From Chitinophagales bacterium (GTDB lineage: Bacteria > Bacteroidota > Bacteroidia > Chitinophagales > UBA2359): a DNA stretch of 35,149 nucleotides. The notes below the pieces were generated by a model. The model ran no database searches, had not been told where the DNA came from, and saw only the letters and a list, made by a program, of their open reading frames with translations. Shown here one piece after another: positions 1 to 35,149 of the stretch. A program made the position numbers and the translations under genes. The stretch is from positions 1 through 35,149 of the forward strand of contig JAEUUX010000269.1 of assembly GCA_016787295.1 (NCBI GenBank), given 5' to 3'. Each line of letters opens with the position of its first letter. Position 1 is the stretch's first letter.

Positions 1-48
1 GTGCGTGACATCGTCTATTGTCAAATCCGAAAAGTATTTTCAATTCGG
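1..48 (-). repeat. Dispersed 48-nt repeat, copy A (cut by window edge)
   Basis: The reverse complement of these 48 bases matches 24823-24870 at 45 of 48 positions, with three substitutions and no gaps. The copy starts at the first base of the window, so its full length is unknown. It lies beyond the 3' end of the minus-strand gene at 170-487. Function is unknown. A decayed mobile element end or an intergenic repeat family are both possible. Confidence 0.8.
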
Positions 49-64
49 TATAATGCTGTTGGGC

Positions 65-141
65 GTTTATTTTTGCGTAGTGTAGGGTTTAAACCCTAGC
101 TTACGGAGAAACGTTAACGACAAGATTAAACTGAAAGACTA
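65..141 (+). repeat. Dispersed palindromic repeat, copy A
   Basis: This stretch of about 77 nt aligns along its whole length with the reverse complement of 9829-9903, with scattered substitutions and a 2-nt indel. The core is an imperfect palindrome centred on GTTTAAAC. The flank on one side (acgacaagattaaa and ctgaaagact) is conserved too, so the unit is more than a hairpin. It sits just downstream of the stop codon of the 170-487 gene and could also help terminate that transcript. Confidence 0.75.
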
Positions 142-169
142 TTCAGCATAAAACAGAAAGGTATTGCCA

Positions 170-487
170 TTATTGTTTGATTTGGTCGATGGTTTCTTGC
201 ACTTTTTGGGTTTTTCTCCGCAAAAAATAAGGAACTAACAGTATCAAACCCAAAGACCCTATTGCCAAAGGAACAGTTATCCAAAGTGTCATGCGCATCC
301 AATAATAGTCCCAGAAATAGTAGTAAACGCCCGCTAATAAAGTGTTGCGCACTAACCAATAAGTGAGTTTTCTGCGTTGATATGCCGGAGATAGCACCGA
401 TGTTTGCTTTATTTGTTCCGGTTCTCGCTGCAAACTATCGGGCGAAGCGGAGTCGGGTGAGTGGGTTTGGTGTTTTTGCTTTTTCAT
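170..487 (-). CDS. Small two-TM membrane protein of unknown function
   Basis: A 105-residue protein. The first 40 or so residues are hydrophilic and rich in Lys, Gln, Ser and Pro. Two hydrophobic segments follow, at about residues 44-64 (aromatic-rich, around the motif YYYFWDYYW) and 68-90, and then a short charged tail ending in TIDQIKQ. The pattern fits a small inner-membrane protein with both ends on the same side. The ATG lies 17 nt downstream of the M1 peptidase stop on the same strand, so the two are probably co-transcribed. I do not recognise the family. The tight linkage is the only hint that it may act with the peptidase. Confidence 0.6.
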   Translation of the reverse strand: MKKQKHQTHSPDSASPDSLQREPEQIKQTSVLSPAYQRRKLTYWLVRNTLLAGVYYYFWDYYWMRMTLWITVPLAIGSLGLILLVPYFLRRKTQKVQETIDQIKQ

Positions 488-504
488 AAACAGTTGTGTT
501 TTTT

Positions 505-2172
505 TTATGGGTTAAGCAGATAGTATGCTTTATTGGTATTGCAGTCAAAAGTCGGGGATTTTTTGGCATCGACAACAATGCTTTGCCACGTATTGTTTGG
601 TACAATTTTTTGGGTTTTGCCATTGATATTCGCCTCTATGGGTAGGTTAAAATCGTCGTTGGCGTTCTCCCAATGGTAGCTAATTTTCCATCGTTTTTTG
701 TTTATTTGGGTTGTTTCGGTGCGCAAAATAGGCGGTTGTGCTTTTTCTAAGTATTGACGGAAAAAAGGTGTATAATTTTGCCCTGTTCGTTCATTGATGT
801 AGTCAATAACAGCCTTCGAGGTGGTTGTTTGCATTGCAAAACGCTGATTAATGCCTTTTAAGATGCTAAACCACAAGTTGTCGTCACCGATTTGATGACG
901 TAGGGTGTTCAAAATCAATGCTCCTTTGCCATACATATCGCCACTGCCTTCGTGATTAACATCATAATCGCCAATAATAGGACGGTCATTATCCACTCCG
1001 CCTTGGTAGCCATTGACATAACGCTGCGCCGCCTCTTCGCCAAACATACACTCCACATACAAAGACTCCGAATAGGTACAAAAACTTTCATGCACCCACA
1101 TATCTGCAATATCTTTGGTAGTGACATTGTTTCCCCACCATTCATGCCCTGTTTCGTGGATAATGATGTAGTCAAATTGCTTGCCGATGCCTGTTCGGGT
1201 CAAATCCATGCCCAAGTAGCCATTCACAAAATTGTTGCCATATGCGATAGCCGTTTGATGTTCCATACCCAAATAAGGTGCTTCCACCAATTTGTAGCCG
1301 TCGCGCCAGAAAGGAAATCGTCCTAAGTATTTTTCAAAACATTGCAACATCGGTTTGACTTGTGCGAACTGTTTTTGGGCAGATTCGCGGTTATCGGACA
1401 ACACATAATAGTTCAAATCCAGAGAATCTTGCCCACTTATGTAATGGTCTTGCAGCAAAACAAAGTCACCCACATAAAAAGAGATAGCATAGTTGTTGAT
1501 GGGATAATGCGTTTGCCACGTATAGCGCATATTGCCTTTATCGGTTTTTTTGTTCATCAAGCGTCCATTGCTCACGCACACCAAATCGGACGGAACAGCA
1601 CAACTAAAACGCATACTATCGGGTTCGTCACTCTGGTGGTCTTTGTTAGGAAACCAAATGCTCGCTCCAATGCCCTGACAAGCCACACTTATAAAGTCCT
1701 TGCCATTGCTGTCTTTTTTCCAAACAAAACCGCCGTCCCAAGGCGCTCTTTTGGCAATGGTCGGGCTACCATGATAGTAACAACGAAGCGTTTGGTGCTT
1801 ATCTGAAGGCAAAATGGGCGGAATGGTCACAAAAACGGCATTGTGTTCGCGCGCATAGGCACATTTTTGACCGTTCCAAACGAGGCTGTCTATATCCAAA
1901 TTGGCAAACAAATCGATTTGAATGCGTTTTGAGGGCTGTAATAAACGAAAATGAATATCGTTATAGCCTTCGATGGTCTTATCCAATACATCGAGAGTCA
2001 GATGTAGGTCATAAAAAGTCACGTCATAACAACTTCTTTCTGGATAAAGAAAACCACGCAAAGAGTCGGCACGTGTGTATTGTTCTTTGCTGCCAAAAAG
2101 CATAGTTTCGTTTTGTGCCAGCAAGCGAACAACGCTCAAAAAGCAAAAAACGGCAATAATCAGGTGTTTCAT
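505..2172 (-). CDS. M1-family zinc metallopeptidase (aminopeptidase N-like), secreted
   Basis: A 555-residue gluzincin of peptidase family M1. Such enzymes remove N-terminal amino acids from peptides using one catalytic zinc. Residues 1-20 form a clear signal peptide (hydrophobic core ending LLAQ), so the enzyme is exported. The beta-sandwich N-terminal domain fills roughly residues 40-230. The substrate-recognition loop appears as GMEHQ near residue 303, where classic M1 enzymes have GAMEN. The zinc site is HETGH at 339-343 with the third ligand E362 in WVHESF, giving the standard HExxH-18-E spacing. At 555 residues it lacks the long helical C-terminal domain of E. coli PepN, as many short Bacteroidota M1 proteins do. 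All catalytic residues I can identify are present. It heads a likely two-gene unit with the small membrane protein downstream. Confidence 0.92.
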   Translation of the reverse strand: MKHLIIAVFCFLSVVRLLAQNETMLFGSKEQYTRADSLRGFLYPERSCYDVTFYDLHLTLDVLDKTIEGYNDIHFRLLQPSKRIQIDLFANLDIDSLVWNGQKCAYAREHNAVFVTIPPILPSDKHQTLRCYYHGSPTIAKRAPWDGGFVWKKDSNGKDFISVACQGIGASIWFPNKDHQSDEPDSMRFSCAVPSDLVCVSNGRLMNKKTDKGNMRYTWQTHYPINNYAISFYVGDFVLLQDHYISGQDSLDLNYYVLSDNRESAQKQFAQVKPMLQCFEKYLGRFPFWRDGYKLVEAPYLGMEHQTAIAYGNNFVNGYLGMDLTRTGIGKQFDYIIIHETGHEWWGNNVTTKDIADMWVHESFCTYSESLYVECMFGEEAAQRYVNGYQGGVDNDRPIIGDYDVNHEGSGDMYGKGALILNTLRHQIGDDNLWFSILKGINQRFAMQTTTSKAVIDYINERTGQNYTPFFRQYLEKAQPPILRTETTQINKKRWKISYHWENANDDFNLPIEANINGKTQKIVPNNTWQSIVVDAKKSPTFDCNTNKAYYLLNP

Positions 2173-2233
2173 AGATAATTTTTTAGGTGGTAAAACATGA
2201 AAAGAGTTTGAAAGTTAGATAAGGCTGTAATTA

Positions 2234-2272
2234 AATGGTGTAATGCCCCAACGATTGGCACATTACACCATT
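2234..2272 (-). terminator. Hairpin between the 2363-3250 gene and the M1 gene
   Basis: Two perfect 12-bp arms (2234-2245 and 2261-2272) surround a 15-nt loop. The hairpin lies downstream of the stop of the minus-strand gene at 2363-3250 and upstream of the M1 start at 2172. On the minus strand it is followed by an AT-rich stretch but no long T run, so termination is likely but not proven. Confidence 0.6.
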
Positions 2273-2362
2273 ATTTGTTTGTTTTTGTGTTTGAAAGCGT
2301 ATTCTGTTGTTGCGCCCACAAAAGTTAATGATTGGCTAATAGATAAGAAGCACATTGTTTGT

Positions 2363-3250
2363 CTATTGCAACACCAATTCCAGAATATCGGCTTGTTCAA
2401 CCTCATTAATAATTGTTTTTCGTACAAAAACAGCTTTTTGCAACCACCCGCTCTCCAAATCCACTTCAAAAACATTCGAATCACTGGCTTCTACTTTGGG
2501 TAAGGCTATTTTTTCGGTGCTATTTTGGTTGGCTTCGCTCGTCCATGCCTGCAAAATAGGAGATAATTTGCTTTGGTCTAACTGTTGTTCGATAATTACT
2601 TTTGCCCACTTTTTGGCGGTATCTATTTTTGACAAAGCTATTGTCACTGTGCCGGGAAAAGGTTCTTTTCCTCCCAATAGATTTGGGATTTTGGTGGGCG
2701 CTACAATAGGATTTTGTTGGTCATATTCCATACCGTAGGGCAAGTGCAACAAACGAATGTCTTTAATAAAAATCTCCTCCAAATAGTCTTTGGATAAACG
2801 TTTTTGGCGTTCTTCTTCGATGGCAGCCGCATTCTGTTCCGTTCTGGGTACTTTTTCTAAGGCAGCGACCAGTTTGTTGCTTACCTCGTCGGCGTTGACA
2901 ATTTGCCAAAAACTTCCCATTTCGTCTGTGCCATATCGCACCATTAAACTATCGGGAATATCATTGAGGTTGCCATTGCTTGCGTTGCTAAAATTGGTAT
3001 ACAGTGCATCGATGGCATAATGGTCTTCGGCAGCTTTGACCACCGTTAGGCGCAAATTATAACGGGCATCGTCCAAAAAGTTTTTTTGTCCGTTGATGCT
3101 TTTGTATTGTTGTCGTTTGACATGGTAGGTTTTTTGTTCCCACTGTCTAAAATAGCTCACAACGGTTGTGCTATGGTCTGTAAATTGGTTTTGCGCCCAC
3201 AAAGAAGCAGCAAAAAATAGCCCACAAAGGCTCAAAACGATTGATTTCAT
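2363..3250 (-). CDS. Secreted protein of unknown function
   Basis: A 295-residue protein with a signal peptide (residues 1-19, ending SLWAQ). The mature part is mixed alpha/beta with no cysteines that suggest a fold and no catalytic motif I recognise. A GGKEPFPGTV segment near residue 195 is followed by a stretch of alternating hydrophobic residues (TVTIALSKID, AKVIIEQQLD) that reads like beta strands. The general shape (signal, a 'misc. phenotype' segment around KRQQYKSINGQ, a late strand-rich half) recalls uncharacterised Bacteroidota DUF families such as DUF6263. I cannot confirm that by eye. The start lies 66 nt after the recQ stop on the same strand, so read-through from recQ is possible. 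Confidence 0.65.
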   Translation of the reverse strand: MKSIVLSLCGLFFAASLWAQNQFTDHSTTVVSYFRQWEQKTYHVKRQQYKSINGQKNFLDDARYNLRLTVVKAAEDHYAIDALYTNFSNASNGNLNDIPDSLMVRYGTDEMGSFWQIVNADEVSNKLVAALEKVPRTEQNAAAIEEERQKRLSKDYLEEIFIKDIRLLHLPYGMEYDQQNPIVAPTKIPNLLGGKEPFPGTVTIALSKIDTAKKWAKVIIEQQLDQSKLSPILQAWTSEANQNSTEKIALPKVEASDSNVFEVDLESGWLQKAVFVRKTIINEVEQADILELVLQ

Positions 3251-3316
3251 GTATGGGGATTTATGTTTTTTGCATTATTGCAGAAAAATAAAAACAAAAA
3301 ACGTGCTAAAAATGTT

Positions 3317-5227
3317 TTAGGTTGCAATTTCTATTTGACCTGCTTGGTTTTGGTGTAAAATATTTTCATCGGTCAATTCGCGTATCATTTGCAACAAAGA
3401 TTCGGCGGAATAGTGTTTGATTTTTGCTACAATTTCATTAGCCGTACAAGGCTGTTGCGCCACAATAGCAAGAATGTGTTGTCGCAATTGTGTGTTATAG
3501 TTTTGTTGTTGTAGTTGTTGTTTTTTTTGTGCGAGGCAATAATCACAAATCCCACAATTTGGTGCATCGTTTTCGTTAAAATAGCGCACCAATACCACCG
3601 AACGGCAGGTTTTTTGGTCTGTGATATAGTCTTCAACGGCATGAAGGTTGTTTTTTTGGACGTTTTTCCTAAACTGCAAACGTTCTTGGTCAATCCAGAG
3701 TGTTTCGGCGGCTTGTCGGGCTTGTATAAAAGTGAGGCTTGGCTCGTTTATGGCGGGCAAATAACTTAGCGCGTCCATTTTTTGTAGATATAACAAAGCA
3801 TTTCGGACTTCTTCGACCGTTGTGTGGAGGGAACGGGCAATGTTGGCTTCACTAATAGGAATATGGTCTTCAAAAATACCTTCGTAGTTTCGCAACAATG
3901 TTTTGATATAGGGTTCTAATCGGCGGTGCGCCACCTCGATACGATAAACGGTTTCGCGGTCAGCCCTTAGCCATACGCGCGACTGTTCATTAAAGGCTTC
4001 GCACAACTGAATATAGCCGTTTTCCTCCAAAATTTGCAAACTATATTGTGTTTCGAGGGCATTGAGTTGGTATTGTTTGCAAAAATCACCCAAATCAAAG
4101 GAAAAAGTCTGCCCTTCTCCTGCCCCAATAGCCATACGGAAATAATTGCCCAAGGCATGATACACATTGCGCACTTTGTCGAGCGGGGGGAAACGTCTTT
4201 CCAACTGTTGATACATGCTTTCGAGGTCTCCTGCTTGTGTTAGCAATACGGCGTAGGCTTTTTTTTCGTCGCGCCCTGCCCTTCCTGCTTCTTGGTAATA
4301 TGCCTCCAAACTTTCGGCAGGAGCATAGTGGATAACGAGGCGCACATCGGGTTTGTCTATACCCATGCCAAAAGCGTTGGTACAAACCATGACTCTTGTT
4401 TGGTTGTTAATCCATTCTTCTTGTTTTCGGGTGCGTGTTTTGGTGTCTAATCCTGCATGATAAAAATCGGCATTAATTTTTTGTTGTTTCAAATAGGTAG
4501 CCAATTCTACTGTGAGCAAGCGATTTCGGGCATATACAATTGCTGTGCCGTCGACGCGCTGCAAAATGGTGGCGATTCGTTGTTCTTTGTTCGATTCCTC
4601 AAAAACAGAATAAGACAAGTTGGCACGCGTAAAGCTCTTCTGAAAGACTTGGTGGTTTTTGGAGAACTGTAGGCGTTGGACGATGTCGGCTTTTACGCGT
4701 TCGGTGGCGGTGGCGGTGAGTGCCAATATAGGAATGCCCTGCAATTGCGGTCTAATTTCGGCAATATCTAAATAAGGCGGACGGAAATCATAGCCCCATT
4801 GCGATATGCAATGTGCTTCGTCGATGGCGAGCAGGCAAATGTGCATTCGTTGCAGTTGGTCTCTGAACGTTTGTGTTTTGAGGCGTTCGGGCGAAACATA
4901 GAGAAATTTTAGCTTGCCTTTGACGGCATTGTTCAGTATTCTATCTGTCTCAAGGTTTGTCATGCCTGTATAGATAGCTTCGGCAGGAATGTTGCGTTTT
5001 TTGAGGTTGTATACTTGGTCTTTCATCAAGGCAATCAAAGGCGAAATAACCAAACACATGCCCACATGATACAAAGCTGGCACTTGAAAACAAATAGATT
5101 TGCCGCCACCCGTTGGCAAAAGCGCCAATGTATCCCTTCCGTCCAAAACAGAACGAATAATATCCTCCTGCAAAGAGCGAAATTGGTCGTAGTTCCAATA
5201 GTTTTTTAAGATGTCGTGAATAGTCAT
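3317..5227 (-). CDS. recQ: ATP-dependent DNA helicase, RecQ family
   Basis: A 636-residue superfamily 2 helicase that unwinds DNA 3' to 5' in recombination and repair. The Q-motif region is FRSLQEDIIRSVL, near residue 20. Walker A is LPTGGGKS near residue 40. Walker B is DEAHC, followed by ISQWGYDFRPPY, the aromatic-rich loop typical of RecQ. Motif VI is QEAGRAGRDE. The zinc module is partly visible as C-R-S ... NCGICDYC near residues 525-550. The last 60 or so residues look like a winged-helix segment (TANEIVAKI ... LIRELTDENIL), and I see no clear HRDC domain. Bacteroidota often carry two RecQ proteins, and this matches the shorter type. A TATCTTTG promoter element lies 45 nt upstream of the ATG. 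Confidence 0.95.
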   Translation of the reverse strand: MTIHDILKNYWNYDQFRSLQEDIIRSVLDGRDTLALLPTGGGKSICFQVPALYHVGMCLVISPLIALMKDQVYNLKKRNIPAEAIYTGMTNLETDRILNNAVKGKLKFLYVSPERLKTQTFRDQLQRMHICLLAIDEAHCISQWGYDFRPPYLDIAEIRPQLQGIPILALTATATERVKADIVQRLQFSKNHQVFQKSFTRANLSYSVFEESNKEQRIATILQRVDGTAIVYARNRLLTVELATYLKQQKINADFYHAGLDTKTRTRKQEEWINNQTRVMVCTNAFGMGIDKPDVRLVIHYAPAESLEAYYQEAGRAGRDEKKAYAVLLTQAGDLESMYQQLERRFPPLDKVRNVYHALGNYFRMAIGAGEGQTFSFDLGDFCKQYQLNALETQYSLQILEENGYIQLCEAFNEQSRVWLRADRETVYRIEVAHRRLEPYIKTLLRNYEGIFEDHIPISEANIARSLHTTVEEVRNALLYLQKMDALSYLPAINEPSLTFIQARQAAETLWIDQERLQFRKNVQKNNLHAVEDYITDQKTCRSVVLVRYFNENDAPNCGICDYCLAQKKQQLQQQNYNTQLRQHILAIVAQQPCTANEIVAKIKHYSAESLLQMIRELTDENILHQNQAGQIEIAT

Positions 5228-5271
5228 TCCAAAATTGAGACGGTATTTTTTTAAAACGATTTTTTGAGGGA

Positions 5272-5279
5272 CAAAGATA
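5272..5279 (-). promoter_or_regulatory. Bacteroidota-type -7 element for recQ
   Basis: On the minus strand the sequence reads TATCTTTG, matching the TAnnTTTG -7 consensus of Bacteroidota sigma factors. It would start transcription about 35-40 nt before the recQ ATG. I see no convincing -33 TTG at the usual distance. Confidence 0.6.
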
Positions 5280-5459
5280 GTGTTTTTTTGACTTATTTTT
5301 GCTATATTTTGATAACGACATTAAAAAGTAGTTTTAGCTTGTGTTGTTCTAAAAAAATGACAAATGCATGGACAATCTGATAAGTACCTTATCAAGGCCT
5401 TATTTGTTATTATCCAAACAACCCAATTAGCTGACAATACTACCAGCTCAAAATAATAA

Positions 5460-5576
5460 AAACCCCGATGGGGTGACACATTCTACAAAACATGACATCA
5501 TTTCACCCCGTCGGGGTTTATGTCTTTTTTTGTTCCGTTTTTTTTGCTATAAACCTATCACCCTTTCAGGGTTTAT
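5460..5576. repeat. Cluster of three REP-like palindromes (TCACCC-N5-GGGTTTAT)
   Basis: Two 19-nt copies in plus orientation lie at 5503-5521 (inner N5 cgtcg) and 5558-5576 (inner N5 tttca), each of the form TCACCC-N5-GGGTTTAT. A third, in minus orientation, starts at about 5460 and pairs with the copy at 5503-5518 (16-bp arms, one G/T mismatch). A fourth, with a 2-nt deletion, is at 33641-33659. The shared ends and variable centre suggest a dispersed palindromic repeat family. Confidence 0.7.
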
Positions 5577-5642
5577 TTAAATACTTTCTTATTGTTGCTA
5601 TTTTCAGAAATACCACTTAATAATGTCGCTATCAAATTGCGC

Positions 5643-5678
5643 AAAAAGGCAGCTACCCAATGTGGGATAACTGCCTTT
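5643..5678 (-). terminator. Terminator after the 5891-7105 gene
   Basis: On the minus strand the arms aaaggcag and ctgccttt, extended through a partly paired inner stem (ttatccca / tgggtagc), are followed directly by TTTTT at 5647-5643. This has the form of an intrinsic terminator for the upstream minus-strand gene, about 210 nt past its stop codon. Confidence 0.65.
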
Positions 5679-5890
5679 AGGTGGGAAGGGAATTAAAGAA
5701 TAGTCTTATTAGGGACTGTCAACAAAAACTTGTTTAACCATTTTCTGTTGAATATAATAGCCATAACGAACAAAAATGGTTCGTCCAAACATGCCAACAT
5801 GACAATTTCTGTTCATTTAGTTGTAATGTTTGGCGTACTTTTATGAAACACTTGTACTTGCCAAATCGTGGGAGCGGTTGCGGTTGTGGT

Positions 5891-7105
5891 CTAAAATTCT
5901 TCGGCAAACTTGAGCAACCAAGCATTTTTTTCACCTTCTATTTCACCACACGGAGCAATGCCTTTGTTGGCATCTGCACACAGGACGAGTTCGCCTGCTT
6001 GGTTACGTGTGGCAGCGGTTATTTTATTAATGTTGTGGTCGGCAAACAATTTTGTCCACACTTCATTGCCATTGCTTGCAAGGTAGGACACCATAAACAT
6101 TGACTCGTTGGTGGGTAGTGTGACGTTGGAGACCACTTGCAAATGTTTGTTAGCCGTCTCTTGCACCGCAACAGCGGCTTCGTAAGCAGAAGCATCGATG
6201 TATTTTTCGAGTAATGTTGTTCCATTGCGGTCGACTTTGAGCAACCAAGCATCGCCATCAAGGTGTTGTTGATAACTTGTACCCACCACCATCAAATTGT
6301 TATCACTACTAAGAATAGCCGCTTGGAAATTGTCCCAACGCAGTCCGCCATAAGTTTTGTTCCATTGCATATTGCCTTCATGGTCGGTTTTAACAAGCCA
6401 GCCATCCATGCTTTTTTCGTTGATCATTGTATTGCCCACCAAAAACAAGCCATCTGTTGTTTCGATAAGGCTTTTTGCCATATTGTAATTGCCATTATAG
6501 AAATTTTTCTCCCACAACAACTTACCCATAGCGTCAGTTTTGCATAGCCACAAACTTTGACGATATGTTTTTTTGTTTTCAGTAGATTTGGTGGCATCTT
6601 CCACCATTCGCATACCCAGAATGGCAAAACCGCCGTCTTTGGTGGCAATAATCGCCTGTCCTTCGTCGGTTTCGGGACCTCCAAAGGTTGCGTCCCATTG
6701 AAGTGTGCCTTGCGAATTGAGACAAAGCAACCATATATCACCTTTGCCACTGCCTTTTGAATGGGTAGTGCCAATGACCATCACATTGCCGTTGGAAAGT
6801 TCGATGGTATTATTTGCCACTTCGCGATCGGCATTGCCTAATTCATAGTCCCAAATAATATCTCCTTCGGTGTTGGTTTTATTAATCCAAACATTTTCGT
6901 TGTGTGCTTTTGATGGTTGATTGTTTATGCGATAACCTGCCATCAGATAGCCGCCATCGCGCGTATTTTGCAAAACATTGGGTAAAACATTAGCTTGTTC
7001 GCCATAATTTTTTTGCCATGCTAAGGTAATACTCCTTGCCTCTGGCTGTTCGAGCGAACACAATAAAAAACTTGTAAAAAGGTACAATATAAATGGATGT
7101 TTCAT
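5891..7105 (-). CDS. Secreted beta-propeller-like repeat protein
   Basis: A 404-residue protein with a signal peptide (first 20 or so residues, hydrophobic core ILYLFTSFLLCSL). The mature chain consists of repeats of about 50 residues with the pattern W-x-K-x-Y/F-G-G, then I-x-T-x-DGG-Y-x-x-x-G, then D-x-W-L-x-K-x-D-x-x-G-x-x-x-W. Examples are TRDGGYLMAG, TKDGGFAILG, DGWLVKTDHEGNMQW and DAWLLKVDRNG. This spacing is typical of secreted Bacteroidota blade-repeat proteins that often carry type IX or lipoprotein signals. Here the chain stops at AWLLKFAEEF, right after a blade, with no sorting domain, so export to the surface is not shown. There are no catalytic residues to point to. A role in surface or periplasmic binding is only an inference. 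Confidence 0.75.
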   Translation of the reverse strand: MKHPFILYLFTSFLLCSLEQPEARSITLAWQKNYGEQANVLPNVLQNTRDGGYLMAGYRINNQPSKAHNENVWINKTNTEGDIIWDYELGNADREVANNTIELSNGNVMVIGTTHSKGSGKGDIWLLCLNSQGTLQWDATFGGPETDEGQAIIATKDGGFAILGMRMVEDATKSTENKKTYRQSLWLCKTDAMGKLLWEKNFYNGNYNMAKSLIETTDGLFLVGNTMINEKSMDGWLVKTDHEGNMQWNKTYGGLRWDNFQAAILSSDNNLMVVGTSYQQHLDGDAWLLKVDRNGTTLLEKYIDASAYEAAVAVQETANKHLQVVSNVTLPTNESMFMVSYLASNGNEVWTKLFADHNINKITAATRNQAGELVLCADANKGIAPCGEIEGEKNAWLLKFAEEF

Positions 7106-7181
7106 GGCAAATCAGTATTAGGTTAGGAAATCGGGCTATTGCCGTGTTACATTATCAGCAGGTAGTTTGTTTAAGAGAAGG

Positions 7182-7189
7182 CAAAATTA
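7182..7189 (-). promoter_or_regulatory. Possible -7 element for the 5891-7105 gene
   Basis: The minus strand reads TAATTTTG, which fits TAnnTTTG, 77 nt upstream of the ATG. In AT-rich DNA such a match can arise by chance, and no -33 element is evident. Confidence 0.35.
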
Positions 7190-7476
7190 CTCTATTTTTG
7201 ACAATTTTGTGACTTTTTGTGCATAAAAAATAAAAAAATTTAACCTTATTGTCTTTTTTGGGGGCTGACACACTATAATTAAGCAACTTGTGCTACCACT
7301 ACATCGTTAAAAGTTTTTGTAACTCCTTGATTATCTGCCTATTACATAATAAAAAAAAGCTAACTTTTTGCAAATTATCTTGTTTCGTAGCTTGATGTGG
7401 TGTGTGATAGTTTTTTTTGCACCTCAGAAATAGCTTTTTAAACAATGGATATGCCTATTCTTTGTTGAACAATAGG

Positions 7477-7515
7477 CACAAAAAACACTGCATACCTTAA
7501 TGGTGCGCAGTGTTT
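7477..7515 (-). terminator. Terminator downstream of galE
   Basis: Perfect 9-bp arms (7483-7491 and 7507-7515; aaacactgc / gcagtgttt) hold an inner acc/ggt pairing. On the minus strand the stem runs directly into TTTTTT. It lies about 120 nt past the galE stop, leaving room for a 3' UTR. Confidence 0.75.
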
Positions 7516-7636
7516 GGGATGAGGTTAAAATGACTGATTATTTTCTGAAAATACTGGCTTCAGTGTGCAGTATTCCAATACTTTCTACCAAAGTCGGTTT
7601 GTGGTGTTGTGTATTTGCTTACAAAATAAGGGGTTT

Positions 7637-8677
7637 TTACCCAATAACAGGAAAATCGATGGGGTGTTCTTGCAAACGCAATTGCCATTGCCATGCTGTT
7701 CGCATCATGTCGTCGAGCTTGTATTGTGGTTGCCAACCCAAAACGTGGGTGGCTTTGTGGCGATTGGCATATATTTTTGCTACATCACCAGCTCGGCGGT
7801 CTACGATTTGGTAAGCTAATTTTTCGCCAGTGGCTCGTTCAAAAGCAGCAATGACTTCCAAAACCGTTGCTCCTTCACCCGACCCTAAGTTAAACACTTC
7901 GCAATAATTGCGCTGTATTTGGTGTTTGACGAGGTGTTGGAGTGCTAAGGTGTGTGCGTGTGCGATGTCCGAGACATGGATATAGTCCCGCAAACAAGTA
8001 CCGTCGCGGGTGTCGTAGTCGTTGCCAAAAACAGATAAGGCGGGTCGCAAACCAATAGCTGTTTGGGTGATGAAAGGCACTAAATTTTGTGGAATAGGCT
8101 GAATCTCACCAATTTTTGCAGACGGGTGCGCCCCAACAGGATTGAAATAACGCAACAATACGTTGGCATTGACTCCCAAACGGCTAAAATCGCTAATGAT
8201 TCGCTCGCCAATTTGTTTGGTCATGGCATACGGAGACTCGGCTAATGCCAAAGGTGTTTCTTCGGTCACAGGTAATGCGTCGGGATTGCCATACACAGAA
8301 CAAGAAGAGGAAAAAACATGGTAGGGAATGTCAAACTTTTGTATACATTTCAGCAAATTGAGTAAAGCCTGTAGGTTGTTGTGGTAGTATAGCAAGGGTT
8401 TGTCGACCGATTCTCCTACCCATTTATAGGCTGCAAAGTGAATAACGCCCACAATATTGGGATTTTGAACAAAAACTTGCTCCAAATCATCGAGCTGGCA
8501 CATATCTATGGGATAATGCGGCACTATTTTTCCTGTTATGGCAGTCACGCCCTCAAGGATTTCGGGCGTGGAACGGGAGTTGTTGTCTATTGAGATAACC
8601 TCAAACCCATGTTGTATTAGGTCGACAAGTGTGTGCGAACCAATGTAGCCACAAGCACCTGTTACAGCTATTTTCAT
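7637..8677 (-). CDS. galE: UDP-glucose 4-epimerase
   Basis: A 346-residue short-chain dehydrogenase-type enzyme that interconverts UDP-glucose and UDP-galactose with bound NAD, feeding galactose use and surface polysaccharide synthesis in the cytoplasm. The N-terminal Rossmann motif is GACGYIGSH at residues 7-15. The catalytic Ser region is FSSSCSVYG, and the Tyr/Lys pair is in SPYAMTKQIGE. RYFNPVGAHPS and a TCLRDYIHVSD segment are typical of GalE. I chose the ATG at 8677, which begins MKIAVTGACG. The frame stays open further upstream, but that sequence does not resemble GalE and overlaps a remnant of another frame. Length matches the family (about 340). Confidence 0.95.
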   Translation of the reverse strand: MKIAVTGACGYIGSHTLVDLIQHGFEVISIDNNSRSTPEILEGVTAITGKIVPHYPIDMCQLDDLEQVFVQNPNIVGVIHFAAYKWVGESVDKPLLYYHNNLQALLNLLKCIQKFDIPYHVFSSSCSVYGNPDALPVTEETPLALAESPYAMTKQIGERIISDFSRLGVNANVLLRYFNPVGAHPSAKIGEIQPIPQNLVPFITQTAIGLRPALSVFGNDYDTRDGTCLRDYIHVSDIAHAHTLALQHLVKHQIQRNYCEVFNLGSGEGATVLEVIAAFERATGEKLAYQIVDRRAGDVAKIYANRHKATHVLGWQPQYKLDDMMRTAWQWQLRLQEHPIDFPVIG

Positions 8678-8703
8678 GATTAATGGTTGATTAAAATCTT
8701 GTA

Positions 8704-8844
8704 TTATTCGGCAATTTGTAGCCAGAATGACCCGCCATGTTGCTCGACGTTTTGTGTGTTGGAGTGTTTCCACAGCGGTGCGAGGGTTGCAGCTAAGGTT
8801 GTGTCTTCGGAGATAAAATAGTTGGGCAAAATGGACAGGGTAGT
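8704..8844 (-). pseudogene. Short coding remnant, LysR C-terminus-like
   Basis: Between galE and the exonuclease, the minus strand carries an open stretch of 46 codons bounded by TAG (8845-8847) and TAA (8704-8706), with no start codon. It reads TTLSILPNYFISED, then LAPLWKHSN, ending GGSFWLQIAE. The 'ILPxYxI ... LxPLW ... FWL' pattern recalls the last strand and helix of LysR-type regulators, but the match is by eye only. It is probably what remains of a deleted gene. It could also be chance. Confidence 0.35.
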
Positions 8845-8916
8845 CTAAATTTGGGGTGCAAAAAACGATATAGGTGCTTTAACATGGTATTGATGCGTTT
8901 GATTTTGATGGGATTT

Positions 8917-9435
8917 TTACCATTTAATTTTTAAGCCCATCTCTTGTTTAAGGTACAACAAAGCTTGTGCATTGCCACGTGCATCGTCCACAGGGTGATG
9001 CGTATGTGGTGTTTCTCGGAGATGTTTGAAGTTTTTGAAGGTATCTTTCACCATGCCTTTGTAAAGACTACCTAAGTTTTGGGAACTAAAGCCAAAAGGG
9101 TTTTTACCCAAAAAATGATGAAAATACCAACATACAAACATCCAATCGAAGCCATTGTTGTCGCTGATGAAAATGGGACGGTCTTTGGACACTTGGTTTA
9201 TCCATGTCGCAAAATCGGTCATTGCTTGTGTGGCTTCGGGAAAAAGCAAGGTTTCGGCGCGACTATAGCCCGATACGGCTAAGGCTTCGGGAACATAACG
9301 GTCAGAAATAGGGCGAATTTGGGCAAAGAAAGTCGTGTCTAAGGCTTCATTGACCACTATTGCTCCCAATGCTATCATCGAATAATCGCCCGGTATAGGT
9401 CCATCGCTTTCGATGTCTACCATAATGTAGGTCAT
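8917..9435 (-). CDS. DnaQ-like 3'-5' exonuclease (DEDDh family)
   Basis: A 172-residue single-domain exonuclease of the RNase T/DnaQ superfamily. The four acidic metal ligands are D7 and E9 (VDIESDG), D97 (NNGFDW) and D151, with the catalytic H146 in the HxxxxD motif (HHPVDDARGNA). That makes it DEDDh type. No other domain is present, so it is not a polymerase subunit. The short form resembles stand-alone 3'-5' exoribonucleases annotated in many bacteria. The substrate (RNA or DNA ends) cannot be read from the sequence. An alternative start four codons in, at 9423, begins MVDIES and would be just as good. The upstream neighbour ends 18 nt before the ATG, so the two are probably co-transcribed. 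Confidence 0.88.
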   Translation of the reverse strand: MTYIMVDIESDGPIPGDYSMIALGAIVVNEALDTTFFAQIRPISDRYVPEALAVSGYSRAETLLFPEATQAMTDFATWINQVSKDRPIFISDNNGFDWMFVCWYFHHFLGKNPFGFSSQNLGSLYKGMVKDTFKNFKHLRETPHTHHPVDDARGNAQALLYLKQEMGLKIKW

Positions 9436-9453
9436 ATTGAAAATTGTTTATTT

Positions 9454-9816
9454 TTATTTGTCTATAAGGTGAAAACGGTGATAAAGACGGTGAGCTACAG
9501 GGGTAAATAGCAAGCCCACATTGCTAATAAAAATAATACCACTAAAAAGTGCATAAAATGACATAAATATTTTGCATTCGCGGCATTGTTGTATCATATC
9601 TCCAACGGGTCCCATGCCCGATAATATCATAGCTGCATTGAGCAAAGAGTCTATCCAGCACAAATTACAAATGAAATGATAGCCCAATATGCCCAAACCC
9701 AATGTGGATCCAGTCAGAAACAAAGTGGCAATAAAATTTTGGATAACGCGCCACCGAAACAATTGCCAACTTAATAGCGGTTGATGGAGCTTTTCGAAAA
9801 GGATTAGTTTTTTCAT
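9454..9816 (-). CDS. Small multi-TM membrane protein of unknown function
   Basis: A 120-residue hydrophobic protein with a basic N-terminus and about three membrane segments (roughly residues 25-50, 55-70 and 82-105). A CRECK motif between segments two and three, with a cysteine pair in FICNLC, gives it several cysteines for its size. The family is not one I recognise. It precedes the exonuclease by 18 nt on the same strand. Confidence 0.6.
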   Translation of the reverse strand: MKKLILFEKLHQPLLSWQLFRWRVIQNFIATLFLTGSTLGLGILGYHFICNLCWIDSLLNAAMILSGMGPVGDMIQQCRECKIFMSFYALFSGIIFISNVGLLFTPVAHRLYHRFHLIDK

Positions 9817-9828
9817 AGTATTCGTAAG

Positions 9829-9903
9829 TAGTCTTTCACTTTTAATCTTGTCGTTAGCGTTTATCCGTAGAGTAGGGTTTAAACCCCTACTCTACGGATA
9901 AAC
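9829..9903 (-). repeat. Dispersed palindromic repeat, copy B
   Basis: This stretch matches the reverse complement of 65-141 along its length. Its core, 9859-9903, is a near-perfect 45-nt palindrome (gtttatccgtagagtagg and its complement, one bulged base) centred on GTTTAAAC. The non-palindromic flank acgacaagattaaa is shared with copy A. It lies just upstream of the 120-residue membrane-protein gene and downstream of lepA. Confidence 0.8.
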
Positions 9904-9961
9904 AAACACCTGACAGTATTAACTTGAAAAACTAGTATGCAAATCAATAACCAACAAACAA

Positions 9962-10007
9962 AACGCCAGCGCGCGCCACAAAAGCGCGCGCTGGCGTTAT
10001 TTTTTTG
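9962..10007. terminator. Strong terminator downstream of lepA
   Basis: Perfect 15-bp GC-rich arms (9962-9976 and 9984-9998; aacgccagcgcgcgc) surround a 7-nt loop. The plus-strand side is followed by T7. The minus-strand side runs into TTTTGTTTG. It lies just past the lepA stop codon (10013), so it ends the lepA transcript and may work both ways. Confidence 0.85.
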
Positions 10008-10012
10008 GTTGT

Positions 10013-11812
10013 TTAGTCATTCAACTTCAGCACTGCCATAAAAGCTTGTTGCGGAATTTCGACCGCCCCAAATTGGCGCATACGTTTTTTGCCTTCTTTT
10101 TGTTTTTCCAACAATTTGCGTTTGCGCGAAATATCGCCACCATAACACTTAGCGGTTACATCTTTTCGCAAAGCGCTGATGGTTTCGCGGGCGATGATTT
10201 TAGCACCAATGGCGGCTTGTATGGCAATGACGAACTGTTGACGCGGGATAAGTTCTTTTAGTTTTTCGCACAAACGTCTGCCCAAAGTCACAGATTTGGA
10301 GCGGTGTACCAATGCCGATAAAGCATCTACTTTTTCGCTGTTCAACAAAATATCCATTTTCACCAAATCGGCGGACTGATAGCCAATAATGTGGTAGTCA
10401 AAAGACGCATAACCGCGCGAAATAGATTTCAGCTTGTCATAAAAATCGAATACAATTTCTGCCAACGGCATCTCGAAAGTCAACTCTACACGCGTGGGCG
10501 AAAGGTAGTGTTGGTTTTGCAAAATGCCACGTTTGTCCATACACAAAGACATGATATTGCCAATGTATTCGGGTTTCGTAATGACTTGGGCGCGGATAAT
10601 CGGCTCTTCTATGAACTCAATACTGGTTACATCGGGCATATCAGCAGGATTTTGTAGCAAAATGCGTTTGGCATCTTTACCTTTGAGCGTTGCCCAATAC
10701 GATACGTTGGGGACGGTGGTAATGACCGTCATATTGAACTCGCGCTCGAGGCGCTCTTGGACAATCTCTAAGTGCAACATACCCAAAAAGCCACAACGAA
10801 AACCAAATCCCAAAGCAATAGAAGTCTCCACCTCAAACACTAAGGAGGCATCATTGAGCTGCAATTTTTCGAGCGAATCGCGCAGGTCTTCGTAGTCGTC
10901 GTTGTCCATTGGATAAATACCTGCAAACACCATCGGCTTCACGTCTTCGAAACCCACAATAGCTTGGTCACAGGGACGTTTGGACTGGGTGATAGTATCT
11001 CCCACTTTAATGTCTTTGGACTGTTTGATACCTGTGATAATATAGCCCACGTCGCCAGCTTCAATGGTTTCGCGTGGCTCCATATCTAAGCGCAAAATAC
11101 CCACTTCATCGGCTTCGTATTCTTTACCTGTTGCCACGAATTTAATTTTGTCTCTTTTGCTCAATTTGCCATTCATTATTCTAAAATAAGCAATGACTCC
11201 ACGAAACGAATTGAAAACAGAATCAAAAATAAGCGCCTGCAAAGGAGCTTCTACGTCGCCTTTCGGAAATGGAATACGGTTGACAATAGCCGTAAAAATA
11301 TCAGGCACGCCTTGTCCTGTTCTGCCACTTGCTTCCAAAATATCTGCGCGTTTGCAACCAATCAACTCGATGATTTGGTCGGCAACTTCCTCTATCATGG
11401 CGCCTTCCATATCAATCTTGTTAATGATAGGAATGATTTCTAAGTCATGCTCGATGGCAAGGTAGAGGTTAGAGATGGTTTGGGCTTGAATGCCTTGTGT
11501 GGCATCAACCAAGAGCAAAGCGCCTTCGCAAGCTGCAATGGCTCGCGACACTTCGTAGGAGAAATCGACGTGACCCGGTGTGTCAATGAGGTTAAAGGTG
11601 TATTTTTTACCGTCGGAATGGATATAATCTAGTTGAATGGCGTGGCTTTTGATGGTTATGCCGCGCTCGCGTTCCAAGTCCATATTGTCTAACAATTGGT
11701 CTTGCATACGGCGTTCCGAGATGGTGCGGGTTTGTTCTAATAAGCGGTCGGCAAGAGTAGATTTGCCGTGGTCGATGTGGGCAATGATGCAAAAATTACG
11801 GATATGCTCCAT
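10013..11812 (-). CDS. lepA: Elongation factor 4 (back-translocase LepA)
   Basis: A 599-residue translational GTPase, the usual length for LepA/EF4, which acts on the ribosome to help biogenesis and elongation under stress. G1 is AHIDHGKST near residue 11; G3 is [13 protein letters not shown]4 is NKIDME. Later domains carry [14 protein letters not shown] and the LepA-specific C-terminal stretch rich in Lys/Arg ([24 protein letters not shown]). No truncation is visible. A TACCTTTG promoter element lies 66-73 nt upstream. A strong hairpin follows the stop codon, so it looks like a single-gene transcript. Confidence 0.98.
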
Positions 11813-11877
11813 GAATGATTACAAGGGCGGATTAGGGTGAAAAATACGGTTGAGCAGCACTCAACTGAAAACGGCTG

Positions 11878-11885
11878 CAAAGGTA
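11878..11885 (-). promoter_or_regulatory. Bacteroidota-type -7 element for lepA
   Basis: The minus strand reads TACCTTTG in the context cgTACCTTTGCagc, the same form as at 14758, 23440 and 29128. It lies 66 nt before the lepA ATG. Confidence 0.65.
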
Positions 11886-11910
11886 CGATTTTTTTAGCAA
11901 TATCCGCTTT

Positions 11911-12009
11911 TTATAGTTTTTTATTTCGTTGTGCAATAATTTCGTGGTCTTGAAGCTCAACAATATAACCGCCTTCTATGGGGCGCGACACTTGAGCCAA
12001 ACGAACTTT
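11911..12009 (-). pseudogene. 32-codon coding-like remnant upstream of lepA
   Basis: A minus-strand frame runs from just after TAA (12010-12012) to TAA (11911-11913) and reads KVRLAQVSRP, then GGYIVELQDHE, ending QRNKKL. It has no start codon, and codon choice looks coding-like. The pattern resembles the C-terminal tail of a small DNA- or RNA-binding domain, but I cannot name one. It may be a fragment of a gene lost between here and the array at 12202. Confidence 0.25.
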
Positions 12010-12116
12010 TTAGTACATTTTTTTATCTGTAACATATCAAAGCATTTGTAGTCAAGGAATTGGGCAGTATTACAAAAAAATTTTCACCCCACCATGCAAC
12101 CTTTCTCCCCCTTTAT

Positions 12117-12149
12117 AACGTTGCCAGCGTTTGGAACACTGGCAACGTT
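12117..12149. terminator. Hairpin with perfect 11-bp arms
   Basis: The arms aacgttgccag (12117-12127) and ctggcaacgtt (12139-12149) pair perfectly around an 11-nt loop. No long T run follows on either strand, so it may be a stand-alone palindrome rather than a true terminator. Confidence 0.45.
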
Positions 12150-12201
12150 AAATAAAACAACACTCCTGAACGTTTCAATAACATTCCAAGCCTATATAGG
12201 C

Positions 12202-12347
12202 AATTTCGACAGGATATGACGAATATCCGACAAGCCTTGTAGAATATCCAACAAGGTCTGACGAATATCCAACAAGGTCTGACGAATATCCAACAAGGTC
12301 TGATGAATATCCAATAAGGTCTGACGAATATCCGACAAAGTTTGTAA
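12202..12347. repeat. 21-bp tandem repeat array, about 7 copies
   Basis: Units of 21 bp with consensus aatatccaacaaggtctgacg begin at 12222, 12243, 12264, 12285, 12306 and 12327, preceded by a 20-bp diverged copy from 12202. The central units (12243-12305) are nearly identical, and outer ones drift, as expected for a slipping array. The period is a multiple of 3. A minus-strand frame (12113-12376) reads it as a 7-residue IFVRPCW repeat, and the plus-strand heptad frame (NIQQGLT) is broken by stops. I favour a non-coding array. Confidence 0.85.
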
Positions 12348-12547
12348 AATTTACCTTTCACCCCATAAATAAGCATAATCGTATGCGAAAAGCAATTTAT
12401 TATCCCACAGCGGATTAGGTTTTGTCGTACCTATTGCGGCGTTTTGGTGTTGAAATATTGCCAGTGTTTGCCCGAAAATTTACCTTTTCTTTCGGAAACG
12501 AACAAAGTCTCGTATGCCCCTATTCTTCTTAATCAAACACCCCAAAA

Positions 12548-12575
12548 CTTGATAGAGAAAAATCTCCCTATCAGG
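12548..12575 (-). terminator. Terminator overlapping the end of the TonB receptor gene
   Basis: On the minus strand cctgatagggaga pairs with ctctatcaag (2-nt bulge) around a T-rich loop and is followed by TTTT. The stem includes the receptor's TGA (12571-12573), so transcription would end right at the stop codon. Confidence 0.55.
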
Positions 12576-14514
12576 TTTGCAGATTATATAGTAAGGAAAT
12601 GCGTCCGTGTCTAAGCGGCATTGGGCGGGCGGCGAGGCTATAATAAGTCACATTCCACAGATTGTAGCACGACAGCCGCATTTCTAAGGTGCTGTGTTTC
12701 CATTGCCATTCTTTTTGCAGGTGCAAATGACTCAGCAGGTAGGGCAACAAGGCGTTAGCACGGTTTTCGTCGGAGGTGGTGTAGCGGCGGCTCGTATAGC
12801 CATTGTCCATCAAAAGGCTATAAGTTGAGCGGCGAAATTGTATGTTTAGTTGTGCTTGGTGCAAAGGGGTGTAGGGCAGTTGTTTGTTCACCGAATTGTC
12901 CGACGGACTGCTACCGATTTGGTTTCTGGCGCTATTCAGTTGGTAGGTAGCTTGGAGCTTGAGGCTATATTTTTTCCACTCTTGTTGCACGTTTGCCGTC
13001 ATCGTGCCGCCCCACACTTCCACCGCTTTCAGGTTTTGGGGCGACCACAGTAAGGGATTTGCCGCCGTAGGTAGCCATGTAATTTGTTCGCGCAAATAGT
13101 TATGGTATGCCACCATTTGCAGTTTTGCCTGCCTGCCATTGTTTTGCCATTGATAACTACCTCCTATCTCTTGCTGCACGGCTTGTTCGGGTCGCAAATT
13201 GACATTGCCGCCCGGCTGCCAATAGCGGTCATTGAGGGTAGGTATTTTGCTGTTCATGCCCACATTGCCCCACAACAAACAACGGCTATTGGGTGCATAA
13301 CTCACTGCCAAAGCAGGAAGTAGCAAAGGCGCAAAACCGCTATGCCATTCGTGGCGATACTGGACTTGTATTGCCCAACGCGAATGCCATTGGTATTGCA
13401 TTTGTCCATATAACAAACCGCTATGCTGTACTGCTATTGCATGGTCGTTGCCATAGTTATTTGTTTGGGCATGATGGAGCAAATAATTGGTTTTTTGTGT
13501 CCAATGCCACTTTTTGCGTTGCCATTGTAGTTTATTTTGGTAAAACAACAAGCCATACCTATTGTCCGATTCCACTTGTATAGTGTCATTGGAATAATGA
13601 AGATTGGTTTTGACATAACCTATTTTCTGTTGCCACAAAAAATGGGATTTTTGCTGTTGCCAAGTCACCAACAAGCGGGCATTAGCATCTGTTTGTTGTT
13701 CGTGGTAGTTGAGGCTCGATATAGGTGGTTGCAATTGGCGGGCGGTGTGGCTATACCATGTTTGCACTTGCAGCAGTTGTTGGCGGGTCAACTGCCATGC
13801 TGCACTTCCCAAGGCATGATACTGCCGCAAACTGTCGGCAGACAAACGGGTGCGTGGAAAATTGGGCAAATAGGGATTGCGATAAACATAATCATTTTGG
13901 GCGCGTTGGTGTTGCAACTGGACGGTATAGTGAACTTTGGGACTTCCTATTTCCATACTTGCACTACTGTTGTATTGCCCAAAACTACCGATTTGTTGTT
14001 GCAGCGTCCAGCGGTGTTGGGATACAAATACCGGACGCGTGTTCAGCACAATGGCTCCACCTATGCCACCACTTTGACTTGCCAAACTACTCGTGCCATA
14101 TTGCAAGGAGACTTGTTGGGTAGCCGCCAGCGGGATAGTACTTAGGTCGCACAAGCCATTCATGCCACTATTCAAAGGCATATCGTTCCAGACTACCGCC
14201 GTTTGCGCTGCTGCCATACCACGCAAACCCACACTCGACAGCCCATTAGCTCCATAATTTTTGAGGTATATGGCGCTGTGTTGTTGCAAAAAAACTGACA
14301 AATTATCTGTCTTAAACTGCTTTAATAGGTTGCTATCGAGCTTTTGTTCCGCCGAAAAAATGCTATGAGGCAATGCCACAATATCGACGGGTGATAAGGT
14401 ATATTGCAGAATGCTATCATTCGGCGTTTGTTGTGCAAAAAGGACGCTTGACAAGCCCAATAAGTTGTATAGCACCCATAGCCAAATCCACAATGATTGT
14501 TGTTCGTTAAACAT
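12571..14514 (-). CDS. TonB-dependent outer-membrane receptor
   Basis: A 647-residue outer-membrane transporter. Residues 1-28 look like a signal peptide. A plug domain follows (about 40-160), with the segment YLKNYGANGLSSVGLRGM, then a short ND-MPLNSGMNG loop, DLSTIPL, and SGGIGGAIVLNT. These are hallmarks of the TonB plug. The rest is a strand-rich barrel dense in aromatics and Gln, ending ISLLYNLQT. At about 650 residues and without an N-terminal carboxypeptidase-like domain it resembles BtuB/siderophore-type receptors rather than SusC. The substrate cannot be read from the sequence. No SusD, TonB or ABC transporter gene lies next to it. Directly upstream of the ATG sits a hairpin that may regulate translation. 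Confidence 0.88.
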   Translation of the reverse strand: MFNEQQSLWIWLWVLYNLLGLSSVLFAQQTPNDSILQYTLSPVDIVALPHSIFSAEQKLDSNLLKQFKTDNLSVFLQQHSAIYLKNYGANGLSSVGLRGMAAAQTAVVWNDMPLNSGMNGLCDLSTIPLAATQQVSLQYGTSSLASQSGGIGGAIVLNTRPVFVSQHRWTLQQQIGSFGQYNSSASMEIGSPKVHYTVQLQHQRAQNDYVYRNPYLPNFPRTRLSADSLRQYHALGSAAWQLTRQQLLQVQTWYSHTARQLQPPISSLNYHEQQTDANARLLVTWQQQKSHFLWQQKIGYVKTNLHYSNDTIQVESDNRYGLLFYQNKLQWQRKKWHWTQKTNYLLHHAQTNNYGNDHAIAVQHSGLLYGQMQYQWHSRWAIQVQYRHEWHSGFAPLLLPALAVSYAPNSRCLLWGNVGMNSKIPTLNDRYWQPGGNVNLRPEQAVQQEIGGSYQWQNNGRQAKLQMVAYHNYLREQITWLPTAANPLLWSPQNLKAVEVWGGTMTANVQQEWKKYSLKLQATYQLNSARNQIGSSPSDNSVNKQLPYTPLHQAQLNIQFRRSTYSLLMDNGYTSRRYTTSDENRANALLPYLLSHLHLQKEWQWKHSTLEMRLSCYNLWNVTYYSLAARPMPLRHGRISLLYNLQT

Positions 14515-14526
14515 AGTCTAAAAATT

Positions 14527-14567
14527 AAAGGCTTCCAACCTTTTGTGTATGTGTTGGAATGCCTTTT
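14527..14567 (-). promoter_or_regulatory. Leader hairpin directly upstream of the TonB receptor ATG
   Basis: On the minus strand ggcattccaac pairs with gttggaagcc (14-bp stem, one bulge). Its 3' arm ends only about 13 nt before the ATG at 14514. On the plus strand it is followed by TTTTT, so it could also serve as a terminator for the opposite strand. The position suggests it could block or expose the translation start. No known riboswitch box (for example the cobalamin GCCACTG) is visible. Confidence 0.4.
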
Positions 14568-14757
14568 TGTGTTTGTGTTCTTGTTGATGACAAAAAAAGT
14601 GCAATAATACTACTTTCTTTGTGTTTTTTAAGCATTTTTTCCGCTAAAAAAGCAACAAATACTTGATTAGCCACCGCTTTTGTGTTATATACCTTATTTT
14701 TGTTGCACAAGTGCTGTTATTCGATGACAAAATGTTTTAAGTCCGCAATAAAAATCG

Positions 14758-14765
14758 TACCTTTG
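14758..14765 (+). promoter_or_regulatory. -7 element, giant-gene promoter or orphan
   Basis: TACCTTTG in the context cgTACCTTTGCacc. A TTTT tract lies 19 nt upstream. The next real start (15041) is about 275 nt away, so either the giant gene has a long leader or this promoter makes something else. Confidence 0.5.
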
Positions 14766-15040
14766 CACCCCAATTATAGCTTTTTATTGGGAGTAAATTT
14801 GTGGTTATTTCATGATTTTGGCAATGGTTATCAAAATTACCCTCTAATTAAAAAACCTTATTGACCAAGTTCCTGAACTATATAGTTTGCTATCAATTCC
14901 TGAAGCCTTGCCCAATAATGTGACCTATGCCAAGCAATAGAGTCAAATGGTCAGTATAATTCTTTCTGTATTTGTTTTGTTGCTTTGTCACCTGCACTAT
15001 AACTAACCTTTTTCCGTATCAAAAAATACTTTCCTAATAC

Positions 15041-18000
15041 ATGAAAAAAGCATTATCATTCCTCTTATTGCTGAGTTGTAGTTGGCTCATGGCTCAAAAT
15101 TTAGTACCCAACTACGACTTTGAAGATACCCTTCAATGCCCCAATGCTTTTGGGCAGATAGCAATTGCTGATGGTTGGTTTTCGCCCACCGATGGAACGC
15201 CCGACTATTTCAATAGTTGTGTAGCGGGCAATAGCACTCTTGGCAATCCCGACAACTATTATGGCTCGCAAGCTCCGTATAGCGGCAATGGCTATGCGGG
15301 TTTCTTTGCATTCGGACCTGGCAATTTGCGCGAATATGTTTCTATTCCGCTCACTAATAACCTACAAGTTGGCGAACAATACTGTGTTAGCTTTAAGGTG
15401 AGTCATGCCGAGTTCACTTACAATGCCGTAGAAAATATTGGTTTATATTTTTCTACTAACCCCATTAGTGTTACCAATGGTTCGCAACACTTGGGCATTA
15501 CGCCGCAAATCGTCAATAGCAACGGCATTTTGAGCAATGACAACGAATGGGTGACCATTTCGGGGACTTTTACTGCCACCGATACCATGCGCTATATTAC
15601 TATAGGTAATTTTTATAGCAATAATGACACCAATGAGGATATTACTTTCGAACCGACACCGGGTGTAACAGGCGGTTTTATCAATTCTGCTTATTATTAT
15701 CTCGATGATGTGGTAGTGGTGGAACTGCCAACGGTCAATACCATTAGTATTACCAACAACAATAATTCTCCTTTGCTGTGCGAAGGCAACAATATTGACT
15801 TGTCGGTAGAAGCAGGTGCTTTGTCCTACAATTGGACGACCACCGCTGACCCTTTTACGAGTATTGGCACCGAAAACACTTTGAACGTGTCTCCTTTGGT
15901 CAGTACGTCCTATATTATGACTGCCAGTTTTGGTGAATGTGTGTTGCGCGACACCTTAGCGGTTTTTGTTTATCCACAGCCCACAGTGAGTTTCACACAT
16001 GGCGATGCTTGTGTGGGGTCGGTGGTCAATTTCTTTGCCAATAGCAGCAACACAAGCCCCACAGTCACTTTTGCTTGGGATTTTGATAATGACGGCTCCA
16101 CCGATGCAACAACAGCAGGCGGAGCAAGCCATACCTATAGCACTCCCGGTACCTATACCGTCACGCTCGAAGTGGCAAACGATGCTGTTTGTGTGAGTAC
16201 ATTTAGCTCGACTATTACTGTGGCAGCCGAATGTGATGTTTGTACACAAAACAATAATTTGGTAGCCAATAGCAGTGCGGAGGCTTATACTGCCTGCCCC
16301 GATTCGCTCAATCATCTAAGCCTCACTAATTGGTCGCAAGCCACCGAAGGCTCAGTCGATTATTTCAACACTTGTGCAACAGGCGACAATGGCGTGGCAA
16401 ATAATATCTTTGGTAGCCAAGCCGCTGCCTCGGGCAATGCCTATTTGGGTATTATGGCGTATGCACCTTTCAACTACCGCGAATATGCTCAAGCCCAAAT
16501 GACACAACCTTTGGAAGTGGGCAAATCGTATTGTGTGAGTTTCAAGGTGAGTTTGGGTGACAATTCGCGCAAAGCCATCGACCAACTTGGTGCCTATTTT
16601 TCTACTGACCCTTTGAATGTTGCCACACAATCGGCGCTCAACCTTACGCCGCAGGTGAGCAATGATGCAGGCAATCTGTTGACCGATAAAAATGGTTGGA
16701 CAACTATATCAGGTAATTTTACGGCTACCCAAGCCTTCCAATATATTACGCTGGGCAATTTTTATGAAAACGGTGCTACAGCTACTACAGACGTAAGCGG
16801 TAGTACCCCCAATTTTGCTTTCCATGCTTACTATTATTTGGACGATGTGAGTGTTATCGAATTGCCTACTCTAAACATTTCGGACGATGCTACGGTTTGT
16901 GTAGGAACTGAAGTTAACTTAACAGCCAGCGATACCAATAGTTTTTGCACCTTGTCTTGGACTGATGAAAATGGTGTAGAACTTGGCACCAATGCACAAT
17001 TGACCGTCAACCAGATGGTAGGCGGCACCCACACCTATTACCTTACTGCTTCTTTGAACAGCGGTTGTGCTGTCAGTCAAGCTGTAACGGTGACTTGGTT
17101 AGATATTCCTATTGCCAATCTCTTAGTTGCACCAAGTTGTGCAGGTGGTATTACGGTGTTCCAAAATCTTTCGCAAGGCTCAGTAGGTGCGAATACTTAT
17201 GCTTGGGATTTTGAAAACGATAATAGTGTAGATTTCCTCAGTGCCACCGCCACCGACCAGTTCCACATTTATCCTGCTCCCGGCACCTACATTGCCTTGT
17301 TAGTAGTACGCAATGTTTTGGGTTGTTCTGATAGTTTGTATTTGCCTGTTGTCATTGCCGCTACTTGTGACCCATGTAATAGTGGCAACAATTCGGTGGT
17401 GAATGGTGATTTTGAAGCTATTAGCGACTGTCCTACGGCGCTCGACCAAGCCGATTTGGTAAGTAGTTGGCTCTATGGTGGCGAATCTCCTAATGGAACG
17501 CCTGATATTTTTGCAAGTTGTTCGGGCAATAGCGTTGTGGGTGTTCCCAACAATGTATATGGTTCTCAAGCGGCTTATTCGGGCAATAACTACATTGGTT
17601 TTTCGCCCATCAATCCTGCTGATGTTACGCAAAAACAATATATCGTTGGACAAACTTTACCGCTTACTGTTGGACAAACTTATTGTGTGCGTGCATACAT
17701 CGCTTTGGCAGATAGCAGCGCCTTTAGTACCGACCAATTGGGTATTGCGTTGGGTGTCGATGGTATTACTGCCAATCAAATGCCTTTGTGGAATAATCCC
17801 GAAAATGTTCAGTTGGCTCAAACAAGCAATTGGACTGAATTTAGTGCGACTTTTGTGGCAGATAGTGCCTATAGTTTTATTGGCATTGGCGATTTTGGAC
17901 AATATACTTCTAATGTTGTGGAACAAAATGCGGCTAATCCGCTGGCACTTCCTTATTATTATATCGATGCTGTTAGTATTGTTCCGTTGACGATTAGTGT

Positions 18001-21000
18001 TTCTGCCGATGCGACCATTTGCGAAGGCGAAAGCACCGAACTTAGCGCCACCACTAACACATGTGAATCATATTGGTCTATTGCAGGTTTCAACCAATTG
18101 TTGAGTACCAGCACCACTTTGACCGTTTCGCCTACCACCACCACTACCTACGTTTTTACGGGTAGCAATGGTAGCTGTAGCATTAGTGATACAGTAACAG
18201 TATTCGTCAATCCTATTCCGCAAATTAGCTTATCCGATACTTTGTCTTTCTGTTCAGGCGGAGCTGTGACGCTTGATGCCACTGTATCTGTTAATGATGC
18301 CACAGTAATATGGACTCCTGCTCTGAATATCACCAATCCCAACATTTTGACTCCAAATGTATTCCCCACACAATCGACTTGGTATTATCTTAGTGTTACG
18401 AATAATCAAACAGGTTGTGTTAATACAGATTCGGTGTTAGTGGTGGCGAATCCTTTACCCAATACAGATATTACGACAAGTCTAACGATTTGTGAAGGTA
18501 GCGGCGTTCAGTTGTATGCTTCAGGTGGCTTGGCATATTCTTGGAACGATGACCCCACTTTGTCTACCACCAATGTGGCAGACCCTATTGCAACACCCAC
18601 GCAAAACACTACTTATACCGTTACGATTACCAATGCAGTTGGTTGCCAAAGCACCGAGTCTGTGACTGTGAATGTGCGTCCTGCCTACCTTTCCGAGCCT
18701 GAGACTTTGGTATTATGTGGCAATGTAAGTGCCGTTTTGCAGCCCGATGTGCCAGCTACGGCAGTCAGTTTTAGTTGGTCTCCGACAACAGACCTTAGCA
18801 ATCCTAACGTCAAAAATCCTACTACTTTTACGCCCAATGATGTGGTATATACCCTTAGTTATGTAGACGATTTGGGTTGTAGCGGCATAGCACAAGTGGT
18901 AGTAGATGCCAATCCTGCTCCTTCGGCGGGTTTAGATGTAAGCATTTGTAGTGGTGGTACGGCGCAACTTATCGCCTCAAGCGGTGCAAGTAGTTATAGC
19001 TGGTCTCCTGCCACAGGCTTGAGTGATTCGAGTATTGCTAATCCTATTGCCACACCAAGCGAAACAACCAACTATGTGTTGACGACCACCTATAGCACCT
19101 CAACCGGCAATTGTGTTTTGAGCGATACGGTGACGGTATTTGTGAATTCTACAGGTTTTGCTCAAGCGGGCAATGATGTGGTTATTTGTTCAGGCAGCGA
19201 AATCCAACTCAACGCTTTGGGTGGCGATAGTTATAGCTGGTCTCCTGCCACAGGCTTGAGCGACGCTACAGTTGCCAATCCTATTGCCAATCCAAGCGAA
19301 ACAACGGAATATATTGTTACGGTGCAAAATAACACCACTGGTTGTGTGTCAAACGATACCGTTTTGGTGACCGTCGAAACGGCTTCTGCTCCTGAATTTA
19401 CTGCCACATTAGACCCTATTTGTACCATGCCTTTGGAAGCAACCACCATCTGTTTACCTTTAAACTATAGCGGTTGCGAACCTTTGTTCACTTCTGTCGG
19501 CGGACAATTGAGTGCGTTTAGTTCTGGTTTTGTGTATAGCAATGGTAGCGTTTGTTTCGATTATTATACTACTTTCTATGGCAACGACCAAACCATTCGC
19601 ACCGACACTTTGTTCATCACTACCTGCACACAATTCACTAACCAATGCATCGAAAGTACGGTGGTATTGCGCTATTGTGACACAGCACCCGAATGGGGAA
19701 TTGACAATATAGATGCGATTACTTGTCAAAATAATTTGGTGCAAATTGGCTTGCCGCGTCCTACTGACCTCGATGCCGATGAAACCAACCTCACTTATAG
19801 CACCACTTCGCCCAGCAATGGTACAGCGGTGTATATCAATGGTGCGGTGAATTATACACCTAATAGTGGCTTTAGCGGCACCGACCAATTTACAGTTGTT
19901 GTTTGTGATGAGTTATATCCTGTCCAATGCGATAGCATGAATGTTTCGGTGACGGTATCTGCCAATACAGCTCCGACTACTCCAACCGTAAACGTAACAA
20001 CGCCTAACCAAACGGCTGTAGATTTCTGTTTGCCTGTTAGCGATGCCGAAAGCGGTGTGACAACTACCGTCACAAGTATTCCAAATGTAGGTACATTTAC
20101 GCCTGCCTTGCAAGGAGGCAACTGCTTCGTATTTACGCCAAATGGCAACTATAGCGGCACACAAGCCTTTAGCTATAGTAGTTGTGATGCTTGTGGTTTG
20201 TGCAGCGAAGGCACTGTTAACATCACAGTTCAAGCTCCGATTAATTATCCGCCTATTATTACCCCAAACAATATTATTATTAGTACGCCTTATCAAACAC
20301 CTGTTACCACTTGTTTGACTATCAGCGACCCGAATGGCGATCCTTTTACTTCTACTATTACATTTGAGCCGCTAAACGGCACCTATAATATTGATACCAA
20401 CAATTGCATTACCTATACACCTAATGCAGGTTTTAATGGCAATGATGCGATTAGCATTTTGGTTTGCGACGAATTTGGTGCTTGTAATAGTGTGACGGTG
20501 GTAGTGGTTGTTTCGCCGCCCAATTTGGTAGACCCAACTGTTTTGGACGTTACTGTTTCTACGGAATATGAAACGGGCGTTACGGTATGTATCAATGCCA
20601 GCGACCCACAAAACGATGACTTAGCCTATACTTTTGGCAACCCCAGCAATGGTAGTATTAGCATTAGTGATAGCTGTATTTTCTATACACCCAATAATGG
20701 TTTTTCAGGATTAGATACAGTTGTTGTAACGGTGTGTGACTCCGAAAATCATTGTGCCAATGCCAATATCTATATTACTGTAGGTTCTCCCAACAATACT
20801 GCTCCTATTGGACAAGATTTGAGTTTGACTACAGTTCCCAATGGTACGGTATCAGATTGTATTAGCTTTACCAACGAGCCTGCGGGCGAAAATGTGACCG
20901 TTGTGGTGGGCAATGACGATGTAACACACGGTACTTTAACCATGCAGCCTAATGGTTGCTTTACCTATACTGCTAATGGAGACTATAGTGGAGCAGATAA

Positions 21001-23299
21001 TTTTACTGCTTTGATTTGTGATGCAGGAGGCTTGTGTGATGTAGTAACGGTAAATATCACCATTGTCAACCCCTCTCCTATTGCCAATAACCTTACTATT
21101 TCTACAGTTGTTAACACGTCTACCAACAATTGTGTGACCTATAGCAACGCTCCGACCGGCGAAGACGTAACCGTGAGTGTGCTGAACGCTCCTATCAACG
21201 GTAGTACCGCCATGACTCCGAATGGTTGTTTTACCTATACGCCTAATAACAATTTTGTTGGTAACGATAGCTTTACAGCTTTGGTGTGCGATGTAGCTGG
21301 TTTGTGTGACACAGCAACTATCAATGTTATTGTAACAGCCAATAATCCTGCTCCTACTATTACGGGACAAAACGTAAACACGCTCAATCATACCCCTGTT
21401 AATGGTTGCTTGAGCTTTAGTAATGAACCTGCGGGCGAAACAACTACTATTACTTTGATAGGAGCAGCCAGCAATGGTACGGCTACTTTGGGAACAGATG
21501 GTTGTTTTACGTATGTTCCAACAGGTACTTTTACAGGTACAGACCAATTTGTAGCCCAAATTTGCGATGCCCTAAACCAATGTGATACGGCTATTGTAAA
21601 CATTACAGTAGGACCCAATACACCGCCTATCTTTGACCCGATTCCTTTAACACCTATGATAGCAGGACAAGACACCATCGTTTGTTTACCTTCTTTCTTT
21701 GATGGACAAGGAGACTTTTGTAGTATCACAGCTATTAATTCTTATGGTATAACCACTGGTGGTCCCCCAGATTTAGTAGGAACGGCAGAAATTGTAAGTC
21801 CCAACTGTATTCATTATACTTCTGTAGCTGGTTTTTCGGGTTCTATTAATATAAATGTGAGTGTTTGTGACGACCAAGTGCCGCCTTCTTGTGTAGTAAC
21901 AGATATTGCCTTTGGTATTTACAATATTCCTACGGTACAAAATGTGACGGTATCTACTCCACAAGCAGAAACTGTATTAGGTTGTTTTACCATTGTTGAT
22001 TTAGACCCTGGTGATAACCATACTGTTACTATTGTAGGAAGTCCGAGCAATGGTGCGGCTACTATTGGTGACAACAATTGCATCAACTATACACCCAATA
22101 GTTCGTTTATTGGTATTGATGAAGTGACCGTACAGTTTTGCGATACACATGGACTTTGTACAACGGCAGTTTTGACTATTATTGTTACTGACAATCTAAT
22201 TGCAGAGAACGATACTATAGCTACCGAAGAAAGTATTCCTGTAAACATCGATACGCACGACAACGACACAAGCCCCAATAATTTTACGGTGACAATTATT
22301 GACCAACCTAATCATGGTACAGCTACTGTTGATGCAAATACTGGTGTGATTACCTATACTGCGATAGATTATGCAGGTAGCGACACATTGACCTATACTT
22401 TGTGCAACACACCATTGGGTTGCGATACAGCCGTAGTTGTGATTACTGTTACTAACAATTTAGTGGCTTTTGACGACTATACCAATACCAATCAAGACAC
22501 GGGGGTAGACATTATTGTATTAGACAATGACGTGGAGCCGGGAACAATAACACCACAAGCCATCACAACACCTACCAACGGACAAATCTTTAATACGCCC
22601 GGCGGTTTTACCTACCTACCCGATGCCGATTTTATTGGTACAGATTCGTTTATGTATGTGATTAGCTATCCCGGTTATGGTAGCGATACGGCGGTGGTTT
22701 ATATTACGGTGGCAGGGCCTCCTGCTTCGCCTATTGCAAACGATGATATATTGGTGACACCATTCAACACAAGTGGTAGCGTCAATATTGAAACCAATGA
22801 CCTTATTCCGCAAGGTAGCTATGTGATAAACATCACACAACAACCACAACACGGTACGATTAGTTATGATGCTGCAACAGGTATTGTCACTTATACGCCC
22901 ACCACTGGCTATAGTGGTAACGATAGTTTTACTTATACCATCTGCCACAGCGTTCAAACAAATTTGTGTGACGATGCAACTGTGACCATCACAGTACAAC
23001 CCGAAGTTATCGTAGATTGTAACATTAAGGTATACAAATTGGTGACACCCAACAATGATAATAAAAACGACCAACTGACCATCGGTGGTTTAGATTGTGG
23101 TGGTAATGATGTCAATACCTTGGTTATCTTTAACCGCTGGGGTAATCCTGTGTTTGAAACCGACAACTATAACAATACTTCTAATTTCTGGGACGGCACC
23201 TATAAAGGCAATGCAGTGCCTGCGGGTACTTATTTCTACATCTTGAAAGTTCCAGCTAATGATTTTGAAGAACAAGGTTATATCGAAGTAACGCAATAG
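15041..23299 (+). CDS. Giant secreted multidomain adhesin-like protein, type IX (type B) cargo
   Basis: A 2752-residue protein with signal peptide 1-19. It opens with three copies of a module of about 210 residues, starting near residues 20, 404 and 784. Each begins N-x-V-x-N-x-x-x-E and contains a conserved D-Y/I-F-x-S/T-C segment, a YGSQAA-YSGN segment, a C-V-x-x-K-V or similar core, and a closing YYYLDDV. The first two are each followed by an Ig-like domain and a PKD domain (FAWDFDNDG, YAWDFENDN, with STPGTYTVTLEV). A chain of Ig-like domains with SYSWSPATGLS motifs fills about 985-1445. Then come roughly ten cadherin-like domains marked by GTxTxxxxGCFTYTPNxxFxGxDxFxxxVCD (about 1450-2645). 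The last 90 residues (VTPNNDNKNDQL, FNRWGNPVFE, WDGTYKGNAVPAGTYFY) are a gliding-motility-associated C-terminal domain. Role is inferred as a surface adhesin or motility-linked protein. Confidence 0.93.
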   Translation: MKKALSFLLLLSCSWLMAQNLVPNYDFEDTLQCPNAFGQIAIADGWFSPTDGTPDYFNSCVAGNSTLGNPDNYYGSQAPYSGNGYAGFFAFGPGNLREYVSIPLTNNLQVGEQYCVSFKVSHAEFTYNAVENIGLYFSTNPISVTNGSQHLGITPQIVNSNGILSNDNEWVTISGTFTATDTMRYITIGNFYSNNDTNEDITFEPTPGVTGGFINSAYYYLDDVVVVELPTVNTISITNNNNSPLLCEGNNIDLSVEAGALSYNWTTTADPFTSIGTENTLNVSPLVSTSYIMTASFGECVLRDTLAVFVYPQPTVSFTHGDACVGSVVNFFANSSNTSPTVTFAWDFDNDGSTDATTAGGASHTYSTPGTYTVTLEVANDAVCVSTFSSTITVAAECDVCTQNNNLVANSSAEAYTACPDSLNHLSLTNWSQATEGSVDYFNTCATGDNGVANNIFGSQAAASGNAYLGIMAYAPFNYREYAQAQMTQPLEVGKSYCVSFKVSLGDNSRKAIDQLGAYFSTDPLNVATQSALNLTPQVSNDAGNLLTDKNGWTTISGNFTATQAFQYITLGNFYENGATATTDVSGSTPNFAFHAYYYLDDVSVIELPTLNISDDATVCVGTEVNLTASDTNSFCTLSWTDENGVELGTNAQLTVNQMVGGTHTYYLTASLNSGCAVSQAVTVTWLDIPIANLLVAPSCAGGITVFQNLSQGSVGANTYAWDFENDNSVDFLSATATDQFHIYPAPGTYIALLVVRNVLGCSDSLYLPVVIAATCDPCNSGNNSVVNGDFEAISDCPTALDQADLVSSWLYGGESPNGTPDIFASCSGNSVVGVPNNVYGSQAAYSGNNYIGFSPINPADVTQKQYIVGQTLPLTVGQTYCVRAYIALADSSAFSTDQLGIALGVDGITANQMPLWNNPENVQLAQTSNWTEFSATFVADSAYSFIGIGDFGQYTSNVVEQNAANPLALPYYYIDAVSIVPLTISVSADATICEGESTELSATTNTCESYWSIAGFNQLLSTSTTLTVSPTTTTTYVFTGSNGSCSISDTVTVFVNPIPQISLSDTLSFCSGGAVTLDATVSVNDATVIWTPALNITNPNILTPNVFPTQSTWYYLSVTNNQTGCVNTDSVLVVANPLPNTDITTSLTICEGSGVQLYASGGLAYSWNDDPTLSTTNVADPIATPTQNTTYTVTITNAVGCQSTESVTVNVRPAYLSEPETLVLCGNVSAVLQPDVPATAVSFSWSPTTDLSNPNVKNPTTFTPNDVVYTLSYVDDLGCSGIAQVVVDANPAPSAGLDVSICSGGTAQLIASSGASSYSWSPATGLSDSSIANPIATPSETTNYVLTTTYSTSTGNCVLSDTVTVFVNSTGFAQAGNDVVICSGSEIQLNALGGDSYSWSPATGLSDATVANPIANPSETTEYIVTVQNNTTGCVSNDTVLVTVETASAPEFTATLDPICTMPLEATTICLPLNYSGCEPLFTSVGGQLSAFSSGFVYSNGSVCFDYYTTFYGNDQTIRTDTLFITTCTQFTNQCIESTVVLRYCDTAPEWGIDNIDAITCQNNLVQIGLPRPTDLDADETNLTYSTTSPSNGTAVYINGAVNYTPNSGFSGTDQFTVVVCDELYPVQCDSMNVSVTVSANTAPTTPTVNVTTPNQTAVDFCLPVSDAESGVTTTVTSIPNVGTFTPALQGGNCFVFTPNGNYSGTQAFSYSSCDACGLCSEGTVNITVQAPINYPPIITPNNIIISTPYQTPVTTCLTISDPNGDPFTSTITFEPLNGTYNIDTNNCITYTPNAGFNGNDAISILVCDEFGACNSVTVVVVVSPPNLVDPTVLDVTVSTEYETGVTVCINASDPQNDDLAYTFGNPSNGSISISDSCIFYTPNNGFSGLDTVVVTVCDSENHCANANIYITVGSPNNTAPIGQDLSLTTVPNGTVSDCISFTNEPAGENVTVVVGNDDVTHGTLTMQPNGCFTYTANGDYSGADNFTALICDAGGLCDVVTVNITIVNPSPIANNLTISTVVNTSTNNCVTYSNAPTGEDVTVSVLNAPINGSTAMTPNGCFTYTPNNNFVGNDSFTALVCDVAGLCDTATINVIVTANNPAPTITGQNVNTLNHTPVNGCLSFSNEPAGETTTITLIGAASNGTATLGTDGCFTYVPTGTFTGTDQFVAQICDALNQCDTAIVNITVGPNTPPIFDPIPLTPMIAGQDTIVCLPSFFDGQGDFCSITAINSYGITTGGPPDLVGTAEIVSPNCIHYTSVAGFSGSININVSVCDDQVPPSCVVTDIAFGIYNIPTVQNVTVSTPQAETVLGCFTIVDLDPGDNHTVTIVGSPSNGAATIGDNNCINYTPNSSFIGIDEVTVQFCDTHGLCTTAVLTIIVTDNLIAENDTIATEESIPVNIDTHDNDTSPNNFTVTIIDQPNHGTATVDANTGVITYTAIDYAGSDTLTYTLCNTPLGCDTAVVVITVTNNLVAFDDYTNTNQDTGVDIIVLDNDVEPGTITPQAITTPTNGQIFNTPGGFTYLPDADFIGTDSFMYVISYPGYGSDTAVVYITVAGPPASPIANDDILVTPFNTSGSVNIETNDLIPQGSYVINITQQPQHGTISYDAATGIVTYTPTTGYSGNDSFTYTICHSVQTNLCDDATVTITVQPEVIVDCNIKVYKLVTPNNDNKNDQLTIGGLDCGGNDVNTLVIFNRWGNPVFETDNYNNTSNFWDGTYKGNAVPAGTYFYILKVPANDFEEQGYIEVTQ

Positions 23300-23324
23300 T
23301 AGCGTTTCTACTTGTTTAAACAAT

Positions 23325-23365
23325 AACAGCCGCAAAGTTTTGAGCTTTGCGGCTGTTTGTTTTTG
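23325..23365 (+). terminator. Terminator after the giant gene
   Basis: Perfect 13-bp arms (23325-23337 and 23345-23357; aacagccgcaaag / ctttgcggctgtt) surround a 7-nt loop and are followed by a T-rich tract (TTTGTTTTT). Confidence 0.85.
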
Positions 23366-23439
23366 GTACTTCTATTTTGTTGAGATAGAAAGTTGAAAAA
23401 AAAATTGGAGACAAAGGGTGCAAATCAGTAAGTTATGCG

Positions 23440-23447
23440 TACCTTTG
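23440..23447 (+). promoter_or_regulatory. -7 element upstream of the GC-rich island
   Basis: TACCTTTG in the context gcgTACCTTTGCtcc. The next coding start is 410 nt downstream (23860). Transcription from here would cross the GC-rich island at 23547-23628. Confidence 0.5.
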
Positions 23448-23546
23448 CTCCAATTTTTGGCAATCATTTTGGATTCTTAATTTGAAGGTTTAGATATAAT
23501 GTACCTATTGTTTTTTTGAACAACAAAAGTGCAAATTTTTCTTATT

Positions 23547-23628
23547 GGCGAGGCGCGTTAGAGATGCGTAAGGTGGCACTGTAGCAACAGCGAAGCCCCG
23601 TAGTAGCTCGACCCGCAGGGAAACGCCC
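23547..23628. other. GC-rich 82-nt island, possible structured RNA or dispersed repeat
   Basis: About 52 of 82 bases are G or C (near 63%), in a spacer that is otherwise strongly AT-rich. It includes ggcgcgttagagatgcgtaa and cgacccgcagggaaacgccc. The outer ends ggcg and cgcc can pair, and a small ctgt/acag hairpin is inside. No frame codes across it and it is not a tRNA. The composition fits either a dispersed intergenic repeat of Bacteroidota type or part of a non-coding RNA transcribed from 23440. Confidence 0.4.
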
Positions 23629-23859
23629 AAATAAAATTGTGGATCATGGATTTGTTGTGCTATTTTTATTGCTGATTTGTTTTATCCATTCACGTTCAAG
23701 CTTTTAGGCTTCTGATAGTCATTGTTTTGTAGCATATTATTCCTTTTAGCAAAAAACTTCTAAAATAATATACCTTTCTATCAAAAACACGATACGATTC
23801 TTTATAGAATTGTATGGTGTGGTGCGGCAATTTTCACATGTCTTAAACTTCTTTTACGT

Positions 23860-24345
23860 ATGGTAAAACAATTACACCTCCTGTTGATTTTGTTTGGGTC
23901 ATTGGCTACTTTGAGTAACCCTTTGCTGCAAGCCCAAAATGCAGCAACAGAAAACAGTATTTTAGGCAAATGGATAAACCAAGCCCAGACTACTGTAGTT
24001 GAATTTTATAAGGAAGGCAACACCGTTTCGGGGCGCATTGTGTGGTTGAAAAACAATAATCAGGCAATTGATGAAAAAAACAATAACCCCAAACTACAAA
24101 ATCGTCCGTTGCGGGGCATTAACTTGGTGGCAAGTGCCTTGTATAATGGCACTAACCAAATATGGGAAAAAGGGGTCATTTATGACTACGAAAATGGCAC
24201 GAATTATAACTGCCAAATGTGGTTGACCAACGCTATGCCTCCTGAATTGCACATCAAAACCTACGGCTATTTGTCTTTGTTTGGAACAACAACTGTGTGG
24301 TATCGTCCGCCGCAAGATCATCCAATCTATAAAGGTAGCCGCTGA
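23860..24345 (+). CDS. DUF2147 domain protein, exported
   Basis: A 161-residue protein with a signal peptide (about residues 1-26, ending LLQAQ). The mature part matches the DUF2147 pattern: an opening ILGKWIN, then a strand with VVEFYKEG, then SGRIVWLK, a middle segment with the Leu-rich LRGINLV, and a late GVIYDYENGTNYNCQMWL followed by LHIKTYGYLSLFGTTTVWYR. DUF2147 proteins are small, beta-rich, lipocalin-like envelope proteins of unknown role. Length is typical. The next gene, ridA, starts 97 nt after the stop. Confidence 0.85.
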   Translation: MVKQLHLLLILFGSLATLSNPLLQAQNAATENSILGKWINQAQTTVVEFYKEGNTVSGRIVWLKNNNQAIDEKNNNPKLQNRPLRGINLVASALYNGTNQIWEKGVIYDYENGTNYNCQMWLTNAMPPELHIKTYGYLSLFGTTTVWYRPPQDHPIYKGSR

Positions 24346-24442
24346 ACTTTTAGCAGTTTGGTTAGATATCGTTGATGGGTCATTATCGGGTAGTTATGTG
24401 TGTTTTTTATTAAATTTTGTAAAATTTGGTTCTACTCTATAC

Positions 24443-24826
24443 ATGAAAGAAATTATTTCGACTTCGAAGGCTCCTGCTCCTATTGGACCCTATAATCAGG
24501 CAACACGCGCAGGTGGTTTTTTGTTTATTTCGGGACAAATTGCTCTTGACCCTGCCACAGGTAATTTGGTGGAAGGAGGCGTGGAGCAAGAAGCAGAGCA
24601 AGTGATGAAAAATCTGCAACATATCTTGCAAGCCGCTGGTGCTTCGTTTGAGCAAGTGGTGAAAACAACAATCTTTTTGACTACAATGGACAACTTTGCA
24701 CGCGTAAATGCGGTCTATGGTCAGTATTTTAACGAGACAACAGCTCCTGCTCGCGAAACAGTGGCGGTTGTCGGGTTGCCACGCAGCGTGCAGGTAGAAA
24801 TTTCGATGGTAGCTTATTTATACTGA
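24443..24826 (+). CDS. ridA: RidA family enamine/imine deaminase
   Basis: A 127-residue protein of the YjgF/YER057c/UK114 family, which hydrolyses reactive enamine and imine intermediates (for example 2-aminoacrylate) made by PLP enzymes. The opening STSKAPAPIGPYNQA is the family hallmark. FISGQIALDPATG, DNFARVNAVYGQYF and APARETVAV follow; the last carries the conserved Arg that binds the substrate carboxylate. The chain ends VEISMVAYL, as usual. I chose the ATG at 24443. The reading frame stays open to 24281, but that extension overlaps the DUF2147 gene and lacks family similarity. A class III PLP aminotransferase lies about 0.6 kb away on the other strand. A dispersed repeat begins at its stop codon. 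Confidence 0.95.
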   Translation: MKEIISTSKAPAPIGPYNQATRAGGFLFISGQIALDPATGNLVEGGVEQEAEQVMKNLQHILQAAGASFEQVVKTTIFLTTMDNFARVNAVYGQYFNETTAPARETVAVVGLPRSVQVEISMVAYLY

Positions 24827-24870
24827 ATTGAAAATACTTCTCGGATTTGATAATAGACGATGTCACGCAC
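24823..24870 (+). repeat. Dispersed 48-nt repeat, copy B, overlapping the ridA stop
   Basis: These 48 bases match the reverse complement of 1-48 at 45 of 48 positions. The first four bases include the ridA TGA (24824-24826), so the gene ends inside or exactly at the edge of the repeat. A weaker, inverted relative lies at about 25262-25290. Confidence 0.8.
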
Positions 24871-25408
24871 TCGCACCAAGATATAACATCAATTAACGAC
24901 TATTTGTCGTTCCTCCAAATGCTATTATGGTAAGTGACAAATAGTGATTCTACTTTTTTGTTCACCCAAAAATTAGCAAAAAAAGGTGTTCTTTTTCGCG
25001 TGGATTCGTCGGGCGTGCTGTGGTCTTTGCTTAATTTTGTGGTAGCAAGCAAATTGGTAAGTATTTTGCTTATTTTATCGTATTAGCTACCAAAAAATGT
25101 AGGCAATCGTTGAGGCAGTTTATCTTTCTTTGTATATTTCTTCGTGACTTTCATGCCTCAACGACCGAAACAGCACTATTTCGGACAGCGAAAATAGTGT
25201 AAGCAGATGTGCGTTTTTTGTGACCGCAATTATTTGTCTCAAACACTGTCAACATTTTACAAAATCCGAAGACTGTATTCAATTTAGTATAGGCTAAATG
25301 GCTTTGTGCTGCGCATTAATAAAACCCCTCCATCTATCGAAAAAGATAGGTGGAGGGGTTTGGAATTTAATAGTTGATATCTACGTTGTTTTTTCAATCA
25401 AACTTAAG
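24827..25408. other. Spacer with nested inverted repeats, possible decayed mobile element
   Basis: This 582-nt spacer has no supported gene. It carries the 48-nt repeat at its left end, a related inverted sequence near 25262-25290, and three internal inverted repeats: 24899-24908 with 24936-24945 (10 bp, perfect), 25107-25117 with 25154-25164 (11 bp, perfect), and 25174-25183 with 25189-25199 (one bulge). The aminotransferase terminator is at its right end. Confidence 0.55.
25322..25361 (-). terminator. Terminator downstream of the aminotransferase gene
   Basis: 17-bp arms (25322-25338 and 25345-25361; aaacccctcc and ggaggggttt with one G/T mismatch) surround a 6-nt loop. On the minus strand the stem ends in TTTT. 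It lies about 50 nt past the stop codon. Confidence 0.85.
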
Positions 25409-26770
25409 CTACACACAATAAGCATCAGCAATACTTAGCGCTTCGGAAATAATTGCCAATCCTTCGTCTACCTCCTCGCGTGTGATACATAAAGGCGGTG
25501 CGATAAAGACATAGTTCCAACGTACAAAAGTATACATACCTAATTCGCGAATTTTGGCGGCTACTTGGTTCATCACCGTCATTTCTTGCGGTTTGGCATT
25601 GAAAGGAGCCATGGGTTCTTTGGTAGTGCGGTTTTTGACGACCTCTATGCAGCCCAACAATCCCGTATTGCGGAAATCGCCGATGCATGGATGTTTTTGT
25701 GCTAAAAAGTCCACTTGTTGTTCTACGTAGCTCCCCATAGCGGCGGCATTTTCTATCATATTTTCGTCTTCATAGATGCTCAAGACCTCCACTCCTGCCG
25801 CGCAAGCAACAGGGTGTGCCGAATAGGTTAAACCCAACATCAAAGGACGGTCGTCATAATGTTTTGCAATTTTGTCGGATACAATCAAAGCGCCCAAGGG
25901 CAGATAACCTGCTGTAAGTCCTTTGGCAGTAGCTATCATATCTGGTACCACACCAAAATTATCTACACCAAACCATTTGCCTGTTCTACCAAAACCGCTC
26001 ATTACTTCGTCGGCAATCAACAAAATACCATATTTGTCGCACAAATCGCGCAATTTTTGCCAATAATCAGGCGGATATTTGATACAACCCGACGAACCCG
26101 ATTCACCTTCCATCAAAATAGCAGCAATGTTTTCGGGTCCTTCGAACTCGATAATGCGTTCGATGTGTGATACGCATTCACGTTGGCAAGTACTCATTTC
26201 TTGTGACCAAGGACAACGATAGCAATACGGGTCTTCGACGTGAATGATGTTTGGGATTTGTTGGGAGTCGGAGGACAATTTGCGTGGGTCACCGCCTGCG
26301 GTCATTGCACCATAACTGGCTCCATGAAAAGCCCTATAGCGTGCAATAATTTTATGACGACCTGTATAGAGTCGTGCCAATTTGATAGCATTTTCTATCG
26401 CAGTAGCACCACAAACGGTAAACAATGTTTTGGTCAAATTGCCGGGCGAAATTTCGGCTAATTTCTTGCCTAAGTCACCTCTTGCTTTGGTAGTGCAGGT
26501 GGGTGTTACATAGCTTACTTGTTGCATTTGACGCACAACGGCATCTGTTACGCGCTGGTGTCCGTGTCCGATATTGACATTCATCAAACCTGATGAAAAA
26601 TCTATGTAGCGTTTGCCATCATAGTCATATATGTATACGCCTTTGCCATATTCGACATTGATGGGGTTGAGTCCTGCTTGTTTTGACCATGAAAACAAAG
26701 TATAGTCTGCATTATTGAGACGTATTTCGGCTTTTTCAGCTTCGGTAAGTTCTTCGGTATGTATCAACAT
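25409..26770 (-). CDS. Class III PLP-dependent aminotransferase (taurine/omega-amino-acid type)
   Basis: A 453-residue cytoplasmic enzyme that transfers an amino group from an omega-amino compound to a keto acid. The N-terminal strand region is GVYIYDYDGKRYIDFSSGL. The cofactor-binding site shows CGATAIENAIKLAR, YRAFHGASYG, the Asp of IADEVMSGFGRTGKWF, and the Schiff-base Lys in IATAKGLTAGYLPLGA. A Cys-rich insert (DPYCYRCPW ... CQREC) is typical of taurine/beta-alanine-type class III enzymes. GLTYSAHPVACAAG is also typical. The exact substrate is not readable. I chose the ATG at 26770; a TTG two codons earlier would also fit. A TACCTTTG promoter element lies 43 nt upstream, and a strong terminator follows. 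Confidence 0.93.
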   Translation of the reverse strand: MLIHTEELTEAEKAEIRLNNADYTLFSWSKQAGLNPINVEYGKGVYIYDYDGKRYIDFSSGLMNVNIGHGHQRVTDAVVRQMQQVSYVTPTCTTKARGDLGKKLAEISPGNLTKTLFTVCGATAIENAIKLARLYTGRHKIIARYRAFHGASYGAMTAGGDPRKLSSDSQQIPNIIHVEDPYCYRCPWSQEMSTCQRECVSHIERIIEFEGPENIAAILMEGESGSSGCIKYPPDYWQKLRDLCDKYGILLIADEVMSGFGRTGKWFGVDNFGVVPDMIATAKGLTAGYLPLGALIVSDKIAKHYDDRPLMLGLTYSAHPVACAAGVEVLSIYEDENMIENAAAMGSYVEQQVDFLAQKHPCIGDFRNTGLLGCIEVVKNRTTKEPMAPFNAKPQEMTVMNQVAAKIRELGMYTFVRWNYVFIAPPLCITREEVDEGLAIISEALSIADAYCV

Positions 26771-26812
26771 ATTCAAGCTTATTTTAATAAAAAATTAGGT
26801 ACAAAAAGAGGA

Positions 26813-26820
26813 CAAAGGTA
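26813..26820 (-). promoter_or_regulatory. Bacteroidota-type -7 element for the aminotransferase
   Basis: The minus strand reads TACCTTTG in the context tgTACCTTTGTcc, 43 nt before the ATG at 26770. Confidence 0.65.
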
Positions 26821-26923
26821 CAGTTTTTTGCTAAAATTGTTGCTATTAGCGCATAAAAAAAAATTTCGCCCTATTGTCGGGCATAAAATAGCACTCAAAT
26901 ATGGTTATTTCGTTTTTTGGGCG

Positions 26924-26931
26924 TATCTTTG
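26924..26931 (+). promoter_or_regulatory. -7 element that fixes the GTPase start
   Basis: TATCTTTG lies 19 nt upstream of the ATG at 26950. It falls inside the alternative reading that starts with TTG at 26917, so transcription from it would begin after that codon. This favours the ATG. Confidence 0.6.
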
Positions 26932-26949
26932 TGGTGGAAAATAATTATT

Positions 26950-27756
26950 ATGGCAGGATTAGAGACAATTGGTACATTGGTAGACGTATACAGTACGGCT
27001 AAAGATGGAAAAGGCATTTTGCAAAATATAGCAAAATGGTTTAAAACCCCAGCTAATATATTAGTAGTGGGTAGCAGTGGTGTGGGTAAAACACAATTTA
27101 TTCAGGTACTTCGAAATGACAGTGCTACAACAAATCCGCTTCGAACGACAAAACCCGAAAAACACACGACCGAAATAGAAAAAATAAAATTGGTCTTAAC
27201 AGACACGCCAGGTCATGAACATTATGAGACTATATTGCAAGGAACTATAGCCGCCAATGTTACGCCTAACATGATAAAGGACAATATTTTTTGGGAGCAT
27301 CCACTTGCAGGTATTATTAATGTGGTTGCATATGGTTATCCCGAAGAACCCAACATTAACGCCAAACATTTATTGCTGCAAGGCAGTTTTGATGAACAAT
27401 TACAAAAAGTCAATATAGGTTTTTTGGAAAGAAATCGCAATATGGAATTAGAACATTTAAATTATTGGCTACCTACCATAGCCGAAAATAGTTCCAAAGT
27501 TCCTTGGATAATCAACCTTATAAATAAGGCTGATATTTGGTGGGACGATGAAAATGATGTTCGCCAATATTACGATACTATCTTTTCAGAACCTTTTAAA
27601 CATTTGCGAAAAGACATTGAAATTATGAACATCTACTTTTGTAACAAAGTACAACCTTATTATAACAAACAACGCAGCAGTATGTTTGGAGAACAAGAAA
27701 AACTCCATTTACAAGAAAATTTTAAGAACAAATTAGTGTCTTTACTCTCAAAATAA
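26950..27756 (+). CDS. P-loop GTPase, function unknown, paired with a membrane protein
   Basis: A 268-residue single-domain GTPase. A short helical lead (residues 4-32) precedes G1 GSSGVGKT at 41-48. Threonines at 66-67 and 73-74 are candidates for switch I. G3 is DTPGH at 85-89, as in translational GTPases. G4 is NKAD at 192-195. The region between G3 and G4 is unusually long (about 100 residues) and includes NAKHLLLQGSFDEQLQKVN. No other domain is visible, so it is not a known elongation or ribosome-assembly factor. I chose the ATG at 26950 because the promoter element at 26924-26931 overlaps the earlier TTG. The gene is followed at 8 nt by a three-TM protein and probably works with it at the membrane; this is inference. 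Confidence 0.85.
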   Translation: MAGLETIGTLVDVYSTAKDGKGILQNIAKWFKTPANILVVGSSGVGKTQFIQVLRNDSATTNPLRTTKPEKHTTEIEKIKLVLTDTPGHEHYETILQGTIAANVTPNMIKDNIFWEHPLAGIINVVAYGYPEEPNINAKHLLLQGSFDEQLQKVNIGFLERNRNMELEHLNYWLPTIAENSSKVPWIINLINKADIWWDDENDVRQYYDTIFSEPFKHLRKDIEIMNIYFCNKVQPYYNKQRSSMFGEQEKLHLQENFKNKLVSLLSK

Positions 27757-27764
27757 GGTTTTGT

Positions 27765-28436
27765 ATGACTCCTTTCAAAAAAAATAGCAGCTTAGTTTTC
27801 TCGGAGCAACAGTTAGCAGCCATGTTGCACGACAACTTGCGCCAAGAAGATATTGAATTATTAGAGTCAGAATACTTTCGTTTGGAGGAAAAATTACGCT
27901 CATTACAACAAGGAATAAGTAACTTAAGCGCTATAGAACATTGGATTATTAGATATTTTGACGGTATTGTTTTCACACTTAGTGTAATGGTAACGATCCT
28001 TATGTCCTTTATTTTTTTGACACATACTATTTTTTTTACACCGCATAGAAGCATACTTTCACCCAGTCAACTTTCTCAAATAGATATACATTGGGTGCTT
28101 TTTTTTAAATCTGTTTTTGTATTGGCAGGTTCACAGGCATTTATGGCATGGATAGTGTTTGGTATCAAGCAACGTCTTGCACCTTTGCGAAAACAATGGG
28201 ATTATTTGGTTAATGAAATGCAGTGGGGCAATGCAAACGTGATTTTTCGCTATAAAGATAAAACAAATTATGCCAACGCTCTAAAAGAATGTGGTAAAGT
28301 AGTTAACTTCGAGATCTCGCCGACAGATATATCTGATTTTCAGATAGCTTTTTCTTATAGTAGCTCTTTACTTCTATCTTGCTTAATTGCCATCCTTTTT
28401 TGGTTACTAACAGGACACAATCCATTAACCTTGTAA
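27765..28436 (+). CDS. Three-TM membrane protein with N-terminal coiled coil
   Basis: A 223-residue protein. Residues 27-54 (LRQEDIELLESEYFRLEEKLRSLQQ region) form a probable coiled coil. Membrane segments are at about 67-91, 110-133 and 196-216. A hydrophilic segment of about 60 residues between the second and third (RKQWDYLVNEMQWGN, KDKTNYANALKEC) would be cytoplasmic or periplasmic depending on topology. No catalytic motif and no family that I recognise. It starts 8 nt after the GTPase stop and ends 7 nt before the O-methyltransferase ATG, so the three are probably one transcript. It is a good candidate for the membrane partner or anchor of the GTPase. Confidence 0.75.
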   Translation: MTPFKKNSSLVFSEQQLAAMLHDNLRQEDIELLESEYFRLEEKLRSLQQGISNLSAIEHWIIRYFDGIVFTLSVMVTILMSFIFLTHTIFFTPHRSILSPSQLSQIDIHWVLFFKSVFVLAGSQAFMAWIVFGIKQRLAPLRKQWDYLVNEMQWGNANVIFRYKDKTNYANALKECGKVVNFEISPTDISDFQIAFSYSSSLLLSCLIAILFWLLTGHNPLTL

Positions 28437-28443
28437 TAAATTT

Positions 28444-29082
28444 ATGCTTCTACCCGAAATCATAGAAACCTACATAGCACAGCACAGTACCAAGGAGTCG
28501 TCTACCTTAGCAGCCCTCAACCGCGAAACACACCTCAAAGTGTTAATGCCGCGTATGTTGTCGGGGCAGGTGCAAGGAATGTTTTTGCAATTGTTGAGCC
28601 ACGCCATTCAGCCCAAAAATATTTTGGAAGTCGGTACCTATACCGGCTACTCTGCCATTTGTTTGGCACAAGGTTTGCAGCCTAATGGCAAGTTGCACAC
28701 CATCGACATCAATGAAGAACTGTATGACTTGCAACAAAAATACTTTGACCAAGCCGGTTTGGGACAACAAATTGTGTCACATATTGGCAATGCCCTCGAC
28801 ATTATTCCTACTCTCAACGAAACTTTCGACTTGGTATTTATTGATGCTGATAAACAAAATTATCCTGCATATTACCAGCTCGTTTTCCCCAAAGTGCGTA
28901 TAGGCGGTTATATTTTGGCAGACAATGTGCTGTGGAGTGGAAAAATCGTCGACCCTACACCCGACAAAGACACCCTCGCTTTGCAACATTTCAACGATTT
29001 TGTACAAAAAGACGCGCGCACCGAAAATATATTACTACCTTTGCGCGACGGAATTATGATAGCCCGAAAAATTGCAGAATAA
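28444..29082 (+). CDS. SAM-dependent O-methyltransferase (COG4122 type)
   Basis: A 212-residue class I methyltransferase of the caffeoyl-CoA/catechol O-methyltransferase family. The SAM-binding motif I is ILEVGTYTGYSA (about residues 60-72). A later acidic segment, TIDIN, contacts the SAM ribose. VFIDADKQNYPAYY and ADNVLWSGKI are the family's metal- and substrate-site motifs, giving a divalent-metal-dependent enzyme. The substrate is not readable; bacterial members are often broad. It follows the GTPase partner with a 7-nt gap, so it may share the GTPase promoter. Whether it works with that pair or is only a passenger is open. Confidence 0.93.
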   Translation: MLLPEIIETYIAQHSTKESSTLAALNRETHLKVLMPRMLSGQVQGMFLQLLSHAIQPKNILEVGTYTGYSAICLAQGLQPNGKLHTIDINEELYDLQQKYFDQAGLGQQIVSHIGNALDIIPTLNETFDLVFIDADKQNYPAYYQLVFPKVRIGGYILADNVLWSGKIVDPTPDKDTLALQHFNDFVQKDARTENILLPLRDGIMIARKIAE

Positions 29083-29127
29083 TGCCTCATCAAATAATAA
29101 AGGTGTTTCCAATTCATTTTTTTTTCG

Positions 29128-29135
29128 TACCTTTG
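29128..29135 (+). promoter_or_regulatory. -7 element downstream of the O-methyltransferase
   Basis: TACCTTTG in the context cgTACCTTTGCgg. The next gene starts at 29324, which would give a leader of about 180 nt, in addition to the nearer element at 29253. Confidence 0.5.
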
Positions 29136-29252
29136 CGGCGCATTTCCTAACTACCGACAAATTTTGTGACCAATTTCTATTAATGTTGGCAAAAAAAACA
29201 ACAAAAAAACAAAAAAAAGTTGGGGCATTATCCAACAACAAAAAAAATCAAC

Positions 29253-29260
29253 TACTTTTG
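29253..29260 (+). promoter_or_regulatory. -7 element for the 29324-29728 gene
   Basis: TACTTTTG fits TAnnTTTG and lies 64 nt before the ATG at 29324, with a TTTGCACCA context similar to the other promoters. Confidence 0.5.
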
Positions 29261-29323
29261 CACCACGAAAATCCAACCAATAACCAAAACAGTAATTAAC
29301 TTAAAACCACAGTAACTGAAACT

Positions 29324-29728
29324 ATGAACTTCTACGATTTGGACACCGTCTTCTCCTTTGGCAAGTATAAAGGCGATACTTTGCGCGAAGTTTTTGAACG
29401 CGACCCTGAATATGTCGACCATTGTCTAGCAAGTATAGACGATTTTATGGTAGAAGACTTTGTCCTAGAAGATTTAAAAGAAATGAACCCCTTGTTCACT
29501 TTCTCAGACGATGCTTTGAATCAAATCGACGAAAAATGGAGTCGCTACGAAGAAGATGCCTACAAAGAAGATGAAGACTTTTTTGTGGACGGTGACGATT
29601 TAGACCCTTATAGCAGTAAGGGCGAATCGTTTGACGATGACTTCGATGACGACAATTTCGACAATTTCGACAATTTCGACGACTATGCCGACGACGATTA
29701 CGACAACGATTATGACGATAATTGGTAG
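29324..29728 (+). CDS. ExoX C-terminal-like domain fused to a strongly acidic tail
   Basis: A 134-residue protein. Residues 9-40 carry FSFGKYKGDTLREVFERDPEYVDHC, which matches the FGKYKG-x-T pattern of the small domain found at the C-terminus of exodeoxyribonuclease X and in other DNA-related proteins. Here the domain stands alone with no exonuclease part. From about residue 85 the chain becomes acidic and low in complexity, with FDNFDNFDNFDD and DDDYDNDYDDNW, encoded by short DNA repeats (aatttcgac three times in a row). An acidic tail after a small domain suggests a partner-binding or DNA-mimicking role, but that is inference. It sits alone between the O-methyltransferase and a one-TM protein. 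Confidence 0.75.
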   Translation: MNFYDLDTVFSFGKYKGDTLREVFERDPEYVDHCLASIDDFMVEDFVLEDLKEMNPLFTFSDDALNQIDEKWSRYEEDAYKEDEDFFVDGDDLDPYSSKGESFDDDFDDDNFDNFDNFDDYADDDYDNDYDDNW

Positions 29729-29890
29729 CCGTGCCGTGTTGTAAGCACGATTATTAATTACCAATGATGTGTTTGTGTCATTAGTTGGCAAAGTACTGCT
29801 CAACACCAATCACAAATAAGCGCCATCTGCTGTATCAAGTGCTGTTTATTTCTTTACATCTGCTTAGTTTTCACCTAAAAAATCTCAAAG

Positions 29891-30346
29891 ATGTCTACCA
29901 CTAACAATTCTCCCAGTAACGAAACTTTGTCGGCTCGTATGCAAGAAACGGGTAAAAAAGCCAAAAGTGCTTTTAAACGTTTTTTATTAATTGTGTTTTT
30001 GCTCGCTATTGTAGGCGGAGCTTTGGCTGTATTCGTATCAAGCATGACCTATAGTCAAGGTAATAGAGCAGGTTTTTTGCTTAAAATTTCTGAACGCGGC
30101 TATGTTTTCAAAACATACGAAGGACAACTAAGCGTGGGTCCTTTGGGTAATTTTAACAATGCGGGCGGAGCAGCAGGTAATGTGTGGGGTTTCTCGGCAG
30201 CCAACCAAGCAGTTTATAACAAATTGCAACAGTATGAAGGCAAATATGTAACTTTACATTATCGCCAAATCTACAAAAATTTCCCATGGCAAGGTGATAC
30301 ACCCTATATGGTAGATGAAGTGGAGTTGGTTAATCCACAGCCCTAA
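29891..30346 (+). CDS. One-TM membrane protein conserved in Bacteroidota
   Basis: A 151-residue protein with a hydrophilic basic N-terminus, a single membrane segment at about residues 31-53, and an external or periplasmic domain of about 95 residues containing YSQGNRAGFLLKISERGYVFKTYEGQL. The 'EGxRAG ... KIS.. G ... KTYEGQL' pattern matches small Bacteroidota membrane proteins that are often mislabelled as 6-phosphogluconate dehydrogenase. I see no enzyme motif. A strong terminator follows the stop codon, so it is probably a single-gene unit. Confidence 0.72.
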   Translation: MSTTNNSPSNETLSARMQETGKKAKSAFKRFLLIVFLLAIVGGALAVFVSSMTYSQGNRAGFLLKISERGYVFKTYEGQLSVGPLGNFNNAGGAAGNVWGFSAANQAVYNKLQQYEGKYVTLHYRQIYKNFPWQGDTPYMVDEVELVNPQP

Positions 30347-30356
30347 ATAAACCAAC

Positions 30357-30395
30357 AAAATGCGAACATAACCCCAAAATATGTTCGCATTTTTT
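30357..30395 (+). terminator. Terminator after the 29891-30346 gene
   Basis: Perfect 14-bp arms (30357-30370 and 30380-30393) surround a 9-nt loop and are followed by a T run. It cleanly separates this gene from sucA. Confidence 0.88.
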
Positions 30396-30519
30396 GTGTT
30401 TACTTCTTATCATCTCTATAACTTCCAATTTTATCTTTATTTTTGTCACTAATTTGTCAATAATTTAATCATACTGGACAAAAAATAGCAACACATTATA
30501 CCTTTTCACACTAAAGTTG

Positions 30520-30527
30520 CATCTTTG
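30520..30527 (+). promoter_or_regulatory. Possible -7 element for sucA
   Basis: CATCTTTG differs from TAnnTTTG only at the first base and is followed by CAG, as in the other promoters. It lies 16-23 nt before the ATG at 30543, so the leader would be very short. This also makes the TTG at 30525 an unlikely start. Confidence 0.4.
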
Positions 30528-30542
30528 CAGCCTCAAAATTCA

Positions 30543-33293
30543 ATGTATAAAACTATGAACAGTTATTCTTATATTTCCAATGCACATCCTAGCTTCATTG
30601 AAGCCTTATATAAAGATTTTCAACAACAACCTAATTCGGTTGATGCCGCTTGGCGCAGTTTTTTCGAAGGTTTCGAATTTGCTATCCAATACAATCCCTC
30701 CGAAGCCTCCAACGGAACAGCTACCATTGCAACAATAACTCCACAACAAACTAGCAACGAACTCAAAGCCTATCAACTTATTAAAGCCTACCGCGACCGC
30801 GGACATCTCATCGCCACCACTAACCCGCTCAAAAACCGACGCGACCGCAAACCCCATTTAGACTTGTCGGATTTTGGACTAACAGAAGAACAACTTAACC
30901 AAAGTTTTAGCGTTGGCAGTCAAATAGGATTGCCTAATGCCACACTTGCACAAATTATAGAGCGCCTGAAAGCTATTTATTGTCGCAATATCGGTTTAGA
31001 ATATGGTTATTTGACCGAACCACATATTATTCAATGGTTGCGCGAACGCTTCGAAAACCGTCCTGCCAACTCATATAGTTTTTCGCATGACAAAAAAATG
31101 CGAATCTTGCAAAAACTCACCGACTCTGCTACATTTGAACAATTCTTGCATACGCGTTTTGTAGGACAAAAACGCTTTTCGCTCGAAGGCGGCGAATCGA
31201 CTGTTCCCGGCTTAGATGCCATTATTACTTATTCTGCCGATTTGGGCGTGAAAGAAGTAGTGATTGGTATGGCACATCGCGGACGTTTGAATATCTTAGC
31301 CAACATTATGGGCAAAAGTTATAAAAATATCTTAAACGAATTTGAAGGCAATACACCTTCCGATTTCACTATGGGAAGCGGCGATGTAAAATATCACTTA
31401 GGCTATTCCTCGCTCATCAAAACGCCATCAGATAAAGAAGTCTACCTCAAATTAACTCCAAATCCATCACATTTAGAAGCTGTAAATCCTGTTGTGGAAG
31501 GTTTTGCACGTGCCAAAGCCGACCTGATATATGACCACAATTACGACCAAATCCTACCTATCCTCATTCATGGCGATGCGGCGGTGGCAGGACAAGGTAT
31601 CGTGTATGAAGTTTTGCAAATGTCTAAATTGGACGGTTATTATACAGGTGGGACAATTCACTTTGTCATTAATAACCAAATTGGTTTTACAACCGATTTC
31701 GACGACGCTCGATCTTCTGACTATTGTACCTCATTGGCAGCAATGGTTAAAGCTCCCGTTCTGCATGTCAATGGCGATGATGTAGAAGCAGTGGTGTTTG
31801 TGTGCGAATTGGCAGCGGCTTACCGACAAGAGTTCAATGGTGATATTTTTATCGATATGGTGTGTTACCGAAAATATGGACACAACGAAGGCGACGACCC
31901 ACAATATACACAACCGCAGATGTTCGAACTCATTAAAAATCATAAAAACCCACGCGAACTATATGTCGATATCTTGATGAAAGGCGGCGAAGTGGAGGCA
32001 CAAGCAGCCGAAGCCATGAATAAAGATTTTTGGGAACAACTACAAGGCGACCTTATTGCTGTTCGCCAAAATCAACTACCCTATCTTTATCAAGAACCCG
32101 AATTGGCATGGAAGTCGCTCCGCCGTTCGACAACAGAAGATTTCGAGCAATCACCCATCACAGGTATTAGCTCCGAACAGTTCCAACAAATCATCAATGG
32201 CATTAGTGCGATTCCTGATGATTTTCATTCACTCAAAAAAGCTCAACGCCAAATCGTTGATAACCTAAAACAAATTACCGAAAACCAATACCTCAATTGG
32301 GCAACCGCCGAACTTTCTGCGTATGCCTCTGTGTTGTTGAGTGGAAGCAACGTTCGTATGAGCGGACAAGACGTTAAACGCGGTACATTTTCACACCGCC
32401 ATGCTGTATTGTTCGACGAAAAAGATAATTCGCAATACAACCGTCTCAACCACATTGCCGAAAAACAAGGTAAATTTCTTATCTACAATTCCCTATTGTC
32501 TGAATATGCCGTTTTGGGATTTGAGTATGGTTATGCCATGGCTTCACCCGAAACTTTGACCATCTGGGAAGCACAATTTGGCGATTTCTCTAACGGAGCG
32601 CAAATCATCATCGACCAATTTTTGTCATCTGCCGAAAGCAAATGGCAACGCATGAACGGTATTGTGCTACTATTGCCACATGGCTATGAAGGACAAGGTC
32701 CCGAACACAGTAGCGCGCGCATGGAACGTTACTTGCAACTATGTGCCGAAAACAATATAGTTGTAGCCAATATCACAACACCCGCCAATTTGTTCCACGC
32801 CTTGCGTCGTCAGCAGGTGCGTCCGTTCCGCAAACCATTGATTATCATGTCACCCAAATCGATGTTGCGCCAATATGCCTCCAATACCAACGATATTCTC
32901 GGCGAAACTCGTTTCCAAGAAATTATTGCTGATAACACCGTTAATCCCGCAAAAGTGACACGTGTAGCACTCTGTTCAGGCAAAATTGCGCATGAACTCA
33001 CGCTCTATCGTCAAGAAAAACAATTAGAACATGTAGCCATCGTTCGTCTCGAGCAACTCTATCCCATTGCTCAACAACAACTCAAAGTTGCTCTCGAAAA
33101 ATATCCCAAAGCCGAACTAACTTGGGTGCAAGAAGAACCCGCCAATGCAGGAGCCTGGTGGCACATCAATCATCACCTTAGCCAGTATCATTTTCGATAC
33201 ATTGGTCGCCCTGCCGCTGCCTCACCTGCCACAGGTTTTGCCAAAAAACATGCCGCCGAACAGCGCGCTTTGGTCGAAGCTGTGTTTGCATAA
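30543..33293 (+). CDS. sucA: 2-oxoglutarate dehydrogenase E1 component
   Basis: A 916-residue thiamine-diphosphate enzyme that decarboxylates 2-oxoglutarate in the TCA cycle and passes the succinyl group to E2. The N-terminus SYISNAHPSFIEALYKDF is the E2-binding segment. The central active site shows GMAHRGRLN, HLGYSS, HGDAAVAGQG, NNQIGFTT and the TDP-binding NGDDVEAV. RKYGHNEGDDP follows. The pyrimidine domain has EAQFGDFSNGAQ and LPHGYEGQGPEHSSAR. Length and order fit E1o, not the pyruvate type. ATGs lie at 30543 and 30555; the second gives the family-typical start. No sucB (E2) follows; a strong terminator does. Confidence 0.97.
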   Translation: MYKTMNSYSYISNAHPSFIEALYKDFQQQPNSVDAAWRSFFEGFEFAIQYNPSEASNGTATIATITPQQTSNELKAYQLIKAYRDRGHLIATTNPLKNRRDRKPHLDLSDFGLTEEQLNQSFSVGSQIGLPNATLAQIIERLKAIYCRNIGLEYGYLTEPHIIQWLRERFENRPANSYSFSHDKKMRILQKLTDSATFEQFLHTRFVGQKRFSLEGGESTVPGLDAIITYSADLGVKEVVIGMAHRGRLNILANIMGKSYKNILNEFEGNTPSDFTMGSGDVKYHLGYSSLIKTPSDKEVYLKLTPNPSHLEAVNPVVEGFARAKADLIYDHNYDQILPILIHGDAAVAGQGIVYEVLQMSKLDGYYTGGTIHFVINNQIGFTTDFDDARSSDYCTSLAAMVKAPVLHVNGDDVEAVVFVCELAAAYRQEFNGDIFIDMVCYRKYGHNEGDDPQYTQPQMFELIKNHKNPRELYVDILMKGGEVEAQAAEAMNKDFWEQLQGDLIAVRQNQLPYLYQEPELAWKSLRRSTTEDFEQSPITGISSEQFQQIINGISAIPDDFHSLKKAQRQIVDNLKQITENQYLNWATAELSAYASVLLSGSNVRMSGQDVKRGTFSHRHAVLFDEKDNSQYNRLNHIAEKQGKFLIYNSLLSEYAVLGFEYGYAMASPETLTIWEAQFGDFSNGAQIIIDQFLSSAESKWQRMNGIVLLLPHGYEGQGPEHSSARMERYLQLCAENNIVVANITTPANLFHALRRQQVRPFRKPLIIMSPKSMLRQYASNTNDILGETRFQEIIADNTVNPAKVTRVALCSGKIAHELTLYRQEKQLEHVAIVRLEQLYPIAQQQLKVALEKYPKAELTWVQEEPANAGAWWHINHHLSQYHFRYIGRPAAASPATGFAKKHAAEQRALVEAVFA

Positions 33294-33332
33294 AATACCG
33301 CTATCTTTGTTTCTAAACAAATCATATATCCC

Positions 33333-33386
33333 CCAAAACCGTGACGGCTGTCTTTCTGAAATGGAAGACAGCCGTCACGGTTTTAT
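33333..33386. terminator. Strong terminator after sucA
   Basis: A 22-bp stem (20 bp perfect: 33335-33354 with 33365-33384; aaaaccgtgacggctgtctt) has a 6-nt loop and a T tract on either strand. It lies about 40 nt past the sucA stop. Confidence 0.9.
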
Positions 33387-33422
33387 TACTATATCAATGT
33401 ATTGCTGTCTGTTCTTTACTTT

Positions 33423-33632
33423 ATTTCTCAGGAGAAACGCCGCATTGCTCTTGTTCTTTGCTCCATTTCTCAGGAGAAACGCCGCATTGCTCTTGTTCTT
33501 TGCTTCATTTCTCATGAGAAACGCCGCATTGCTCTTGTTCTTTGCTTCATTTCTCATGAGAAATGCCGCATTGCTCTTGTTCTTTACTCCATTTCTCAGG
33601 AGAAACGCCGCATTGCTCTTGTTCTTTGCTCC
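33423..33632. repeat. 42-bp tandem repeat array with palindromes, five full copies
   Basis: Full copies begin at 33423, 33465, 33507, 33549 and 33591, each exactly 42 bp, with partial copies before (from about 33401) and after (33633). Each unit opens with tttctcaggagaaa or tttctcatgagaaa; the second form is a perfect 14-bp palindrome, the first has 6-bp arms around AG. The remaining 28 bp (cgccgcattgctcttgttctttgc and two variable bases) is nearly invariant, so there are no spacers and it is not a CRISPR array. Confidence 0.88.
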
Positions 33633-33640
33633 ATTTCTTA

Positions 33641-33659
33641 TATCACTTTCAGGGTTTAT
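33641..33659 (+). repeat. REP-like palindrome, diverged copy
   Basis: tatcactttcagggtttat matches the copy at 5556-5576 except for a 2-nt loss in the first arm. It follows the 42-bp array directly. Confidence 0.55.
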
Positions 33660-33931
33660 CAGCTAAAATCGTCATCATACTTTTGTTATTGCCATTTTTG
33701 CGGTACTACCCAATACCGCCTTATCAAATGGTACTTCCTCCTGTTGTTTATCGTACCTTCCTTTTGTATGCTTACCGCTTTTTACAATGGCGCGGCTTCG
33801 CTCCTTTTTGTAATGTCATTATCAAATTGGATAACATGAGAAGGTAGGGCTTTGAAAATTTTGTTCACAAAATACACCCTTCTATGACTTAACCTGAAAA
33901 AATACGTTTAATTGATGCCAAACCAAATAAA

Positions 33932-33967
33932 AAACTCCCTCTCTAATGGTAATTAGAGAGGGAGTTT
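33932..33967 (-). terminator. Terminator for the SprB-repeat gene
   Basis: Perfect 16-bp arms (33932-33947 and 33952-33967; aaactccctctctaat / attagagagggagttt) with a 4-nt loop run into a T tract on the minus strand. Confidence 0.88.
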
Positions 33968-34059
33968 GAGTTAGTAAAAAGCAATATATCAAACATGACT
34001 TCTTCTATTGAAAAATTTTCAAAGAATTTTCAATACAGTACAAACCGTTTGGCTCTTGC

Positions 34060-35149
34060 TTATTGTTTCGTTATCATCACAGGCAAACATTTGATAGGCG
34101 GACAACTTGGTGTACTACAACTACCCGTATCTGGTATGTCAACTTGTACTTTGCAGTTGGTATCTATATCATCGGTAATAGTTATAGTAATTGTATTGCC
34201 ACTACCCGCACTGCCGTTTTGCAATTGGAAGGTCGTTGTTTGACCATAGCCAGCAGTGGTGGGTGTAATACTACCGCTGCTTACTGTTATTACATAGCTA
34301 CTACCCAAAGTTGTTCCTGTGGGGTTCAGGGTAAAGCTAATGTAATCGTCGCTCGCATCAGCAGTCGTGCCATTGTTGTTGCACGTCACATCAGCCAAAC
34401 CAGAAGCAGTTAAGTTGCATAAAGCTCCCGGCTCGTTGATTGTGCTACTACATGTCACTGTACAACCATTATTGTCCGTCACCGTGACGCTATACGTACC
34501 AGCAGTCTTGCCGCTAATGCTCGATGCTGTTTCGCCGCTACTCCACAAATATGTGTAAGGGCTTGTACCGCCTGTGGCATTCACGCTTGCCGTGCCATCG
34601 CTGCCGCCATTGGTCGTTACATCTGTTTTACTACAAACAACGCTCAAGGCTGTTGGCTCGTTAACGGTGTATGATGTTACGGCTGTACATGTCGCATTTT
34701 CTGTTACTGTGACGCTATATGTTCCAGCAGTTAAACCACTGATACTTGCTGTTGTTTCGCCATTGCTCCATAAATAAGTTACAGGGCTAAGGTTGCCACT
34801 TGCAGTTACGTTGGCTGTACCATCGCTGCCACCGTTGCAACTCACATCTGTGCCTGTTGTTGTGGCTGATAAATTACAGCCCGGCTCTTGAATCGTAGTT
34901 GTACATTGGTCGCTACAACCATTATTGTCCGTCACCGTGACGCTATACGTGCCAGCAGTCTTGCCGCTAATGCTTGATGCTGTTTCACCGCTACTCCACA
35001 AATATGTGTAGGGGCTTGTACCACCTGTGGCATTCACGCTTGCCGTGCCATCGCTGCCGCTGTTGGTTGTTACATCTGTTTTGCTACAAACAACGCTCAA
35101 GGCTGTTGGCTCGTTAACGGTGTATGATGTTACGGCTGTACATGTCGCA
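34060..35149 (-). CDS. SprB-repeat surface protein, 5' end outside the window (partial)
   Basis: The C-terminal 362 residues of a larger secreted protein; the frame is open to the window edge, so the N-terminus and most of the protein are missing. It carries tandem SprB repeats of about 75 residues: NEP-x-x-L, KTDVTTNGGSDGTA, VNATGGTSPYTYLWSSGE, TAGTYSVTVTDNNGC. SprB is the main gliding adhesin of Flavobacterium, and these repeats occur in many type IX cargo proteins. After the repeats come about 110 residues with SYVITVSSGSITPTTAGYG and a CPPIKCLPVMITKQ tail. That tail is not a type A or type B sorting domain, so the route to the surface is unclear. A strong terminator follows the stop. Confidence 0.8.
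   Translation of the reverse strand, partial: ATCTAVTSYTVNEPTALSVVCSKTDVTTNSGSDGTASVNATGGTSPYTYLWSSGETASSISGKTAGTYSVTVTDNNGCSDQCTTTIQEPGCNLSATTTGTDVSCNGGSDGTANVTASGNLSPVTYLWSNGETTASISGLTAGTYSVTVTENATCTAVTSYTVNEPTALSVVCSKTDVTTNGGSDGTASVNATGGTSPYTYLWSSGETASSISGKTAGTYSVTVTDNNGCTVTCSSTINEPGALCNLTASGLADVTCNNNGTTADASDDYISFTLNPTGTTLGSSYVITVSSGSITPTTAGYGQTTTFQLQNGSAGSGNTITITITDDIDTNCKVQVDIPDTGSCSTPSCPPIKCLPVMITKQ

Follow-up and report, generated by a model that had tools for sequence, protein, structure and literature searches.

A stand-alone Ras-like GTPase and a predicted inner-membrane protein, encoded side by side in the window (the whole analysed stretch of 35,149 nt from a Chitinophagales bacterium), form a real two-gene module with a clear anatomy, for which we infer a switch mechanism. 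The pairing, gene order and spacing are fixed across relatives, the motifs G1 to G4 are present in the GTPase and the partner has a predicted membrane topology. The GTPase family is rare, diverged and patchily distributed. In profile searches both proteins reached superfamily level at most, and to judge from their sequences neither belongs to a described family beyond that level, which agrees with the sequence-only reading of an unrecognised GTPase/membrane pair. The literature searched, which included few subscription papers and no preprints, contained no description of this pair. The best reading is an accessory module with a GTP-switched inner-membrane function; we see about equal grounds for and against the view that the two genes have spread horizontally as a GTP-switched module of the inner membrane.

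The features of the locus are collected in Table 1.

Table 1. Features of the GTPase/partner locus and its flanks (positions in the window).
Feature	Position	Strand	Remarks
GTPase gene, 268 aa, stand-alone Ras-like	26950..27756	+	ATG 26950, stop ends 27756
Predicted inner-membrane partner gene, 223 aa	27765..28436	+	ATG 27765, stop ends 28436
O-methyltransferase gene	28444..29082	+	Pfam Methyltransf_3 1e-50
Class III aminotransferase, divergent flanking gene	25409..26776	-	Pfam Aminotran_3 7.5e-93
TATCTTTG, promoter-like -7 element (TAnnTTTG)	26924..26931	+	18 nt upstream of GTPase start
TACCTTTG, TAnnTTTG promoter-like element facing aminotransferase	26820-26813	-	

The partner gene, encoding a three-TM protein, starts 8 nt after the GTPase stop codon, and the O-methyltransferase gene starts 7 nt after that of the partner, both as described earlier from the sequence. 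The spacer of 173 nt between the GTPase gene and the divergent aminotransferase gene contains one TAnnTTTG per strand, each facing its gene; the background density of this element in the whole window is 0.8 per kb per strand. We take TAnnTTTG to be the Bacteroidota -7 element. The GTPase gene had been credited with its own promoter in this spacer: the element upstream of it is promoter-like, and no good -33 element was seen on inspection by eye.

The O-methyltransferase gene is probably co-transcribed with the GTPase and partner genes. Of 20 genomes from the host's family 19 have it, whereas the GTPase and the partner were each found in one of them; hence it is a widely kept gene outside the module, and its earlier inclusion in the unit is not supported. 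The divergent aminotransferase gene is outside the module as well. A clean empty site was not found when seven window proteins were searched in the relatives' loci with 1.5-kb flanks, where the O-methyltransferase itself was the only one of the seven recovered. Positions 15041-23299 (+) of the window encode a repeat protein of 2752 aa; its start is signal-like, and its C-terminus presumably resembles type IX secretion/gliding sorting domains.

The pairing was assessed in 18 GTPases, 15 of subfamily A and three of subfamily B. In 17 of them, a membrane-protein gene lies downstream on the same strand at a distance of -4 to +14 nt, and the partners have 1-3 TM. The 18th GTPase gene (G919) is followed by a contig end 142 nt downstream, and this stretch, without an evident partner start, cannot be judged. 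Rare neighbourhood of the homologues had been named beforehand as a refuting outcome, and the pair withstood this test. In the control regions, the same criterion assigned TM to 48 of 134 ORFs, and close same-strand pairs had a TM protein downstream in 6 of 18 cases. The distance matrices of GTPases and partners are correlated (r 0.59 for 13 pairs; p 5e-5, the lowest value that the test can give), which speaks for co-inheritance and not for contact. The median pairwise identity is 31% for the GTPases and 16% for the partners.

Several loci have peculiarities. On Rhodococcus plasmid pDK4, an in-frame ATG at L003:8758, 4 nt past the GTPase stop, opens a frame for 182 aa with three TM (L003:8758-9306), and the annotated partner start at 8920 is probably too late. 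Genome G974 has two module copies, L072:6601-7491 and L073:2994-3941, with very unlike partners: that of the former has one TM and a large C-terminal portion, that of the latter three TM plus a C-terminal domain. A distant subfamily B relative on a Georgenia plasmid (L049:5899-6660), with no listed membrane gene adjoining, was kept out of the 18 GTPases compared.

The window GTPase carries G1 GSSGVGKT (residues 41-48), G2 R65-T66, G3 DTPGH (85-89) and G4 NKAD (192-195), and G88 and N192 are 103 residues apart. The G1, G3 and G4 motifs and the stretch of about 100 residues between G3 and G4 were thus read correctly from the sequence. The order G1, G2, G3, G4 with beta4 between G3 and G4 is that of a Ras-like alpha/beta fold, and the protein is soluble, with no TM of its own. 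Residues G41, G44, G46, K47, F50, R65, G88, G121, G129, Y130, L159, E166, K193, A194, D195, W197, V204 and Y208 are invariant in 10 aligned GTPases. A helix within the G3-G4 stretch has the consensus FLxxNRxxELExLxEWLP. An Arg stands directly before the G2 Thr/Ser in 10 of the 13 aligned subfamily A members and also in L096; it is missing in subfamily B, L070, L072 and L073. Most subfamily A members have DxxG, and the G3 Asp is missing in subfamily B (VIPGQ), L016 (TVPGQ) and L096 (TTPGQ). The last G3 position is occupied by Gln in 10, His in two and Glu in one of the 13 aligned subfamily A members. The DTPGH formerly called translational-type is therefore present in the window GTPase and atypical of its family, and does not tie it to translation factors.

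Searches of Pfam, NCBIfam, PHROGs and PADLOC gave the window GTPase generic GTPase or P-loop matches only. Pfam Ras, Roc, MMR_HSR1 and RsgA were above the cut-off and confined to residues 11-97, and the PADLOC profiles gave three weak partial matches (best E 7e-4). The best PDB sequence matches were Rab proteins (residues 35-97, E 0.004), and a PDB-sequence profile search returned generic P-loop/GTPase proteins, with a midasin P-loop stretch at the top rank, followed by Rab and EngA types. The AlphaFold model of the single protein (mean pLDDT 76) features a Ras-like domain, and its structural neighbours (VIA) are Gtr/Rag, Arl1 and SR-beta with Z 15-18, mostly 160-185 residues being aligned at an rmsd of 2.3-3.4. 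As modelled, the fold appears to be Ras-like and closest to Rag/Gtr, Arf/Arl and SR-beta.

The window partner has hydrophobic stretches at residues 67-85, 116-134 and 194-212. Its AlphaFold model (single protein, mean pLDDT 73) contains a helix at 14-91 running into TM1, consistent with the N-terminal coiled coil proposed earlier, and charge-based topology predicts the N-terminus and the TM2-TM3 loop on the inner side. Most subfamily A partners combine a helical N-terminal region with a TM hairpin, a loop containing 8-13 basic residues and a third TM, and subfamily B partners have two TM. The partners of L011, L072 and L073 have sizeable C-terminal parts, predicted outside by topology.

For the window partner, nothing was above any cut-off in Pfam, NCBIfam, PHROGs and PADLOC (with zero matches in the latter), and a PDB-sequence profile search gave no convincing match. 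A fold search with the partner model returned helical bundles only, and absence there proves nothing. A FEELSDELEW motif after TM2 is common to seven partners (L003, L009, L010, L013, L014, L016 and L096); it was built from those same seven, six of which score 29-40 bits, being in its seed. The window partner scores 3.9 bits (shuffle p 0.33), i.e., at chance level; its best place, at the corresponding site behind TM2, is no more than suggestive. The N-terminal helix motif of the partners does not match it either. Leave-one-out profiles clearly recognised 8 of 13 subfamily A partners; L015 was barely above and L011 and L073 were below the best shuffle, and the window and L072 partners were not recognised at all. 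The comparison of subfamily A and B partner profiles gave a probability of 8. Since profiles do not recognise the window partner and the motif score is at chance level, it is an equivalent by position and topology and not a proven homologue, and at the sequence level neither profiles nor motif support its membership of the same partner family as the others. Either it has diverged past recognition or the GTPase combines with unlike membrane partners.

A tblastn search located identical copies of the GTPase on three Rhodococcus plasmids and a more distant one on a Hymenobacter plasmid. The GTPase was found in two of 60 related genomes, the source genome and G054. The first contig scan of the genome collection with a single GTPase sequence gave zero matches; the second, with a three-sequence alignment, gave eight loci among 84,980 genomes (five in Bacteroidota and one each in Hydrogenedentes, Acidobacteria and Oceanicaulis), a lower bound because the scan depends on exact peptide patterns. 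Both the class sample (E 1e-12, n = 395) and the phylum sample (E 1e-15, n = 395) yielded the source genome only, with recall limited by the scoring of six candidates per genome. Samples at order level gave 6 of 291 genomes with the GTPase around a Cytophagales member (three already known) and 2 of 200 around the Oceanicaulis member; samples at phylum level gave 1 of 347 around the Acidobacteria member and 1 of 68 around the Hydrogenedentes member. Each of these four counts includes the already known centre genome. Twelve of 13 Acidobacteriota matches were not counted, as they cover part of the first 89 GTPase residues only, and a Streptomyces match (H13, 41% covered) lies outside the GTPase set. 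A supposed remnant in G879 was dropped, being antisense inside an intact LysM-type ORF.

The source genome has a second, diverged pair, comprising a GTPase paralogue (C137:38332-39168) and a 2-TM protein after it. Subfamily B also occurs on the Hymenobacter plasmid and in G003, which brings it to two of the 20 genomes of the host's family. The comparison of subfamily A and B GTPase profiles gave a probability of 99 over 250 columns. In the GTPase tree, the copy from the Rhodococcus plasmid is joined to that of an Acidobacteria MAG (support 97/94). This grouping, together with the patchiness within the host's family (1 of 20 genomes), points to a horizontal spread of the pair.

Several known systems resemble the pair in part. 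According to a 2014 survey, MglA-family GTPases work in signal transduction and are recognised by G3 TVPGQ or GTPGQ and MglB coupling within four genes; those of Group 1 carry their intrinsic arginine finger next to the G2 Thr (PMC4316618). The window GTPase is similar in being stand-alone and Ras-like with an Arg beside the G2 Thr (R65-T66), and two relatives have an MglA-like G3 (L016 TVPGQ, L096 TTPGQ); however, its own G3 DTPGH is not of the MglA type, and it differs in its 268 aa and long G3-G4 stretch. The window partner has no roadblock-type (MglB) Pfam match, the flanks scanned being the aminotransferase and the O-methyltransferase. The Rup family is described in the same survey as Ras-like, without MglB coupling and, in that defining survey, of at most 240 aa; Rup Group 1 loci include a partner often with a membrane helix and three further conserved genes, for a coiled-coil protein, often an OmpA-type protein and a signal output module (PMC4316618). 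The window GTPase shares the Ras-like character and DxxG with Rup proteins, whereas there is one partner here against three further genes and 268 aa exceeds the survey limit. Because proteins longer than 240 aa were dropped from the survey, the window GTPase family may have been missed in it (PMC4316618).

DO-GTPase/GAP1 conflict systems are described as having mobility, a GTPase core, membrane components and variable parts, all reminiscent of the present pair, and a Walker B motif with a conserved Glu, unlike the window G3 DTPGH; the same paper describes SLATT proteins as 2TM predicted pore-forming effectors (PMC7159879). No GAP1 match was obtained for the window partner (Pfam, E up to 10) or for 10 partners (E up to 1), the GAP1, GASH and DO-GTPase profiles were absent among the 19 Pfam matches of the pair at E up to 10, and none of the 12 partners scanned had a SLATT Pfam match. 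We assume that the Pfam copy searched contains DO-GTPase, GAP1 and SLATT models. A TM hairpin with a cytosolic helical part, foremost in subfamily B partners, is presumably a likeness to SLATT. YcjX/YcjF is another GTPase gene with an adjoining membrane-protein gene, like the window pair; YcjX is much larger than the window GTPase, and the YcjX and YcjF profiles had no match in the Pfam scan of the window pair.

The genomic context bears on an anti-phage or conflict role, in which the GTPase would sense invasion and the variable partner would depolarise or permeabilise the membrane. Such a module would be expected from a rare, patchy, plasmid-borne pair whose partner diverges fast behind a steadier GTPase, and three or more of the 17 loci have defence-type neighbours: a nuclease of Mrr type with a C5 DNA methylase at L009, a PDC-M07A-like fragment together with a PtuA ATPase (1e-162) at L011, and NsnB (3e-99) and NsnC (8e-34) at L015. 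The count is a lower bound, since the PADLOC tally is of families and not of proteins and covers the first 25 of 162 at the loci and the first 25 of 111 in the controls. However, the control regions match the defence library too (PglW 1.3e-266, PDC-S02 2.9e-127, NsnB 1.5e-48). The scan comprised 123 neighbour ORFs of 17 loci (L096 not among them), 10 of them decoded singly, after 18 of the 141 listed had been left out, two for size and the rest as doubtful or short frames. The control set was 127 of 134 ORFs from the host genomes, seven having been omitted, three of these for size; of the 20 regions asked for, 17 existed, and one of them was without an ORF. With strong matches in both sets, no enrichment is claimed, a defence-island reading was rejected, and the context does not support defence: homologues lie near defence genes at some loci, and control regions have comparable matches. 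Most other neighbours are housekeeping-like by eye, and phage records and viral contigs gave no match, so that a conflict module is rather unlikely, if the most serious rival. At L009, a 352-aa ORF after the DNA methylase gene (L009:12815-13870) matches no Pfam family at E up to 0.1 and might encode a homing-type endonuclease or a restriction partner.

Alternatively, the membrane protein may be a receptor, perhaps a GEF or GAP, with the GTPase signalling to an unlinked cytosolic target. The C-terminal parts of the L011, L072 and L073 partners, predicted outside, would be fit for sensing, and MglA-family GTPases act in signal transduction according to the survey (PMC4316618). Nevertheless, no third gene common to the loci was seen, and a unit of two mobile genes would have to meet its target in each new host, which makes a signalling pair of this kind unlikely. 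An addiction module resembling toxin-antitoxin systems, with a toxic membrane partner restrained by the GTPase, would account for two tightly spaced genes with the putative neutraliser first, and the L003 plasmid copy lies beside MobF-type genes and the L004 plasmid has transposases. GTPases are not known to us as antitoxins of this kind, however, and the partners are large (up to 315 aa), so this reading is improbable. A housekeeping ribosome or trafficking GTPase with a membrane gene adjacent by chance could be suspected from DTPGH and the weak RsgA, EF-Tu and MMR_HSR1 profile matches, but the matches stop near residue 97, the gene is present in 1 of 20 family genomes only and the pairing holds in 17 of 18 cases across phyla; distribution and pairing largely refute this reading, which we regard as highly improbable.

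Under the preferred reading of a GTP-switched inner-membrane module, the soluble Ras-like GTPase would dock in one nucleotide state on the cytosolic parts of its cognate partner, namely the N-terminal helix and the TM2-TM3 loop, and docking would change the partner's TM bundle; physical interaction and gating are thus proposed for the pair. The Arg next to the G2 Thr/Ser of most subfamily A members could act as a built-in arginine finger, as R65 may do in the window GTPase by analogy, and the switch would then turn itself off without a separate GAP. As no shared third gene was seen, input and output probably both lie inside the pair, and the variable partner would likely be a membrane effector or channel. 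The module may have an accessory stress or conflict role. A bolder version is doubtful: the pair would be a minimal mobile G-protein system whose Ras-like GTPase, with an arginine finger of its own, gates the variable membrane effector directly, one switch family thus serving many membrane outputs.

The characterised bacterial small GTPases known to us mostly work with MglB-type regulators. Here, a compact GTPase is genetically bound to one membrane partner in several phyla and is plasmid-borne. It would be a simple, experimentally easy bacterial case of G-protein control over a membrane protein and, if direct gating is true, the prokaryotic equivalent of a channel gated by a G protein, perhaps with a use in immunity.
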